Shown piece by piece: positions 1 through 64,000 of a stretch of 64,000 nt of DNA. Origin of the DNA: Gammaproteobacteria bacterium (GTDB taxonomy: Bacteria > Pseudomonadota > Gammaproteobacteria > Ga0077536); contig JACPPA010000002.1 in assembly GCA_016191285.1 (NCBI GenBank), positions 202,815 through 266,814 on the forward strand, given 5' to 3'. The notes below the pieces were generated by a model. It saw only the letters and a program-made list of their open reading frames with translations, ran no database searches and was not told the DNA's origin. Position numbers and translations under genes: made by a program. How positions within the stretch are numbered: the first letter of the stretch is position 1; every line of letters begins with the position of its first letter.

Positions 1-1
1 C

Positions 2-127
2 ACTCGCGTGCCTGCGGCGCCGGGTCTCCGGTGTCTGGTCGTCGCCGGTCAAAACACTGGCGCGACCATCCTGGCGGAGGCCGGCGAGCGGTTGCAGGCA
101 GGGCCGACCCCGCGACCGGGCGGTTAA
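2..127 (+). CDS. C-terminal fragment of an upstream gene, possibly beta-RFAP synthase
   Basis: An open frame enters from the left edge and ends at the TAA at 125-127, giving 41 residues that include CLVVAGQNTGATILAE. The end lies 19 bases before mtdB, so it looks like the first visible gene of the C1 operon. GHMP-type proteins such as beta-ribofuranosylaminobenzene-5'-phosphate synthase, the first committed enzyme of methanopterin synthesis, often sit in this position, and the tail is compatible with one. The naming rests mainly on context; the fragment is too short to prove it. Confidence 0.45.
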   Translation, partial: TRVPAAPGLRCLVVAGQNTGATILAEAGERLQAGPTPRPGG

Positions 128-146
128 ATTATTCGAAAGGACCGCG

Positions 147-1055
147 GTGAAAGATCCCTACCTCCTGCATATTTTCAGCCCGACCAAATACGTCAGCCCG
201 TTCGATATCAACATGGCGTACGAGGCGCATTACGACGCGGTGATCCCCTACTGTAATGTGACACTCGACGAGATCCATGCGCTGACTCAAGACACGATTT
301 TCTCGCGCAGTCCGGAAGGCGTGCGCCGCACCGGGATTTTCATCGGCGGTCGCGATCTGGTGCTCGCGATGGACATGTTGAATGCCGCCCGCCAAGCCAT
401 GGTGCCGCCATTCGCCGTGTCGGTGCTGGCCGATCCGAGCGGCGCGATCACCACCGCGGCGGCGATGGTGGCCTATGCCGAACGCTGTCTGGCGAAAACG
501 TTCAAGACCGATCTCGTGGATAAGGCCATGTATATTTTCGGCGGCACTGGCCCGGTCGGCGCCTGCGTGGCGTTATTGGGTGAGAGGTGCGGCGCGCGGG
601 TGCACATTGTCAGCAATCGCGGCGCCAAGGAGGCGCAAGCGGCCGCTGATCTCGTCGGGCAGCGCTACGGCGTGACACTAACTGGGGTCGACGGCGGCAG
701 CGCTGGAGCGGTGGAAGCAATCCTTGGCGACGCCGAGTTGATCTTCAACACTGCCAAGGCCGGCGTGCGGATCGTAAGCGCCGCGGCGCTCGCGCACGCA
801 GCGCGTTTGAAAGTCGCGGTCGATGCCAACGCCGTGCCACCCGCCGGCATCGAAGGGATCGGGCCGAAAGATAATGGCGTGCCCTTAAAACATTCGAAGG
901 GTGAGGGCATTGGCCTCGGCGCGTTGGCGGTCGGCGATATTAAGTACCGTGTGCACACGGGGTTGTTGGCGCATATGTACGAATCTTCGGAACCCGTCTA
1001 TCTCGCCTATCAGGAAGCCTTCGAGTTGGCGCGCGCGATTGTCGCGCAACGCTGA
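147..1055 (+). CDS. mtdB: NAD(P)-dependent methylene-tetrahydromethanopterin dehydrogenase MtdB
   Basis: Oxidises methylene-H4MPT to methenyl-H4MPT in the cytoplasm, the second step of H4MPT-linked formaldehyde oxidation. The 302-residue protein has the family N-terminus (YLLHIFSPTKYVSPFDINMAY), the stretch around FIGGRD at 66-70, and a dinucleotide-binding loop GGTGPVG at 132-138 followed by a Rossmann half. The length fits the family. The GTG start is preceded by an AAAGGA ribosome site. The next gene begins inside its last codons. The mch gene that follows encodes the next enzyme in the pathway, which supports the assignment over the distantly related MtdA. Confidence 0.93.
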   Translation: MKDPYLLHIFSPTKYVSPFDINMAYEAHYDAVIPYCNVTLDEIHALTQDTIFSRSPEGVRRTGIFIGGRDLVLAMDMLNAARQAMVPPFAVSVLADPSGAITTAAAMVAYAERCLAKTFKTDLVDKAMYIFGGTGPVGACVALLGERCGARVHIVSNRGAKEAQAAADLVGQRYGVTLTGVDGGSAGAVEAILGDAELIFNTAKAGVRIVSAAALAHAARLKVAVDANAVPPAGIEGIGPKDNGVPLKHSKGEGIGLGALAVGDIKYRVHTGLLAHMYESSEPVYLAYQEAFELARAIVAQR

Positions 1056-2175
1056 ACTCGTCCTCATTCTGGCCCACGCCGGACGGCAGCTCGCCGCCGC
1101 GGCGCGCGCGGCTTCATTCCGGCCGCTCGTTATCGATCGTTTTGGCGATCGCGACACGCGCGACATCGCACACGAATTTCGTTCGCTACCATGCGACGGA
1201 CGAGGCGCGATTGATGGCGCCGCAGTGGTGGCCTTGGTCGCCCAGCTCCGCGCAACATACGGCGCAGTGCCGCTAGTCTGGGGGGGCGGGCTCGAAGGGT
1301 CGCACCCGCTGCTGGCAAAACTTGAAGCGAGCGGCCCGGTGTTGGGTACGGCGCTCGTGGGGGTCCGTGAATTAGTCGATCCATCACAGACCACTGACGC
1401 GCTCGCGGCGCTCGCTATTCCTTATCCCGCGCTCGCCTTTAGTCCACAAATGACGCCGGGCTGGTTGCGCAAGCGGCGTGGCGGTTCGGGGGGTGGACAT
1501 GTGCAAGAGCACCAGCCGGGCGAGACACTCGGCGCCGATGAATATCTACAACGCGTGATTGCCGGCACGGTTCATTCGCTGACCTTCATGGCCGCGGCCG
1601 AGGGTTGCCGGGGCTTGAGCTTCAATCGCCATCTCGACATCCAACTCGATCCCGCCGCGCGCTATCGGTACGGGGGTGCGTGCGCGGTGACAGATTTGCC
1701 GCGCGCCGTGACTGACGCCTGTCTCGGTTATGCACACGCGCTGACCACGCGCTTCGGCCTTCGCGGACTATGCGGCTTTGATTTTGTGCTCGCGGCCGAC
1801 GCGACTGTGGTACTCATCGACATCAATCCACGACCGACCGCGACGTTTGATTTGGGCGTGACACCGGGCAGCGCGTTTGCCGCGCATATGGCGACCTGTC
1901 GCGGCGGCGCTGTGCCTCTGATTCCACAGACCGCCTGCCGGGGACACGTGGTCTACTACGCTTCGGATGCCATTCAAATCCCAAACTGGCTAGACTGGCC
2001 GCCGTGGGTCGCTGATCGACCACGCCCCGGCACGCAGGTCGCGAAAGGAGATCCCTTGTGTACCCTCGCGGCGGCGGGCCGCGACGCTGACGAAGTCGCC
2101 GCGCGCTTGCGCGAGCGGGTGGCGCGGTTAACGCAGACCTTGCACGGCGCGGGCGCGGATCCGGCTAAACTTTAA
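1039..2175 (+). CDS. ATP-grasp family protein of the H4MPT-linked C1 cluster
   Basis: A predicted ATP-dependent carboxylate-amine (or similar) ligase. From a TTG start the protein has 378 residues. A flexible ATP loop RKRRGGSGGGHV lies at 144-155 and the metal-binding end of the ATP-grasp fold appears as GFDFV (246-250) and DINPRPTATFDLG (261-273). The open frame continues upstream across mtdB, but that part is out-of-frame mtdB sequence, so the TTG at 1039, which gives a 17-base overlap with mtdB, is preferred. Known clusters of methylotrophs contain ATP-grasp genes of unknown substrate (the orf5/orf17 type). A role in attaching a glutamate or other side chain to H4MPT or methylofuran is inferred, not shown. 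Confidence 0.75.
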   Translation: MSRNAELVLILAHAGRQLAAAARAASFRPLVIDRFGDRDTRDIAHEFRSLPCDGRGAIDGAAVVALVAQLRATYGAVPLVWGGGLEGSHPLLAKLEASGPVLGTALVGVRELVDPSQTTDALAALAIPYPALAFSPQMTPGWLRKRRGGSGGGHVQEHQPGETLGADEYLQRVIAGTVHSLTFMAAAEGCRGLSFNRHLDIQLDPAARYRYGGACAVTDLPRAVTDACLGYAHALTTRFGLRGLCGFDFVLAADATVVLIDINPRPTATFDLGVTPGSAFAAHMATCRGGAVPLIPQTACRGHVVYYASDAIQIPNWLDWPPWVADRPRPGTQVAKGDPLCTLAAAGRDADEVAARLRERVARLTQTLHGAGADPAKL

Positions 2176-2250
2176 AGACCTGTCCTTTCCCAACGATTCT
2201 CAATAATGTGCTAACCCGCAATAAACTTCGATAATTCACGCGTAACAACT

Positions 2251-2317
2251 GTGGGAGCGGCTGTAGCCGCGAATGAGTGCTGACTGGAAGAAGATTCGCG
2301 GCTACAGCCGCTCCCAC
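2251..2317. repeat. REP-like perfect 24-bp inverted repeat
   Basis: Two perfectly complementary 24-base arms (2251-2274 and 2294-2317, beginning GTGGGAGCGGCTG and ending CAGCCGCTCCCAC) are separated by a 19-base loop, between the ATP-grasp gene and mch. There is no T tract, so it does not look like an intrinsic terminator. The core GGAGCGGCT..AGCCGC resembles palindromes dispersed in intergenic regions of Pseudomonas and Xanthomonas relatives, which is the basis for calling it REP-like. It may stabilise or separate the mRNA segments on either side. Confidence 0.8.
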
Positions 2318-2386
2318 CAAGCCGCCGACAGTTCGCAAATTATGAAAGTTCGTTGCGATTCCAATGATTCGCTAATCGGAGGTGCC

Positions 2387-3370
2387 ATGCACAGCCAAAA
2401 CCTATCGCCTCGCGCCAACGTCAATCTCTGCGCGCGCCCGCTCGTTGATCGATTACTCGCCGATCCGGCGCGCTATCGAGTGGCGGTTACCGAACATGCC
2501 AGTGGGGCCAAAATTATCGACGCCGGCATTCAAGTCCCAGGCGGTCTCGAAGCGGGGCGCCTGATCGCCGAGATTTGCATGGGCGGACTCGGTCAAGTGA
2601 CGCTGCGCGCGGCGCGCGATTTCAAGCATTGGCCGTGGCAGGTTGATGTGCATGCAAGCGATCCGGTCACGGCCTGTCTCGCCTCGCAATATGCCGGCTG
2701 GAGTTTAAATCACGGCAAGGGCAAGGAAGGTTTCAATGCGCTTGGTTCGGGGCCGGGCCGTTCGGTCGGCAGTCGCGAAGAATTATTCAAGGAACTGAAT
2801 TATCGCAATCCACCTGCCGACACCTGCTTAGTGTTGGAAGTCGATAAAGTGCCACCGCTTGAGATCATCGACAAGATTGCAACCTACTGCCAGATCACGC
2901 CCGCACAGCTAACGTTGATCCTGACGCCCACTTCGAGTCTGGCCGGCGGTGTGCAAATCGTCGCCCGCGTGCTCGAAGTGGCCTTGCATAAGGTGCATGC
3001 ACTCAAGTTCCCGCTCGACAAGCTAGTCGATGGCGCGGGCACCGCACCCGTGCCGCCGCCCACCGCTGATTTTATAACGGCGATGGGGCGCACCAATGAC
3101 GCGATTCTGTTCGGCGGTCGGGTGCATTTGTACGTCGACACCGATGACGCCGCGGCCCGCGATTTGGCGGCACAGTTGCCGAGTTCGTCCTCGCGCGATT
3201 TCGGTAAGCCGTTCGGTACGGTCTTTAAGGAATACAAGTACGATTTCTATCAGATCGATCCGATGTTGTTCTCACCCGCCGCGTGCGTGGTCACCGTGAT
3301 GAAAACCGGCCACACGTTTGAAGGCGGCGCGCTGCGCGAAGATCTGTTGGATCTATCGTTCGGCGCATGA
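2387..3370 (+). CDS. mch: Methenyltetrahydromethanopterin cyclohydrolase
   Basis: Hydrolyses methenyl-H4MPT to formyl-H4MPT, following MtdB and preceding the formyltransferase/hydrolase complex. The 327-residue protein matches the family along its length: [18 protein letters not shown] near the N-terminus, [26 protein letters not shown], and a C-terminus with [20 protein letters not shown]. The ATG at 2387 has GGAGG at 2378-2382, which decides the start over upstream ATG codons in the REP-containing leader. It overlaps the next gene by four bases. Confidence 0.96.
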
Positions 3371-4278
3371 CCGGGCGCTGGCGTCGCGATCCCCGCGTCG
3401 CGATCTTTACCGACGATCCGGGTTGGCATGGTCGTGCGCTGCGGCGAGCTCTCGCGGCGCACGCGATCGAGACCGTTAATGTGTCCTTGAAGGATTGCGC
3501 GTTCGCGCTTGCGACCGGCGCACCTGCGGTGTTGATCCCGGGATTCGATGGGGCGCTGCCGCGCGCGTGCTTTGTGCGGGGAGTGCCCGGCGGGTCGCTG
3601 GAAGAAGTGGTTTTGAGGCTGGATTTCTTGCATGCGCTCGAACTCCTCGGCATCGCGGTGTTTAATACGGGACGTGCGATCGAGCGCACCGTCGATAAGG
3701 CCATGACCAGCTTTCGCCTGGCTTTACGCGGGCTCGCGACGCCTGCGACCTGGGTTTATGCAGCCTCCGGTACGATGCCGTTGGAGCTTGCGGCGCGACT
3801 GGCGGCAGGTCGGCCGCTGGTGGCCAAACCCTTGTTTGGATCGCAGGGCGAGGGTGTGCGGCGTGTAGATTCTGCGGCAGTGGGCGACGCCGTTGGCGGC
3901 GTGCATTATCTACAAGACTTCGTCGCGCGTGACGGGCCGCCCTTCCGCGATGTGCGGGTGCTGGTGATCGCGGGGCGCGCGCGGTATGCGATGGAACGGG
4001 TGTCAGCGCACTGGGTCACTAATCGCGCCCAGGGCGCACGCTGCCTTGCACTCGAGCTTACCGCCGAGATCGGCGCGCTGGCGGAAGCGGCGACCGCGGC
4101 GGTCGACATCGACTACGCCGGCGTCGACCTCATGCAAGACCGCGACGGCGGTTGGTGGATCGGCGAAGTCAACGGGATCCCCGCGTGGTGGGGGTTGCAA
4201 CAGACCACGTCGGATGACATCACGGCGGCATTAGCGGAAGCTTTCGTCGTCAAAATCGTCGCGCTAGAAACGCCCTGA
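3367..4278 (+). CDS. RimK-like ATP-grasp protein between mch and fae (ORF5 type)
   Basis: A 303-residue ATP-grasp protein related to RimK ligases, starting in a four-base overlap with the mch stop. Visible elements are [16 protein letters not shown] (152-167, ATP-binding lysine and glycine-rich loop), VDLMQD (253-258) and the metal-binding [13 protein letters not shown] (267-279). In methylotrophs a protein of this class lies between mch and fae and is needed for growth on C1 compounds. The usual chemistry would be joining an amino acid such as glutamate to a cofactor carboxylate. The true substrate is unknown. Confidence 0.8.
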
Positions 4279-5189
4279 TGGGCGGCGGATCTGCCCTGTC
4301 GCGGGCGACTGTCGCCGCCGCCTTTTTAACCGCCTGTCGCTACGACGTCTTGGCGTTCAAACCGGGCAATGTGTCGATTGCCGCCGCCGGACATCGCATG
4401 CGGGCCAGTGATTTTCTGACCAGCGCCCGGGCAGCGAGCGCAGCGCTAACAGCCATTGAGCACGGGGTCGGCGCAGCGATTCGGGAAGCAGTCAGTGCTA
4501 CTCAGGCAGCCGTCGGCTGCAATACCAATTTAGGCATCGTGCTATTGGCGGCGCCGTTGGCGCATGCTGCGTTGCGCGTTAGCCCGGGGCACGCATTCGC
4601 TGCGCGCGTTCAAACCACGTTGGCGGCGTCGACTGTGGCGGATACCCGCGACGTGTATGCGGCGATCCGGATCGCGAATCCGGGCGGCCTCGGTATAAGC
4701 GGCGAACACGATGTCCGTGACGAACCAACGCTGGATTTGGTCGGTGCGATGCGCTTGGCCGCCGCACGCGACACCATTGCGGCCGAGTACGCGAGTAATT
4801 TCTCGATCGTGTTGGGGGAGGGGATCCCATGTTTGCGCGCCGCTTATCTGCGCACGAACTCGCTGGCCTGGGGTGTGGTGGGGTGTTATTTGCACCTGCT
4901 CGCCGCATACCCGGATTCACACGTTGCGCGGAACCACGGTGCTGCCGTTGCGGCGGCGGTGCAAGCGCGCGCACGGACGGTGACATCGGCCCTGGAGGCG
5001 TGCGAGAATCGAGCTGACCGCTATTCGCTCCTAGTGAAATGGGATGCCGAGCTAAAAAACGAGGGTGTGAATCCGGGGACGAGCGCGGATCTCACGGTGG
5101 CAAGCCTGTTGGCGCTGCAACTAGACACGGCCCTCAAAACAAACTCAGGCGGTCACGTAGCGCTCGCTACCGGCGAAGCGCCGCGTTAG
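4278..5189 (+). CDS. Triphosphoribosyl-dephospho-CoA synthase-like (CitG family) protein of the C1 cluster (ORF7 type)
   Basis: 303 residues of the CitG/MdcB superfamily: FKPGNVS at 27-33, [17 protein letters not shown] near residue 80, and a C-terminal VNPGTSADL segment. CitG proteins condense ATP with dephospho-CoA to make a triphosphoribosyl prosthetic group. There is no citrate or malonate decarboxylase gene nearby, so this paralogue probably uses the fold for a ribosyl-phosphate step in H4MPT or methylofuran synthesis; that is inference. It begins one base inside the preceding gene, so translation is likely coupled, and fae follows after 100 bases. Confidence 0.8.
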
Positions 5190-5289
5190 CGTAGATGGCG
5201 CATGCGGTCCCGTCCCTCGCGTGGCGGCGGGCGCGCATACAACTCGGGACTCAACCCCTGGATTCAAGATCAGTCGAAGGAGAATAATC

Positions 5290-5799
5290 ATGGCCGTAAT
5301 AGATCGCGTATTAGTCGGGGAATCGTTAGTCGGTGACGGTAACGAAGTCGCCCATATCGACCTCATCATGGGGCCACGTGGCAGCGCGGCGGAAACTGCG
5401 TTTTGCAACTGCCTGACCAACAACAAAGATGGCTTCAGCAGCTTGCTCGCGGTGGTTGCGCCCAACCTTGCCGCCAAGCCGAGCACCGTCATGTTTAACA
5501 AGGTGACGATCAAAGGCTCTAAACAAGCGGTGCAAATGTTCGGTCCCGCGCAACGCGGCGTCGCGACGGCGGTTGCCGATTGCGTGGAAGACGGCACGAT
5601 TCCGGCGAATGAAGCCGACGATATTTTTATCTGCGTGGGCGTGTTCATTCACTGGCTCGCGGAGAACGATAAGAAAATCCAAGACTACAATTACCAAGCG
5701 GTAAAGGAATCGATCAAACGCGCAGTCGCGCGTGAGCCGAAAGCGGCGGAAGTCGTCGCCAAAAAAGCCACGGCGATGCATCCGTTCCAAGCGAAGTAA
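5290..5799 (+). CDS. fae: Formaldehyde-activating enzyme
   Basis: Condenses formaldehyde with H4MPT to methylene-H4MPT, supplying MtdB and protecting the cell from free formaldehyde. The 169-residue protein is full length. It has [22 protein letters not shown] at the N-terminus (His22 matches the catalytic histidine of the family), [22 protein letters not shown], and [12 protein letters not shown] in the middle. AAGGAG at 5276-5281 sets the ATG at 5290 over an upstream in-frame start. A strong hairpin terminator follows directly, so fae can be expressed highly as the last gene of the unit. Confidence 0.98.
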
Positions 5800-5823
5800 T
5801 CAACTCATCACATGATCTGAGTG

Positions 5824-5854
5824 AACGCCCCGCCGCGCGGGGCGTTTCATTTTG
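5824..5854. terminator. Bidirectional intrinsic terminator after fae
   Basis: A 9-bp perfect stem (AACGCCCCG at 5824-5832 with CGGGGCGTT at 5838-5846) and a 5-base loop is followed by a T-rich run. It separates fae from the convergent HisA-like gene and can serve both strands. Confidence 0.88.
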
Positions 5855-5867
5855 GGCCCATCATCGC

Positions 5868-6581
5868 TTACGGTTCGCCCGCGCGCCGCAGCTCGGCATC
5901 GCGTATGGTCTGCTGATGTAGCGCGCTCGCGAGCAGCACAAACTTAACGTCGCGGGCGCGGAGTGCCAGCAGATCCTCAAGATTGCGCACGCCGCCCGCG
6001 GCGACCACGGTGCTGTCCATGGTTTGTTGCTGGAGGCGTTCGATTAATTCGAAATCGGGACCGTCGGTGGCACCGACGCGTGCTAAATTCATCGCGATGA
6101 CCTGACTCGTCCAGAGTGCTGGTGTGGTAAACAGAGACGCCGGTCCCAACGCGCTATCGGCCATGAAGTCGAGCGACAGCACGGGTTCGCGATGCGCCGC
6201 CAGGGTCGCGCGCAGATCACGATAAGCGTCAACGCCGGACAATGATTCACTTCCCACCACCGCGCGCACATTGGGCGCCGCAAGGTAGGCGGGTAGTAGC
6301 GGCCGCCCACCTAAGGCGCCGTCGATCCAAAACTCCAGCGCGGGGTGTTGCGCGACCAGGGCGGCTATTTCATGATCGCAGTTACCACTGGCTTGCAATG
6401 CGTTCAGATCGGCGACGTAGCAATAAGCGAACGGATAGACTTTGTTTAGACCGGCGAGGACGACGGACGGCGCGCTGGAGCGCGCCAAGGGCGACACCAA
6501 GGGACGATAGGTTGCACGCTGGCCACGCACCGCGTGGACTACGTCGCCGTCGAATAAATCAAGCACCACAACATACTGCAC
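5868..6581 (-). CDS. HisA-like TIM-barrel protein of the C1 cluster (ORF9 type)
   Basis: 237 residues related to phosphoribosyl-isomerase HisA: N-terminal VVVLDLFDGDVVHAVRG, then YVADLNAL, EFWIDGALGG, LSLDFM and VVAAGGVRNLEDL. It is divergent from true histidine-pathway HisA and no his genes are nearby. HisA-like genes of this type are a recognised but uncharacterised part of H4MPT gene clusters, probably acting in cofactor synthesis. It is the only gene of the cluster on this strand, convergent with fae and divergent from the hydantoinase-like gene 21 bases away, so the short spacer must hold both start signals. Confidence 0.8.
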   Translation of the reverse strand: MQYVVVLDLFDGDVVHAVRGQRATYRPLVSPLARSSAPSVVLAGLNKVYPFAYCYVADLNALQASGNCDHEIAALVAQHPALEFWIDGALGGRPLLPAYLAAPNVRAVVGSESLSGVDAYRDLRATLAAHREPVLSLDFMADSALGPASLFTTPALWTSQVIAMNLARVGATDGPDFELIERLQQQTMDSTVVAAGGVRNLEDLLALRARDVKFVLLASALHQQTIRDAELRRAGEP

Positions 6582-6602
6582 AAGGCTAATCCTACTTAAC
6601 CC

Positions 6603-7667
6603 ATGCCAAAAGCGCTAACGCCGACGATTTATTGCGGATGGGATATCGGCGGCGCGCATCTCAAAGTCGCGGTCCTCGCGACGGATGGCCAGATTGTCAC
6701 GATCGAACAATTGGCATGTCCGCTATGGCGCGGATTGGAACATTTAGAATTAGCGCTGAACTCCGCGCTCAGCAAGCTACCACAAGGCGCTGCGCTCCAC
6801 ACCGTCACGATGACGGGTGAGTTGTGCGATTTATTCGCCTCACGCGCTGACGGTGTTGCACGCATTCTTGAAGTGATCGAGTCCAGGCTCGGCAACGGTG
6901 TGCGGATTTACGCCGGCGCTGCGACCTTGTCGACGACCGAGGCGCGCGCACAACCGGCGGCAGTGGCCTCGTTGAATTGGCGAGCCACTGCTTCCTGTGT
7001 CGCCGTGGCGTGCCGTGATGCGTTGGTTATCGATATCGGGAGTACCACCACCGATCTAATACCGGTGCTCGGGCACCAGGTCGCCGCCGTCGCGCACGCT
7101 GACGGGGATCGGCTCACTGCCGGAGAATTAGTCTATACCGGCGTGTGCCGCACGCCGGTGATGGCAGTGGCGCATCACGTGCCCTATGCGGGGGTTAGGC
7201 GTGCACTCACGGCCGAGTATTTTGCGAATATGGCGGATGTGTATCGGATTCTCCAGGAGTTACCGGCGCACGCGGATCTGCACCCCACTGCCGATGCACG
7301 GCCCGCGGATCGTCCGCATAGCCTTGCGCGACTGGCACGCATGGTCGGCGAGGATACGACTCCGGCGAATTCCGTGATGCTGATCGAGTGCGCTGCGTTT
7401 CTCGCGCGTCGCCAGCAAACCGAGATCGAAGCCGCGGTGGCGCTGGTGTTAAGTCGGCACGCCTCGACGCATCGTTTCCGCAGGTTGATCGGGGCTGGTG
7501 TCGGCGAGTTTTTGGCCCCGCGCGTGGCGATGCGACTGGGCTTCGAGTATCAATCATTCGCGGCCGTACTCGACGCGCCACCCGCGCAGGCCGTTGCCGT
7601 CGCGACGTGCGCGCCCGCCGTCGCCCTCGCGCGACTCGCCTGGCAGGCCGCGCGCAATGAACGCTGA
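6603..7667 (+). CDS. Hydantoinase/oxoprolinase-like H4MPT-linked C1 pathway protein (MfnF-like)
   Basis: 354 residues with an actin-like ATPase architecture: phosphate-1 loop YCGWDIGGAHLK (10-21), second phosphate motif VIDIGSTTTDLIPV (142-155), and LIGAGVGEFLAPRV near the C-terminus. This matches the family annotated as probable H4MPT-linked C1 transfer pathway protein, related to archaeal MfnF, which joins the furan and tyramine parts of methanofuran. With the MfnE-type kinase two genes downstream, a role in making a methanofuran-like cofactor is likely but inferred. It overlaps pabB by 11 bases. Confidence 0.82.
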   Translation: MPKALTPTIYCGWDIGGAHLKVAVLATDGQIVTIEQLACPLWRGLEHLELALNSALSKLPQGAALHTVTMTGELCDLFASRADGVARILEVIESRLGNGVRIYAGAATLSTTEARAQPAAVASLNWRATASCVAVACRDALVIDIGSTTTDLIPVLGHQVAAVAHADGDRLTAGELVYTGVCRTPVMAVAHHVPYAGVRRALTAEYFANMADVYRILQELPAHADLHPTADARPADRPHSLARLARMVGEDTTPANSVMLIECAAFLARRQQTEIEAAVALVLSRHASTHRFRRLIGAGVGEFLAPRVAMRLGFEYQSFAAVLDAPPAQAVAVATCAPAVALARLAWQAARNER

Positions 7668-9054
7668 GCGCGCGCGGCTAGTGCCGCTGCCCTATCATCG
7701 GGATAGTGCGCCGTGGGTCGCGCGCCTGGCCGATCGACCGTGGTGTGTATTTCTCGATAGCTGTGTCGCGCGCGGCAGTAGTGGCCGCTACGATGTGATC
7801 GCGATTGAGCCAACAGTGACGCTGGTCACGACCGGCGAGACCACCGCCATTACCCGCGGCAGCGTGACGGAGTACAGCACCGAGGATCCTTTCGCCTTGG
7901 TCGCGGCGGCGGTCGCCGAACTCCAGCCCGTGGCGAGCGACCTGCCATTTACCGGCGGGGCGCTTGGCTATTTTGGTTACGATTTGGGGCGGCGCATCGA
8001 GCGCCTGCCGCGCATCGCGCGCCGCGATATCGAATTGCCCGATATGGCGATCGGTATTTACACGCGCGCGATTGTCGTCGACCACGACGAATGCAGCGCG
8101 AATCTGGTGGTTCATCCCCAAGCCCACGGCGACGACACGGGGCTCCTTGCGGCGTGGACTGCGCAGTCGCCTGTGACGCCGCCCGCGTTCACGACCTCGT
8201 TTAGCGTGACGTCGCAGGTTCAACCCGAAATCAACTTTGGCCAGTACGCCAACGGGTGGCATCGTATCAAGCGCTATCTGCTCGATGGCGATGTCTATCA
8301 AGTTAATCTTACGCAGCGCTTTTCGGCCACCGCGCACGGCGCGCCATGGGACGCGTATTTACGTTTGCGTAATTTAAATCCGGCGCCGTTCTCGGCCTAT
8401 TTTGCGACGCCGAGCGGCACGATTCTGAGTTCCTCGCCTGAGCGCTTCCTCCAGATCGCGAATGGCGTGGTCGAAACCAAACCCATTAAGGGGACACGTC
8501 GACGTGGCGCCACGTCGGGCGAGGATCGCATGCTCGCCGACGAATTGGCCGCCAGTGCGAAGGATCGCGCCGAGAATGTCATGATCGTCGACCTGCTGCG
8601 AAACGATTTGAGTAAATGCTGCATGATCGGAAGCGTGACGGTCACTGCGCTCTGCGCCGTTGAAAGTTTTACCAAAGTGCATCATTTAGTGAGCACGATT
8701 CAAGGCCGCGTGGCGCCACTTTACTCGCCGCTCGACGTGCTGCGCGCGTGCTTCCCTGGCGGCTCCATCACCGGGGCGCCGAAAGTACGGGCGATGCAAA
8801 TCATCGAAGAACTCGAACCCACTCGACGGGGAATTTATTGTGGCGCGATCGGCTATGTCAGCAGCAATGCACGGATGGATACCAATATCGCGATACGCAC
8901 CTTGCTCTACGCCGCGGGCCGTTTGTACTGCTGGGCCGGCGGCGGGATCGTTATCGATTCCGAACTCGATCTTGAATATCAGGAATGCTTTGCCAAAGCG
9001 TCCGCCATGCTCGAAGTGTTTGCCAATGCCGAAGTCCCCGACCTGGGTCGTTAA
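7657..9054 (+). CDS. pabB: Aminodeoxychorismate synthase component I
   Basis: Makes 4-amino-4-deoxychorismate, the precursor of p-aminobenzoate, from chorismate and ammonia. The 465-residue protein has an anthranilate-synthase-type N-terminal domain (GALGYFGYDLGRRIERLP) and a chorismate-binding domain. The motif KPIKGTRRRG (about residue 275) has the lysine typical of PabB where TrpE has alanine, and GGSITGAPK lies near 367. The ATG at 7657 overlaps the upstream stop; the longer frame upstream is a shadow of that gene. p-Aminobenzoate is a building block of H4MPT as well as folate, which explains its place in this operon. Confidence 0.92.
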   Translation: MNAERARLVPLPYHRDSAPWVARLADRPWCVFLDSCVARGSSGRYDVIAIEPTVTLVTTGETTAITRGSVTEYSTEDPFALVAAAVAELQPVASDLPFTGGALGYFGYDLGRRIERLPRIARRDIELPDMAIGIYTRAIVVDHDECSANLVVHPQAHGDDTGLLAAWTAQSPVTPPAFTTSFSVTSQVQPEINFGQYANGWHRIKRYLLDGDVYQVNLTQRFSATAHGAPWDAYLRLRNLNPAPFSAYFATPSGTILSSSPERFLQIANGVVETKPIKGTRRRGATSGEDRMLADELAASAKDRAENVMIVDLLRNDLSKCCMIGSVTVTALCAVESFTKVHHLVSTIQGRVAPLYSPLDVLRACFPGGSITGAPKVRAMQIIEELEPTRRGIYCGAIGYVSSNARMDTNIAIRTLLYAAGRLYCWAGGGIVIDSELDLEYQECFAKASAMLEVFANAEVPDLGR

Positions 9055-9688
9055 GCTCGGCGGTAGTCTGTGGCGGAGCCCACAACTTCGCGAATGGCTG
9101 AGCGTGCTAGCGACAAGTACGCGATCGTGCGTGATTGTTCCGGGTGGGGGCTGCTTCGTGGGCGCGGTCGCTGCGACGCAGGCGCATTGGCGGTATTCCG
9201 ATAATGCCGCGCACCAGATGGCGATGCTGAGTATGGCGCAATACGGCTTGATGCTGGGCGCCTTGGAACCACGTCTGCGCGTGACTGATTTCGCGTCGTT
9301 GGCGGTTGGCGGCGATCCGGCTGGCAGTTGCGTTTATCTCCCAACGCTCGCGGATTGCACGGCCATGGAAAATTTACCGTGGGATTGGTCGGTCAGCGCC
9401 GATAGCGTGGCGTTATGGTTAGCCGGAGCGATCGACGCGACTGCACTGGTGCTCCTTAAGGCTCGACCGCCGGCGCGCGACGCAACGGATTCGGCGGCAT
9501 TGGCCGTGGAGGGTTTCATTGATCGCCATTTCGCGCTGCTGCAGCGTCGCGTTAATTTGCCGGTGATCTGGTTTGCCTCGGGAGAAGTCGGACGCTTCCA
9601 GGGGGCTCTTCAACTGGGTGAATTTAATTTTCCCGATCGCCTGATTAAGGAAACTCTGAATAAGTCCCTCCTGGACTTTTCAGAGTAA
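9026..9688 (+). CDS. Amino-acid-kinase-fold protein of the C1 cluster (MfnE-like)
   Basis: 220 residues of the aspartate/glutamate/uridylate kinase superfamily. The N-terminus VVKLGGSLW (8-16) is the phosphate loop, VPGGGCFVGAV follows near 40, and ADCTAM and FIDRHFALL lie in the C-terminal half. Archaeal MfnE, of the same superfamily, phosphorylates an aminomethylfuran intermediate of methanofuran. The start at 9026 lies 29 bases inside pabB, implying coupled translation. Only a short hydrophobic C-terminal tail follows the kinase core, and the last 35 coding bases form a hairpin. Substrate not shown. Confidence 0.78.
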   Translation: MPKSPTWVVKLGGSLWRSPQLREWLSVLATSTRSCVIVPGGGCFVGAVAATQAHWRYSDNAAHQMAMLSMAQYGLMLGALEPRLRVTDFASLAVGGDPAGSCVYLPTLADCTAMENLPWDWSVSADSVALWLAGAIDATALVLLKARPPARDATDSAALAVEGFIDRHFALLQRRVNLPVIWFASGEVGRFQGALQLGEFNFPDRLIKETLNKSLLDFSE

Positions 9689-9806
9689 GGAAAACAAAAA
9701 GTGCCATTTTTGTTTTCCTTCATGTTCAACGGTCTTCGACCATTGAACATGGCGGCACTTCCCTGTGCTTTAAGGAACCTCTGCCTTTTGCAGAGATTCC
9801 TTAAAG
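9654..9806. repeat. Array of four tandem hairpins at the end of the C1 operon
   Basis: Four stems follow one another: 9654-9667/9673-9685 (one bulge, inside the gene end), 9687-9700/9707-9720 (14 perfect pairs, 6-base loop), 9721-9729/9743-9751 (with an inner GGTC/GACC stem), and 9768-9777/9797-9806 (with an inner CTCTGC/GCAGAG stem). AAGTGCC (9699-9705) can also pair with GGCACTT (9754-9760), giving an alternative fold around the third hairpin. The second stem ends in a T-rich arm and can act as a terminator. The whole may stabilise the 3' end of the pabB-kinase mRNA. Confidence 0.8.
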
Positions 9807-9897
9807 GTTAATCGAAGCGAGCAAAGCGTGGATGGCACGGCCGGGGGCCGAACGTGCTGGCAGGTCGGCCAGCGCAAGAAGATGAGGCGGGGTTCGT

Positions 9898-9937
9898 GAT
9901 TAAAAGGAAGCCAGCGGCCGGAAACCCGGCCGCTGGC
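9898..9937 (-). terminator. Intrinsic terminator of nrdAB
   Basis: A 12-bp perfect stem (GCCAGCGGCCGG at 9910-9921 with its complement at 9926-9937) and an AAAC loop. Read on the minus strand it is followed by CTTCCTTTTAATC and lies about 50 bases past the nrdB stop. The region between the upstream hairpin array and this stem (9807-9897) shows no gene. Confidence 0.85.
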
Positions 9938-9988
9938 TCAATGCGACGCGACTTAGCTCCATACAAGGAGGTCTGGTCTAATGCCCAA

Positions 9989-11251
9989 TTAGTCCCAGCT
10001 AAGCGCGCCGCCAGTCTGGTACTCAGTTACTCGAGTTTCAAAAAAATTCTTTTCCTTCTTAAGGTCGATTACTTCACTCATCCACGGGAATGGATTGGTC
10101 GCGCCGACGTATTGTTCAGCTAACCCAATCTGCGCACAGCGACGGTTGGCGATATAGTGCAAGTACTCTTCAAACATATTCGCATTAAGACCTAACACTC
10201 CGCGCGGCATCGTGTCTTGCGCATAGCGAATTTCAAACTCAATCGCATCCTTGACCAGCGCGATAATTTCGCGCTGGAACTCTTCCGTCCACAAATGCGG
10301 ATTTTCAACTTTGATCTGGTTGATGACATCGATGCCGAAATTCATGTGCATCGATTCATCGCGCAAGATGTATTGAAATTGTTCGGCCACGCCAGTCATT
10401 TTGTTCCGTCGGCCCATCGACAGCACTTGGACGAACCCAACGTAGAAAAAGATTCCTTCGAATACCACATAGAAGGCGATTAAGTCGCGCAACAAGCGCT
10501 GATCCGCCGCCGCGGTCCCGGTCTTGAACAGCGGATCGCCCAAACTCTCGGTAAAGCGCATCGCCCACGAGGCCTTCTCGTGCACCGCCGGGATCTCGCG
10601 ATACATGTTGAAAATTTCGGCTTCATCCAGCCCGAGGCTTTCCACGCAGTATTGGTATGCATGCGTGTGCAGGGCTTCCTCGAACGCTTGGCGCAGCAAG
10701 TACTGACGGCACTCCGGATTCGTGATGTGGCGGTACACCGCGAGCACGAGATTGTTCGCCACCAGCGAATCGGCCGTCGAGAAAAAGCCCAGGTTGCGCT
10801 TGATGATGCGACGTTCGTCCTCGGTTAGGCCGTCGCGGCTTTTCCATAACGCGACATCCGCGTTCATGTTGATTTCTTGCGGCATCCAATGATTCGCGCA
10901 GGCGTTGAGATACTTCTGCCACGCCCACTTGTACTTGAACGGAACCAATTGATTCAGATCCGCGCGGCAATTGATCATGCGCTTGTCATCCACCGCCAAG
11001 CGGCGTGCGCCAAATTCGACCTGCTCCAGGCCGGTGACTCCGGTATAGGCAGGGTCACGCTCCATGACTTCCTGCGCCACCGCCACCAGTTCCGGCGAGC
11101 GATCTTGCGTCACCGGCATCGCCGCGACTGCGGTTCGCAGTTGTTCGACGCGGTCCAAGGCCGCTAGCGCCTCGCCAGCGAACATCCCCTTGGTAAAGCC
11201 AGTGTCCGATGACTGTTTGAACTTCGCGACTGGATCGTCCCAACTCAACAT
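9989..11251 (-). CDS. nrdB: Ribonucleoside-diphosphate reductase class I, beta subunit
   Basis: Small subunit of aerobic ribonucleotide reductase. It houses the diiron centre and radical that start reduction by NrdA. The 420-residue protein is slightly longer than E. coli NrdB. Metal-ligand segments are visible: [27 protein letters not shown] (E-x2-H) and [10 protein letters not shown] (E-x2-H), with [10 protein letters not shown] before them. The C-terminal tail [10 protein letters not shown] would dock to NrdA. It lies 56 bases downstream of nrdA on the same strand and ends at a strong terminator, so the two form one transcript. Confidence 0.96.
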
Positions 11252-11307
11252 TAAATGCCCCCTAATTGATCGTTTTTAAAACCGGCATACACATGCTGCA
11301 GATTTAT

Positions 11308-14196
11308 TTATTGACAGGCTTCGCATTCGGGATCGAGCAACGAACACACCTTGGCGCCGTCGCCAAGCATTTCCATCGGCGCCTGCTGAACCGCGTTCAA
11401 GCGGCCATCCTGCAGCGTGCTCTTCTCCACATGGGTTGCCCCCATCGTGCGCAGGTAATACGTGGTTTTCAGGCCGCGCACCCACGCTAATTTATATAAG
11501 TTGTCCATCTTGGCGCCGTTGGGTTCCGCCATATACAGGTTCAATGACTGTGCTTGATCGAGCCATTTCTGCCGGCGCGAACCGGCTTCCACCAACCACC
11601 GTGGATCGACTTCGAACGACGTCGCATAGAGTGCTTTTAAGTCCGGTGGCAAGCGATCGATTTGTGCCACGCTGCCGTCGTAGTACTTGAGGTCATTGAC
11701 CATCACTTCATCCCACAATGCGCGTTCTTTCAGATCATTCACGAGATACATGTTGACTACTGTGAATTCGCCCGACAGATTCGATTTAACGAATAGATTC
11801 TGATACGTCGGCTCGATGGATTGACTGACGCCGCAAATATTCGAGATAGTCGCAGTGGGCGCGATGGCCATGCAGTTTGAATTTCGCATGCCGACCGACA
11901 TGACGCGCTGACGGAGTCCTTCCCAGTCCAAGGTCTGGCTTCGATCTACTTCGAGATAGCCGCCGCGACCCTGCTCCAAAAGATCGATGGAATCGATCGG
12001 CAACACGCCACGGCTCCACAACGAGCCGTCGAAGCTCGGGTACGCGCCGCGCTCGGCCGCCAAGTTGGTCGACGCCTTGATCGCGAAATAACTCGCGGCC
12101 TCCATTGAGCGGTCGGCGAAGTTCACGGCTTCGGGTGTGCTGTAGGGGATCCGCAGCTGATAGAGGCAATCCTGGAAGCCCATGATGCCGAGCCCCACGG
12201 GGCGATGGCGCAGATTCGATGCGCGGGCGGTCGGCACGCTATAGAAGTTATAGTCGATGACATTGTCGAGCATGCGCATCGCCACCGTGACCGTACGCTC
12301 TAACTTCGCGACATCGAGTTCACCATTCTGAATGTGCTGCGCGAGGTTAACCGAGCCCAAATTGCATACCGCAATTTCATGATTGGGCGAAGTGTTCAAG
12401 GTGATTTCGGTGCATAGGTTCGAGCTATGGACCACGCCAACGTGTTGCTGTGGTGAGCGCAAATTGGAGGGATCCTTGAACGCAATCCACGGATGCCCGG
12501 TTTCATACAGCATCCCGAGCATCTTGCGCCACAGGTCTAGCGCGCGCACTTGCTTATGATTCCGGATCTCGCCGCGCGCCGCTTTCGCTTCGTAGTGCGC
12601 GTAACGCCGTTCGAACTCGACGCTATAAAGATCGTGCAAGTCGGGCACGTCGTCCGGCGAAAATAAGGTCCATACGCCGTCCTCGCACACCCGTTTCATG
12701 AACAGATCGGGTACCCAGTTCGCGGTGTTCATATCGTGGGTGCGGCGGCGATCGTCGCCGGTGTTCTTGCGCAACTCGACGAATTCCTCGATGTCGATAT
12801 GCCAGGTTTCAAGGTATGCGCAAACCGCGCCTTTGCGCTTGCCGCCTTGATTGACCGCGACGGCGGTGTCGTTGGCCACTTTTAAGAACGGCACCACACC
12901 CTGGGATTTACCGTTCGTCCCCTTGATATGCGCGCCCATTCCACGCACGGGCGTCCAATCGTTGCCGAGGCCACCCGCGAATTTCGAGAGTAAGGCGTTA
13001 TCGCGAATCGCCCCGAAAATGCCATCGAGATCGTCAGGTACCGACGTTAAATAGCACGATGACAATTGCGGGCGGAGCGTGCCGGAGTTAAACAGGGTGG
13101 GCGTGCTGTTCATGAAATCGAAAGTCGACAGCAGATTGTAAAAATCGATCGCCCACTTCTCCGGCTCGATTTCATTGATCGCCAACCCCATCGCGACGCG
13201 CATGAAGAACGCCTGAGGCAGTTCGAAACGCACCTCGTCATATTGCAGGAAGTAACGGTCGTAGAGGGTCTGCAAGCCCAGATAATTGAATTGAAAGTCG
13301 CGCTCGGCGCGCAGTGCAAGTCCGAGCCGTTTTAGATCGAAGTTGCCGAGTCGGGGGTCCATCAATTCGAGATCAATGGCGCGCTTGATATAGCTCTCGA
13401 AATAATGGGGATAGCGCTCGGCCATTTCATTTTGCGTTGCCGCGTCGCCGTGATTCCCGACGTAAGACAATGCTTCGTGCCGCAACGAGTCGAGCAGCAT
13501 GCGCGCCGCGACAAAGGTGTAATTAGGTTCGCGTTCGATGAAGGTCCGCGCGCTCATGATCAGCGCTTTCGAGACATCGGCTTCAGCGACGCCGTCGAAT
13601 AGTGAACGCATGGCTTCGGTTAGGACCAGTTCGGGCTCGGTGTTTTCGATTTCCTGGCAGGCTTCGACGACGGTCCGGCGCAAGCGGCCTTCGTCCAAGC
13701 TGATGCGAGTGCCGTCTTTACGCGTCACGCCGAGTCCAGGGCGCCGACCTTCCGCGATGTTGGTTTGCTCAAGCTTGCGCTGCCGCTCTCGTGCGCGTTC
13801 GTCACGGTACAACACGTAAGAGCGCGCGACCTTGTGTTGGCCAGTGCGCATCAGCGCTAATTCGACTTGGTCTTGAATGTCTTCGATATGCATCGCGCCG
13901 CCGGTGGGCATACGGCGGGTGATGGCGCGCACGACATGAGCGGCGAGTTCATCGACCGTTTCGTGAACGCGGGTTGAAGCCGCGGCATTACCGCCTTCAA
14001 CAGCCAGAAACGCTTTGGTCATCGCAATCTTGATCTTGTCGCCGTCGAAGGCCGTCACTTTCCCGTTACGCCGTATCACTTTGAACTCGCCAGGCGCGGT
14101 CGCGGCCACTTCGGGCTGCAAGGCGGGAGCGCCGGGTGTCGCAGTCCAAAGCGTGCGGCCCGAGCCGTGGGTGACGGTGGTATTTTCCAGCTCCAT
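11308..14196 (-). CDS. nrdA: Ribonucleoside-diphosphate reductase class I, alpha subunit with tandem ATP-cones
   Basis: Catalytic subunit that reduces ribonucleoside diphosphates. 962 residues from the ATG at 14196, chosen because AGGGGAG lies just upstream; the frame runs 33 codons further without a ribosome site. An ATP-cone starts with VIRRNGKVTAFDGDKI and a second, weaker cone with VTRKDGTRISLDEGRL, as in Pseudomonas-type NrdA. Catalytic-barrel landmarks are SSCYLTSVPDD, the CTEITLN segment and AVCNLGSVNL. The C-terminal CSLLDPECEACQ supplies the swinging cysteines that are re-reduced by thioredoxin or glutaredoxin. Confidence 0.96.
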   Translation of the reverse strand: MELENTTVTHGSGRTLWTATPGAPALQPEVAATAPGEFKVIRRNGKVTAFDGDKIKIAMTKAFLAVEGGNAAASTRVHETVDELAAHVVRAITRRMPTGGAMHIEDIQDQVELALMRTGQHKVARSYVLYRDERARERQRKLEQTNIAEGRRPGLGVTRKDGTRISLDEGRLRRTVVEACQEIENTEPELVLTEAMRSLFDGVAEADVSKALIMSARTFIEREPNYTFVAARMLLDSLRHEALSYVGNHGDAATQNEMAERYPHYFESYIKRAIDLELMDPRLGNFDLKRLGLALRAERDFQFNYLGLQTLYDRYFLQYDEVRFELPQAFFMRVAMGLAINEIEPEKWAIDFYNLLSTFDFMNSTPTLFNSGTLRPQLSSCYLTSVPDDLDGIFGAIRDNALLSKFAGGLGNDWTPVRGMGAHIKGTNGKSQGVVPFLKVANDTAVAVNQGGKRKGAVCAYLETWHIDIEEFVELRKNTGDDRRRTHDMNTANWVPDLFMKRVCEDGVWTLFSPDDVPDLHDLYSVEFERRYAHYEAKAARGEIRNHKQVRALDLWRKMLGMLYETGHPWIAFKDPSNLRSPQQHVGVVHSSNLCTEITLNTSPNHEIAVCNLGSVNLAQHIQNGELDVAKLERTVTVAMRMLDNVIDYNFYSVPTARASNLRHRPVGLGIMGFQDCLYQLRIPYSTPEAVNFADRSMEAASYFAIKASTNLAAERGAYPSFDGSLWSRGVLPIDSIDLLEQGRGGYLEVDRSQTLDWEGLRQRVMSVGMRNSNCMAIAPTATISNICGVSQSIEPTYQNLFVKSNLSGEFTVVNMYLVNDLKERALWDEVMVNDLKYYDGSVAQIDRLPPDLKALYATSFEVDPRWLVEAGSRRQKWLDQAQSLNLYMAEPNGAKMDNLYKLAWVRGLKTTYYLRTMGATHVEKSTLQDGRLNAVQQAPMEMLGDGAKVCSLLDPECEACQ

Positions 14197-14282
14197 GCAC
14201 ACTCCCCTGCTACGGATATCGAGGTTGATGACGGGCCTGTGACCGGGCCTTCGAAGTTTTTTATGATTATCGTGTAAACGAT

Positions 14283-14339
14283 TGTATAACACCACAATAA
14301 AATGTGGTCAAGGATTATACAAACCACAAGATAGTGTGT
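14283..14339 (-). promoter_or_regulatory. nrdA promoter with two NrdR-like boxes
   Basis: On the minus strand, TTGACC (14306-14311) and TATACA (14283-14288) are spaced by 17 bases, a good sigma-70 promoter 87 bases before the nrdA start. Two 16-base palindromic sites, CCACAATAAAATGTGG (14292-14307) and CCACAAGATAGTGTGT (14324-14339), resemble the NrdR consensus. Their starts are 32 bases apart, about three helical turns, the usual arrangement. The first box fills the promoter spacer, so NrdR would repress nrdAB when dATP is plentiful. The nrdR gene is not in this window. Confidence 0.85.
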
Positions 14340-14517
14340 TCGAGGGGCGCATTCTACGACCTAACGCCAAGCATAAGTAAACTGATTTTGGAGGGTTCAG
14401 AAATGAAGTCGAACGAGATCAGACGCTTAGAATTTATTGCCGCAGTGCACGCTGAGCGGCGACCAAATTGACCTAAGCAAAAGCGGCTATGACGGCGGGC
14501 TGGAACGAGCGCGCTAT

Positions 14518-15189
14518 TTACACTGGCGCGCGTAGATAGATCGGCAACGCCATTTCAGGTGCCGTGCCGTGACCCGTGAGCAGCTTTGCCGCGCCCAAGT
14601 GCGCCACCTCCGTGGCATGGGGAAATCGACACTGGCCGATATCGACCGCCAGCGGCGATAAGCGCGACGTGAGCGCAGCGGCATGCGCTTCCCAACCACG
14701 GCCTAATGCCGCCCACGGATCGAATTCAGGCGGAATTTTGATCGTATCCGGGGCGCCAACCTTATCGGCTGAGACCTCGTGCACTAGCTCAGTAATCGGG
14801 TCCACGCGATAGAGCCCCCAATAGAGTTCGCCGCGTCGCGCATCGAGTGTTGCAAGCTGCCGTGGAATCCGTGTGTGCCGCCAACCCCCCAGCGCGAGTG
14901 CGGCCAAGCTCGACACTGCGACCACCGGTAAATCATGCGCCAGCGCAATGCCATGTGCGGCGCTGGCGGCGATTCGCACCCCAGTAAACGCGCCGGGACC
15001 GGCGCCGAATGCGACGCCGTCGAGTTGACTCGAGGTTAGCCCTGCCTCGGCGCAAAGCTCGGCGAGTAAGGGCAAGAGGCGCTCGGTGTGTCGATTGCCG
15101 ACCACTTCTTCGCGCACGAGAATTTCGCCATCGACTAACAGCGCGATGGAACACAATTCGCCAGAAGTATCGAACGCGAGGCATTTCAT
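14518..15189 (-). CDS. tsaB: tRNA threonylcarbamoyladenosine biosynthesis protein TsaB
   Basis: Scaffold partner of TsaD and TsaE in making t6A37 on ANN-decoding tRNAs. The 223-residue protein begins MKCLAFDTSGELCSIAL, the degenerate actin-like phosphate loop of the family, with FGAGPGAFTGVRI near residue 65. The C-terminal half is variable, as is normal. The 321 bases downstream, up to nrdA, hold the nrdA promoter and a 22-codon plus-strand frame (14403-14471) with a GGAGGG site, which is too short to call. Confidence 0.93.
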   Translation of the reverse strand: MKCLAFDTSGELCSIALLVDGEILVREEVVGNRHTERLLPLLAELCAEAGLTSSQLDGVAFGAGPGAFTGVRIAASAAHGIALAHDLPVVAVSSLAALALGGWRHTRIPRQLATLDARRGELYWGLYRVDPITELVHEVSADKVGAPDTIKIPPEFDPWAALGRGWEAHAAALTSRLSPLAVDIGQCRFPHATEVAHLGAAKLLTGHGTAPEMALPIYLRAPV

Positions 15190-15303
15190 GGAGCGCAGAG
15201 TGAAGCTGAGAACCGGTACTCATCATAGCGCACACATCGGCACTTCCCTGCGACCCAACCCACTCACGAGCGGGTGTGCTCGACATCGGTATAATCGGCG
15301 CCG

Positions 15304-16548
15304 ATGTTCACTCCGCTCGAAACCTTTATCGCCTGGCGCTACACGCGCGCGCCGCGCCGGACTCAATTTATCTCGTTGATTTCGGCGATTTCGATCGGCG
15401 GCGTGGCGCTCGGCATTATCGCCTTGCTGACCATTCTCTCGATCATGAATGGGTTTGAAGCCGAGATGCGCGAGCGATTATTAGGAATGTCGGCGCACCT
15501 CGAAGTCAAAGCCCGCCACGGCCCACTGCAGCACTGGGAGCAGGTTGCCCGCGAGCTTGCGGCGCACGCCGATGTGGTTGGCGTCGCACCGTTCGTCGAT
15601 CGCCAAGCCATGTTGACCCGCTACGGCGAAGTGCAGGGCGCGACGGTGTTGGGGATCGATCCGAATCGTGAAAATTTAGTCAGTGTCTTAGGCGCACGAA
15701 TGCGTCAAGGCAGTCTGGCGGCCTTGCAACCGGGACGTTTTGGCGTCGTAGTCGGGCGCGGTCTTGCCGATTCGTTGCGCCTAACCGTCGGCGATGATGT
15801 GACCTTAATCCTGGCCGAGCCTCTACGTACCGCGACCGGCATGTTGCCGCGGCTCAAACGCTGTTTTGTCGTTGGGATCTTCGAAGCTGGCGTGCAGGAA
15901 TACGATACCGCGACGATTTATCTGAACTTGCAGGATGCGCAGCGGCTGTTTCGTTTGACCGATGGCGTTGACGGACTGCATGTCAAACTCACCGACGCCT
16001 TTCTCGCCGAAGCGATCGGTCGCGAGTTATTCGCCGGTGCAGCTCCATATGTGGTCACGGATTGGACCGCGCAGCACGCCAATCTTTTTCGGGCGTTGCA
16101 AACCGAGAAGATCGTCATGTTCGTAATCTTGCTGCTAAGCGTCGCGGTTGCCGCGTTTAATTTGGTCTCGACCTTGGTCATGGTGGTGGCCGAGAAATCG
16201 GCGCAGATCGCCATCTTACAAACCCTGGGCATGACGCCACGTCGCGTGCTGCGGATATTTATGACGCAAGGCGCGCTGGTCGGCGCCACCGGTGTGACCT
16301 TGGGCACGCTGGGCGGGGTCTTACTCGCACGCCATGTCGAAGCGATAATTGCGTGGCTTGAAGCGACATTCCGCTTCAAGATCTTGGCGCCGGACGTCTA
16401 CTACATCAGCCATATTCCGGCGCAGCTAGAGGTGAGCGATGTCGCACTGACGTTTGTTTATTCGCTGGCGCTGTGTCTAGTGGCGCCGTTGTACCCAGCG
16501 TGGCTCGCAAGCCAAACTCAGCCAGCCGAGGCCTTACGCTATGAATGA
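15304..16548 (+). CDS. lolC: Lipoprotein-releasing ABC transporter permease LolC/LolE
   Basis: Inner-membrane permease that passes outer-membrane lipoproteins to LolA. The 414-residue protein has the FtsX/MacB layout: an N-terminal helix after [21 protein letters not shown], a periplasmic domain of about 220 residues, then three helices in the C-terminal third. The motif [24 protein letters not shown] is typical of Lol permeases. Only one permease gene is present before lolD, as in bacteria using a single LolF-type homodimer, or the second lies elsewhere. TATAAT occurs at 15290-15295, very close to the start. It overlaps lolD by eight bases. Confidence 0.94.
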
Positions 16549-17230
16549 TGTCGTGCTGCGCGCGCAGGATGTTACTAAACGTTTTGTCGACGGCACGCTC
16601 GATGTCGAAGTGCTGAGTGGCGTTGAGTTAAGCGTGGCGGCCGGCGAGTCTGTCGCTATCCTGGGCGCGTCGGGATCGGGTAAGAGCACATTGTTGCAAA
16701 TCCTCGGTGGATTGGAACAACCGACTCAGGGCCAGATCTGGTGTGTGGGGCGCGAGCTCAGCGGTTTGAACGACCGTGAACGCGGCCTGGTGCGGAACAA
16801 GACCTTGGGCTTCGTCTATCAATTTCATCACTTGTTGCCCGAATTCAGCGCACTTGAAAACGTCGCGATGCCCGAATTGATCGGTGGCACGAGAATCAAA
16901 GTGGCGGCGGAACGCGCTGCCGCGCTGCTCGAGAAAGTCGGGCTTGGACATCGATTGCATCATCGACCGAGTGAGTTATCGGGCGGGGAACGGCAACGCG
17001 TGGCGATAGCACGCGCCCTGGTGATGGAACCGCGCTGCGTGCTGGCCGATGAACCCACGGGCAACTTGGATGAGCAAACCGCGCACCAGACGCTGGCGTT
17101 GATGCTCCGTTTGAAAAATGAGCTACAGACCGCACTGGTGGTGGTCACGCACGATCACGACATCGCGCGCCAGATGGATCGCATCGTCACGCTACATAAC
17201 GGTGTGTTGCAGCCGGGGAATGGGACTTAG
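16541..17230 (+). CDS. lolD: Lipoprotein-releasing ABC transporter ATPase
   Basis: ATPase of the Lol complex. 229 residues with Walker [10 protein letters not shown] (about 45-53), the MacB/LolD-type segment [25 protein letters not shown] signature [15 protein letters not shown], Walker [12 protein letters not shown] and the H-loop VVTHD. It overlaps lolC, so the permease and ATPase are translationally coupled. A structured palindromic element starts 44 bases after the stop. Confidence 0.96.
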
Positions 17231-17273
17231 ATGGCCTTAAAATATGCGCCCGCCAACATCGCGACGTTGGGAG

Positions 17274-17401
17274 GTGGTTGTCGGGTGCGCGCGTAGCGTC
17301 ATTGTGAAGCGTGTGGCGCAGGGATGCGCCACACGCGAAACAGCGACGAGCCGGCCAGGAATGGCCGGCGAGGAAGAGCGGAGCGCGCACCCGACAACCA
17401 C
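17274..17401. repeat. Perfect three-way-junction palindromic element
   Basis: An outer stem of 19 perfect pairs (17274-17292 with 17383-17401) encloses two perfect hairpins: 12 pairs at 17309-17320/17325-17336 with loop GGGA, and 8 pairs at 17350-17357/17362-17369 with loop GGAA. No frame codes through it convincingly and no T tract follows. It lies in the 220-base gap between the convergent lolD and DUF2062 genes. It could be a BIME-type composite repeat, a small mobile palindrome or a structured RNA. Confidence 0.85.
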
Positions 17402-17450
17402 GTGGGCTTCGATTTACGCGCATTTGTTTAATTGTTTTCGCTCCGACTCT

Positions 17451-17990
17451 TTACGACGCGGCCTTGGTTAAACGCCGGCGCCGACGTCGATGCAGACGCA
17501 GTAAGACCTGCAGCCGCCACAAGCCTTGAACCCCGAAATATCCCACCAAGCCGCCGCCCGCCGCGCAGATGGACGATCCCACAAACAGCGGCAGCCAAAT
17601 CTGATTAGCCGCCGCGGTTATGCTCGCGATATCGGCGTGGAACTCAAAGCCCGCTGGCAACCCCGGTGTGCCGGTGACCCAGCCGCCGAGTTTGTAGGCG
17701 AAGAAAAATATCGGCACCAACGTGACGGGGTTCGTAATCCAAATTGACGCCAGCGCGATCGGCAGGTTGACACGCAACGCGACCGCCAGCGGCGGAATGA
17801 GCAGCATGTGAATGGGCACTGGCAAGAACGCGATAAAGAACCCTAGCGCGCAACCACCGGCCACCGAACGTCGACCCAGATGCCACAAATTGGGATCGTG
17901 GAGACGGCGACCTAGCCAGCGTAGCGAAGGGTGCGTCGGCACTTCGCTGCGCTGGCTGAAACGTTGACGAAAGCGTTGTCGAAAATCCAT
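17451..17990 (-). CDS. DUF2062 membrane protein
   Basis: 179 residues of unknown function. After a basic N-terminus (RQRFRQRFSQR), RRSVAGGCALGFFIAFLPVPIHMLL and LRVNLPIALASIWITNPVTLVPIFFFAYKLGGW give the DUF2062 pattern of two or three membrane segments. A further hydrophobic stretch (FVGSSICAAGGGLVGYFGV) precedes a very basic tail. DUF2062 proteins are common beside comEC and lolCDE in gammaproteobacteria, as here. It is divergent from comEC. Confidence 0.88.
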   Translation of the reverse strand: MDFRQRFRQRFSQRSEVPTHPSLRWLGRRLHDPNLWHLGRRSVAGGCALGFFIAFLPVPIHMLLIPPLAVALRVNLPIALASIWITNPVTLVPIFFFAYKLGGWVTGTPGLPAGFEFHADIASITAAANQIWLPLFVGSSICAAGGGLVGYFGVQGLWRLQVLLRLHRRRRRRLTKAAS

Positions 17991-18199
17991 GGGACGTTGT
18001 ACTTCATGCGCGACCTGCCATGCGGCCGGTTTTAGATTGGTTGTACGGTGGAACTGATTCGACCTGGCGACGTCGATGACGCAGCGCTAACAGTTCGATC
18101 ATCGACCGGCCCGTGTATTATACCGGGGCGTTAGACGCGCGTGCACCGCGAATGTGCCCCGGAATTTTCTGGTTATCGAATTCGTCAAGGATGACGATC

Positions 18200-20461
18200 A
18201 TGCGAATTGCGCTGTTTTGCATTATCAGCGGGATGCTGCTGGTGCAATGTTTGTCGACGTTACCGCAGCCCATCTGGCTGGTGGTGTTACTTAGTTCGAC
18301 ACTGGCGTGGCGCGACCTCCGTCCACTGCTGTGGTTTGTGCTCGGCTTTTGTTGGGCTGCGTGGCGCGCCGATTACGCCTTGGCGAATCGGCTAGCACCG
18401 ACTACCGATGATCACGCGCAATTCATCATCGGCTACGTCGCGGATTTCCCGAGTACGAGCGGTGAAGCCACCCAATTCCTGTTTATCGCGGCACCGAATT
18501 CGCGTCTGGCGCCGTGGCCGCGACGGCCTGCGCGCGTCTATTTGAGGTGGTACGGCGCGCCATTTCTGCTTGAACCCGGCAGCGATTGCGAGCTCGCGGT
18601 GCGTCTCAAGCGACCGCGCGGGGTGCGCAATGCCTATGGCTTTGATGCGGAGCAGTGGCAGTACGCCACGAACGTGACGGCTACGGGTTATGTCATCGCG
18701 CATTCGCGCAATCACTGTCAGGTGGCGCGTGATCGGCGCGTCGCGCGGCTGCGGAGCACAGTGGTCGGTGCGATCGCGCAGGCGGTAGGCGATCCGGCGA
18801 CCGCCTCGGTGTTGAGTGCGCTCGCGGTTGGCGCGCGCGCTGACATAGCGGATGCGCAATGGCGCTTATTGCGCGATACCGGAACGGTGCATTTAATCTC
18901 CGTGTCGGGTTTGCACGTCGCGATGGTGGCGGCCGCGGCTTACGCGTTTTCGCATCCGTGGTTACTCATGCTGTTGCCTCGGGTGCGTCATCGGCGCGCA
19001 ATGGCGGGCGCGTCACTGGTCGCGCTTGCTGCTGCAATCGCGTACTCGGTGGTCACCGGATTCACCGTCCCGACCCAGCGCACGGTGATCATGATTGCCA
19101 TTACGCTGTCGAATAAATTGCGTGACCAGCGATTGTTTACGCTGGATAGCTGGTTGTTGGCGGCGACGCTCGTGCTCTTTCTATCGCCCGCGGCCAGCCT
19201 GACTCTCAGTTTCTGGTTATCCTTCGGCACGATCGCGTTACTCGGCGTGCTAAGCGCGCGGCGGCTACGGTCGTCGCGATCCACACGTTGGTTTGGCATT
19301 CACGTTTTGTTGGCGTTCCTGATGGCGCCGCTCCTTGGATTCGCGTTTCAACTTATTTCAATCGCCTCACCGCTCGCTAATGCTGTGGTTATTCCCGGTG
19401 TCACCGCCGTGGTCGTCCCGTTGCTATTGATGGGGATGCTGCTACTCCCGGTCGCATCCGGGTTTAGTGCCCTGTGCTTTGCCGTGGCCGCGAGTGTGTG
19501 GCAGATCCTTGCACGATACCTGGCGTTCATCGATGGCCTGTTGCCGCCGCTCAATTTACCGTTCCAACCGTCCGTAATCGCCTTGGCGTTAGCGACAACC
19601 GCGGCGCTGATCGCGTTAATACCGCTACGCAGTTCGCGGCTACTGCTGGTGCCCGCGCTGCTCTATACCTTGTATTTGCCACGCATCCGCCCGCCGCTGA
19701 TCGGTGATTATCGAGTTGAAATACTCGATGTGGGCCAAGGCCTGAGTGTTATCGTCGCGACCGCGACGCATGTGATGGTCTTTGACGCGGGGCCGAAATT
19801 CAGGAGCGGCGCCGATGCAGGCAAGGCCATCGTCGCACCGTATCTGAATGCGCTCGGATTGCGGCGCATCGACCGTCTCGTTATCAGTCATTCGGATAGC
19901 GATCACGCAGGCGGTGCGGCCACGTTGCTCGCGCAGCAGGAGGTCGGGGAATTACTAGGTAATCCGGGGCCGGCGCTCGCGGCGCGCGCCGCACCCTGTC
20001 GCGGCGGACAACAGTGGTCGTGGGACGGAGTGCAATTTACCATTCTGCATCCGGCGGAGGGGCTTAGTTTGAGCGACAACAACGGGTCGTGTGTGATTCG
20101 TATTGACGGTCGCGGCGGCGCGCTGCTACTGACTGGCGATATCGAGGCGCTAGCCGAACAAGCGTTGATCGCGCGCGGCGCGAACTTGCATGCCGATATC
20201 CTCGTGGTGCCTCATCACGGCAGTAAGACCTCGTCAACCGCGCCATTTATTGCCGCCGTAGCGCCGAAGTTCGCGGTATTTTCCGTGGGCTTTGGCAATC
20301 GATTTCATCAACCGGCACCCAGCGTTGTCGCCGCTTACGAAGCGCGTGGCGTAACCTGCATGACTACCGCCGATGAGGGTGCGATAAGTTTCGAGGTGAC
20401 GCCAACGATGCCGGCGCCGCGGCGTGAGCGCGCCGCGCGTCGACGCTATTGGGATCCATGA
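18200..20461 (+). CDS. comEC: DNA internalization competence protein ComEC/Rec2
   Basis: Inner-membrane channel for single-stranded DNA uptake. 753 residues from the ATG at 18200, which has AAGG nine bases upstream; earlier in-frame starts lack a site. The N-terminus is membrane-embedded with a short soluble DUF4131 domain. The competence core follows (SVSGLHVAMVAAAAYAF, TGFTVPTQRTVIM, several helices). The C-terminal metallo-beta-lactamase domain carries SHSDSDHAGG (about residue 562), GDIEALAE and VVPHHGSKTSS. The protein is full length, suggesting potential for transformation, though no pilus genes are in the window. Confidence 0.94.
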   Translation: MRIALFCIISGMLLVQCLSTLPQPIWLVVLLSSTLAWRDLRPLLWFVLGFCWAAWRADYALANRLAPTTDDHAQFIIGYVADFPSTSGEATQFLFIAAPNSRLAPWPRRPARVYLRWYGAPFLLEPGSDCELAVRLKRPRGVRNAYGFDAEQWQYATNVTATGYVIAHSRNHCQVARDRRVARLRSTVVGAIAQAVGDPATASVLSALAVGARADIADAQWRLLRDTGTVHLISVSGLHVAMVAAAAYAFSHPWLLMLLPRVRHRRAMAGASLVALAAAIAYSVVTGFTVPTQRTVIMIAITLSNKLRDQRLFTLDSWLLAATLVLFLSPAASLTLSFWLSFGTIALLGVLSARRLRSSRSTRWFGIHVLLAFLMAPLLGFAFQLISIASPLANAVVIPGVTAVVVPLLLMGMLLLPVASGFSALCFAVAASVWQILARYLAFIDGLLPPLNLPFQPSVIALALATTAALIALIPLRSSRLLLVPALLYTLYLPRIRPPLIGDYRVEILDVGQGLSVIVATATHVMVFDAGPKFRSGADAGKAIVAPYLNALGLRRIDRLVISHSDSDHAGGAATLLAQQEVGELLGNPGPALAARAAPCRGGQQWSWDGVQFTILHPAEGLSLSDNNGSCVIRIDGRGGALLLTGDIEALAEQALIARGANLHADILVVPHHGSKTSSTAPFIAAVAPKFAVFSVGFGNRFHQPAPSVVAAYEARGVTCMTTADEGAISFEVTPTMPAPRRERAARRRYWDP

Positions 20462-20605
20462 GCAATGGCGCGTCGCGATGCCCCACGTAACGCGCCGCGA
20501 GCAAACATCGCCGCGCGGGCAGTTCGGCCGCGTCCCTTCCCGCCAACGATGGGGTCTGATAAGTTTCCGGCCCGCAATCCGAATCTAGCGAGGAAAGTAC
20601 GCAGC

Positions 20606-21223
20606 GTGTTTGAAATTATCCGGGCTGGCGGTTTAGTCATGGTCCCACTCCTGCTCGCGTCCGTGGTCGCGCTGGCGATCATCTTCGAGCGCTTTTGGTC
20701 GTTGCAGCAACGCCGCGTAGCGCCCGACAATCTCGTCGCGCAAGTTTGGCAGTGGATGCGCGCAGGCATCCTCGATGATCGACGCGTACAAACGCTTCGG
20801 CTAGGTTCCCCGTTGGGTCAGGTTCTGGCCGCCGGCTTGGCCAATCGGGCACACGACCGCGTGATCATCAAAGAGAGTATTGAAGAAGCAGGCCGGCATG
20901 TCGTCCATGAATTGGAGCGATATCTCAATACGCTGGGGACAATCGCGGCGGTTTCCCCGCTGCTTGGGTTGTTGGGAACGGTGTTTGGCATGATTAGGAT
21001 GTTCGGGGCGTTGAAGACGCATGGGGTCGGTGATCCCAGTGCCCTTGCGGGTGGTATCGCTGAAGCGTTGATCTCCACCGCGGTAGGGCTCACGGTGGCT
21101 ATCCCGGCGCTTTATTTTTATCGTTATTTCGGCGGTCGTGTCGCGTCGCTGGTGGTCATGATGGAGCAGGAATCCTTGAAACTCGTGGAAGTGCTGCACG
21201 GTGAGCGCGAACGCGATGCGTGA
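20606..21223 (+). CDS. exbB: MotA/TolQ/ExbB proton channel family protein
   Basis: 205 residues from the GTG at 20606, chosen because GAGGAAAG lies just upstream; the frame could start earlier at 20465 but would add a basic, non-membrane leader. Three membrane segments are visible: GGLVMVPLLLASVVALAIIF, LGTIAAVSPLLGLLGTVFGMI and ALISTAVGLTVAIPALYFY. It forms a proton-driven stator with the following exbD. The place before lpxK is the conserved exbBD copy of many gammaproteobacteria, so the cargo need not be TonB-linked iron uptake. Confidence 0.9.
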   Translation: MFEIIRAGGLVMVPLLLASVVALAIIFERFWSLQQRRVAPDNLVAQVWQWMRAGILDDRRVQTLRLGSPLGQVLAAGLANRAHDRVIIKESIEEAGRHVVHELERYLNTLGTIAAVSPLLGLLGTVFGMIRMFGALKTHGVGDPSALAGGIAEALISTAVGLTVAIPALYFYRYFGGRVASLVVMMEQESLKLVEVLHGERERDA

Positions 21224-21259
21224 TGGCGTCGCGACGCATGGTGGGGTCGGGAGTCCCCG

Positions 21260-21679
21260 ATGAATTTTCGGCCACGCCGTCGCGATGACGTAGAGATCAA
21301 TGTAACTTCGCTCATTGACGTGATATTGCTGCTGCTGATCTTCTTTATGGTCTCGAGTCGCTTTGTCGAAGAATCGAAGATCGATCTCACCCTGCCGTCG
21401 GCGAGCAAACAAGCGGTCACACAAAACCCGGACGCAATCGATATTACGATCAACAAACGCGGCGAGTTGTTTATCGACGGTAAGGCATTGGTTAACACCA
21501 AGATCAGCACCATCCAGCAAGCGCTTAGTCAGCTGAAACAAGCGCGGCACGATCCCATGGTGGTGATCACCGCCGACAAGGAAGCCCAGTTTCAGTTAGC
21601 GGTGGATGCGATGGACGCGGCGCGGTTGGCGGGTCTTTATCGAATCACCTTTCCGACCGCGATTCGAGGCGACGAGTGA
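21260..21679 (+). CDS. exbD: Biopolymer transport protein ExbD/TolR family
   Basis: 139 residues with one N-terminal membrane helix, VTSLIDVILLLLIFFMVSS, whose Asp residue carries protons. A periplasmic domain follows (IDLTLPSASK, INKRGELFIDGK, VVITADKEAQFQ). It lies 36 bases after exbB and overlaps lpxK by four bases. Confidence 0.93.
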   Translation: MNFRPRRRDDVEINVTSLIDVILLLLIFFMVSSRFVEESKIDLTLPSASKQAVTQNPDAIDITINKRGELFIDGKALVNTKISTIQQALSQLKQARHDPMVVITADKEAQFQLAVDAMDAARLAGLYRITFPTAIRGDE

Positions 21680-22725
21680 GGGTCGTTGCCGTACCCCGCA
21701 ACAACCCGCTAATGATCGGACAAATGCTCGGCGAGCTCGCTAACGAATTGTGGTACGGACGCCATCCCGCGGCGCTCGGATTGATTCCGTTCGGGCAGAT
21801 TTTTCGCGCCGGCGTTGAAGTCCGCCGATACGCATATCGGCGCGGTATTCTCCCGGTCTATCGGGCGCCGGTGCCGGTGATCGTGGTTGGCAATGTCACG
21901 GCGGGTGGGACCGGCAAGACGCCACTGGTGATTTGGTTGGCAGGTTATTTAAAAGCACTGGGTTATCAACCCGGCATCGTAGCGCGTGGCTATGGCGGCA
22001 ACGCGCGCCGCTGGCCGCAACAGGTACGCCCAGATAGCGATCCGCATGCGGTTGGAGACGAAGCCATTGTCATCGCGCGCCGTACGCGCTGCCCGGTGGC
22101 GGTCGGTCCACGCCGCATGGCCTCGGCCGCGGCGTTGATCGAACATGCGGGCTGCGATTTAATCATCAGCGACGATGGCCTACAGCATTATGCCCTAGCG
22201 CGCGATCTCGAAGTGGCCGTGATCGATGGCGTGCGGCGCTTTGGCAATGGCCGCTGCCTGCCCGCGGGGCCACTGCGCGAACCGTTGAGTCGCTTGCGGG
22301 AAGTCGATATGGTCGTGACCAACGGCAGCGCTGGACGCGGCGAATTCTCGATGAAGTATGTGCCCACGCAGGCGCTTAGTTTGCTGAATCGCGCGCGCAG
22401 CGTCGCCTTGGAAGACTTTGTAGCGACCCCAGTTCGCGCCGTCGCGGGGATCGGCAATCCACAACATTTTTTTGCGATGTTACGGTCCAGGGGCCTAAGA
22501 ATTCATCCGCATCCGTTCCCCGATCATCACCGGTTTCGTATCCGTGATCTTGAATTCGGCGACGACTTGCCAATCCTAATGACGGAAAAGGATGCGGTGA
22601 AATGCGAATTGCTAGCGCCAGCGAACGCTTGGGTGGTACCGATTACCGCTGAAATGCCTGAAGTTTTCGCGACGCGTTTGGAAACATTGCTGGCGCGAGG
22701 TGCGAATGGACAAACGACTACTTGA
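21676..22725 (+). CDS. lpxK: Tetraacyldisaccharide 4'-kinase
   Basis: Phosphorylates the lipid A disaccharide precursor at the inner membrane. 349 residues with N-terminal [22 protein letters not shown], a Walker [45 protein letters not shown] and the C-terminal PDHHRF segment. The GTG at 21676, with GAGGC upstream, overlaps the exbD stop. ATG 21712 is an alternative that would give a more typical N-terminus but has no ribosome site. The following two genes (ycaR, kdsB) also belong to the LPS-linked block. Confidence 0.95.
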
Positions 22726-22897
22726 TCTCTTGGTGTGCCCGGTGACAAAGGGCCCGTTAATCTACGATAAAGCGCACAACGAATTGATCTCGCGTAGCGC
22801 ACGCCTGGCGTATCCCATACGCGATGACATCCCGATTATGTTAGAAGAAGAAGCGCGCGAACTTTCCGACGACGAGCTGGCGCAATTTCCACGGTGA
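22706..22897 (+). CDS. Trm112/YcaR family protein
   Basis: 63 residues, [21 protein letters not shown] at the start and [18 protein letters not shown] after it, the full pattern of this small family. Eukaryotic Trm112 activates methyltransferases; the bacterial role is not settled. It starts 20 bases inside lpxK and overlaps kdsB by four bases, in the usual lpxK-ycaR-kdsB order. Confidence 0.92.
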
Positions 22898-23652
22898 GCT
22901 TTAAGGTCTATATTCCGGCGCGCCATGCTTCGACGCGCCTGCGGGGGAAGCCGCTGCTTGAGATCGCCGGGAAACCGCTGGTGCAACACGTCTACGAACG
23001 AGCGGTCGCGAGTGGCGCCGCAGAGGTCGTGATCGCGACCGACGATCAGCGCATCGCGGAGGTAGCGCGCAATTTCGGCGCGATCGTGTGCTTAACGTCG
23101 AGCGCCCATGTCTCGGGCACCGATCGCATCGCAGAAGCCACGCGACAACGCGGGGAGGCCCGCGAAACCATCATCGTGAATTTACAAGGCGACGAACCGA
23201 TGATGCCGGCGGCAGTCATCAACCAGACCGCCGCGCTAGTCGGTGCCGGCCGCGACGCCAATATCGGTACGGTGTGCGAACCCATCACGCGCCACGCGGA
23301 TTGGTGCGACCCGAATCAAGTGAAAGTGGTCCGCGACGATCGACAATATGCACTGTACTTTAGCCGCGCGGCAATCCCGCACGCACGGGATTTAGATGTT
23401 TCACAATGGCGCCCGAGTACGCAGTATCGACGCCATGTCGGCATCTATGCGTATACCGTGGCGTACTTGCAGTACTTCGTCGCGTTGCCGCCTGCTGAGT
23501 TGGAGATTTTAGAGCGCCTGGAGCAATTACGCGCGTTGGCCCATGGCGGACGCGTGCTGGTTAGCGATGCCTGCGAACCGTGCGGCGTCGGTATTGATAC
23601 CGCGGAGGATCTGGACCGCTTGCGTGCGGTGTGGGTGGAAGCGCACGCATGA
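22894..23652 (+). CDS. kdsB: 3-deoxy-manno-octulosonate cytidylyltransferase
   Basis: Makes CMP-Kdo for the LPS inner core. 252 residues: [15 protein letters not shown] at the N-terminus (nucleotide binding), [36 protein letters not shown] and [12 protein letters not shown] start in a four-base overlap with the upstream small gene. Confidence 0.97.
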
Positions 23653-24122
23653 CCCGACATTGGCGGCTTTTATTTGTGTGCACTGGCAACCTGTGTCGCT
23701 CGCCGCTAGCCCAAGGGTTGATGCAGCAGCAAGTAGACACCGCTGGGCTTACGGCACAGTTTTCGCTCGATTCCGCCGGGACGCATGCGCGCGCCGGACA
23801 GCCACCTGAACCTCTCGCCATCGAAGTCGCAGTTGACTATGGCGCGGACATCGGTTCACAACGATCGCGCGTGTTACGCCCGGAAGACTTTTTTGAATTT
23901 GACCGGATCATCGCCATGGATTTGGGCCATCTCGACGAGCTTAAATTTATGCAACCCGCGACAGGGCATGCCGAAGTCACCTTGTTGCTAGCGGGTTTGG
24001 CGGCGAGCGGCAACGCCGAAGTGCCTGATCCTTACGGACGTGATCGTGGAGATTTTGAATTCGCCGCGCGCTTGATTGCCATCGGCACCCGGCGCTTGCT
24101 TAACGAATTACGCGCTACGTGA
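23649..24122 (+). CDS. Low-molecular-weight protein-tyrosine phosphatase
   Basis: 157 residues. The P-loop CTGNLCRSPLA (about 10-20) contains C-x5-R-S and the general acid loop is DPYGRDRG near residue 125. The ATG at 23649 overlaps kdsB by four bases. Such phosphatases often counter bacterial tyrosine kinases that control exopolysaccharide export, but no kinase gene is seen here. It is the last gene of the rightward block. Confidence 0.92.
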   Translation: MTRHWRLLFVCTGNLCRSPLAQGLMQQQVDTAGLTAQFSLDSAGTHARAGQPPEPLAIEVAVDYGADIGSQRSRVLRPEDFFEFDRIIAMDLGHLDELKFMQPATGHAEVTLLLAGLAASGNAEVPDPYGRDRGDFEFAARLIAIGTRRLLNELRAT

Positions 24123-24172
24123 GGCTCGCAAGCGCGTATGGACCGCCCCCACGAACATTTTTGAGGAGGGTT

Positions 24173-24391
24173 CTAACGTTCGCGGAAGGTGATGCGTCCC
24201 TTACTGAGATCGTAGGGCGTCAGCTCGACGAGGACATTATCGCCAGTCAGGATCCGGATATAGTTTTTGCGCATTTTGCCGGAGATATGAGCGATTACGA
24301 TGTGGCCATTTTCGAGTTGTACTCGGAACATGGTGTTCGGCAGGGTCTCCACGACTTTGCCCTGCATTTCTATATGATCTTCTTTCGGCAT
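24173..24391 (-). CDS. infA: Translation initiation factor IF-1
   Basis: 72-residue S1/OB-fold factor that binds the ribosomal A site during initiation. The sequence [19 protein letters not shown] and [15 protein letters not shown] is close to the enterobacterial protein. It is the third minus-strand gene after aat and bpt, the infA/aat pairing being common in gammaproteobacteria. Confidence 0.98.
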
Positions 24392-24494
24392 GCCTGTGTT
24401 ATCGCTTCCTAATGGAGTACGCGCGCGATCGCGCGCAGGAGGGGTCGAGGCGGGCGATTGTGCCTGATGGGACTACTAGCGTAAAGCGTACGCG

Positions 24495-25214
24495 TTATTC
24501 GACCTCCGAGCGTTGCCACCGGCCCAGTCGAAAATGCTCGAGCGGTTGATATTCGATCTTGTAGGACATCTTTTGGCATTGGCTGATCCAATAGCCGAGA
24601 TATAGCCACTTCACCTGCAGGGCACGAGCGATCTCGACTTGCTTCAAGATGGCGAGTCGGCCGAGGCTGCGCTGGGTCTCGGTGGGATCGTAGAACGTAT
24701 AGACTGCCGAGAGACCGTCTTCCAAGTGATCGGCCACTGCGACCGCCAGGAGGCGCGAACCCGCTCTGAATTCGTAGAACACCGTTTCCGCCCAACTCGC
24801 TGTTAGAAACTCCACATAGCTGTCCGGATCCGGATTTTCCATGCTGCCGCCCGCATGTCGGGCGCAAATGTAGCGTTCGTATAAGGCAAAGTGTTCAGCG
24901 TCGAAGACCGGGGCACGCGGCGTGATGGTGATGTCAACGTTTGCGCGAAGCGTGCGGCGGTGAACGCGGCGCGGGGTGAATTCGTGCACTGGAATTCGGA
25001 CCGCGACGCAGGCGCTGCAGTCGGGGCATTGTGGCCGGTAGACATGATCGCCGCTGCGTCGAAAGCCATGCTGCGACAACGTCGAGTAGGTCGCGGTATT
25101 AGGTCGGCGTCGTGGATCGGCGAAGATTGTCACGGCGTTTCGCCCAGGAAGATAACCGCACCGGTGTGGGGGGGTGAGAAAGAAGCCGAGACCCGAGCGC
25201 GGCGGTTTCGTCAT
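24495..25214 (-). CDS. bpt: Aspartate/glutamate leucyltransferase (arginyl-tRNA-protein transferase family)
   Basis: Transfers Leu from Leu-tRNA to proteins with N-terminal Asp or Glu, marking them for ClpSAP. 239 residues with N-terminal FFLTPPHRCGYLPGR, a C-x2-C pair in PQCPDCSACV, and the C-terminal domain SAVYTFYDPTETQRSLGRLAIL and YLGYWISQCQKMSYK. The start overlaps the aat stop by four bases, so both N-degron transferases are made together. Confidence 0.93.
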   Translation of the reverse strand: MTKPPRSGLGFFLTPPHRCGYLPGRNAVTIFADPRRRPNTATYSTLSQHGFRRSGDHVYRPQCPDCSACVAVRIPVHEFTPRRVHRRTLRANVDITITPRAPVFDAEHFALYERYICARHAGGSMENPDPDSYVEFLTASWAETVFYEFRAGSRLLAVAVADHLEDGLSAVYTFYDPTETQRSLGRLAILKQVEIARALQVKWLYLGYWISQCQKMSYKIEYQPLEHFRLGRWQRSEVE

Positions 25215-25918
25215 GGTCGCGCGTGGTCAGTAGGCTGCCATGCCGTCGCCGCGATCGGCGCATTACATGCGGTTCGCAACAACGCGCAGAACTCGCCGCG
25301 TGGTAGCAAGGTGGCGCCCAAGGTGTGCAGATGCGAATTCGGGACCTGACAATCAAGCAGTCGGTAACCCCAGGCCTGCAAGCGTCGCGTCAACGCATAC
25401 AGCGCGATCTTTGAGCCGTTCGTCAGTTGACTGAACATCGATTCTCCGAAAAACACCTGGCCGATTGCGACGCCATAGATTCCGCCGGCTAATTCGTTAT
25501 CTATCCAACATTCTAGAGAGTGTGCGAAGCCACGGCGATAGAGCTCGGTATAGGCTGTGAGCATTTCGTCAGTAATCCAGGTGCCGCGGCGCCCGCGGCG
25601 TTCTCCCGCACAGGCGCGCATCACCCCTAAGAAGTCGCGATCGAGCTGGATTTTCCACGCTCGCCGGCGCAATTCGCGTTCGAGGCTGCGCGACACATGG
25701 AACGCGCCGGGATTGAGCACGCAGCGGGGATCGGGTGACCACCACAGCAGCGGCTGTCCGTCCGAATACCACGGAAAAACCCCCGCGCGGTACGCGGCAA
25801 CGATAGTATCGGGCGTTAAATCCCCACCCACTGCAAGCAGGCCATTAGGTTCGTGCAGCGCGTATTCCGCGGGTGGCAATTCGGGTGAGGTTTGGCCCGT
25901 TTTCAGACAATGGAACAC
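25211..25918 (-). CDS. aat: Leucyl/phenylalanyl-tRNA-protein transferase
   Basis: Adds Leu or Phe to N-terminal Lys or Arg, producing N-degrons. 235 residues from a GTG start: LHEPNGLLAVGGDL, YRAGVFPWYSDGQPLLWWSPDPRCVL, the GxxGxSMF-like FFGESMFSQ and C-terminal DCQVPNSHLHTLGA. Full length. Confidence 0.96.
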   Translation of the reverse strand: MFHCLKTGQTSPELPPAEYALHEPNGLLAVGGDLTPDTIVAAYRAGVFPWYSDGQPLLWWSPDPRCVLNPGAFHVSRSLERELRRRAWKIQLDRDFLGVMRACAGERRGRRGTWITDEMLTAYTELYRRGFAHSLECWIDNELAGGIYGVAIGQVFFGESMFSQLTNGSKIALYALTRRLQAWGYRLLDCQVPNSHLHTLGATLLPRGEFCALLRTACNAPIAATAWQPTDHARP

Positions 25919-25951
25919 GGCAGTCGGGGAAAGCGGAGGTGGATCAGGTGA

Positions 25952-27094
25952 CTAATTCGCATCGCTGATGCGATACGCCGAATGCTCACCCAATTGTTGG
26001 ATGTAGTGTCCGACGTGATTGCTTTCACGGGCGCAAAAATCCTTTACCGCGCGTCGAAAATTGGGATCGCGTATCCAATGTGTCGACCAGGTCTTCCGTG
26101 GCGTGAAGCCACGCGGAATTTTGTGCTCGCCTTGGGCGCCGGCGTCGAGATGGTGAAGTCCATGGCGAATGCAGTAGTCGATGGTTTGGTAATAGCAGAG
26201 TTCGAAATGCAAATGTTTGACGAATTTTCGGCAGCCCCAATGCCGACCGTAGAGGGTGTCGGGTCCGCGTAGCGCAAACGCCCCGGCCACATAGCCGCTC
26301 TCATCGCGGGCTAAAAATAACACCGGAGATCCCGGCAACATCGCATTTAAATCATGGAAAAAACTCTCGGTAAAGCGTGGCGCGCCAAACTTTCGATCGA
26401 AAGTATCGCAGTAAAATGCGTAGAAAACGTCCCAATGGGCGGGCGTGATCGCGGCGCCTTCCACTACTTCAAGCGTCAACCCAGTCATGCCAAGCTCACG
26501 GCGCTCGCGTTTAATTTCCTTGCGCCGTTTGGAATTTAGCGTGCTTAGAAATTCATCGAACGTAGCGTAACCCTGGTTATACCAATGGTATTGGCAGCCT
26601 TCGCGGATCACTAAGTCTTCGTGCGCGAAGAATGCGAGTTGCGATTCGCAAGGGAACAAACAATGCCACGAGGACATAGCATGCTCGCGCGCGAGGTTGA
26701 TCGCGTGGTCGATAAGGGTGCTGGCGGCGGCTTGGGCGAGTGTCGGATTCGAACCCAGGAGCAGGCGCGGGCCGGCCACTGGGGTGAACGGAATGGCGCT
26801 GACGATTTTGGGATAGTACCGTCCGCCGGCCCGCTCGTAGGCTTCGGCCCAGGCCCAGTCGAAAACAAATTCGCCGTACGAATTATCCCGGGAGTACAGC
26901 GGCAACGCGCCGACTAATGTGTCCCCTTCATAGGCCAGTAGGTGATTGGAATACCAACCATGACCCTCCAAACACCGATGGGTCTCTAAGCCGGCCAGGA
27001 AGGCATGGCGGACGAAAGGTTGTTCGGCATCGGACAGCGCGTCCCAACTAGCGGCAGAAACGGTCTGCAAAGCTTGGCAGGTTGTTACACGCAT
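25952..27094 (-). CDS. GNAT/FemAB-like N-acetyltransferase (COG3146 family)
   Basis: 380 residues from the ATG at 27094. The frame extends 20 codons upstream, but the added residues are basic and unlike the family. Two GNAT-like halves are suggested. Recognisable segments are AYEGDTLVGALPLYSRDNSYGEFVFDWAWA, FLSTLNSKRRKEIKRERRE, GAFALRGPDTLYGRHWG, and HFELCYYQTIDYCIRHGL with HLDAGAQGEHKIPRGF. The family occurs widely in proteobacteria; its substrate is unknown. It ends 33 bases before aat on the same strand. Confidence 0.85.
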   Translation of the reverse strand: MRVTTCQALQTVSAASWDALSDAEQPFVRHAFLAGLETHRCLEGHGWYSNHLLAYEGDTLVGALPLYSRDNSYGEFVFDWAWAEAYERAGGRYYPKIVSAIPFTPVAGPRLLLGSNPTLAQAAASTLIDHAINLAREHAMSSWHCLFPCESQLAFFAHEDLVIREGCQYHWYNQGYATFDEFLSTLNSKRRKEIKRERRELGMTGLTLEVVEGAAITPAHWDVFYAFYCDTFDRKFGAPRFTESFFHDLNAMLPGSPVLFLARDESGYVAGAFALRGPDTLYGRHWGCRKFVKHLHFELCYYQTIDYCIRHGLHHLDAGAQGEHKIPRGFTPRKTWSTHWIRDPNFRRAVKDFCARESNHVGHYIQQLGEHSAYRISDAN

Positions 27095-27210
27095 AGGCAG
27101 GCGAGAATGGCGTTCGCCACGAGCGCGCGAGCTACGCTTTCGAACGCAAGGCAAGCGCTACTACGTGGGGGAGGCTCCCACAGTAAATATTCGATCAACG
27201 TTCGAGTCCC

Positions 27211-27287
27211 GTCGTTGCAAGCGCAGCGAAGCAATCCATCTGGCGTCATGGTTTGAATTGCTTCGTCGCTGTGCTCCTTTCCATGAC
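27211..27287. repeat. Imperfect palindromic repeat of the GCGAAGCAAT type
   Basis: The left arm (27211-27235, containing AGCGCAGCGAAGCAAT) mirrors the right arm (27257-27287, containing ATTGCTTCGTCGCTGTGCTCC). This is the widespread dispersed repeat built on CGTCATTGCGAG...GAAGCAATC, seen in many proteobacterial genomes. A shorter stem, GTGGG...CCCAC, lies just before it near 27170. Both are between the acetyltransferase and the DUF1820 gene. Confidence 0.7.
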
Positions 27288-27313
27288 GCGCGTTTAGAGG
27301 CGGCGACGCAACG

Positions 27314-27652
27314 CTAGGAGCGATGTGGATCGGGTCCACTGGTGAAAATGGGGAAGGGCGTGACTTTTTCGCCGCGGCCGGTTGCGTCCATGATTTTGCT
27401 GTGGCCGGATTTCTCGACCACATCAATCCGGATGACCGCGTGCATCGGAATGTAGGTGTGACTGACGCCGGCGAACTCGGCTTTCAAGTTTTCTTCAGAC
27501 GGATCAACGACGATCGAACTCTTTTCACCGAAGAGGATCTGTTCGATTTCTACAAAGCCGAGGAGGCCACTCTGATTTACGTTCCGCGCATAGATCTCAT
27601 ACACCTTGCCTTGATTATGGAAGGTGATTCGGTAGGTGCTCTTTTTTTTCAT
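27314..27652 (-). CDS. DUF1820 family protein
   Basis: 112 residues from the ATG at 27652: MKKKSTYRITFHNQGKVYE, LGFVEIEQILFGEKSSIVVDPSEE and YIPMHAVIRIDVVEKSGH, the full pattern of a conserved gammaproteobacterial family without known function. The open frame runs further upstream from a TTG, but the family begins at the lysine run. No membrane or signal segment. Confidence 0.9.
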   Translation of the reverse strand: MKKKSTYRITFHNQGKVYEIYARNVNQSGLLGFVEIEQILFGEKSSIVVDPSEENLKAEFAGVSHTYIPMHAVIRIDVVEKSGHSKIMDATGRGEKVTPFPIFTSGPDPHRS

Positions 27653-28679
27653 TCGCCTCGCACTCGATCGGTCATTCAAATCATCGTAACACAGCGCTCC
27701 TAAATCACAGGGCGGCGAGGATTGGACGACGCTTCGCCGTGAATTGGTCGAACACCTGAACCGCCGCAACGCTGTGCTCGACGAGTCACTTCGGGCAGCA
27801 TCAGTTCGAGTCTGCGCGATTCAGAACGGCAATGTCGCGCCCGATCTGGCCAATTTGGCGACAGCCTGAGCATGGTGTCTGAAAGGTGGCTGCTGAATCC
27901 CGCCCTGCCAAACCTTGCCAATGTGTTGCTGGTCCGATGCAAGCCAGCCTATAGGTCAGAAAATTTCTAGTGTCTTGGGAAAAAACGTCTGCTAACTGGC
28001 TAGTTAGTCGATATAGCTGGTTAGCTAATAAGGATGCTGACTTCAATGGCACTTATTTAAGCAGAAATGCTGGGAAAGAGGCGCAATCCTGGCCCTTCGT
28101 CATGCCGACGAATTCCCGGCTTTCGCCGGGAGGAATCCAGTCAAATAATGGATTCATTTTTCACTGGACCCCGTGTCGGAGCACGGGGTGACGATAAAGT
28201 TGACTTAAGTAAGTGCCATTCGATACTGACTTAATCATCGATTAGACCTATCAAAATCGGGAATTGAAGCGTTAAGTGAGTTCTTAGGGATATTCAACAC
28301 TCGGCATTTTTTGCTTTGAGATCAGAAACTAATCATTTAGTTTTAAAGCACCAGCGGGTAAATTTCTTAAGCCTTCTGAAAGTGACACGTCCCCAGTCCA
28401 CAGTGGCCAGAAATTCATTCGCCAAAGTTGGCCGAAAACATCTATCAACAGTAGTCTTAAAGTAATTTAATAAGTAATATCGATTCAATCTACTTAACAA
28501 GTATTTAGCTGATCTAAGTGAGGTTAAAGTTATAAACGCTTGATGGTGGATTTCGAGTCGGTCCGATGGCCCCGCAAACGCCAATGCGCCGGTCAACGCC
28601 ATGACGAGATCGCGCTTAAGTCAATTCAAATTTTCGGACGCGAAACGCGTCCCAGCAGGTTGATTTCCGGAAACATCCT
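27653..28679. other. Gene-poor, AT-rich intergenic stretch
   Basis: About 1 kb with no convincing gene. The part from 27930 to 28640 is clearly richer in A and T than the genes around it. Several frames of 70-90 codons exist on both strands, but none has a good ribosome site or a recognisable product. An 89-codon minus-strand frame at 28333-28602 is the best of them. The stretch contains a nested palindromic element (28045-28220) and the 5' region of ftsK. Confidence 0.7.
28045..28220. repeat. Nested palindromic, MITE-like element
   Basis: Outer arms AATGGCACTTATTTAAG (28045-28061) and CTTAAGTAAGTGCCATT (28204-28220) pair over 17 bases with one mismatch. Inside, TCGTCA (28097-28102) and TGACGA (28189-28194) bound a 98-base unit with two hairpins, CCCGGC/GCCGGG (28115-28130) and CCCCGTG/CACGGGG (28169-28188). 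The inner unit resembles the dispersed CGTCATNCCC...GGAATCCAG repeats of proteobacteria, apparently inserted in, or forming the centre of, a larger palindrome. Confidence 0.7.
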
Positions 28680-30992
28680 ATGGCACAAGCAATTCGACGG
28701 GCGCCGCCCTTAGGCGAACACCTGTCCTTACACGTCTCGCAGCGCATTCGCGAAGGCCTGCTCATCGGGTTTAGCGGCGTTGCGCTATTCGTTCTGGTGG
28801 CCCTAATCACGTTCCAGGTGGACGATCCGGGCTGGTCGCACACCGGCACCGGCGCCCACGAGATTCAAAATGCCGCCGGCGCGACCGGCGCGTGGTTGGC
28901 GGATGTATTGCGGTATTTGTTAGGGCAGTTGGCGTATTTGTTTCCAGTCATGATTGCGTACGCCGGTTGGACGCTGTACCAACACCCTGCGGATGGCGCA
29001 CCGTTGGATTACCCTAAACTCGCGGTTCGCGGCCTCGGCTTTGTGCTGATTTTCTGTGCTGGCTGCGCTTTGATGTGGGTGCGCGCAACTAATCACACCC
29101 CCGAACCGACGGCCATTGGCGGCGGCATCCTCGGCGATTTGGTCGGGCGTAACGTCGTGCTTGGGTGTGGTCATCTCGGCGGGGTGTTGCTCATGCTGGC
29201 GGCGTTTTTAGCCGGCATTACGCTTTTCACCGGATTGTCGTGGTTCAAGGTGATGGACGTTTCTGGATACTGGGCACTGTGGCTCTATCCTTATCTAGTG
29301 CGGTTTGCGGAAATGCTAACTGATTACGTGCAGGGCCAGCGGGCGCGGCGCGCACGCGCGCAAACAGTGCTTGAAGAAAACATTCGGCATGAAGCGCGGC
29401 CGCCACTGCGCATCGAGCCCAAGATTATCGAAATTCCACAAAGCGAGCGCATCGAAAAGGAAAAACAAACCATCCTGTTTCGCGCGCCGCGTGAAAGCGC
29501 CTTGCCAGCGCTCGGCTTGCTGGATGAACCGCGCCAGACTGGCGCTGGCTATTCAGCCGAAGCGTTGGAAGCGATGTCGCGCCAAGTCGAACTCAAACTC
29601 AAGGACTTTGGCATCGATGCGAATGTGGTCGCGGTGTTGCCCGGGCCGGTCATCACGCGCTTCGAGCTAAATCCCGCGCCCGGTGTTAAAGCCAGCCGCA
29701 TCACCAATTTGGCCAAAGATTTAGCCCGTTCATTGTCCACCGTGAGCGTGCGCGTGGTCGAAGTAATTCCCGGTAAATCGGTTATTGGACTCGAAATTCC
29801 GAACGAGCGACGCGAAATCGTCGCGCTCAGTGAAATACTAAAAGCTCGTGAGTATGAAGTTTGTGAATCGCCGCTGACGCTCGCGCTCGGTAAGGATATC
29901 GCCGGTAAACCGGTGGTGGTCGATCTCGCGCGCATGCCACATTTGCTCGTTGCCGGCACCACTGGCTCCGGTAAATCGGTGGCGCTGAATGCGATGATTT
30001 TGAGCCTGCTGTATAAGGCTACGGCGAGCGATGTGCGCCTCATCATGATCGATCCGAAGATGCTCGAACTCTCGGTTTATGACGGGATCCCAGGGTTATT
30101 GGCGCCGGTGGTCACGGATATGAAGGAGGCCGCGAACGCGCTCCGCTGGTGTGTGGCCGAAATGGAACGGCGTTACAAATTGATGGCGGCGCTCGGAGTC
30201 CGCAACATCGGCGGCTATAACCGTAAAGTCAGCGATGCAAGTGCCACCGGAACGCCGATCCTGGATCCACTGTTTGATGATGCCGAGTCGGGGCAGTCCG
30301 CCGAAGCGCTCGGTACGCTGCCCTATATCGTCGTGATCGTCGACGAATTGGCCGACATGATGATGACGGTCGGCAAGAAAGTTGAAGAGCTTATTGCGCG
30401 CCTCGCGCAGAAAGCGCGGGCGTCGGGGATCCATCTCATTCTCGCGACCCAGCGACCGTCGGTCGATGTCATCACGGGTCTTATCAAAGCGAACATTCCA
30501 ACGCGCATTGCATTCCAGGTGTCGTCACGCATTGATTCGCGCACGATTCTCGATCAAATGGGCGCGGAGAATTTGTTGGGCCATGGTGACATGCTCTATT
30601 TGCCGCCCGGCACTGCGACCCCCCAACGGATTCACGGGGCGTTTGTATCGGACCAAGAAGTGCACAAGGTCGTCGAAGAGTTGAAAGCGGTCGCGGCGCC
30701 CGAATATGTCTCGGAAATCCTGGCGGGTACTTATGATTCCGAGGGCGGCGAATCTTATGGCGAGGTGTTGAGTGGCGATGTCGGCGGTGAAGAGGATGAG
30801 TTGTACGATCAAGCGGTGCGCATCGTCACTGAATCGCGTCGCGCCTCAGTCTCGGGAATCCAACGGCGCTTGAAGATTGGTTACAACCGCGCCGCGCGCA
30901 TGGTGGAAGAAATGGAGCGCGCTGGGGTGGTAGGGCAGCTGCAAACCAACGGCACGCGTGAAGTCATGGCGCCGCCACCGCCACGCGAGTAG
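28680..30992 (+). CDS. ftsK: DNA translocase FtsK
   Basis: Septal DNA pump that clears the chromosome terminus and activates XerCD at dif. 770 residues: four or so N-terminal membrane helices in the first 220 residues, a short linker (much shorter than in E. coli), then the motor with Walker [14 protein letters not shown] (about residue 425), [11 protein letters not shown] (Walker B) and [20 protein letters not shown]. The C-terminal gamma winged helix, [21 protein letters not shown] to [11 protein letters not shown], reads KOPS sites. The lolA gene follows by three bases. Confidence 0.97.
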
Positions 30993-30995
30993 CGC

Positions 30996-31655
30996 ATGAT
31001 TACCTGCTTCTGCAAAGCCGCGCGTTTTATCCTGTGCTTAGCGCTCGCCGCGGCGGCACCCACAGGAGCCGCGGCGGCGGGTTCTTCGGCGCGCCAGCAA
31101 TTCGAAAAATTTCTTACCAATTTAACGACCCTTAGCGCGGCTTTTGAGCAGCGCGTTTACGACGAAAAAGGCGCCTTGCTTGAAACTTCGAGCGGAACTG
31201 TGGCCATCGCGCGTCCTCGCAAGTTCGCGTGGATTTACACCAAACCGTATGCTCAATCGATCATCTCGGATGGGAATACTTTATGGCTCTACGATAAGGA
31301 GCTGGCGCAGGTCACGGTGAATGCCGTCGCCGCGAGCGCGGCCGGGTCGGCCGCGCAACTGCTCGGCGAGAAGGTCAACATCGACCAACAATACACCGTG
31401 AAAGCACTGGGTGAGCACGCTGGCGGCGCGTGGTTCAAACTCACACCCAAACAAGCGGGACAGCAGTACACGGCGATTGAGATCGGAATGTCCAAAGAGG
31501 TTATTTCCGCGATGAAGTTGGCGGACAATCTCGGGCAGACCACCGAATTGAAATTCGCCGATTTGGTGCGAAATAAGGCTATTCCCGAGTCGATCTTTAA
31601 TTTTCAGCCGCCCGTCGGGGTCGACGTTGTGACGGGGACGTCGTTATCCAAATAG
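30996..31655 (+). CDS. lolA: Outer-membrane lipoprotein carrier protein LolA
   Basis: Periplasmic chaperone that moves lipoproteins from the Lol ABC transporter to LolB. 219 residues with a signal peptide (FILCLALAAAAPTGAAAAG, cleavage likely after AAA). The mature domain shows LTTLSAAFEQRVYDEKG, GTVAIARPRKFAWIYTKPY, SDGNTLWLYDKELAQVTV and LKFADLVRNKAIPESIFNF. The conserved order ftsK-lolA-rarA supports the call. Confidence 0.95.
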   Translation: MITCFCKAARFILCLALAAAAPTGAAAAGSSARQQFEKFLTNLTTLSAAFEQRVYDEKGALLETSSGTVAIARPRKFAWIYTKPYAQSIISDGNTLWLYDKELAQVTVNAVAASAAGSAAQLLGEKVNIDQQYTVKALGEHAGGAWFKLTPKQAGQQYTAIEIGMSKEVISAMKLADNLGQTTELKFADLVRNKAIPESIFNFQPPVGVDVVTGTSLSK

Positions 31656-31730
31656 ACTACACGCCGTCGCACCGAAAGCACTCGACGATGCGACAGGTGG
31701 TCGCTCTATAATCGCGACACCTAATGCTTA

Positions 31731-33056
31731 ATGCAGGATCTCGCGCGGTTGAATTCTACTTTTAGACCCTTGGCGGATCGTTTGCGCCCACGTTCGGTGC
31801 AGGACGTGGTCGGCCAAGATCATCTGCTCGCGCCCGGCAAACCGCTGCGGCACGCGCTGGATACGGGCGCGGTGCATTCGTTCGTTCTGTGGGGACCGCC
31901 CGGCACCGGCAAGACCACCATTGCGCAGCTAGTCGCACAGATCGCGGCGGCAGACTTTATCGAAGTCTCCGCGGTGTTGAGTGGCATCAAAGAAATCCGC
32001 GCTGCCGTCGAGCAGGCGGCGGCCACTCGCGGACTGCAACGCCGGACCGTGATCTTTGTCGACGAAGTTCACCGTTTCAATAAGGCGCAGCAGGACGCGT
32101 TTCTGCCGCATATCGAAGCGGGCACGATCATTTTCATCGGCGCGACCACCGAAAACCCGGCGTTTGAACTTAATAATGCGCTGCTTTCACGCGTCCGTGT
32201 TTACGTGCTGAAAGCGCTCGATGAGGCGGCGATTACACAAGTCTTGCAACGCGCGATTTCGAGCTGGAGCGGTCCAACCCCACTGCAAGTGAGCGATTCG
32301 GCGCGCTTAACGATTGCGCGTGCGGCGGACGGGGATGCGCGGCGGGCGTTGAGTCTTCTGGAACTCGCCGCTGAGCTTGCCGACAGTCGGCAGATTGATG
32401 ATCTATTGGTCGCGCAGGTGGCCAGTGGTGGCACGCCGCGTCGCTACGATCGCCGCGGCGATTACTTCTACGATCAGATCTCGGCCCTACATAAGTCCGT
32501 GCGCGGATCAAACCCGGACGCCGCGCTTTATTGGTACGCACGCATGTTGGATGGCGGGTGCGATCCGGCGTATATCGCGCGGCGGGTCGTGCGTATTGCG
32601 TCCGAAGATGTCGGCAACGCGGATCCGCGCGCGCTCGGTCTCGCCATCGACGCTTGGGAAACTTTCGATCGCCTCGGCGCGCCCGAAGGGGAATTGGCGA
32701 TTGCACAGGCCGTGGTGTATTGCGCGTGCGCCGCAAAGAGTAATGCGGTCTATACCGCATTAGCCGCCGCGCGTGCGGATGTCGAAGCGCACGGCACGTT
32801 GGAAGTGCCGAATCATTTGCGAAATGCGCCGACCAAACTCGCGCGCGATCTCGGCCATGGCAAAGGCTATCGGTATGACCACGACACGGCCAACGGTCAC
32901 GCGAGCGAGCAACGCTATTTCCCCGACGACTTAGGCGATCGCGTGTACTATGCACCCGTGGAACGCGGGCTTGAAATCCAAATTGCAGAGAAGCTACGCC
33001 GATTGCGCAACGTCACCGCGACCAATGCGTCGCAACCGTCGCGTGGTGGGCGCTGA
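31731..33056 (+). CDS. rarA: Replication-associated recombination protein A
   Basis: AAA+ clamp-loader-like ATPase that acts at stalled forks. 441 residues: PLADRLRPRSVQDVVGQDHLL, Walker A GPPGTGKTTIAQLVA, sensor segment FVDEVHRFNKAQQDAFLPHIE, GATTENPAFELNNALLSR, and C-terminal tetramerisation region with NHLRNAPTKLARDLGHGKGYRY. TATAAT at 31707-31712 suggests an own promoter, besides read-through from lolA. Confidence 0.96.
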   Translation: MQDLARLNSTFRPLADRLRPRSVQDVVGQDHLLAPGKPLRHALDTGAVHSFVLWGPPGTGKTTIAQLVAQIAAADFIEVSAVLSGIKEIRAAVEQAAATRGLQRRTVIFVDEVHRFNKAQQDAFLPHIEAGTIIFIGATTENPAFELNNALLSRVRVYVLKALDEAAITQVLQRAISSWSGPTPLQVSDSARLTIARAADGDARRALSLLELAAELADSRQIDDLLVAQVASGGTPRRYDRRGDYFYDQISALHKSVRGSNPDAALYWYARMLDGGCDPAYIARRVVRIASEDVGNADPRALGLAIDAWETFDRLGAPEGELAIAQAVVYCACAAKSNAVYTALAAARADVEAHGTLEVPNHLRNAPTKLARDLGHGKGYRYDHDTANGHASEQRYFPDDLGDRVYYAPVERGLEIQIAEKLRRLRNVTATNASQPSRGGR

Positions 33057-33058
33057 GG

Positions 33059-33451
33059 ATGGCTAACAGTGCGCCGTTAGTGAACTATCTGCTTGTCGCT
33101 GTTGGTGGCGCGCTCGGGGCCGTTGCGCGCTATGCGACTGTCATCGCCTTACAATCGGCGACCCGCGGTAACTTTCCCTTAGGCACGCTGACGGTTAACA
33201 CTCTCGGGTGTTTCGTGGCTGGGATTTTGTTCGTGGTCTGTGCCGAACGGTTGGTTGATGGTGCGACACTGCGCGCGTTCACAATGACCGGCTTTCTCGG
33301 CGCCTACACAACCTTTTCGGCGTTTTCGGTGGAAACCCTCGTGCTGTTCGCGCAGGGCGCAGCAGGTGCGGCACTGACTAGTGTGGCGCTGAATTTGCTG
33401 CTGTCACTCGCCGGTTGTGCCGCCGGCATTTTTATCGCGCGAGCGTTGTGA
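33059..33451 (+). CDS. crcB: Fluoride exporter CrcB/Fluc
   Basis: Small dimeric channel that expels fluoride. 130 residues with four membrane helices and the family motifs GGALGAVARY, GTLTVNTLGCFVAGIL and GFLGAYTTFSAFSVETL. It starts two bases after rarA, so there is no room for a fluoride riboswitch directly upstream. Confidence 0.95.
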   Translation: MANSAPLVNYLLVAVGGALGAVARYATVIALQSATRGNFPLGTLTVNTLGCFVAGILFVVCAERLVDGATLRAFTMTGFLGAYTTFSAFSVETLVLFAQGAAGAALTSVALNLLLSLAGCAAGIFIARAL

Positions 33452-33502
33452 GCGTCAATGACACACAATAGGCGGTTATAATTTGTCCCGCTCAACTGGT
33501 GA

Positions 33503-34980
<1,478 letters not shown>

Positions 34981-35030
34981 GTCAGTCGCGTCGAACGCTG
35001 ACTACTCGCAGAGAAGCTTAAGGACTGCAA

Positions 35031-35699
35031 CTAGTCGTCGCTGCTCGTTATCCCCAACAACTGCAAAAGACTAATAAAGATGTTGAAGATATTAAGATAC
35101 AGGCTGACGGTGGCGAGCACGTAATTGGTCTCGCCGCCATTCACCATACGGCCCGTGTCGTAGAGGATGAAGCCGCTCATCAGCAATACGACGACCGCCG
35201 AAAGCGCTAGCGATACCGCCGGCACCGCCAAGAAAATATTCAACAGCGCGCCACCGAGCACGACCAGCATACCGACGAAGAGAAAACCACCCATGAAGTT
35301 AAAGTCACGCTTGGTGGTCAGCGCATAGGCGGATAAGCCAAGGAAGATTGCGCCAGTGCCACCCAGCGCGGTCATGACGATCTGCGGGCCGTTGGGTAAT
35401 TTGAGATACATGCTCAAAATTGGCCCTAAGCCGAATCCTAACAACCCGGTGATGGCGAAAACCACGCCGATGCCGCTCGCGCTATTAGCCGTACGCGGTA
35501 GCACGAACCAAATCAACATTAGCGCGGCGATAGAACTGGCGAGGTAAGTTCCGCGCCCCATGTCGACGACCATCGACAGCGCGCAGGTTGCAGCGCTGAA
35601 CAGTAGGGTTAGAGAGAGTAGGGCGTAGGTGTTACGGACGAGTCGGTTGCTCGACAGTACGGAAGTACTGCTGTGGGTAATAGCGACTGGGGTTGGCAT
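35031..35699 (-). CDS. Bax inhibitor-1/YccA family membrane protein
   Basis: 222 residues with seven predicted membrane helices after a short polar N-terminus: LVRNTYALLSLTLLFSAATCALSMV at the start and ALSLALSAVVVLLMSGFILYDTGRMVNGGE and YLNIFNIFISLLQLLGI at the end. The family acts as a pH-sensitive cation leak or modulates FtsH. The GETNYVLATVSLYL segment is highly conserved. Confidence 0.93.
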   Translation of the reverse strand: MPTPVAITHSSTSVLSSNRLVRNTYALLSLTLLFSAATCALSMVVDMGRGTYLASSIAALMLIWFVLPRTANSASGIGVVFAITGLLGFGLGPILSMYLKLPNGPQIVMTALGGTGAIFLGLSAYALTTKRDFNFMGGFLFVGMLVVLGGALLNIFLAVPAVSLALSAVVVLLMSGFILYDTGRMVNGGETNYVLATVSLYLNIFNIFISLLQLLGITSSDD

Positions 35700-35961
35700 C
35701 TTCGTTTACTCCTGGTCAAATTCGATGAGCGTTTGGACCGCTGAAACGCAATTCAGTTCGGATTGCGCCTTATATAGGGGATGAGTCACCCAATTTCAAC
35801 TGGCCGTGTCGGTCTCGGCGGCCAATGGGGTTGGTTGTGTTAGCTGACTATACGCGAGTCCGTGGCGCATTGAACGAATCTCACCTATTTATTCGGGGTG
35901 GCGCTGGCGGGTTCGCTGCTAAGCTTCGTAAACGCTTGAAGATAAAACGCGAGGAATACGC

Positions 35962-36735
35962 ATGAAAGTTAAAAATAAGATCGCGGTTATCACCGGCGGC
36001 GCCAGTGGTATCGGCGCGGCGCTCGCGCGGCGCTTTCATGCGGAAGGCGCGAGGGCGATCGCAGTGGCTGATGTGCAAGCCGGGCGGCTACAGGAAGTCG
36101 CCGCCAGCGTGGGTGGCCTCCCTATCGTGTGCAATGTGGCCAAAGAAAGTGATATTCAAAACCTGGTGGCGCGCGTCGAAGCCGAATTGGGGCCGATCGA
36201 CATCTTCTGCTCTAACGCGGGGATCGCGCGCCTGGGCGATGAAGATACGCCGAATGCCGAATGGCAACTCAATTGGGATGTTCATGTCATGGCGCATGTG
36301 TATGCGGTGCGCGCGGTCGCGCCGAAAATGGCGGCCCGCGGCAGCGGCTATCTCATTCATACCGCGTCAGCGGCGGGTCTTCTAAGCCATATTCATTCGG
36401 CAAGTTACGCGGTGACTAAACATGCCGCGGTTGCGTTCGCCGAATGGGTGGCGATCAAATATCGCGATAAAGGCGTGCACGTTTCGGTACTCGCGCCGCA
36501 GGCGGTGCGTACGCCGATGACCGACCGCTCCGATGGCGCGTCCGTCGCGAGCGTGGATGGAATGATTGAACCCGAAGCGCTAGCCGACTGCGTGATCGAA
36601 ACCATGGCGCGCGAAGCGTTCTTGATGTTGCCGCATCCCGTGGTGCGGGATTATATGCAGCGCAAAGTCACGGATGTTGATCGGTGGATAGACGGGATGA
36701 ATCGATGGCGGAGCAAGGTGGGGCCTGGGGTTTGA
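35962..36735 (+). CDS. SDR family oxidoreductase
   Basis: 257 residues of the classical short-chain dehydrogenase family: nucleotide loop TGGASGIGAALA (about 12-23), acidic residue after the second strand (VADVQAGR), NAGIA, and catalytic S-x12-Y-x3-K in SAAGLLSHIHSASYAVTKHA. The substrate cannot be told. A ribosome site CGAGGAA precedes the ATG. It stands alone, with 260-base spacers on both sides in which no further gene is seen. Confidence 0.9.
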   Translation: MKVKNKIAVITGGASGIGAALARRFHAEGARAIAVADVQAGRLQEVAASVGGLPIVCNVAKESDIQNLVARVEAELGPIDIFCSNAGIARLGDEDTPNAEWQLNWDVHVMAHVYAVRAVAPKMAARGSGYLIHTASAAGLLSHIHSASYAVTKHAAVAFAEWVAIKYRDKGVHVSVLAPQAVRTPMTDRSDGASVASVDGMIEPEALADCVIETMAREAFLMLPHPVVRDYMQRKVTDVDRWIDGMNRWRSKVGPGV

Positions 36736-36999
36736 GCGCCTAGCATCCATCGACGGAGACTAGAAGGACGGCGGCGATCCGACGCCTCCCCGTTGGCTCA
36801 AATGAGCATGAACACAGCGACAATTTGCGCTTTCGGCCACGCGACCAATAGTCACCATCTCGCAGCTCTGGCCGCGTCGACTTTGCTCCAGGCGCCGCCT
36901 TCAACCGGTTGACCGGGATGTCAGCTCGGCACGTGGGCTGTTAGAATTCCGCCGCCTGCAAATGAGCTAGCCATTCGCTTAGGCAGCAGAAAAAAAATC

Positions 37000-37089
37000 G
37001 GAGAGGTGGCAGAGTGGTCGATTGCACCGGTCTTGAAAACCGGCAAGGATTCATCTCCTTCGAGGGTTCGAATCCCTCCCTCTCCGCCA
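37000..37089 (+). tRNA. tRNA-Ser(UGA)
   Basis: 90 bases with encoded CCA. Acceptor GGAGAGG pairs with CCTCTCC, anticodon loop CTTGAAA gives UGA, a long variable arm (class II) precedes the GGGTTCGAATCCC arm, and the discriminator base is G. It lies 27 bases before the Nudix gene. Confidence 0.97.
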
Positions 37090-37116
37090 ACTTTCGGAGT
37101 CGAATTTTGATAACCA

Positions 37117-37614
37117 ATGACTGAGGAAATTTTCGACATCGTCGATGCTGCCGATCAGCCCATCGGCGTCGCCACCCGCGCTTATGTGCATCAGGCGAAG
37201 TTACGCCATCGCGCCGCCCATGTACTGCTCTACAATCCGGACGGTCTGCTGTATCTGCAGCGGCGCTCGCCGTTTAAGGATTGTTCGCCGGACTTATGGG
37301 ACACCTCGGCCGCGGGCCACCTTAATCAGGGTGAGGCGTACGCCGCCGCCGCCCGCCGTGAGCTATTGGAAGAACTCGGCGTTGAGCCGGACGACGATTT
37401 GCTAAAGCTGCATAAGCTGGAGGCAGGCGCATCGACGGGGTACGAATTTGTCGAAGTCTTTCGCACCACCACGCAGCGCGAAGTGCGCCCTGATCCCAAG
37501 GAAATTACCGAAGGCCGCTGGTGCACGCAGGTCGAAGTCGCGGAGTGGATACAACGTGCGCCGGAAGAATTCACCGGGACGTTTCGTAAAATCTGGGGAC
37601 TGCTCAATCCATAG
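37117..37614 (+). CDS. Nudix hydrolase (YfcD-like)
   Basis: 165 residues with a complete Nudix box GHLNQGEAYAAAARRELLEELG (G-x5-E-x7-REUxEExG) at about 67-88, and RRSPFKDCSPDLWDTSAAGH before it, as in the isopentenyl-diphosphate-isomerase-like YfcD group. It probably hydrolyses a nucleoside-diphosphate-linked compound; the substrate is not known. Confidence 0.9.
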   Translation: MTEEIFDIVDAADQPIGVATRAYVHQAKLRHRAAHVLLYNPDGLLYLQRRSPFKDCSPDLWDTSAAGHLNQGEAYAAAARRELLEELGVEPDDDLLKLHKLEAGASTGYEFVEVFRTTTQREVRPDPKEITEGRWCTQVEVAEWIQRAPEEFTGTFRKIWGLLNP

Positions 37615-37748
37615 CATCGTGGGCCGGGATCTCGATTCCCAGCGTGATTTTCCAAAAGCCGCGACCTCTGTCGCTAAACTGGGGGTGCACGAGGCGCACC
37701 GCAGTGACTACAATCATAAAGCTGAGCAGCGGAGGCACAAGCCGGGGC

Positions 37749-38420
37749 ATGATTAGGATAATCGTCGTTGACGATCACCGTTTAGTGCGCAAATGTATTT
37801 GCGCCAAGCTGGAGTCCGTGACCGATTTTCGGGTGGTGGCCGAAGCCGATAGCGGTGAGCAACTCCGTGAAGTTACCCGCGACCTCGCATTCGACGTGGT
37901 TCTCATCGATCTGAATATGCCGGGTATCGGCGGGCTGGAGGCCACGCGTCGTCTGCTTGCAAGCTATCCGGGCTGTAAGATCATCGGATTGTCAATGTAC
38001 GTCGAGGGTCCTTATCCGCGGCGATTTCTAGAATTAGGTGGCACGGGGTATGTCAGCAAGGACGCCGATACCGATGAATTGTTTTTAGCGATCCGCGAAG
38101 TGTCGCGCGGTCGTTCTTATATCAGCCGCGACGTGGCTCAAAACGTCGCGGTGAGCACCATCCTGAAGCGCACCGAAGGGGGAATTCAAAATCTGACGCG
38201 TCGCGAAATTGAAGTGCTGCATCGCATAAGTCTCGGCCTTGATTCGGGTGAAATCGCCACGCGGATGTCGCTCAGTATTAAAACCGTGGCCTACCATCGG
38301 CGGCGACTGATGGAAAAGCTTGGCGCCACCAATGATGTCAAACTGGCGCTCATCGCACGCAACCAAGGGTTGAGCGACATGCCTGACATCGACGAATCGG
38401 CGCAAACCAAGCAGGCGTGA
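37749..38420 (+). CDS. gacA: LuxR-type response regulator GacA/UvrY
   Basis: Response regulator that, phosphorylated by GacS/BarA, activates small RNAs that titrate CsrA. 223 residues: receiver IRIIVVDDHRLVRK with phospho-acceptor in VVLIDLNMPG (about 54) and a C-terminal LuxR helix-turn-helix LTRREIEVLHRISLGLDSGEIATRM. The ATG at 37749 opens the receiver; codons upstream do not fit the family. The order with uvrC and pgsA is the classic gacA-uvrC-pgsA arrangement. Confidence 0.93.
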   Translation: MIRIIVVDDHRLVRKCICAKLESVTDFRVVAEADSGEQLREVTRDLAFDVVLIDLNMPGIGGLEATRRLLASYPGCKIIGLSMYVEGPYPRRFLELGGTGYVSKDADTDELFLAIREVSRGRSYISRDVAQNVAVSTILKRTEGGIQNLTRREIEVLHRISLGLDSGEIATRMSLSIKTVAYHRRRLMEKLGATNDVKLALIARNQGLSDMPDIDESAQTKQA

Positions 38421-38439
38421 TGCCAGCGAACTCGCCGCA

Positions 38440-40317
38440 TTGAACAGCGCCGACTCCGCAACGAGCGAACCCAGCGCGAGTATCGAACAAAATCTGCGAG
38501 AGCGGTGCCTCCGCCTGCCTTCGGTCCCTGGTATCTATCGAATGCTGGACACGAGCCGCGGCGTCATTTACGTCGGCAAGGCGCGCGATCTCAAAAAAAG
38601 AGTCTCCAGTTATTTCAATCGCAGTGCTGGGCACACGCCGAAAGTGCGGGCGATGGTCGAGCAAGTGTGCGATTTCGAAATTGTAGCCACCCGCAATGAA
38701 ACCGAGGCGCTGATCCTCGAATCCAATCTGATCAAAGAATTAAAACCACGCTACAACGTGGTTTTGAGGGACGACAAAAGTTATCCCTACATCTACGTCA
38801 CCACGCAAGATACTTTCCCACGCCTCGCCTTCCATCGCGGCGCGCGCGCCGACGGCGGGCGCTACTACGGACCGTATCCGAATGCCGGTGCGGTGCGCAC
38901 GACCATCAACTTATTGCAGAAGCTGTTCATGGTGCGTCAATGCGAAGACAGCTACTTCAAAAATCGCACACGGCCGTGTCTTCAATATCAGATCAAACGT
39001 TGCACTGCGCCCTGCGTCGGGCTCATCGCCCCAGAAGATTATGCGGCGGATATGGAGAACGCGCGCTTGTTTTTGGCGGGTCGTAGTCACGAAGTGGTGA
39101 GCGTACTGGTGCGCGAAATGGAAGCGGTCGCGGCGCGCTTGGATTTCGAACGTGCAGCGCGTTTACGCGATCAAATCAACAAAATTCAAAAGGTCCAGGC
39201 CGAGCAACACATCACGGCCGACGGCGGCGATTTCGACATCGTCGCCTGCCGTGTTCACGACGGTGTGGGTTGTGTGCAAGTGTTTTTCCTGCGCGGTGGG
39301 CGCAATTTAGGCAATAAATCGTTTTTCCCGCGCCACACGTCCGAAGCGTCGGTCAGTGAGATAACAGCAGCCTTTCTTGCTCAATTTTATCTGGCCGGGA
39401 CTAGCGAGCGCGATCTGCCACCGGACATTATTATCGCCGACGCGCTTGAGCAGGATGAGACCGAGTGGTTGCAAATGGCGCTGCACGAACGTCGCGGCAG
39501 CGCGGTTCGCGTCCGCCACAATGTACGTGGGGAGCGAGCCAAGTGGGTGGAGATGGCGGTTCGGAACGCCGAGTTCGCAGTGCGCGAGCGGGCTGCGTTG
39601 GATGCGGATCATCGGCGGCGCTTGGAAGCGCTGCGTGAATTTCTTGATTTACCAGAAGTGCCCGCGCGCATTGAATGTTTCGACATCAGCCACACACAAG
39701 GCGAAGCCACCGTTGCCTCGTGCGTGGTGTTCGGCAATGAAGGTCCGCGCAAGGCGGATTATCGACGCTTCAATATCGAAGGCATTGTCGCCGGCGACGA
39801 TTTCGCGGCGATGCGCCAGGCGCTGACGCGGCGCTATGGACGCTTACAAAAAGAAGAAGCGGTAATGCCCGACATTTTGCTCATCGATGGTGGCAAGGGG
39901 CAGGTCAATGAAGCCCTCGCGGTCTTGCGTGAGCTCCAGTTAGAAGGGATCCAAATCATCGGCGTCGCCAAAGGCGTGAGTCGCAAACCCGGCCTCGAAC
40001 GTTTGCTGATGCACGATTCGCAAGTCGAGCGCACTTTGCCCAAGGATTCGGCCGCGCTGCTGCTGATTCAGCAAATCCGGGACGAAGCGCATCGCTTCGC
40101 GATCACGGCTCATCGCCAGGCGCGCGGCCGGGCGCGGACGCAATCGCCACTCGAATCCATCGCTGGGGTTGGGGCGAAACGGCGGCGCGCCTTGCTCCAG
40201 CATTTTGGTGGCTTGCAAGGGGTGCTTCGGGCCAGCATTGATGATCTAAAACGCGCACCCGGCATCAGTGCCCAACTTGCGCGGGCGATCTACGGTGTGT
40301 TACATGAGTCAGCATGA
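38440..40317 (+). CDS. uvrC: Excinuclease ABC subunit C
   Basis: Makes both incisions in nucleotide excision repair. 625 residues: GIY-YIG nuclease at VPGIYRMLDTSRGVIYVGKARDLKKR (about 28-53), cysteine-containing segment RPCLQYQIKRCTAPCVG, UVR motif LDFERAARLRDQI, RNase H-like nuclease (ECFDISHTQGE, LIDGGKGQV) and C-terminal helix-hairpin-helix (IAGVGAKRRRALLQHFGG). The TTG start is the only plausible one in this frame. It overlaps pgsA by four bases. Confidence 0.96.
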   Translation: MNSADSATSEPSASIEQNLRERCLRLPSVPGIYRMLDTSRGVIYVGKARDLKKRVSSYFNRSAGHTPKVRAMVEQVCDFEIVATRNETEALILESNLIKELKPRYNVVLRDDKSYPYIYVTTQDTFPRLAFHRGARADGGRYYGPYPNAGAVRTTINLLQKLFMVRQCEDSYFKNRTRPCLQYQIKRCTAPCVGLIAPEDYAADMENARLFLAGRSHEVVSVLVREMEAVAARLDFERAARLRDQINKIQKVQAEQHITADGGDFDIVACRVHDGVGCVQVFFLRGGRNLGNKSFFPRHTSEASVSEITAAFLAQFYLAGTSERDLPPDIIIADALEQDETEWLQMALHERRGSAVRVRHNVRGERAKWVEMAVRNAEFAVRERAALDADHRRRLEALREFLDLPEVPARIECFDISHTQGEATVASCVVFGNEGPRKADYRRFNIEGIVAGDDFAAMRQALTRRYGRLQKEEAVMPDILLIDGGKGQVNEALAVLRELQLEGIQIIGVAKGVSRKPGLERLLMHDSQVERTLPKDSAALLLIQQIRDEAHRFAITAHRQARGRARTQSPLESIAGVGAKRRRALLQHFGGLQGVLRASIDDLKRAPGISAQLARAIYGVLHESA

Positions 40318-40865
40318 ACATTCCCAATGCCTTGTCATTGCTCCGAATCGGGTTGATCCCATGCTTCGTGGTGTTGTTTTATCTGCCATGGAAGTGGACG
40401 AACCTGGCCGCCGCGGCGGTGTTTATCCTGGCCGCGATCACCGATTGGCTTGACGGCTATCTAGCGCGACGCCTCGGTCAAATTTCAAAGCTAGGGGCGT
40501 TTCTTGATCCGGTCGCGGACAAGTTGTTGGTCGCGGTCGTGCTCATCGTGCTGTTACAAGCGGATCCGAAGGTCTGGTTGGCCTTGCCGATTGCCGTCAT
40601 TCTCGGACGTGAAATTGCGATTTCTGCCCTGCGCGAATGGATGGCCGAGCTCGGCGCGCGGGAGCGCGTGGCGGTCTCGTTCATCGGCAAATTTAAAACC
40701 GGCTGTCAAATGACCGCGTTGATCCTCATGATCGTCCGCGACTCGTACTTCAATCTTCCGATCTATTCGCTCGGCGTGTGCACGCTTTATTTGGCGATGG
40801 GCGCGACCCTGTGGTCCATGTACCGCTATTTAGTCGCGGCGTGGCCCGATCTCACCAGTCAATAG
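40314..40865 (+). CDS. pgsA: CDP-diacylglycerol-glycerol-3-phosphate 3-phosphatidyltransferase
   Basis: Inner-membrane enzyme of phosphatidylglycerol synthesis. 183 residues, several helices, with the CDP-alcohol phosphotransferase motif DWLDGYLARRLGQISKLGAFLDPVADK (DG-x2-AR-x8-G-x3-D-x3-D). The three tRNA genes that follow repeat the E. coli order pgsA-glyW-cysT-leuZ. Confidence 0.96.
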   Translation: MNIPNALSLLRIGLIPCFVVLFYLPWKWTNLAAAAVFILAAITDWLDGYLARRLGQISKLGAFLDPVADKLLVAVVLIVLLQADPKVWLALPIAVILGREIAISALREWMAELGARERVAVSFIGKFKTGCQMTALILMIVRDSYFNLPIYSLGVCTLYLAMGATLWSMYRYLVAAWPDLTSQ

Positions 40866-40931
40866 ACGATAATTCACACGGCAGCGGCCGCGGTTCGACA
40901 CTGTCGTGGCAATGTCCAATGAGTTCATTCC

Positions 40932-40959
40932 TTGACAGCGATCGGCATGCCGCTAGAAT
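40932..40959 (+). promoter_or_regulatory. Promoter of the tRNA Gly-Cys-Leu cluster
   Basis: TTGACA (40932-40937) and TAGAAT (40954-40959) with a 16-base spacer, 12 bases before tRNA-Gly. Confidence 0.75.
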
Positions 40960-40971
40960 TGCGCACGTCAG

Positions 40972-41047
<76 letters not shown>

Positions 41048-41058
41048 ATGGTATCGTG

Positions 41059-41090
41059 AAGCCCCGATCGTATCGGGGCTTTTCATTTTA
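41059..41090 (+). terminator. Intrinsic terminator after tRNA-Gly
   Basis: AAGCCCCGAT (41059-41068) pairs with ATCGGGGCTT (41072-41081) around a CGT loop and is followed by TTCATTTTA. It separates tRNA-Gly from the Cys and Leu genes, so those either have their own promoter or depend on partial read-through. Confidence 0.8.
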
Positions 41091-41136
41091 GTGGGTCGCG
41101 CAACACCACGCTGATCCCTAAAGTAAGTCGCCGTCA

Positions 41137-41210
41137 GGCTGGGTGGCAGAGTGGTCATGCAGCGGCCTGCAAAGCCGTGGACGCCGGTTCGATTCCGACC
41201 CCAGCCTCCA
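41137..41210 (+). tRNA. tRNA-Cys(GCA)
   Basis: 74 bases, acceptor GGCTGGG/CCCAGCC, anticodon loop CTGCAAA giving GCA, CGGTTCGATTCCG T-arm and encoded CCA. Confidence 0.97.
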
Positions 41211-41229
41211 ATTTTTCTCTGTTCGATCT

Positions 41230-41316
41230 GCCCGGGTGGCGGAATAGGTAGACGCAAGGGACTTAAAATCCCTCGGAGGCAACTCCGTGCCGGTTCGAGT
41301 CCGGCTCCGGGCACCA
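41230..41316 (+). tRNA. tRNA-Leu(UAA), prophage target site
   Basis: 87 bases, acceptor GCCCGGG/CTCCGGGC region, anticodon loop CTTAAAA giving UAA, variable arm CTCGGAGGCAACTCCG and encoded CCA. The prophage integrase gene ends 14 bases downstream, facing it, which is the usual layout of an element inserted at a tRNA 3' end. The tRNA itself is intact. Confidence 0.97.
41296..41316. other. Probable attachment site in the 3' end of tRNA-Leu
   Basis: The T-arm and acceptor end of the tRNA border the integrase gene. Tyrosine integrases commonly use this part of tRNA-Leu as core site. The second copy would lie beyond the right end of the window, so the core length cannot be measured here. Confidence 0.45.
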
Positions 41317-41330
41317 AATAAAACAATCAC

Positions 41331-42269
41331 TTATGTTCCACGTGGAGCTTTTCTCTTTTTGGCGGTGACGGACCCGGTGCCGATTTTCCCGACAATATCC
41401 CGCAAGGTTTCTTCTCGTAGGTGTGCGTAACGCCTCACCATCGACGCCGATTTATGCCCGAGTAATTCACCGAGCGCGCGATCATTCGCGCCCGCCGCGA
41501 CCAACATACTGGCGTATGAATGGCGCAGGTCGTGGAAGCGAATATGCGCAAGCTTTACGGCATCTCTAGCAACTTCCCATTCCTTGCGCAAAATACCTTC
41601 GGTAATTTTCAGCGGTAGCTTGATGTGCGCGACCGCTTTCGGGATTGGGATAATTCGCGGCCTGCCATTCTTCGAAGTCTGCAAGACGATCAAATCGCCT
41701 TTGATATTCTCTGGTCGCAACCCTAGCAACTCACTTCGGCGTAATCCGGTATAGCCTGCGATCCTCACCGCGTCACCCGCAATCGGCATTCGACTGGCAA
41801 TTTGTTCGATCTCCTTCGGTGTCAAGTAAAATTGCCTTTCGACTTCTCCAGGTAGCAGTTTGATGATCGGCGGCTGCGCTATCCATCCCGCCTCGTGAGC
41901 CAGCCTGCAAAGTCGACGGAGGAGGGCAAGGCGGCGGTTAATCGTGGCTGGTAGGACTTTGCCCAACATGGCGTTGCGCATCGCTTGGGCGACCGCTGGC
42001 GCGTCCTTGATGTGCTTCCCTTCGATGTATGGACGAATGGCAGACGCTTTCGAGATCGCGCTTTTCAGATCTTTGGCCGAGTGCTCAGCCACGTCGAGGT
42101 AGAGTAGCAGGACTTCCTCTAAACCTCTGGATGGCAATTCTTCGATGTCGCGTCGGAGACTACTTTCAAGCTGGCGCGCTTCCGCATAGTTCCGAGCTTG
42201 GCGTCTAATGCGCTTCGCACCGTGGTGCACATCGACTTGATAGCCGTCTCGTCGTTTGCGGATCGGCAT
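41331..42269 (-). CDS. int: Tyrosine-type site-specific integrase
   Basis: 312 residues. The catalytic set is complete: Arg177 in TGLRRSEL, His246 and Arg249 in HDLRHSYAS, His272 in LLGHKSASMV and Tyr281 in RRYAHL. The N-terminus MPIRKRRDGYQVDV matches the Arm-binding start of phage integrases, and GGAGGG upstream supports the ATG at 42269. It points at the tRNA-Leu end. Its first 50 codons overlap the excisionase-like gene in another frame. Confidence 0.95.
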   Translation of the reverse strand: MPIRKRRDGYQVDVHHGAKRIRRQARNYAEARQLESSLRRDIEELPSRGLEEVLLLYLDVAEHSAKDLKSAISKASAIRPYIEGKHIKDAPAVAQAMRNAMLGKVLPATINRRLALLRRLCRLAHEAGWIAQPPIIKLLPGEVERQFYLTPKEIEQIASRMPIAGDAVRIAGYTGLRRSELLGLRPENIKGDLIVLQTSKNGRPRIIPIPKAVAHIKLPLKITEGILRKEWEVARDAVKLAHIRFHDLRHSYASMLVAAGANDRALGELLGHKSASMVRRYAHLREETLRDIVGKIGTGSVTAKKRKAPRGT

Positions 42270-42436
42270 TTTCGTTGTCCCTCCGCGAATTTATTCAGAT
42301 CCACCGGATCTACCCGGTCTCCTCTCGCTGTCCGGCCTAAGCGTATGACAGGCAGGGCGCCCGCGTCGATATGCCGTCGCAATTGCTTCGACGAGATCGC
42401 GAGTTCAAGCGCTGCCTGTTTGACGGTTAGGAGCAT
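42119..42436 (-). CDS. Excisionase-like helix-turn-helix protein
   Basis: 105 residues. MLLTVKQAALELAISSKQLRRHIDAGALPVIRLGRTARGDRVDPVDLNKF is the winged-helix (MerR/AlpA-type) pattern typical of excisionases and of helper proteins encoded next to phage integrases. The C-terminal half is basic and overlaps the integrase start by 151 bases. It probably directs excision; a transcriptional role is also possible. The start at 42436 is chosen by the HTH pattern. Confidence 0.72.
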   Translation of the reverse strand: MLLTVKQAALELAISSKQLRRHIDAGALPVIRLGRTARGDRVDPVDLNKFAEGQRKCRSANDETAIKSMCTTVRSALDAKLGTMRKRASLKVVSDATSKNCHPEV

Positions 42437-42462
42437 GGTTATGCGCGATCCTGGGTCATCGT

Positions 42463-42699
42463 CTAGCCTGGCACCGGCAACATTGGCGACATCTTGCCGG
42501 AGGAGTACGCTGCGGCAATTTGCGGCAGCATCCATTGCCCGACGCGCTGATTGTTCGGCATGACGATATGCGCTAGAAATTCCTCCTCGAAAACGCTGAT
42601 CCCGGACTCGACTGCCTCAAGCTTCGCCTTGATGACGAGATTCAGCGCGCGCCAGCGTTGGCGTACGGCTTGTTGCTCTATTTGTTCTGTAGTTTCCAC
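42463..42699 (-). CDS. Hypothetical phage protein
   Basis: 78 residues from a GTG start that overlaps the upstream stop (TAGTG). A helical N-terminus (TEQIEQQAVRQRWRALNLVIKAKLEAVESG) is followed by FEEEFLAHIVMPNNQRVGQWMLPQI, which looks like a conserved phage segment, but I do not recognise the function. Part of the leftward early operon. Confidence 0.65.
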   Translation of the reverse strand: METTEQIEQQAVRQRWRALNLVIKAKLEAVESGISVFEEEFLAHIVMPNNQRVGQWMLPQIAAAYSSGKMSPMLPVPG

Positions 42700-42893
42700 T
42701 ATTTCTCATTCCCAGCTTCTAATGCTTTCTGCAATGCTTTCCATGCCGATTCTGCATGCATCTGATCGCCGACCAAAGGCACCATCAATTCGATTATTCG
42801 TTGCAGGCGGCCTATCTGCTCTTTGTGATCTTCGTAGGTAACATACCGGCCATCAGGATCAATGACCGCACAAATGTCATAACGTTTGATCAT
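42699..42893 (-). CDS. Hypothetical phage protein
   Basis: 64 residues, MIKRYDICAVIDPDGRYVTYEDHKEQIGRLQRIIELMVP at the start. The pattern of a short beta-hairpin followed by a helix with EDHKEQI is common in small phage early proteins. It overlaps the preceding gene by four bases. Function unknown. Confidence 0.7.
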   Translation of the reverse strand: MIKRYDICAVIDPDGRYVTYEDHKEQIGRLQRIIELMVPLVGDQMHAESAWKALQKALEAGNEK

Positions 42894-43189
42894 TGGCTGC
42901 TCTCTTGGATTTCAATATAGGTTGCTTCGAAAATATCTGGTTTGCATGGGTATAGCTCGCCGGACATTCCCTGAACAATCCAATCATCCCAAGCTATCTT
43001 GAATATTCCGTCCGCCGAATAGAGATATAACCCCATGTGCTCTGGATCAGACGGATCGATAAATAGTGATCCTATCCCTATCGTGTCCCATGCTTTATGC
43101 AACCAGGCGGGCCACTCTTTGTTGTTTTCTCGGCGCTCGCGCGTCATCTGAAACGCCTCGACCACAATGGGCTTTTTAGTAAATTTCAT
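42890..43189 (-). CDS. Hypothetical phage protein
   Basis: 99 residues starting MKFTKKPIVVEAFQMT, with IAWDDWIVQGMSGELYPCKPDIFEATYI at the end. This two-part pattern (KPVxVEA at the start, DWI.G..GE.YPCKPDIFE.TY at the end) is a widespread phage and prophage family of unknown function. Confidence 0.8.
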   Translation of the reverse strand: MKFTKKPIVVEAFQMTRERRENNKEWPAWLHKAWDTIGIGSLFIDPSDPEHMGLYLYSADGIFKIAWDDWIVQGMSGELYPCKPDIFEATYIEIQESSQ

Positions 43190-43211
43190 TTCTCATTCTC
43201 AATTCCTTTCG

Positions 43212-43409
43212 TTAGATAGCCCTCAGAAATCGTTCGCGCTCTTTATCTGAGAGTAACGAATGCGCGCGTCTACATTCCTTATCTTCGCATTCTTCATGTA
43301 CCAAATCGCTGTCCGGGGTTCTTTCACCAGGCCAATGTATTGGATGCGCAAATTTATCAGCGCCCGGCTGACCGCATAACCCGCAAATGTCTTGATCTTC
43401 ATCGCTCAT
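43212..43409 (-). CDS. Small cysteine-rich phage protein
   Basis: 65 residues with C-x2-C in DICGLCGQPGADKF and a second group in HEECEDKECRRAH, probably one zinc site. No function recognised. Its start lies inside a 28-codon frame (43399-43485). Confidence 0.6.
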   Translation of the reverse strand: MSDEDQDICGLCGQPGADKFAHPIHWPGERTPDSDLVHEECEDKECRRAHSLLSDKERERFLRAI

Positions 43410-43485
43410 TTAGAAAACCCCTCCATAATTGAAGAATTTCAGTTTCGGCATTCAAGGCAGAATCCTCACTTTGTTTGTCAGACAT
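43399..43485 (-). CDS. Very small phage ORF
   Basis: 28 residues (MSDKQSEDSALNAETEILQLW...), with GAAGGAA eight bases before the ATG and an 11-base overlap with the next gene. It fills the only gap in this packed operon. No similarity recognised. Confidence 0.35.
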   Translation of the reverse strand: MSDKQSEDSALNAETEILQLWRGFLNER

Positions 43486-43488
43486 CAA

Positions 43489-43764
43489 TTATTCCTTCAA
43501 GGCATAATGTTTCCAGCAATTACAATGACCAGATAGCTCCCGATATAAATGAGGAAGCGAGGACGAGCAATTATTGGCATGCGGAGCTTCCTCAATCGCT
43601 TGTTGTAAGCGGGCAGCACGACTTTCTGCTGAATCCAGTTTCGCGATCATTTTATCGGCCCATTGTTTATGCTCGAATTGCTCGATGGCAGATTGATTTT
43701 TTGCTTCTTCTAGTTCTTGGCGCAAGGATTCTATTTCTAGCGCGTGCTTATTCGGCTCGCTCAT
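43489..43764 (-). CDS. Hypothetical coiled-coil phage protein
   Basis: 91 residues. The first 60 form a charged heptad pattern (LEIESLRQELEEAKNQSAIEQF), followed by HANNCSSSLPHLY and HCNCWKHYA, whose Cys and His residues may bind metal. Four-base overlap with the gene upstream. Function unknown. Confidence 0.62.
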   Translation of the reverse strand: MSEPNKHALEIESLRQELEEAKNQSAIEQFEHKQWADKMIAKLDSAESRAARLQQAIEEAPHANNCSSSLPHLYRELSGHCNCWKHYALKE

Positions 43765-44036
43765 CCTTCCTCCCTCATCGCTTGAATCATGAGTCTAAAA
43801 ACTCGCTGAACTATTTCAACCGGTTCATTTCGATCCACCCCCTCACAATAAGCATTGTGTATTTCCCTATTAATTTTGATTGTAGAGAGTACTGCGAGGA
43901 CAGCATCCGCTTGGCTACGGCATTGCTTGCGCTGAGTCTCACTCGTCTCTTTCCAATGGTTTTCATCATACGTGCCATATTGCTTATATGTACCAATATA
44001 GATTGCGAGTGCGATGGCTTCTTTAATTTCGTTCAT
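43761..44036 (-). CDS. Hypothetical phage protein
   Basis: 91 residues, mostly helical: MNEIKEAIALAIYIGTYKQYGTY and a region KQCRSQADAVLAVLSTIK that resembles the small helical proteins in phage early operons whose Q-A-DAVL segment recurs. No function can be assigned. It overlaps the upstream gene by one base. Confidence 0.62.
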   Translation of the reverse strand: MNEIKEAIALAIYIGTYKQYGTYDENHWKETSETQRKQCRSQADAVLAVLSTIKINREIHNAYCEGVDRNEPVEIVQRVFRLMIQAMREEG

Positions 44037-44410
44037 CAGGGATCCACCTTAATCCCTTTCGCAAGACACCATCCTTGCCACGCCGCATTAGTATGGCTCT
44101 CGAAGTCGAGATAGTTACCATCTTCACGCCGCTCGAAGCATTTCGTATCTGGCTTGAGATGCCAAAGTTCCGCGATAGCTTTCTCAAACTGCTCGCGCTC
44201 AGAAGTCGGTGCTAACTTTACTTCGCTACCAATTTCTTCTTGAATGATCGCATTAGGATCAACATCGTTTCTTAATGCCGTTAATCCGTTTTTTATTTGC
44301 TCAATTGCAATTAGACAAAATGGATGCGACTGTAATCCTGGATATATTTTGCGTAGTGTTTCCAAATTAAAAAGCCCATTCTCAATTGCTTCCAGAGCTG
44401 TAGTAGTCAT
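44036..44410 (-). CDS. Hypothetical phage protein
   Basis: 124 residues. The C-terminus FEKAIAELWHLKPDTKCFERREDGNYLDFESHTNAAWQGWCLA carries the Y-x-(N)-W-x-GW signature shared by many unrelated-sized phage early proteins. The N-terminal half is unlike anything I recognise. A structured spacer lies just upstream. Confidence 0.68.
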   Translation of the reverse strand: MTTTALEAIENGLFNLETLRKIYPGLQSHPFCLIAIEQIKNGLTALRNDVDPNAIIQEEIGSEVKLAPTSEREQFEKAIAELWHLKPDTKCFERREDGNYLDFESHTNAAWQGWCLAKGIKVDP

Positions 44411-44441
44411 TCTTCCTCCAATTCGTTAAGTGAGCACGGGC

Positions 44442-44516
44442 GGACGCTCCGATGACGGCGGAGTTAGTGTGTCTCGTCACAACCGATTAACCCTCACCGC
44501 CGTCACCGTTGCGTCC
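44442..44516. repeat. Interrupted hairpin in the leftward early operon
   Basis: GGACGC (44442-44447) and TGACGGCGG (44453-44461) pair with CCGCCGTCA (44497-44505) and GCGTCC (44511-44516) around a 35-base loop. It fills the only spacer of about 110 bases in an otherwise packed operon. It may be an attenuator, an RNA-stability element or an antitermination-related site. No T tract follows on either strand. Confidence 0.6.
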
Positions 44517-44521
44517 ATAAA

Positions 44522-44716
44522 TCAATTCCTAAACGTCGCCGCCTCCGGACAAGTTGCAAAGTGCGAAACGTGCCGCTTGTGATCGAACTGATAGTCATCG
44601 TGCAGAACGGCGCCTGCATCTACCGGCATCAGCTTGCCAGCTTTCGTGCGCAAGAAAACTATCGGTGCATCACAGGCACGGCAGCGCTTGACGTACTCGT
44701 GTTCTGGTTGGCTCAT
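44522..44716 (-). CDS. Small zinc-binding phage protein
   Basis: 64 residues: VKRCRACDAPIVFLRTKAGKLMPVDAG is a zinc-ribbon-like start (C-x2-C) and HVSHFATCPEAATFR supplies His and Cys for the second half. This arrangement is common in phage early proteins of unknown function. Confidence 0.72.
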   Translation of the reverse strand: MSQPEHEYVKRCRACDAPIVFLRTKAGKLMPVDAGAVLHDDYQFDHKRHVSHFATCPEAATFRN

Positions 44717-45036
44717 GGGTCATCGCTATCATCGTGCGACAGCGCTGGAGCCGACCGCTTCGGAAGGTCATATGCACTTACCGGTACCGCTCTCAATCTC
44801 TCTGCCAAGCTGCGCGCAATCTCCTCCGATGTCGGAGTCATTGAGTAGATCGCGCCTTGCGTGAAATATCGCGTGTATTCCGGCGCATCACCCACCGCTG
44901 GCACGTCAATGCGAATGAACGCGCAACCGCCGATGATCTGCTCCGATATCTTCCCGGTTAAGCGTAGATGGCCGAATAGTTCGAGGATTCCCCATGTTTC
45001 GAAAGTCTTTTGATCGGTCGTGCTCCCAGTGCTCAT
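44713..45036 (-). CDS. Hypothetical phage protein
   Basis: 107 residues from the ATG at 45036, which has GAGGG nine bases upstream; an ATG at 45069 in frame is weaker. Segments FETWGILELFGHLRLTGKISEQ and YTRYFTQGAIYSMTPTSEEIA look like a conserved phage family. Function unknown. Confidence 0.72.
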   Translation of the reverse strand: MSTGSTTDQKTFETWGILELFGHLRLTGKISEQIIGGCAFIRIDVPAVGDAPEYTRYFTQGAIYSMTPTSEEIARSLAERLRAVPVSAYDLPKRSAPALSHDDSDDP

Positions 45037-45065
45037 GCCGCCGCCCTCGCTGTTTCTGTGTTTCT

Positions 45066-45197
45066 TCATAGTTGGCGGACGACAGACTGCTGGCGAGAAG
45101 CGGTTCCTGTAATGTGTGAATCCACGCGCGGGTCAGCTCCGCCGGTATCGCATCCCGCTACAGGTTCGACCTTCTCGGTTATCAGTCTGTCGCCCAT
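45066..45197 (-). CDS. Small phage ORF of doubtful status
   Basis: 43 codons beginning MGDRLITEKVEPVAGCDTGG in the 196-base gap between two phage genes. The end overlaps an ATG of the next gene, but no ribosome site precedes the start. Confidence 0.3.
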   Translation of the reverse strand: MGDRLITEKVEPVAGCDTGGADPRVDSHITGTASRQQSVVRQL

Positions 45198-45265
45198 AAA
45201 TCACGCGTGTAGCGTTGGCGCCTACTGCCCGCTCGCCGAATCTGTCACTACGAAACAAGTCATAA

Positions 45266-46180
45266 TTAAGAGGCCTTTCGCGAAGTGGAGATTCGCTCAT
45301 TGCGCACGACGAAGCCAGGCAGGTTCGCGTTATCGCGAAGGGCCTTGGCCATTTTGTTGGCGGCGCTCATGTCGAGTTTGAGGAGCGCCACGAGTTCGGG
45401 GCGCGTTGCGAGCACGGCGGCTATCGCGAGGATGGTGGTGCGTTCGTCTTTTTCGACGATGGCCACGAAATTGTCCCTGAGTCCGAAGCCATTTGGAACG
45501 GCAGTTACCGCAACCTGCGGCGCCGCCTGAATAGTCGCCATGGCTGATAACTCTGCATTCACAGCCTTCGCTTCGCCTTCTTCTTCCTTGGCACGCGCGG
45601 ACTCTTCGCGTTTGGCGGCTTCTGCGGCGGCTGCGGCGGCTTGGCGTTCGGCAACAGCCGCAGCTTGCTTGTCGCCCTCGGCGCGTGCCCTGGCGGCCTC
45701 TGCTTCGGCGCGTTGACGTTCCTGCTCAGCGGCCTCGGCTTTGCGGCGCTCATCGGCCGCTTGTTGTTCGGCGCGCGCACGTTCCGCGGTGGCCTTCTGT
45801 TCGGCCTCCTGACGAATACGGCGCGCTTCATCGTCGGCTTTGCGACGTTCGTCGGCAACGCGGCGGTCTTCGAGTTCGGTCCAACCCTTCAACAGGCCCT
45901 TGAGATGCCCCTCGGCATTCTCCAATGCCTCCAGCGCTGGATCGAAAAGCTTCTCAGCATTCGAGATGATCAATTTTGCAGGCGCCACAAAGCCCGTCTT
46001 CCACTCCTTGACCTGCTTCTTGCGCTGAATTATGTGGCGCAACTCGTCATTGGCGAGCCCGGCCATATCGGCGGAGTCGATCGCGTAAGCCTGAGCTTCG
46101 ACAAGCGCCTGTTCATTTATGCGCAGTTGGTTCTGCATAGTCCCGTCCATGTGGAGCGAGACGACGAATTCATTTCCCAT
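45266..46180 (-). CDS. TolA-like coiled-coil phage protein
   Basis: 304 residues. A helical N-terminal domain (about 1-105) is followed by a 110-residue Ala/Glu/Arg/Lys-rich heptad region (RRKADDEARRIRQEAEQ onward) and a compact C-terminal domain ending AANKMAKALRDNANLPGFVVRNERISTS. Phage proteins of this layout are often mislabelled TolA because of the coil. The C-terminal domain recurs beside phage recombination genes. It sits right after the nuclease and annealing genes, so a part in DNA metabolism is plausible but unproven. Confidence 0.75.
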   Translation of the reverse strand: MGNEFVVSLHMDGTMQNQLRINEQALVEAQAYAIDSADMAGLANDELRHIIQRKKQVKEWKTGFVAPAKLIISNAEKLFDPALEALENAEGHLKGLLKGWTELEDRRVADERRKADDEARRIRQEAEQKATAERARAEQQAADERRKAEAAEQERQRAEAEAARARAEGDKQAAAVAERQAAAAAAEAAKREESARAKEEEGEAKAVNAELSAMATIQAAPQVAVTAVPNGFGLRDNFVAIVEKDERTTILAIAAVLATRPELVALLKLDMSAANKMAKALRDNANLPGFVVRNERISTSRKAS

Positions 46181-46781
46181 GGTGTTGTTCCTTCCAACGG
46201 TAGGTAATCAACTGCGCGGTCCACACCGCAAAGTCGTTACGGTCTTCGAATCTTAAAAGTCGATATTTCCCGTCTGCGTCTAAGCGCAGCGCGAAGCGGT
46301 TCGTTTCTGGCACGCGAAATTCTTTTGAACTCGTGTTGTTCCATGCGTCGGTATAGCTAGAAAGCTGCAAACTAATTGCCGCGCCGGCAAAAAAAGAACG
46401 CTTCACGTCTATATTTGTCGGCCCCTTAACGCCTTTTAGTTTCGGCATCAATCCAAATAAGTCAGCGGTGCCGGCGTAGCGTTGACTCGGGTGAAATAGC
46501 TGACGCTCAGACGCCAGACATTCAAAGCCGGTGTCGTCTTTGAATTTGCACCACGCGTCGTAACGCGCACCCATCCAGTCGGGCAACGCCCCAATATCCA
46601 AGTCGTCCATGCAGTCGAGTTCGATCATGCGATGGATGGCATTTCCTTCTTGCTGCGCGCGCTCCAGCACGTCACGTGGGATATGGTCGTAGCTCACGAG
46701 ACCGGCCAAGATCCGCGTCGTATTCGGTACGGGTTCTCCGTCCCAAAAGTACCGGTGCTCAATGGGGTCGAATGTCAGCAT
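46170..46781 (-). CDS. PD-(D/E)XK-type phage nuclease
   Basis: 203 residues. MLTFDPIEHRYFWDGEPVPNTTRIL opens like RecB/Cas4-family phage exonucleases, and the catalytic core is AGTADLFG, then TNIDVKRSFF (D...D-x-K). QLSSYTDAW follows, as in the QxxxY motif of RecB-like nucleases. The ATG at 46781 is preferred to one nine codons upstream. It lies directly after a putative annealing protein, matching the exonuclease-annealase pairs of lambda and Rac. Confidence 0.78.
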   Translation of the reverse strand: MLTFDPIEHRYFWDGEPVPNTTRILAGLVSYDHIPRDVLERAQQEGNAIHRMIELDCMDDLDIGALPDWMGARYDAWCKFKDDTGFECLASERQLFHPSQRYAGTADLFGLMPKLKGVKGPTNIDVKRSFFAGAAISLQLSSYTDAWNNTSSKEFRVPETNRFALRLDADGKYRLLRFEDRNDFAVWTAQLITYRWKEQHHGK

Positions 46782-46783
46782 AG

Positions 46784-47629
46784 CTACGCAGTCCGCTCCG
46801 CGATCCAAGTTTGAATAGCGTTGAAGTTACTCATGTGCAGTGACTCTATCGGGCCGAACTTCGCAACCAGGTCCGCGTCGTTCATGGACTTACTACGCAT
46901 TTTCGCGCGCAGAATTCTTAGCGCGCCTTCGCCGAGCGGCTTGTCTTCGTCAGGTGGCGCTTCGCGCGTCGACTCGGTGCGTGCCGGCGCACTACGAGCT
47001 TTTGGTTGCTCTACCGGTGGCCGCTGGTCGCGGTCTTCCTCGTTGACATAGCCTTCCGGCAAATCCTCCACGTCCTGAGCGAACACGTCAGACGCCGAGA
47101 GTGCCGTCAGTGTCATATCGACCTGCGCGCGTTTCTTCGCCATTTTCAAAATGGTGTTCGACACGTCCGCAATTTCCGTTCGGACCTGTTTCGTCGAGTA
47201 GTCCCGGCCGTGTTTGACGCGGCGCCGATCTTCGGGGGTATCGTTCCACTCCTTGTCGTAGGCTTTGCGCCACTTGTACTTTTCTTCCATTGAAGAGCAC
47301 TCACCGATCCCAACACCCACCACGGTGCCAGTTGGAATGTGAATACCCTTGGCATGGACGCGATAACGTCGTTCGTCGAGGCCGCTGATATCCTCAACGT
47401 CCGGCTCAACCGAGATCCGAAACGTCGTCAGCAACACTTCTGAGCCTGCCTTGAACAGCGACGGTTGTTTGCAGCCCGGGATCACGCCGTAGTGCGTGTC
47501 CTTCTTCATGATCGAGGCCATGACCTCTTGGATCAGGTTGACCTGCGCGCGGATATCTACCGCCGTGAGCCGCTTCGGCGACTCGTAGGTGGCGACTACG
47601 GTGTCCTGGCGGACGGCGAGATCGTTCAT
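46784..47629 (-). CDS. Putative phage single-strand annealing/recombination protein
   Basis: 281 residues. The N-terminal two thirds contain QVNLIQEVMASIMKKDTHYGVIPGCKQPSLFKAGSEVLLTTFRI, RYRVHAKGIHIPTGTVVGVGIGECSS, and an NTILKMAKKRAQVDMTL helix. These recur in phage proteins placed beside RecB-like nucleases. The RecT/Erf/Sak class is inferred from this neighbourhood, not from a firm motif. The C-terminal third is a charged linker and a small helical tail. Confidence 0.7.
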   Translation of the reverse strand: MNDLAVRQDTVVATYESPKRLTAVDIRAQVNLIQEVMASIMKKDTHYGVIPGCKQPSLFKAGSEVLLTTFRISVEPDVEDISGLDERRYRVHAKGIHIPTGTVVGVGIGECSSMEEKYKWRKAYDKEWNDTPEDRRRVKHGRDYSTKQVRTEIADVSNTILKMAKKRAQVDMTLTALSASDVFAQDVEDLPEGYVNEEDRDQRPPVEQPKARSAPARTESTREAPPDEDKPLGEGALRILRAKMRSKSMNDADLVAKFGPIESLHMSNFNAIQTWIAERTA

Positions 47630-47832
47630 GCCGCCACCTTTTCACCAGAGACGTGATATTCGTCGAGCATTGTTATGACGTGGCTGAGTTGATCGGCTGC
47701 GGTGAGGCAGTCGACGCGCACTGGCGCCGGGATCTCGCGCACGCTGGCTAGCTTCTCCAAGATCCCGCGCGCGAGCGTGGCCGCGGCGTACATTGCCTCG
47801 TAGCGAGTTGCGTGGGTCGTACGTTTACTCAT
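47626..47832 (-). CDS. Hypothetical phage protein
   Basis: 68 residues from the ATG at 47832, which has GGAGGA six bases upstream. Helical, without recognised motif (MSKRTTHATRYEAMYAAATL, ADQLSHVITMLDEYHVSG). Between it and the methyltransferase is a 39-codon frame ending LVDHNQLEEP that has no normal start codon. Confidence 0.65.
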   Translation of the reverse strand: MSKRTTHATRYEAMYAAATLARGILEKLASVREIPAPVRVDCLTAADQLSHVITMLDEYHVSGEKVAA

Positions 47833-47943
47833 GGTTCCTCCAGTTGGTTGTGATCGACGAGCGCCTGGTGCTCGGCAGCCGTGCGCAATTCCACGACTTG
47901 GCGCGCAAACAGGCATTGGGCGACGATGCGTAATACCTCGCCC

Positions 47944-48369
47944 TCATATTCCGAACGTCACCAGCGCGCTCGGGAAGGGCGCTGAATTCTTGTGGCCGCC
48001 GAACTTCAGCCGGCCGCGGATGTATTCGATGTTCGCGCTATAGAACATGACATAGTCATGCCACCAGGCGGTGTCGGTGCGCGCAGGCACGAGGCACATT
48101 ACAAATGCGCCATAACCGGCTTCGTTGGCGGCTTTCTTGAGCCACCAGCCGATCTCGCGACCATAAGGCGGATTCATCCAGCACCGCTCAGGCGCCCACG
48201 GTTGAATCAATCCATTCTGCTCGCGGGTAAAGAACCGCGCGCACTTCGCGTTCTCCGGGGTGGCGCAGACATCAAGCGTGAAGTTGTAGTCGGCATTCTT
48301 GGCGTCGAAGAGTGCCTGTGGCGTTTCCCACTCAGCCGACGCGCTGGAAAAATGGATGTCGGTTTTCAC
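47944..48369 (-). CDS. Phage DNA N-6-adenine methyltransferase (Dam-like)
   Basis: 141 residues of the phage Dam family. SAEWETPQALFDAKNADYNFTLDVCATPENAKC is the start, the catalytic NPPYG is in CWMNPPYGREIGWWLKKA, and MCLVPARTDTAWWHDYV follows. It is short because these phage enzymes lack a separate recognition domain. No cognate restriction gene is nearby, so it probably protects phage DNA or alters host methylation. Confidence 0.88.
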   Translation of the reverse strand: MKTDIHFSSASAEWETPQALFDAKNADYNFTLDVCATPENAKCARFFTREQNGLIQPWAPERCWMNPPYGREIGWWLKKAANEAGYGAFVMCLVPARTDTAWWHDYVMFYSANIEYIRGRLKFGGHKNSAPFPSALVTFGI

Positions 48370-48393
48370 TTCACTGCCTTCCGCGCGCGTTTC

Positions 48394-48573
48394 TCAACTC
48401 GCCGAATCATCTGGTTTATTGGAGCTCGTAACCACAACCCGAGTGCGCCCGTAGACTTCCATGTGCACGCGCACTTGCGCGCCTTCGGGCACGTTTAGCC
48501 CGATAGAAGTCAGACAGTGGGTTGTCAGAATTTTCTCGACTTCTTTTGGCTCTAACTCGATTTCGATGTTCAT
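48394..48573 (-). CDS. Hypothetical phage protein
   Basis: 59 residues from the ATG at 48573 with GAGGGA upstream: MNIEIELEPKEVEKILTTHCL and GAQVRVHMEVYGRTRVVV, a small beta-rich domain. No function recognised; four-base overlap with the gene before. Confidence 0.62.
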   Translation of the reverse strand: MNIEIELEPKEVEKILTTHCLTSIGLNVPEGAQVRVHMEVYGRTRVVVTSSNKPDDSAS

Positions 48574-48938
48574 GCCACATCCCTCGCTGTCGAGTATTCG
48601 TACCCCGGTTCGAAGTCCGGCGCCGCGTCTGCCCAGTCCTTGGCGACCAGGCCCTCCAGGCACTCAGCAAGCCGCGAGCGCAGATCGCTAGCGAGGGTGA
48701 GTATTTCTAGCTCTGCCGCAGGCCCAGTCTCTGCGCGATGCTCAATGAGCGTAGCAAGAGCATCGCGGCACCAGTAAGCGACCGGCGTCCGCATGTATTC
48801 GTAAAAAACCTCGCACCAGGCATCATCAAAGCTCTCAAGCTTGGAAGCTAACAACATGTTGCGGGCCGCGGCTGGCATTTGGTCGGCCGATTCATAAAGA
48901 CCGGCCGAAAAGTTAAGTAGGTTTTGGTAAGCGCTCAT
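48570..48938 (-). CDS. Hypothetical phage protein
   Basis: 122 residues, helical and acidic (SAYQNLLNFSAGLYESADQMPAAAR, WCEVFYEYMRTPVAYWC). No motif recognised. Both ends overlap neighbours by four bases, so it is translated as part of the operon. Confidence 0.65.
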   Translation of the reverse strand: MSAYQNLLNFSAGLYESADQMPAAARNMLLASKLESFDDAWCEVFYEYMRTPVAYWCRDALATLIEHRAETGPAAELEILTLASDLRSRLAECLEGLVAKDWADAAPDFEPGYEYSTARDVA

Positions 48939-49258
48939 GCGGCCTCCGTCGAATTCGTGAAAATACTTCTGATGTGAACCTTTGCAGCATTGGTAATTTG
49001 ACTGTGCATCTTTCGAAACGCTGCAACACCGGCCTGGTCGCCCTGTTGATATTCACCACGGATGTACAGGCAACAACCACGCGCGATCGTCTCGGAAAGC
49101 GATGGGGCAATCTGTCCGGTGGTGGCGACTTTGATCGCTAAGGCCGGGAACTCGATTACCCACAGCTCCACGAGCTTTGCGAAGTCGCGCGTGGGCAAGT
49201 CCTTGAACTCCACACCACTGGCGCGAAGTACGTTGATGCGCTTGTAAAGGGCGCTCAT
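48935..49258 (-). CDS. Hypothetical phage protein
   Basis: 107 residues (MSALYKRINVLRASGVEFKDL, ETIARGCCLYIRGEYQQGDQ), mainly helical, unrecognised. Four-base overlaps on both sides. Confidence 0.65.
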   Translation of the reverse strand: MSALYKRINVLRASGVEFKDLPTRDFAKLVELWVIEFPALAIKVATTGQIAPSLSETIARGCCLYIRGEYQQGDQAGVAAFRKMHSQITNAAKVHIRSIFTNSTEAA

Positions 49259-49524
49259 TCCATCACCCCGCCACCTAGCTGCAAGTCCTGATCGAAGTAA
49301 GCGCGAATCGCCTTATACGATTGGCGCACACCTAGTTTTTTGCATACAAACTCAGTAGTCGGGCCAATGATCGCGGCCTGCCCAGAGGACAAAGCCAGTG
49401 TCATTTTTCGCGCAAACTCTCGAGGCGCGGCAATCGCTTTAGGCGAATAGAGCTGCGGATTCTTGGCGATCGCGTACTCTAGCGCCTTCGCGTATTCTTC
49501 AAAAAATCGCTCAAGGTTGTTCAT
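49255..49524 (-). CDS. Hypothetical phage protein
   Basis: 89 residues from the ATG at 49524, which has GGGGAGGA upstream. The much longer frame upstream reads through the acidic gene in another phase and is not real. Helical; KKLGVRQSYKAIRAYF may be a DNA-contacting segment. Function unknown. Confidence 0.65.
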   Translation of the reverse strand: MNNLERFFEEYAKALEYAIAKNPQLYSPKAIAAPREFARKMTLALSSGQAAIIGPTTEFVCKKLGVRQSYKAIRAYFDQDLQLGGGVME

Positions 49525-49525
49525 T

Positions 49526-49768
49526 TCAATCCTCCCCTTCAGCAGCGGCCTCGAGGGCTGCTTCGATTTCTTCGTCTTCTTCGTCTTCTTCGATTTCAAG
49601 GCGTTCGATTTCAGCGTAAATCGCCGCCTGCTGGCGATGACCTGCTTCAATGAGCGCTTGAGCCGCGCCCATTTCTTTGAGCGCGGCATCTACATTGGCT
49701 TGGACTTGGATAAGCTCCTCCATTAAAGAGCAGTACGCCGCCTGATTTTTCGGAAATCGCATAGTCAT
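49526..49768 (-). CDS. Small acidic phage protein
   Basis: 80 residues with a helical first part and a C-terminal acidic tail (EIEEDEEDEEIEAALEAAAEGED). Such tails are typical of small DNA-mimic or protein-binding phage products, but the function is unknown. Confidence 0.62.
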   Translation of the reverse strand: MTMRFPKNQAAYCSLMEELIQVQANVDAALKEMGAAQALIEAGHRQQAAIYAEIERLEIEEDEEDEEIEAALEAAAEGED

Positions 49769-49769
49769 T

Positions 49770-50195
49770 TCAGTCCTCTCCCGGCAACATGATCGTGATC
49801 ACCGGCTCGCCGTTGTCACCGCCGCTGACCATCATCTTGAGCGTGGCCATCTTCGGCACCCGACCTCGACCGCCGTTCTTCACCCGAAGCAACCGATAGT
49901 AGATTTCGCTTCGCTCCATGGCCTGCCGAACGACGCACCGAGCCATCCACAACACGTCCCAGAGCCGACCAGATTCGTCCTGGTAGGTCTGCCGCTTGTT
50001 GTCGGCCTCGGTCCACGCAACGCAGTCAGCCCACGCAGCGCTCGTTATAGCGACGGGAATTTTGAAGCCAGCCTCGAGCGCAGTTTCAGAGACATCCACG
50101 AAGAAGCCATCCTCAATTGCCTGCGCCCGGGTGTAAGTTGAAATTGGCTCACCGAAGATTTCGGCGAGACTTCCGCTGTGCTCTTGGTCGTACAT
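49770..50195 (-). CDS. DUF6573-like phage protein, first gene of the leftward operon
   Basis: 141 residues from the ATG at 50195, eight bases after GGAGG; an ATG five codons upstream overlaps the site itself. The start LAEIFGEPISTYTRAQAIEDGFFVDVS matches a family of plasmid and phage proteins of unknown function (DUF6573). It is transcribed from the PL-type promoter 30 bases upstream. Confidence 0.75.
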   Translation of the reverse strand: MYDQEHSGSLAEIFGEPISTYTRAQAIEDGFFVDVSETALEAGFKIPVAITSAAWADCVAWTEADNKRQTYQDESGRLWDVLWMARCVVRQAMERSEIYYRLLRVKNGGRGRVPKMATLKMMVSGGDNGEPVITIMLPGED

Positions 50196-50226
50196 TTTTC
50201 GTTCCTCCATCTGGTTCGATGGAGAG

Positions 50227-50267
50227 ATACTAAGGCATACCTAATAACATATCAATAGGTATACCTA
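50227..50267 (-). promoter_or_regulatory. PL-type early promoter with two repressor operators
   Basis: On the minus strand, TTGATA (50250-50255) and TAGTAT (50227-50232) are spaced by 17 bases. AAGGCATACCTA (50232-50243) lies in the spacer. The perfect palindrome TAGGTATACCTA (50256-50267) abuts the -35 element. The same motif occurs three times in front of the repressor and Cro-like genes, so one protein should control both early promoters. Confidence 0.82.
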
Positions 50268-50274
50268 ATTATTA

Positions 50275-50306
50275 GATCAAATAAATGCCGACATAGGCCG
50301 GCGCAT
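50275..50306 (-). terminator. Possible terminator of the repressor operon
   Basis: On the minus strand ATGCGCCG pairs loosely with CGGCAT and is followed by TTATTTGAT, between the membrane-protein gene and the PL promoter. The stem is imperfect. A separate palindrome, TCAACAGTGTTGA, lies at 50331-50343. Confidence 0.35.
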
Positions 50307-50361
50307 CGAAATAAGCGGGTTAGATTAGAATCAACAGTGTTGACTTTTTAGAGCGAGATGC

Positions 50362-50631
50362 TCAATCACTTCGCGATCCAAATAGCAGAAACCAAATCCC
50401 AACGATCCCGGCAATGATCCCTAGGGGTGCGGCAACCCATTTCTGAATCGTCGGATTTGTCTCTTTGACCCACCATAGAGGAAGAATTATTCCTAAAACA
50501 AACAATGTAATCTGGTCAAATGTATAGACCGCCTCCACGTACTTGAACGGAACGATGTGCTTGAACAATGCGCCTTCTAACAAAAACAGTAAAAGCAGTA
50601 ATCCAATAGCCCAACCGCGTAACGCAGTCAT
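50362..50631 (-). CDS. Small membrane protein in the repressor operon
   Basis: 89 residues, three likely membrane helices: GWAIGLLLLLFLLEGALF, ITLFVLGIILPLWWV and APLGIIAGIVGIWFLLFG. Its start overlaps the repressor stop by one base, so it is expressed in the lysogen. Genes in this place can code for superinfection exclusion or host-altering proteins. That role is a guess from position. Confidence 0.65.
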   Translation of the reverse strand: MTALRGWAIGLLLLLFLLEGALFKHIVPFKYVEAVYTFDQITLFVLGIILPLWWVKETNPTIQKWVAAPLGIIAGIVGIWFLLFGSRSD

Positions 50632-51077
50632 TAATCTGCACCTTTCTTGGTTTTTGCTGCATCGCGTTCTTTATTCAATTTCTGAAATTTATGTTCCGTC
50701 TGCAAGTATTCCGGGCTTCCTGGCATAGCTAATGCCAACGCAACTTCAAGCAGATGCTTTTGCACATTTGGAGTTAATCGGTGGAAAGCGTCGACGAGTT
50801 GCTGCGTTCGTTTTGGAAGAGCCATCTGACTGTCTTCGGATAAGTCTTTTGGAACCGTCTGATCTTTTGAGGAATTTCGCCCAGCCATAATCATGGTGCA
50901 GCTAGTATCAAGGACGCTTGCAACGCGAACGAGATTGTGACCTTCGATGTTTTTGATAACTCCTTTTTCCCAATCGCTCGCGGTAGGAACAGAGACTCGA
51001 ACCTTTTTAGCGAAATCAGTTAGCGACATTTTTTTCGCTTCTCTGCGCTCTTTGATTCTGGTGCCCCATTCGCTCAT
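50631..51077 (-). CDS. CI-like phage repressor (XRE helix-turn-helix)
   Basis: 148 residues from the ATG at 51077; the longer frame upstream covers the operators and the Cro-like gene on the other strand and is not real. The N-terminal XRE domain is WGTRIKERREAKKMSLTDFAKKVRVSVPTASDWEKG (about 3-40). The C-terminus is helical, with no S24 peptidase, so it is probably not cleaved by RecA in the LexA manner. It lies divergent from the Cro-like gene with operators between. Confidence 0.82.
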   Translation of the reverse strand: MSEWGTRIKERREAKKMSLTDFAKKVRVSVPTASDWEKGVIKNIEGHNLVRVASVLDTSCTMIMAGRNSSKDQTVPKDLSEDSQMALPKRTQQLVDAFHRLTPNVQKHLLEVALALAMPGSPEYLQTEHKFQKLNKERDAAKTKKGAD

Positions 51078-51078
51078 G

Positions 51079-51143
51079 TAGGCAATCCTAACTCTAGGAA
51101 CGATAGGTATGCCTTGACGATTATTTGTAGGTATGCCTAAGAT
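51079..51143. promoter_or_regulatory. Triple operator between repressor and Cro genes, with PR-type promoter
   Basis: Three 12-base sites of the form TAGG-N4-CCTA: TAGGCAATCCTA (51079-51090), TAGGTATGCCTT (51104-51115) and TAGGTATGCCTA (51128-51139), with starts 25 and 24 bases apart. Rightward TTGACG (51114-51119) and TAAGAT (51138-51143) are spaced by 18 bases, so the second and third operators overlap the promoter. The first covers the repressor start region, allowing self-control. Confidence 0.82.
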
Positions 51144-51150
51144 TGTCGAC

Positions 51151-51336
51151 ATGACTGATTCAGAACTCATCGACAAATTAGGCGGCACGGCTGAGCTTTC
51201 TCGACTGTGCAAGGTGAAGCCTTCGTCTGTAAGTGAATGGCGGAAAACCGGCATACCACCGGCGAGACGAATGTTTCTAGAAGTGGTTCGCCCTGACATT
51301 TTCGGCGAAGCGCCCAAGAAAGGCCGCGCCGCATGA
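51151..51336 (+). CDS. Cro-like helix-turn-helix protein
   Basis: 61 residues from the ATG at 51151: MTDSELIDKLGGTAELSRLCKVKPSSVSEWRKTGIPPARRMFLE, the pattern of small Cro proteins. The ATG at 51133 lies inside the third operator and before the expected transcript start near 51150, so it is less likely. If that start is right, the mRNA is almost leaderless. Confidence 0.8.
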   Translation: MTDSELIDKLGGTAELSRLCKVKPSSVSEWRKTGIPPARRMFLEVVRPDIFGEAPKKGRAA

Positions 51337-51500
51337 TTTCGTCACCCCTACATTCGGTGACACCCCAGCCCGTCCATAACCGGAAATCCTCCGTTACTCC
51401 TTCCCCGTCCGGGGGCGAGCTTGGGGCATTTATCGGCATCGTTAACGGCTGTGGCCTCGGGTTGATCGCCTGGGGCCTGGTGCTGTGGTGCTTTGCGTGA
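51333..51500 (+). CDS. Small phage membrane-anchored protein
   Basis: 55 residues. A polar Ser/Pro-rich N-terminus is followed by a hydrophobic C-terminus (ELGAFIGIVNGCGLGLIAWGLV) likely to span the membrane. Four-base overlaps with both the Cro gene and the next gene support translation. Confidence 0.5.
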   Translation: MISSPLHSVTPQPVHNRKSSVTPSPSGGELGAFIGIVNGCGLGLIAWGLVLWCFA

Positions 51501-51751
51501 GTGAAGAACTGCGCGATCTGCGTTGCAAGATCCCAGCTCTCGTCGATTGTTTCCTCGAGGCCGAAGCACGGGCCGCAGGCGGCGACAAGTGCATCGTCGT
51601 GCGCTCGGTGTTGCTCGAATGGGCGAAGTCGCGTCATACGGCCTACATTCAAGCCGATAAGCTTTTGCGGGCCGAGGGATTGGTCGGGGAATCGCAGGGA
51701 TCGCGGCGGTCACCGCAGGGCAAGCCGGCGCTGACGTGGCCGGAACCGTGA
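51497..51751 (+). CDS. Hypothetical phage protein
   Basis: 84 residues from the GTG at 51497, in a GTGA overlap with the preceding gene. CKIPALVDCFLEAEARAAGGDKCIVVRSVLLEWAKSRHTAY suggests a helical DNA-binding-size domain. No family recognised. It precedes the replication gene. Confidence 0.6.
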   Translation: MSEELRDLRCKIPALVDCFLEAEARAAGGDKCIVVRSVLLEWAKSRHTAYIQADKLLRAEGLVGESQGSRRSPQGKPALTWPEP

Positions 51752-52458
51752 ATTATTACGCTCGTCATATCGGCGATTACACGCGTGATGCGGCGCACCT
51801 TTCGCTGCTCGAACATGGGGTTTATTGCCGCCTCCTCGATACCTACTACGCGAGGGAGCAACCCCTACCTTCAGAAATTATTTTAATTTGCAGACTCATA
51901 GGAGCAAAAAATAAAGATGAGAGGGCGGCTGTGGAGGCCGTGTTAAAAGAATTCTTTACACCTACCGATGACGGATGGAAACAAGCTCGCTGTGACAAGG
52001 AGATAGAGCGCTTTAATGAGAAAAGCACTAAGGCTAAACGCAGTGCCAACGCACGTTGGTCGCAATCCGAAGGCAATGCGAACGCATACAAAAACGCAAT
52101 GCGTTCGCATAGCGAAGGCAATGCTCCCAATAACCAAGAACCAATAACCAATAAATACCCCCCTAACCCCCGTCGGGAGAAGGTGCATGAATTTCCACCA
52201 GGATTCGATCAGTTCTGGGAAGCCTACCCACGTAAAACTGCAAAGCCAGCAGCATCGAGAGTGTTCACCAGGCTACGAGTCAATACCTCCCTGCTGAACC
52301 TGATGCTGTCAGCACTCGAACGGCAGAAGGTCAGCGAACAGTGGACCCGAGATCACGGCCAATATGTTCCGCACCCGGCGACTTGGCTCAACAACCGACG
52401 ATGGGAAGACGAGCTCGCGGCAGTTCCCGTGCTGAACGGTTTTGAGGACTGCATTTGA
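51748..52458 (+). CDS. DUF1376 phage replication protein (YdaU-like)
   Basis: 236 residues from the GTG at 51748, in a GTGA overlap. The DUF1376 domain begins VNYYARHIGDYTRDAAHLSLLEHGVYCRLLDTYY and runs to about 105. A linker with a possible origin of replication in its DNA follows, then a C-terminal segment FPPGFDQFWEAYPRKTAKPAASRVF, as seen in phage O-type initiators. With the helicase gene next, it probably recruits the replication machinery to the phage origin. Confidence 0.85.
   Translation: MNYYARHIGDYTRDAAHLSLLEHGVYCRLLDTYYAREQPLPSEIILICRLIGAKNKDERAAVEAVLKEFFTPTDDGWKQARCDKEIERFNEKSTKAKRSANARWSQSEGNANAYKNAMRSHSEGNAPNNQEPITNKYPPNPRREKVHEFPPGFDQFWEAYPRKTAKPAASRVFTRLRVNTSLLNLMLSALERQKVSEQWTRDHGQYVPHPATWLNNRRWEDELAAVPVLNGFEDCI
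52060..52165. other. Candidate phage replication origin inside the DUF1376 gene
   Basis: CGAAGGCAATGC occurs twice (52068-52079 and 52113-52124). Two 12-base palindromes, ATGCGAACGCAT (52076-52087) and its complement (52099-52110), lie between. An AT-rich stretch with repeated CCAATAACCA units follows (52127-52155). Iterons beside an AT-rich segment in the middle of the initiator gene is how the lambda origin is built. The coding constraint here, a low-complexity linker, is weak. Confidence 0.55.
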
Positions 52459-53411
52459 ACGCCGTCGTCGAATTCGTTGCGAAGCATTCCATCTCAGCGA
52501 AGGAGATCGCACCGTACGAATGCAATCCCGAAGACGCGCTGCACATTCATCCGGCAGGCGTCTGGCGTCAGCGGATCGTTGACTACTTCAACCTACCTGA
52601 CGAGCAGCGCGGCGACATGCTGCCGTGGAGTAAAACTCACGCCAATGTTCGACTGCGTGAAGGCGAGCTTTCGATCTGGGCCGGTGCGAATGGATCTGGC
52701 AAGTCGATGCTGCTATCTCACGTCCTGCTCGACCTCATTGCCGGTGGACGACGGGCCGTGATCGCATCCCTCGAAATGTCGCCGGTAGCGACCCTGGCGC
52801 GCATGGTGAGGCAAGCCTGCGCCGTTGACCTGCCCACACCGCGAGAAGTCGACTGCGCCCTCTATGCGCTCGGTACGAAGCTGTGGCTGTACGACCAGAT
52901 CGGGACTGTCCACGCCAAACGAGTTTTTGGTGTGATCCGCTACGCTCGAGAAGAGCTCGGCGCCGATCACGTCGTCATCGATTCGCTGATGAAGTGCGGG
53001 ATCTCGACCGAGGATCTCGATCAGCAAAAGCGCTTCATCGATCGGCTAAGCACCTACACGAAGGACACCGGCGTTCACCTGCACTTGGTAGCCCATACCA
53101 CGAAGGCTTCCGGTGGTGATGCACATGCGGACAAGTACAGCGTCAAGGGTGCCTCGGAAATTACCGACATGGCGGACAACGTGTTCGTCGTGTGGCGAAA
53201 CAAGGCGAAGGAGCACAAGACTCAAGCCGCCTCAGCGCAAGGTGATCTACTGCCACCAGCTGAGCGCGCCGCGCCGGACTGTACCGTAACGGTCGACAAG
53301 CAACGTCACGGCGAGTGGGAAGGCCGTATCGCGCTGTGGTTCAACCCTCGGTCTCTTCAGTACAGCGGCAAAGACACCACGGACACGTTCCGTTATCTGG
53401 TGGAAGAATGA
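52455..53411 (+). CDS. RecA/DnaB-like replicative helicase or helicase loader
   Basis: 318 residues from a TTG start in a TTGA overlap. A RecA-type ATPase core has Walker A GANGSGKS (77-84), a second strand RAVIASLEMSPVATLARMVRQ typical of DnaB helicases, Walker B HVVIDSLMKCG, and the loop VAHTTKASGG...SVKGASEITDMADNVFVVWR. It lacks the DnaB N-terminal domain, as do Twinkle-like phage helicases. Probably unwinds phage DNA together with the upstream initiator. Confidence 0.83.
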   Translation: MNAVVEFVAKHSISAKEIAPYECNPEDALHIHPAGVWRQRIVDYFNLPDEQRGDMLPWSKTHANVRLREGELSIWAGANGSGKSMLLSHVLLDLIAGGRRAVIASLEMSPVATLARMVRQACAVDLPTPREVDCALYALGTKLWLYDQIGTVHAKRVFGVIRYAREELGADHVVIDSLMKCGISTEDLDQQKRFIDRLSTYTKDTGVHLHLVAHTTKASGGDAHADKYSVKGASEITDMADNVFVVWRNKAKEHKTQAASAQGDLLPPAERAAPDCTVTVDKQRHGEWEGRIALWFNPRSLQYSGKDTTDTFRYLVEE

Positions 53412-53848
53412 GACAGCTCGACATCATTTTGTCGTGGCCACCAAGCGTCAACGGATATTATCGGCACATCGCAAAAGGACCACTTGCTGGTCGTGTATTG
53501 ATCTCCGCAGTCGGCCGCGCTTATCGGACGACGGTGGCCTATGAATGCGCCGGACGACGGGCAATGTTCGATGGCCGTCTACGGGTCAATATCCAACTCT
53601 ATCCGCCAGATCGCCGCGTCATCGATATCGACAACCGACTCAAGAGCTTGTTGGACGCAATGCAGAACGCTGGACTCTATGGCAACGATAGCCAGATCGA
53701 CGAACTTCATGTGATGCGCGCCGAAATTATCAAAGCTGGGAAAGCGGCTGTCTCGATCATCGAATTCAAATCCGCTGAGATCGAGAAACCTTCAACTCGC
53801 GTCATGCAGAAGACCCTTCAATTGTTGGCGGATCATCCACCGTTTTAA
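53408..53848 (+). CDS. rusA: Holliday junction resolvase RusA
   Basis: 146 residues: N-terminal IILSWPPSVNGYYR and catalytic DIDNRLKSLLDAM with acidic residues at 73 and 75, plus a later Asp in GNDSQIDEL. Resolves four-way junctions made by phage recombination. Overlaps the helicase stop by four bases; the longer frame upstream is a shadow of the helicase. Confidence 0.92.
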   Translation: MRQLDIILSWPPSVNGYYRHIAKGPLAGRVLISAVGRAYRTTVAYECAGRRAMFDGRLRVNIQLYPPDRRVIDIDNRLKSLLDAMQNAGLYGNDSQIDELHVMRAEIIKAGKAAVSIIEFKSAEIEKPSTRVMQKTLQLLADHPPF

Positions 53849-53859
53849 GAGGTAAACCT

Positions 53860-54171
53860 ATGTCCCTAGCAGAAACCAAGTCGAACGTCGTTGATCATCC
53901 TGCGTCAGCAGAACGTAACGAGACCGACGAGAACGAACAGGCCGCGCACGAGATCGAGCAGATCGTCAGGTTCAAGGCCGATACCGCGGCGAGCAACAAG
54001 GAAGTCGCAGCGTGTTATGACCGACTCGAAAAACTCGGCTTCGATCGCGATGCAGTCAAGGCGTGGTTGAAACGTCAGAAGCGCGACGAATCAAGACAAC
54101 AGCACTTCGACGCCACGATGAAACGGTTAGCGACGTTGCAAGCCAACTTCGAGTTCGACTTCGCGGCCTAA
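53860..54171 (+). CDS. Hypothetical phage protein, GapR/DUF2312-like C-terminus
   Basis: 103 residues, acidic N-terminus (ERNETDENEQAAHEIEQ) and a helical, basic C-terminus YDRLEKLGFDRDAVKAWLKRQKRDESRQQHFDATM. That last part resembles the DUF2312/GapR pattern (NGFDxKxxxxxxRxRKQD), a nucleoid protein that tracks overtwisted DNA. The match is partial; a simple coiled-coil phage protein is the alternative. Confidence 0.6.
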   Translation: MSLAETKSNVVDHPASAERNETDENEQAAHEIEQIVRFKADTAASNKEVAACYDRLEKLGFDRDAVKAWLKRQKRDESRQQHFDATMKRLATLQANFEFDFAA

Positions 54172-54675
54172 ATGCGTGTTGGATCTCTGTTCTCAGGTAT
54201 TGGTGGATTCGATCTCGGCTTCGAGCGCGCCGGAATGTCCATTGCGTGGCAGTCCGAGATCGATCCATTCGCGTGCGCCGTGCTTAAAATGCGCTGGGTA
54301 ATTAACAGCGAGGCGATGCGAGAGAAGGCGATCAACGCGATCCGTCGGCTCTCGCTCGAAGTGTTGATGGAGATCGAGGTTAAGCCGTGGAAGCGCAAGC
54401 GGACGCAGGAACAGAACGCGCGCTTGTGGATGCTGTACACGGCGATTTCGAACCAGGCGCCGGCGTACATGAACGGTCAGTGGTTCTCGCCTGATTGCTG
54501 GCACTACGAGCTCGCTGGACGTTTCCTCGGCTACGAAGCTACGCCAAGCGGCAAGGGCAAACCGAAGTCGACTACCGAGCTCGATGTGCAGGGCATGAGT
54601 GATTACCAAGCACAGATCGAAGCTTGGGCTGTAGAGGAATTCAACCTCGATCTCGATTACCGGGAAGCGGCGTGA
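54172..54675 (+). CDS. ninB: NinB recombination protein with a fused cytosine-methyltransferase N-terminus
   Basis: 167 residues. Residues 1-39 (MRVGSLFSGIGGFDLGFERA, then WQSEIDPFACAVL) are motif I and the following strand of a C5-cytosine methyltransferase. From residue 40 the sequence is NinB: RWVINSEAMREKAINAIRRL, RTQEQNARLWMLYTAIS and GQWFSPDCWHYELAGRFLG. NinB helps RecA-like exchange in lambda. The ATG at 54289 (residue 40) could start a normal NinB, but the frame is open from 54172 with a methyltransferase start. It is best read as a deletion fusion; which start is used is unknown. Confidence 0.82.
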   Translation: MRVGSLFSGIGGFDLGFERAGMSIAWQSEIDPFACAVLKMRWVINSEAMREKAINAIRRLSLEVLMEIEVKPWKRKRTQEQNARLWMLYTAISNQAPAYMNGQWFSPDCWHYELAGRFLGYEATPSGKGKPKSTTELDVQGMSDYQAQIEAWAVEEFNLDLDYREAA

Positions 54676-55001
54676 ATACCAGTTTGCAAAAACGTCCAGC
54701 TATGCGATCCAGAGCGCTACTCGAGGCTGCGAAAGGAATGGCTTGCGTATTCTGTGGTGTCGAGGAGGGAACTACTGTCGCTGCACACTATTCAGGCAAG
54801 TATTCGAGTCAAGTCGGGAAAGGCGGAAGCGAAAAAGGCTGGGACCATGTTTCCGCGTGGGCCTGCGCCGACTGTCATTCGTCGCTGGATAGCTATGCAG
54901 AAGGTAACGATGACTCGCGCGCGATTAAATTCTTTCTCGCCATTTTCGAAACTCAACGAAGGTTATTCGAGGAGGGTGTTCTCGTGGTGAGGCGTCGATG
55001 A
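54672..55001 (+). CDS. Phage HNH/DUF1364-like nuclease-domain protein
   Basis: 109 residues from the GTG at 54672, overlapping the NinB stop. MACVFCGVEEGTTVAAHYSGKYSS and WACADCHSSLDSY give C-x2-C ... H ... C-x2-C-H, the zinc-bound pattern of DUF1364 and related HNH-like phage proteins in the nin region. Catalysis is not proven. Confidence 0.78.
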   Translation: MNTSLQKRPAMRSRALLEAAKGMACVFCGVEEGTTVAAHYSGKYSSQVGKGGSEKGWDHVSAWACADCHSSLDSYAEGNDDSRAIKFFLAIFETQRRLFEEGVLVVRRR

Positions 55002-55228
55002 ATGAATCACTCTCAGTTCATGTGGCACGCGCTGTCGATCAGTATTTCGCTGATTTAGGGAAGGAACGAGCGGAAGGCATTTACGACATGATATTGGCCG
55101 AAGTCGAGCGCCCGATGATAGAAGTGGTCATGAAACGTACACGCAACAATCTATCGAAAGCGTCACGCTATCTCGGGCTCAACCGGGCGACGTTACGCTC
55201 AAAGCTAAAACAGTACGGCATCGCATGA
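54998..55228 (+). CDS. Fis-family DNA-binding protein encoded by the phage
   Basis: 76 residues. The C-terminal helix-turn-helix MIEVVMKRTRNNLSKASRYLGLNRATLRSKLKQYGIA is a clear Fis domain, and the N-terminal part (VARAVDQYFADLGKERAEGIYDMILAEVERP) corresponds to the core dimer helices, so it is a near full-length Fis paralogue. It could help phage excision, act as a late regulator, or compete with the host Fis. Confidence 0.9.
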   Translation: MNESLSVHVARAVDQYFADLGKERAEGIYDMILAEVERPMIEVVMKRTRNNLSKASRYLGLNRATLRSKLKQYGIA

Positions 55229-55422
55229 ACGCCGTACGTGACCCACAAACCATCCAGGCCGAAAAGCAACGTCTGTGGGCTGCCATGAAACGATCGCCAA
55301 GCCTGGAAGCGCTCGCGAAGAATGATCCGCTGTTTCAGCGCCTACTCGACGAACTTGTGACGCACTTCGGTGTTGAAACCGTAACCGATACCGGCTGGCG
55401 CAAGGTAATGGGCGATGACTAA
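55225..55422 (+). CDS. Hypothetical phage protein
   Basis: 65 residues, all helical (MNAVRDPQTIQAEKQRLWAAM, FQRLLDELVTHFGVETV), no family recognised. Four-base overlap with the Fis-like gene and eight with the next. Confidence 0.65.
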   Translation: MNAVRDPQTIQAEKQRLWAAMKRSPSLEALAKNDPLFQRLLDELVTHFGVETVTDTGWRKVMGDD

Positions 55423-55633
55423 AGGCAATCCCAATGCCCAGATCAAAGACACCGACAAAGGTCGCCAGGCCTATGCTCTTGATCGGGAGATTGCGCGATA
55501 CCAGGGGTATCTTAGGCGACTGGAGGCCGCTTCTCCGTCCTGGGACAAAGCTACGAAGGAGCGAGGCGATAACACACGCGCGCGCATTCTCGCTGATATT
55601 CAGAAATTGCAGGACGAGAGATTTGCGCTGTGA
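55415..55633 (+). CDS. Hypothetical phage protein
   Basis: 72 residues, basic and helical with a coiled-coil tendency (DREIARYQGYLRRLEAASP, RARILADIQKLQDERFA). Function unknown. It is the last sure gene of the rightward early operon. Confidence 0.6.
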   Translation: MTKGNPNAQIKDTDKGRQAYALDREIARYQGYLRRLEAASPSWDKATKERGDNTRARILADIQKLQDERFAL

Positions 55634-55707
55634 CTGACTTTTTAATCAATCTCGCCTGTATCTCCTTCGTAGGCGCGATTATCTGGGCGTTGACCACGTT
55701 GGAGTAG
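55630..55707 (+). CDS. Tiny membrane peptide
   Basis: 25 residues from a GTG in a GTGA overlap: TDFLINLACISFVGAIIWALTTLE, one membrane span. Possible, but could be chance. A 20-codon frame follows at 55711. Confidence 0.35.
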   Translation: MTDFLINLACISFVGAIIWALTTLE

Positions 55708-55967
55708 CGAATGGACAAATCAACAATAGGCGCTATCTTAGTGAATTATGCTACTAGACTCGGAACGAATTAGGGAATTACGCTAAGAACGTAGAGTTAA
55801 ATCGCGCGCGTGCGTGTTAGGACCCAAAAATTTCAGTTCTAGACTTCCTGAATAGCGGCGCACTAGGCGCCCGATACAGCCTCCAGGCCGGCAGCGGTTT
55901 CGGGGTTGCCCCTGGTGGTCCTGGTGGCGCTACTAATAGCTTCTGGGATCCGGCCCGAGGTTGGACA

Positions 55968-56918
55968 GTGCCCAAGCCCGTCGATTTCGGCGTCGCAAGC
56001 GGTACGCGTGGCATCGGTAACGCATCCTTCGGGGCTGGTGTCAGTACCGGCTTCGACAATGAATTTAACCATCAAGTCAGCGGCTCAGGCTTATGGGCTG
56101 CTGGTATCGATCCCTCCAAGCCCGGCTATCAGCAAAACGTCGAAGATCTATGGGCAACCGGCAAGATCTCGGGTTTCCTGCAAGGTAACCCAAACCCGTA
56201 TCTACCTGGCGGTGCTGGCAATGTCTCACCGACTGCTGACCAACTCACCAATGTCCTCGATGTCACCTTGCGCGAGCGGGAGAAGAAAGCGCAAGCCGAT
56301 CGACGACAGGGTGGATTCTTCGATCAGCTCGGCGGTTACATCATCGATAACATTCCCGCGATCATCGGTGTTGCTACTGGCAATCCATGGCTTGCGGTCG
56401 CGGCTGGCGCTGCGCAAGGCGGTGTTAACGGTGGCATTGGTGGTGCGTTTCTAGGCGGCGCGATCGCAGGCCTAGGCGCTTATGGTGGAGGCGAAGGAGG
56501 CGCTGCGTTCGACTTCGCCCATCCCATCGATAGCCTCGGCAACATTGCCGCGGAGAAACTCACCAGCATCAATAGCTTCATCGAACACCCGTTGGATACG
56601 GCAGCATCATTCGCTGCCTCTAAGCTGGCACCAACCGCTGCCAATGCCGGTACCGCACTATCCCTGGTAAGCGACGCAAATCAACCCAAGGCCACACCGA
56701 ATGTATTCGATTCCCTAGCACTGCCGGCCTCCATCCCTGCGCGCACTGCTTTACAAAGTTCAGAGCCTCCTCCGTTCAATCCGCGCACGATTCTGCCAAC
56801 AGCTTTAACGAGCGTCCCAACAGCCACACGACAACCAATCCCGCGCGCCGCGCCACAGGTCGGTATGTTGGGTCGAGTCTCAACACCACGCACCGGCGGG
56901 TCTCGCGCATTCGGCTAA
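55968..56918 (+). CDS. Gly/Ala-rich phage structural protein, apparently 5'-truncated
   Basis: 316 residues from the GTG at 55968. The frame stays open and protein-like for 49 further codons upstream (from 55821, including SGALGARYSLQAGSGFG and NSFWDPARGW) without any ATG, GTG or TTG, and ends at a TAG at 55818-55820. This suggests that the real 5' end was lost or lies across a junction. The middle is a Gly/Ala-rich hydrophobic stretch (AVAAGAAQGGVNGGIGGAF), as in ejection or internal virion proteins. The tail is Pro-rich. No terminase or lysis gene lies upstream; 55708-55820 shows nothing. Confidence 0.6.
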   Translation: MPKPVDFGVASGTRGIGNASFGAGVSTGFDNEFNHQVSGSGLWAAGIDPSKPGYQQNVEDLWATGKISGFLQGNPNPYLPGGAGNVSPTADQLTNVLDVTLREREKKAQADRRQGGFFDQLGGYIIDNIPAIIGVATGNPWLAVAAGAAQGGVNGGIGGAFLGGAIAGLGAYGGGEGGAAFDFAHPIDSLGNIAAEKLTSINSFIEHPLDTAASFAASKLAPTAANAGTALSLVSDANQPKATPNVFDSLALPASIPARTALQSSEPPPFNPRTILPTALTSVPTATRQPIPRAAPQVGMLGRVSTPRTGGSRAFG

Positions 56919-57184
56919 TGCAACGCATCGAATCGCCGTTAATCGATTGGGTGGAAGTCTTGAGTAAGATCAGGGCGCGCGGCTACAGCTATCAACAAAT
57001 TGCCGATCGCATTGGCGTCTCGCACAACACGGTCGCGTGGTGGGGCCAAGGCTACATGCGAGATGTGCGCCACAGTAACGGCGTCAAGTTGCTGGCCCTG
57101 TTGGATTCCATAGCCACATCCCCCGTACAACAATTCCCGCAAGGAATACCTCATGGCGCGAGCAAGATCACAGATGCCGACTGA
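56918..57184 (+). CDS. Helix-turn-helix protein in the structural operon
   Basis: 88 residues. IRARGYSYQQIADRIGVSHNTVAWWGQG is a helix-turn-helix of the resolvase/XRE type. It shares one base with the preceding gene's stop and overlaps the next by 32 bases. Small HTH proteins near terminase or portal genes sometimes act as small terminase subunits or late regulators; which applies is unknown. Confidence 0.65.
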   Translation: MQRIESPLIDWVEVLSKIRARGYSYQQIADRIGVSHNTVAWWGQGYMRDVRHSNGVKLLALLDSIATSPVQQFPQGIPHGASKITDAD

Positions 57185-57497
57185 TGAGCCACTCAACAAT
57201 ACGCGGATGAGTCCAGAGGAAGCCGCGGCTGAGCATGAAGCTGTGGTCTCCGCTGCTGTACCGGCACCAGCTGAAACGTCAGACGAAGTGCAGATAATTG
57301 CCGGCGGTCCTGAATTCACAAGCGCGCCGCCAGTCGCCGCAGTGATCGATGAGTATGGTCCCGAGTTGCCTTACGATACTTACACCCGACTGAACGCACA
57401 GCGTCAGCCCGTGCAAGCTGGCGAAGTGGCGGTTTACGTCGTCGATAAAATTATGACCGTTAACGGCTGGTTGTTGGCGCGTGCTCGGCCGATCTGA
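57153..57497 (+). CDS. Hypothetical phage protein
   Basis: 114 residues, Ala/Glu/Pro-rich first half and a compact second half (YDTYTRLNAQRQPVQAGEVAVYVVDK). AAGGAA precedes the ATG. Likely a virion-module protein; function unknown. Confidence 0.62.
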   Translation: MARARSQMPTDEPLNNTRMSPEEAAAEHEAVVSAAVPAPAETSDEVQIIAGGPEFTSAPPVAAVIDEYGPELPYDTYTRLNAQRQPVQAGEVAVYVVDKIMTVNGWLLARARPI

Positions 57498-57754
57498 TGT
57501 GCGTAGGCGGATCTCCAGACGTAACTGTCAATCAAGTCACGCAGCAGGTTGACCCCGCCAAAGTTACCGCGCCAATTGCGCTGCAAGATCCACTGTCAGA
57601 TCAAGCCACGATCGCGCAAGACGCCAGGGTCACCGCGCTCCAGATGCAAGGTAAAGCGAACCGCGCGGCGAAGCCACAACAGCTCCTCGTCAACAGCGGC
57701 GCTGGCGTAACTGATTCTCTACCGAAGCAGCGTCGCGCGGCGGCGCTCTATTGA
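57497..57754 (+). CDS. Hypothetical phage protein upstream of the portal gene
   Basis: 85 residues beginning MCVGGSPDVTVNQVTQQVDP, polar, low in hydrophobics. Short genes with a CxGGS start just before a T7-like connector gene recur in podoviruses and related prophages. Overlaps the portal gene by one base. Confidence 0.65.
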   Translation: MCVGGSPDVTVNQVTQQVDPAKVTAPIALQDPLSDQATIAQDARVTALQMQGKANRAAKPQQLLVNSGAGVTDSLPKQRRAAALY

Positions 57755-59376
57755 TGGATACCTCGGACAAAGCCGTCAAACTCCTCAAGCGTTTCGAAGC
57801 GCTGAAGTCGAAGCGTATGACGGAAGTCGAGACCATCTGGAAGGATGCGTACTCGTTCACCTATCCATTCCGCGGCACGCAGCTGTTCACTGGTAACAAT
57901 TCAATTGGAACCGCTTCGAGTCTTGCGTCAACGCAGCAAGCGGACTTGATGGATACTACCGGGACAGACTCAGTTCGTATCCTAGCCTCGGCTTTGATGT
58001 CCGCCCTCACACCCGCCAACAGCCAGTGGTTCGAACAAGAAGTCCACAACGCTGACGACGTGGCTAAGCGCTGGCTTGATGAAACGGCTAAGACTCTGTG
58101 GAAAAACATTCACGCCAGCAACTACGATTCGGAAGGCTACGAAGCCATGGTCGATGAATGTTGCGCTGGCATGTTTGCCCTCTACATCGACGAGCAAAAA
58201 GACGGCGGCTTTCTATTCGATCACTGGCCGATCTCGCAATGCTTCCTGCAAGCCTCCGTCAAGGGCGGTCCGATCGATACGGTGTTCCGCGAGTACACGA
58301 TGTCGGCCGAGAGCGCCGTCAAGACATACGGCGACAACGTCTCGGATGCGGTAAAGCAGAAGGCAACCGCTACGCCAGACGCGCAGATCGAATTCGTGTG
58401 GAGCATCTATCCGCGCGCGAAGGACGATCAGGCGCCGCCGTTTGCCAAGGGCTTGCCGATCGCCTCTTGCCATTTGGAGAAGACCTCAAAGCGAATAGTG
58501 CGCGAATCCGGCTACTGGGAAATGCCCGTGATCGTGCCGCGGTGGATGACACTCCCGGATTCCGACTACGCCGTTGGCCCGGTGACCGAGGCGCTCCCTG
58601 ATCTCAAGACGCTGAATGAGATCATCCGACTCCAGTTGATGGGCATGGATATCTCGGTCGCTGGCATGTGGATCGCGAAAGACGACGGGGTATTGAATCC
58701 ACGCACGGTCAAGGTTGGTCCGCGCAAGATTATCGTCGCTGCCGATACGGACTCGATGAAGCCGTTGATATCGAGCGCTGATACTTCTAAGTCACTGATG
58801 GAAATTGAACGCCTACAGAAGGCGATTCGTCGCGTCCTGATGGCCGATCAACTGACGCCTGCCGATGGCCCGCAGATGACGGCGACCGAAGTGCATGTAC
58901 GGGTTGAACTCATTCGACAGCTGCTCGGACCAGTCTACGGCCGGATGCAGTCAGAGTTCCTTGAACCGATGGTCACACGGTGTTTCGGTCTCGCCTTTCG
59001 TGCTGGTGCATTCGCGCCTCCGCCTGATTCAATCCGCGGTCAAACCTGGCGCGTGAAGTACGTCTCGCCTTTGGCGCGTGCGCAGCGACTCGTCGAAGTG
59101 CAAGCGATGGACCGTTTCGAGAACACCTTGATCGCTATCAGCCAAGCCAAGCCGCAGGTTATGGACAACTACGACTGGGACGAAGCCGCGCGCATGAAGG
59201 CCGAAGCACTCGGCGTCCCGCAGAAACTCTTAGTCGACATCGCGCAACGGGATGCCGCGCGCGATGCACACAGACAAGGCCTCGCACAGGCCCAACAGCA
59301 ACAACAAATCATGGCCGCTGGTCAATCGCCCACCGTGATGGGCGCGGCCGCCGCAACGATGCCGAAGGTGGCTTAG
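57754..59376 (+). CDS. Head-tail connector (portal) protein, T7-like podovirus family
   Basis: 540 residues from the ATG at 57754. LLKRFEALKSKRMTEVETIWKDAYSFTYP at the start, LASALMSALTPANSQWFEQEV, VPRWMTLPDSDYAVGPVTEALPDLKTLNE and MTATEVHVRVELIRQLLGPVYGRMQSEF match the bacteriophage head-to-tail connecting family. The C-terminus is Gln/Ala-rich. It forms the 12-fold ring through which DNA enters the capsid. The terminase gene that normally precedes it is missing. Confidence 0.9.
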   Translation: MDTSDKAVKLLKRFEALKSKRMTEVETIWKDAYSFTYPFRGTQLFTGNNSIGTASSLASTQQADLMDTTGTDSVRILASALMSALTPANSQWFEQEVHNADDVAKRWLDETAKTLWKNIHASNYDSEGYEAMVDECCAGMFALYIDEQKDGGFLFDHWPISQCFLQASVKGGPIDTVFREYTMSAESAVKTYGDNVSDAVKQKATATPDAQIEFVWSIYPRAKDDQAPPFAKGLPIASCHLEKTSKRIVRESGYWEMPVIVPRWMTLPDSDYAVGPVTEALPDLKTLNEIIRLQLMGMDISVAGMWIAKDDGVLNPRTVKVGPRKIIVAADTDSMKPLISSADTSKSLMEIERLQKAIRRVLMADQLTPADGPQMTATEVHVRVELIRQLLGPVYGRMQSEFLEPMVTRCFGLAFRAGAFAPPPDSIRGQTWRVKYVSPLARAQRLVEVQAMDRFENTLIAISQAKPQVMDNYDWDEAARMKAEALGVPQKLLVDIAQRDAARDAHRQGLAQAQQQQQIMAAGQSPTVMGAAAATMPKVA

Positions 59377-59385
59377 GAGTAGAGC

Positions 59386-59847
59386 ATGGTCACACGAGTA
59401 CATAGTCAAAGCGCGGAGCCGACAATTCAGGATGGAATGGAATGGACGCTAGAGCAGGGCGCAATGGCTGGCGAACGTAACGCGTCGAGCTTAACGAACA
59501 GTTTTTTATCGACTAAACAGGAATGGAACTACACGAAATTCAATCCACGGGCCGCCTCGATCGGGAGCGCCAAGGGTGCCGCTGGTGCGACTGGCGCAAC
59601 GGAAGTGCTTATTGCTAACGTCGCCTGCTTTATTGGAGGGATCATTATGGAAGATGACACCGTTGCTGGCGATGTGTTGCTGCGAGATGTTGCCTCGACA
59701 GGTCAAAGCGTGGTGGCAATGGCGCTCTTATCGGTGCTTAACACGTCGACCGTATATCCGCTAGAACTTATGCACACACTTGGTCTAACGGTCTGTGGCA
59801 ACGCTGTCGGCGTAGCCTTCACTGTGAAATGGCGCCCGCAGGTGTAG
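59386..59847 (+). CDS. Hypothetical virion-module protein
   Basis: 153 residues, beta-rich C-terminal half (EVLIANVACFIGGIIMEDDTV, SVVAMALLSVLNTSTVYP) and GAAGATGATE, a short collagen-like turn. AGGAG precedes the ATG. Placed between connector and deacetylase-like gene; may be a head or tail fibre part. Confidence 0.6.
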   Translation: MVTRVHSQSAEPTIQDGMEWTLEQGAMAGERNASSLTNSFLSTKQEWNYTKFNPRAASIGSAKGAAGATGATEVLIANVACFIGGIIMEDDTVAGDVLLRDVASTGQSVVAMALLSVLNTSTVYPLELMHTLGLTVCGNAVGVAFTVKWRPQV

Positions 59848-59850
59848 CAA

Positions 59851-61083
59851 ATGGCGCGAGCAATCTTACAGCGGGATAACCTAGTAACGCCGCCGATGAA
59901 TTTTCACACATTCCCTAACACGGGTTCGTTGAACCTCTCGGCGGTTGGCTCTGGCGGATCGGCTGTGGCTTCGAGTGATTTTACGCGCGCCGCCAATCAG
60001 ACATTGAAGTGTACAACTGGCGCGGGGATGAATTTGGAAGTGCGTAAGACGGCAGCGTACACCATGAACAACAGACGTATGGGGATCTGGGTGTATGTCC
60101 CTGACTATACGTTATGGTCAAGTTTCTTGTTGTATGTGGGATCTGCGAATTTCGCGGCCTTTTCAAACTTTACTTATTCGTTTGGCGCTGCCGATAAGCA
60201 GTACAACGGATGGCATTATATCGACACGCAGGCCGATGGGTGGGCGGGCGGTACCCCGACTGATTTCACAATAACGCAGCAGGATTGGAAGATTCGGTGT
60301 ATCCCGCAACCTTCGAAGGTTGCGGTTTGCTATTTTGATTTAGTGGAATGTGCTTATTGGCATCGCGCTAAGTTATTGCTCACGTACGACGATGAAAACG
60401 CGGGCGCGTGGACTGATACTTTCGGTATTCAGTACGCGAATACGTTAGGACTAAAAGCAAACCTCGCAATCATCGCTAGCCAGGTCGGTACGAATGTTCA
60501 GTGGATGACTACGGCGCAAGTGGAAGCGGCCTATGCGGCAGGCAACGATCTCATTGTACATGGCCTGCATGGGTCTAATGGCGTGCTCTCGAACGGAGAG
60601 TCGCAAGTGCTGATCGATGTGCTGGCTAATCGCGATTATCTAGATTCAAATGACTGGACGCGCGGCTCGCGATTCTATGTGTACCCGAATGGGACCTACC
60701 AAGGATACGCGGGTGATTTATCTGTGCTAAACCCGATCAAAACAGCAGGAATGCTAGCGGCGCGCGGAACCGTTTCGCCGGTGACTATGCAACCGAAGAT
60801 TGGAAGCGCCAATCTTTATTATCTAACGCATATCGGAATGCAGGCCGCAGATGCGCCCGCCACGGTGATTTCTCGAATAGATTCGCTGATACAGCGCGGC
60901 CAAATTGCCTTTTTGATGTTTCACGATATCGTCGCGGCCGGCGCTACAACTACGCAGGTTAATTCTGCCGATCATAAAACGGTGGTTGATGCTATTGCGT
61001 CACGAATGCGCCAAGGACTGATCGATGTTCCAACTTTTTCGCAGTGGTACACCAGTCTGATCGGTGGCCGTGCGCTTGGTTAA
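59851..61083 (+). CDS. Virion protein with polysaccharide-deacetylase (CE4/NodB-like) domain
   Basis: 410 residues. Residues 1-165 form a beta-rich, lectin-like or jelly-roll region (TSGAGMNLEVRK region, RRMGIWVYVPDY). Residues 172-405 look like a NodB fold: motif 1 LLTYDDE (Asp180, Asp181), motif 2 IVHGLHG (His237, His240; the family usually has H-x3-H), motif 3 FYVYPNG, and motif 5 LMFHDI (His358, Asp359). It probably trims acetyl groups from host surface polysaccharide during adsorption. Placement between connector and scaffold is unusual for a tail-spike function. No signal peptide. Confidence 0.72.
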   Translation: MARAILQRDNLVTPPMNFHTFPNTGSLNLSAVGSGGSAVASSDFTRAANQTLKCTTGAGMNLEVRKTAAYTMNNRRMGIWVYVPDYTLWSSFLLYVGSANFAAFSNFTYSFGAADKQYNGWHYIDTQADGWAGGTPTDFTITQQDWKIRCIPQPSKVAVCYFDLVECAYWHRAKLLLTYDDENAGAWTDTFGIQYANTLGLKANLAIIASQVGTNVQWMTTAQVEAAYAAGNDLIVHGLHGSNGVLSNGESQVLIDVLANRDYLDSNDWTRGSRFYVYPNGTYQGYAGDLSVLNPIKTAGMLAARGTVSPVTMQPKIGSANLYYLTHIGMQAADAPATVISRIDSLIQRGQIAFLMFHDIVAAGATTTQVNSADHKTVVDAIASRMRQGLIDVPTFSQWYTSLIGGRALG

Positions 61084-61095
61084 TTAGGAGGACTT

Positions 61096-61479
61096 ATGTC
61101 CCAAAATGTCAAAGGTTCTTTCATCACGAACGGCTCGGTCAGCCCGACGCAATTCTCGGCTGAACTTGTGCCGCCGTCGCTGCCGCCGCATGGCGCTGCC
61201 AATTGGATGAACATCGCGACCGCGCCGCTCGCGTTGCGCCTGACGACAGGCACGCTCCAATTCGACGGCACATTCAAGAATCAATTGGATGCGAGCAACA
61301 CCATCAAGACGCAGAAGTCGGTCGACAACGGTGAGACGTGGGCAGACCAAGCTACGTTGAACTCGGCCCAGAACCAAGCGCAAGTCGTGATGGCGCAGAA
61401 CGAGCGCTGGAGACTCGCTACGGTCGCCATGCAGGCCGGCAAACAGATCGACTATGAGATCAGCGTCCAATCCTATTAA
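61096..61479 (+). CDS. Hypothetical virion-module protein
   Basis: 127 residues with AGGAGG before the ATG. The second half, QKSVDNGETWADQATLNSAQNQAQVV, followed by VAMQAGKQIDYEISVQSY, reads as a beta-domain seen in phage structural proteins. Function unknown. Confidence 0.62.
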   Translation: MSQNVKGSFITNGSVSPTQFSAELVPPSLPPHGAANWMNIATAPLALRLTTGTLQFDGTFKNQLDASNTIKTQKSVDNGETWADQATLNSAQNQAQVVMAQNERWRLATVAMQAGKQIDYEISVQSY

Positions 61480-61706
61480 TGGGCAAGCGGGCGACAGCCG
61501 AGGCCTATAGTCAAACCTTCGAAGGCTTTGCGGCTGGTGTAAATGTGCTAGAAGATCTAGTCGGCATGTACTACGACCAGCCGAGTTTTGAGAAGGACAA
61601 CCCACATCTGACTTCGTATCGCGAAGGGCGCCGCGCCGTGATCGCCTACATCCTGTCGCAACTCGCACAAATCACTAACGAGGATCCCAATGACTCAAGC
61701 AGCTGA
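61479..61706 (+). CDS. Hypothetical phage protein
   Basis: 75 residues, one base overlap upstream and 17 downstream. FEGFAAGVNVLEDLVGMYYDQPSF and SYREGRRAVIAYILSQL: a helical protein with a Tyr-Arg-Glu-Gly-Arg-Arg segment often found in small podovirus proteins beside the scaffold. Function unknown. Confidence 0.65.
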   Translation: MGKRATAEAYSQTFEGFAAGVNVLEDLVGMYYDQPSFEKDNPHLTSYREGRRAVIAYILSQLAQITNEDPNDSSS

Positions 61707-62469
61707 CGCGCCCAGCACCGCGCTGGATACCGCAACAACGACCGCCATCACAACCGCTACCGATACGCCTGAGGCACCGACTCAAGACACTGCTACTGGC
61801 CGCTGGTCCGATGTGCCTGAAAAGTTCTGGGACCCTGAGAAAAAAACTCTGCGCGTTGATGAGCGCGGCTTGCCAGCTGGGCTCATCAAGGGCCACAGCG
61901 AACTTGAGAAGCGTTTCGGTGCAGTCCCTGGAAAGCCTGAGGACTTCAAGATCGAACTGGAGAAGGATGAGAACCTCGGCCTCGATGAAACCAAGACCGC
62001 GACCTTCGCTAAGCAATCCCACGAGTGGGGCCTGACTAACAAGCAGTTCAATTCGATCGTGCGTGCCTACGTAAAAGACGTGAACGAACTGCGCACCGGT
62101 GACATGCAGATGAAAGCCGATGCGGCGCTGGCGTCACTTTCCAAGTATTACGGCTCGGACACGGCGCGCGGCACCGCGATTCAACACGCCCTGCGCGCGA
62201 TCAACTCCGTGGGCGATGACGATGAGAAGGCCGCGATCGCATCCTTCGGGAATAACCCGTACGTCATTCGCATCCTAGCGAAACTCGGCGCGCAGATGAA
62301 AGAAGACTCGGCGCCTAACGATGCGCAGATCGCAGCGGACAGCGATATCGAAACCCTGATGAAAGATAGGAAGTCAGCCTATTGGAATCCAAAGGCCGCG
62401 GGCCACGAAGCTGCGGTCGCGAAAGTAACGCGCTACCACGAAGCGAGAGCCTCTCAAAAGGCAAGCTGA
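61690..62469 (+). CDS. Probable scaffolding protein
   Basis: 259 residues. Thr/Ala-rich N-terminus, then PEKFWDPEKKTLRVDERGLPAGLIKGHSELEKRFG, FAKQSHEWGLTNKQFNSIVRAYV and a helical C-terminus ending in basic residues. This composition, with the position directly before the capsid gene, is typical of podovirus scaffolds (T7 gp9 type). It guides capsid assembly and leaves the mature head. Confidence 0.82.
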   Translation: MTQAADAPSTALDTATTTAITTATDTPEAPTQDTATGRWSDVPEKFWDPEKKTLRVDERGLPAGLIKGHSELEKRFGAVPGKPEDFKIELEKDENLGLDETKTATFAKQSHEWGLTNKQFNSIVRAYVKDVNELRTGDMQMKADAALASLSKYYGSDTARGTAIQHALRAINSVGDDDEKAAIASFGNNPYVIRILAKLGAQMKEDSAPNDAQIAADSDIETLMKDRKSAYWNPKAAGHEAAVAKVTRYHEARASQKAS

Positions 62470-62584
62470 TACCCCGCAAGGGCCAGCGAAGCGAAGTAGC
62501 CACCTCCCGCACAGGCCCGGATGACGGATACCCTGGATTGGCGAGGACACGCGCAAGTGTTCAACGCAAACAGGAGACACCGTC

Positions 62585-63481
62585 ATGTCTTTCCAGATCA
62601 CCGAAGCCTTCGTCAATCAATACACGGCGAACTTCTACGAGCTCGGGCAGCAGATTACCGCGCGCCTTGAGCCTTATTGCACCATGTACGACGGCATCAA
62701 CGGCCAATCGAAATCGGTTGAGCGCGTGGGTAAAGCCGAAGCGTACGACATCGTTTCTCGTCATGCCGATACCAAATACGTCGAGGTCTCTCATTCTCGG
62801 CGTTGGATCGACCTGCAAGATAAAGGATGGGCCGAATTAGTCGACGAGCTCGACGAAGTCAGGCTCCTCGCTGATCCCAAGTCCAAGTATCCGAAGCTGG
62901 GTGTCCAAGCGCTTAACCGCGCCAAGGACGACATCATGATCGCCGCGGCTCGCGGTTTAGCTCGAACCAATTCGGGCACTACGCCACTGCCGACAGCGCA
63001 GAAGATCGTCGAAGGCGGTACCGCTTCCCTGACCTTGGCGAAACTACTCACTGCGAAGGAAATTCTGGATTCAGCCGAAGTCGCGAATGCGGCGGATGAA
63101 TCCGGCATGGAGCCGACCGGGCAAGCGATGATTTCAGATCGGGTTTGCGTGGTCTCGGCTAAACAACTGACCGCGCTCTACGGCACGACTGAAATCAAGT
63201 CGATCGATTACAACTCGGTCAAGGCTTTAGCCCAGGGACAAGTCGATACCTTCCTCGGCTTCAAGTTCATCCGTTCGGAGCGCCTGTTCAAGACCGGCAC
63301 CATGCGCTCAGTGATGGTGTGGGCGCGGCCGTGTATGGGTTTAGGCATCGGTAAAGACGTATCCACGTCAATCGACCGCCTGCCTGGGAAGAACAACTCC
63401 GTTCAAGTCTACGCCCGCATGTCGATCGGTGCTGTCCGCATCGAGGACGAAGGTGTCGTAGAAATTCAGTGCTTCGAATAG
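62585..63481 (+). CDS. Major capsid protein
   Basis: 298 residues from the ATG at 62585, with AGGAGA upstream. FQITEAFVNQYTANFYELGQQI at the start, SRRWIDLQDKGWAELVDELDEVRLL and ALNRAKDDIMIAAARGLA in the middle, and VWARPCMGLGIGKDVSTSIDRLPGK near the end fit the HK97-fold capsid proteins of short-tailed prophages. The position after the scaffold supports it. Confidence 0.88.
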   Translation: MSFQITEAFVNQYTANFYELGQQITARLEPYCTMYDGINGQSKSVERVGKAEAYDIVSRHADTKYVEVSHSRRWIDLQDKGWAELVDELDEVRLLADPKSKYPKLGVQALNRAKDDIMIAAARGLARTNSGTTPLPTAQKIVEGGTASLTLAKLLTAKEILDSAEVANAADESGMEPTGQAMISDRVCVVSAKQLTALYGTTEIKSIDYNSVKALAQGQVDTFLGFKFIRSERLFKTGTMRSVMVWARPCMGLGIGKDVSTSIDRLPGKNNSVQVYARMSIGAVRIEDEGVVEIQCFE

Positions 63482-63493
63482 AGGGCAGCATTC

Positions 63494-64000
63494 ATGGCAA
63501 ACTTTACTTCCGTTATGCTCAATGTCCTGGCCTCGACGCCGCCGTTTCGTGTCAAAGCGAATCAGTTCGGCGGCCGTATCCGGGTCTTCGAGTCAATCTT
63601 CGTGGCGCCTGCCTCCGGTGCCGCGCCGGCGATTGCCGACAAAATCATCTGGGGCAAACTGCCAGTGCGTTCGCGCCTGCTAGGCTATCTCGGTCAGTTG
63701 CAATTCAATGCCGGTACCGCGGCGTGCACCATCAACGTTGGTGACAACGTCTCGGCGGCGCGTCATCTTGCGGCCACGGCGATCAACGCGGCCGGTACGG
63801 CAATTCCTACCGCCTCCTCACTGGCTAAAGTCGGCGCTGGCGATACCGTCACGGGCTCGGCGACGGTGACCAATCTCAAGCAGTTGGGTGCGTTCACCGT
63901 AGGTGACTTAATCACTGGTTCCGGCATTCCCACTGGTACCACTATTTTGTCGATTTCTGCTAACACCTTGGTGATGTCAGCAGTCGCGACGTTAACCGCC
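63494..64000 (+). CDS. Virion protein, C-terminus beyond the window
   Basis: 169 codons are visible from the ATG at 63494 and the frame is still open at the edge. Start MANFTSVMLNVLASTPPFRV, then IWGKLPVRSRLLGYLGQLQFNAG and a beta-rich segment GDTVTGSATVTNLKQLGAFTVGDLITGSGIPTGTTI that resembles the repeat units of head-decoration or tail-fibre proteins. Its place directly after the capsid gene suggests a decoration or head-stabilising protein. Confidence 0.75.
   Translation, partial: MANFTSVMLNVLASTPPFRVKANQFGGRIRVFESIFVAPASGAAPAIADKIIWGKLPVRSRLLGYLGQLQFNAGTAACTINVGDNVSAARHLAATAINAAGTAIPTASSLAKVGAGDTVTGSATVTNLKQLGAFTVGDLITGSGIPTGTTILSISANTLVMSAVATLTA

Follow-up and report, generated by a model that had tools for sequence, protein, structure and literature searches.

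A probable prophage replication origin inside a DUF1376 initiator gene: tandem 11-bp iterons followed by a conserved 7-bp ladder

The 64,000-nucleotide stretch of gammaproteobacterial DNA analysed here (the window) carries, inside the gene for a putative DUF1376 initiator, a tandem array of 11-bp iterons followed by a ladder of 7-bp repeats, which we interpret, with a probability of roughly 0.8, as a prophage replication origin resembling that of phage lambda. Initiator binding, DNA opening, helicase loading and the start of replication are all inferred. What the comparison of related sequences establishes is the geometry of the array and selection on the DNA itself, not on the encoded protein, together with a concentration of the element in the DUF1376 gene family and a co-variation of the iterons with the DUF1376 domain. 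Counted against the origin reading is that this analysis has no data on binding, melting or replication at any DUF1376 origin. GC-skew was left out of the evidence because a switch of gene strand at the same place would be a confounder.

The gene that harbours the element lies at 51736..52458 on the forward strand, and its likely start is the GTG at 51748, which overlaps the stop of the upstream ORF (GTGA). It satisfies membership of the DUF1376 (YdaU) family, with a match to PF07120 (E 6.7e-30) of 103.7 bits against a curated cut-off of 30.1; phrog_9327 (‘primosomal protein’) also matches the initiator (E 3.5e-59), and the phrog_270 profile (‘replication initiation protein’) covers residues 116–232. 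The DUF1376 domain occupies residues 6–91 and the C-terminal domain about residues 156–228. An earlier note on this DNA had placed the repeats in the linker of a putative initiator, and this is indeed where they are: iterons and ladder encode residues of about 103–141, between the two domains. Residues 121–150 are modelled with low confidence (mean pLDDT 49–56), suggesting that the linker is probably disordered. A fold search with the initiator gave no significant match to a known DNA-binding structure; the insignificant matches include several winged-helix proteins. A second DUF1376 gene in the host genome (G000:C33:36956-37195) has no ladder.

The surrounding genes follow a lambdoid order, with a CI-like repressor gene (50631–51077, minus strand), a Cro-like gene (51133..51336, plus strand), the DUF1376 gene, a RepA/DnaB-type ATPase gene, RusA, NinB and, later, a head–tail connector. 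The Cro-like gene, which matches the P22_Cro profile at a level under the curated cut-off (E 1.5e-5) and phrog_8008 (‘DNA binding protein’, E 4.7e-17), heads a rightward transcript that crosses the repeat element. The ATPase gene stands directly after the DUF1376 gene on the plus strand (52455..53411), matches PF13481 (AAA_25, E 1.8e-13) and PF03796 (DnaB_C, E 2.7e-8), and likely encodes the helicase to be loaded. Two copies of TAGGTATGCCT(T/A), at 51104–51115 and 51128–51139, lie in the interval from which the repressor and Cro-like genes diverge and are likely operators. Further along, the ORF at 54172–54675 is like a C5 cytosine methyltransferase over residues 1–59 and like NinB over residues 41–154, and has the appearance of a fusion produced by recombination.

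The iteron array extends over 52042..52124 on the plus strand in units of about 11 bp, with a consensus, AATGCGAACGC, drawn from 44 non-redundant relatives. It begins with AGTGCCAACGC at 52042 and a weak copy, ACGTTGGTCGC, at 52053, and continues with AATCCGAAGGC (52064..52074, codon phase 1), an iteron identical to the consensus (52075..52085, codon phase 0), a degenerate 12-bp copy, ATACAAAAACGC, at 52086, AATGCGTTCGC (52098..52108, codon phase 2) and ATAGCGAAGGC (52109..52119, codon phase 1), ending in a half unit, AATGC, at 52120. All three codon phases are represented among the copies of this single gene. The direct repeats and paired palindromes described in the earlier note are real, with exact copies of CGAAGGCAATGC at 52068–52079 and 52113–52124 and the palindromes ATGCGAACGCAT at 52076–52087 and ATGCGTTCGCAT at 52099–52110, but they are fragments of one tandem 11-mer array rather than separate elements: the iterons starting at 52064 and 52109 contain most of the first and second direct repeat, respectively, and those starting at 52075 and 52098 are the first and second palindromes. 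Single motifs were rejected as the evidence. With at most one mismatch, two or more matches to the palindrome occurred in 46% of whole-window shuffles and two or more matches to the direct repeat in 13%, so that neither alone is compelling in 64 kb, and the case therefore rests on the periodicity. The period of 11/22/33 in 52039–52128 exceeded both synonymous recodings of the window protein (P = 0.003) and base shuffles (P = 0.0002).

The ladder, at 52129..52156 on the plus strand, consists of AATAACC AAGAACC AATAACC (52129–52149) and a degenerate AATAAAT, and is a candidate opening or helicase-loading tract. An AT-rich tract with CCAATAACCA-type repeats had been proposed here and is present at 52127–52158; it is, however, more precisely a conserved 7-bp ladder, whose AT content is not high in GC-rich phages. 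In the window, G is almost absent from its top strand, and the AT content of 73% over 52129–52158 is matched by only 0.8% of the 30-mers in the 50–60 kb region. The period of 7/14/21 in 52129–52158 again exceeded synonymous recodings (P = 0.004) and base shuffles (P = 0.0002). None of 100 window shuffles contained the ladder pattern, even when two mismatches were allowed; the 5.1-Mb host genome has a single exact copy, and among 397 genomes of the phylum only two others have the pattern. Just 3′ of the ladder there is a C-run/C-run/G-run arrangement, CCCCCC-TAA-CCCCC-GTC-GGG (52158..52177, plus strand), which is a possible third element; it recurs in 7/69 genes selected by domain, where synonymous recodings would give 0.2, as well as in Rac ydaU and a circular P. 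aeruginosa record. A search of Rfam returned no match for the element.

Prevalence was judged from relatives chosen without regard to the linker. Searches with the peptide NNQEPITN as a probe were excluded for this purpose and a domain-only search was used instead (a domain-only search with a single sequence yielded few relatives), giving 69 non-redundant phage genes selected by the DUF1376 domain only. The linker DNA of these genes is self-similar beyond synonymous recodings at lags of 7 (z 11.6), 11 (z 11.1) and 22 (z 7.4). In control stretches from the domain and the C-terminal part, the largest excesses fell at multiples of 3 and lag 11 was outside the top lags; lag 7 reached z 4.3 in the C-terminal stretch. 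All z-scores of this analysis are optimistic, as genes were taken as independent after redundancy filtering. ACC recurred at three 7-bp steps in 44/69 genes, compared with a mean of 8 (maximum 15) in synonymous recodings, and the pooled heptamer is ANNMACC. By this criterion the other 25/69 had no ACC ladder; a ladder is also missing from most of the chromosomal DUF1376 genes. Across relatives, the AT content of the ladder ranges from 43 to 71% and is inversely correlated with gene GC (r −0.71; 43% AT in GC-rich relatives), and top-strand G averages 8%. Because its AT content follows gene composition while its top strand stays G-poor, the ladder is more than an AT-rich tract. With an 11-bp period upstream and an ANNMACC ladder downstream, both in the linker, the window meets our definition of a DUF1376-linker origin.

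Upstream of the ladder, the excess in the relatives was larger still, at lags of 11 (z 23.9), 22 (z 17.2), 33 (z 8.2) and 44 (z 6.1). The 11-bp period appeared separately in five iteron groups (TGCGAACGCA, GTTCAAC, AACCC/GGGTT, one unassigned, and KSD), and was weakest in the KSD group. Within the window's own class of 44 non-redundant genes, the spacing is 11 in 108/171 iteron intervals, the copies fall in all codon phases, the dyad arms TGCG..CGCA have 81% complementary positions, and in 25/30 genes a gap of 5 nt separates the last iteron from the ladder. Periods of 7 and 11 are incommensurate with codons, and one DNA unit is therefore read in all three frames. The similarity of iteron 7-mers between genes was related to the similarity of their DUF1376 domains (partial r 0.36) and hardly to that of their C-termini (0.07), and where the domains were unlike, it made no difference to iteron content whether the C-termini were similar. 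Since iteron content tracks the domain and hardly the C-terminus, the co-variation points to the DUF1376 domain as the likely iteron reader, with the reservation that physical linkage could contribute. Nearly identical DUF1376 domains are often joined to unlike C-terminal parts (76/157 close pairs), and the exchange point falls past the iterons; modules may be swapped at the ladder.

The ladder could also be followed in viral relatives. IMG/VR viral contigs were scanned at the DNA level for three copies of AANAACC, and the 120 matches listed are a sample. Of these 120, 107 have the ladder within a DUF1376 ORF, in the sense orientation and 22–74 aa past the domain, divided 52/42/13 between the reading frames; several of the remaining 13 contigs are truncated relatives. 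In non-redundant genes, the free base N of the ladder was T in 73/103 cases at codon position 2 and 101/134 at position 3, and in 0/119 at position 1, where a T gives a TAA stop. A codon-usage test on genes selected by the DNA pattern was discarded as circular and repeated on 34 non-redundant genes selected by the peptide QEPITN, for which any codons are permitted. CAA GAA CCA ATA was used in 34/34 of these and ACC came next in 31/34, a choice with a log10 P of −65.6 given the codon usage of the same genes, if independence is assumed. A second ladder type, AGACACC, was in DUF1376 ORFs at 74/101 places, in all three frames. The named phages P19250A, MR13, Ab105-1phi, Mcat18 and Rb1 have the layout of the window, and in Vibrio phage 1.039.O the ladder, judged by eye, occurs as an ACT variant. 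Other initiator families may also carry heptamer ladders: the probe AACAAAG found 18 contigs, one with the match in a DUF1376 gene and several with it in another apparent phage replication protein, where it sits in the linker (L445, L446, L449, L450 and L458). Nine exact tandem copies of AAGAACC were also seen in a related genome (L260, G262:C1:559960-560022), within a short open stretch that apparently lies outside any initiator gene.

Three other explanations of these repeats need to be weighed. They could be no more than a low-complexity protein linker (NQEPITNN and similar peptides) produced by replication slippage, without a role at the DNA level. The segment is in frame and encodes a poorly predicted, probably disordered linker, and similar simple heptamer repeats occur elsewhere as apparent microsatellites, as in G262. 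Such an origin of the repeats is nevertheless very improbable, given the use of one DNA unit in three reading frames, the avoidance of T only where a stop would arise, the extreme codon choice in the QEPITN genes, and periods of 7 and 11 that exceed synonymous recodings in genes selected regardless of the linker.

An RNA signal in the early transcript, where the C-rich, G-poor ladder would be a Rho-utilisation or antitermination site controlling the helicase gene, would suit the top-strand G content, which is down to 0.08 in the ladder, and the location of the ladder on the sense strand in the DUF1376 genes among the matches listed; that it is on the sense strand only is indeed also compatible with a signal at the RNA level. 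Rut sites have spaced cytosines, which the ladder resembles. We think this explanation very unlikely, however, as the adjacent 11-bp iterons with their dyads, the fixed 5-nt distance between iterons and ladder and the co-variation of the iterons with the DUF1376 domain are all left unexplained, and Rfam offers no match. It is also conceivable that the initiator binds these sites for autoregulation or copy control of its operon and that the true phage origin is elsewhere. Iteron-binding initiators often regulate their own genes, and the array is inside a transcribed operon. Here we have strong doubts, for the sites are in the middle of a gene and not at a promoter-like site, and the downstream ladder at its fixed distance looks like an opening tract and has no evident autoregulatory role.

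If the element is a lambda-like origin, the N-terminal DUF1376 domain would bind the tandem iterons at 52042–52124. As the 11-bp step is about one helical turn, copies bound to successive iterons would line up along the same side of the helix, and the stacked initiator would strain the adjacent ANNMACC ladder at 52129–52156, causing it to open. The C-terminal part of the initiator may then recruit the RepA/DnaB-type ATPase encoded immediately downstream. Bacterial oriC has in the DnaA-trio a short repeated unit beside the initiator boxes which is thought to guide opening; that unit is of 3 rather than 7 and of another sequence, and the initiator that goes with the ladder is of phage type. It is a tentative suggestion, to which we attach less than even confidence, that ANNMACC corresponds in phages to the DnaA-trio: more than a duplex of low stability, it would be a sequence-specific loading signal that the initiator, the helicase or a host factor recognises in the opened, single-stranded state, and a module between exchangeable iterons and helicase-loading domains that is perhaps present in other initiator families as well.

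The origin of lambda has 4–6 iterons of about 18–19 bp each. Judged by the features of that origin, the window has the array and the dyad arms, but its 11-bp unit fails the requirement for 18–19 bp. The AT-rich tract at 52129–52158 and the location within the initiator gene, between DNA-binding and loader-contacting parts (both roles inferred), do conform; a relation to the lambda O or P families does not, since profile searches found no match to them among the initiator and its neighbours. In ori-lambda, O binds iterons within its own gene and an AT-rich tract opens (PMC7466680, PMC5043065). The lambda and Stx-phage origins have in common with the window a position inside the initiator gene, iterons with an adjoining opening tract, a helicase-loading gene next, and rightward transcription through the origin (PMC7466680, PMC5043065). 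In contrast to lambda, the window has 11-bp tandem iterons instead of longer ones, a ladder of 7-bp units where lambda has a plain AT-rich tract, an initiator without a shown relation to O, and a RepA/DnaB-type ATPase gene in place of P. The lambda-type origin proposed in the earlier note is thus supported by comparative evidence as regards iterons and an opening-type tract in the initiator linker, and not as regards the iterons themselves, which are 11-mers; because iteron length and initiator family differ, the element is not a strict member of the ori-lambda type.

In Escherichia coli, Rac ydaU is likewise a DUF1376 gene; its linker contains TGTTCAA-type repeats spaced 33 bp and 12 bp apart, and a putative ATPase gene (ydaV) adjoins it, but there is no ANNMACC ladder (lag 7 z −1.3). 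Iteron plasmids such as P1, F, RK2 and R6K have longer iterons that, unlike those of the window, lie outside the initiator coding sequence. Helix-phased arrays of initiator sites beside an opening tract are common to these plasmids and the window (PMC5043065). An active origin, oriJ, has been reported for the Rac prophage (PMC3945230), its identity with ydaU not being established.

We found no description of a DUF1376-linker element of iterons and ladder in the literature, subscription papers not being covered. Although widespread in phages, DUF1376 proteins still bear a name that denotes unknown function, and the present analysis supplies a predicted DNA target and mechanism for them. It also accounts for odd peptides such as NQEPITNN and HQTPDT in their linkers, as 7-bp DNA repeats translated in different frames. 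Finally, conservation of the ladder in many phages whose iterons differ would allow a direct test of what, apart from a high AT content, distinguishes the tract at which an origin opens.
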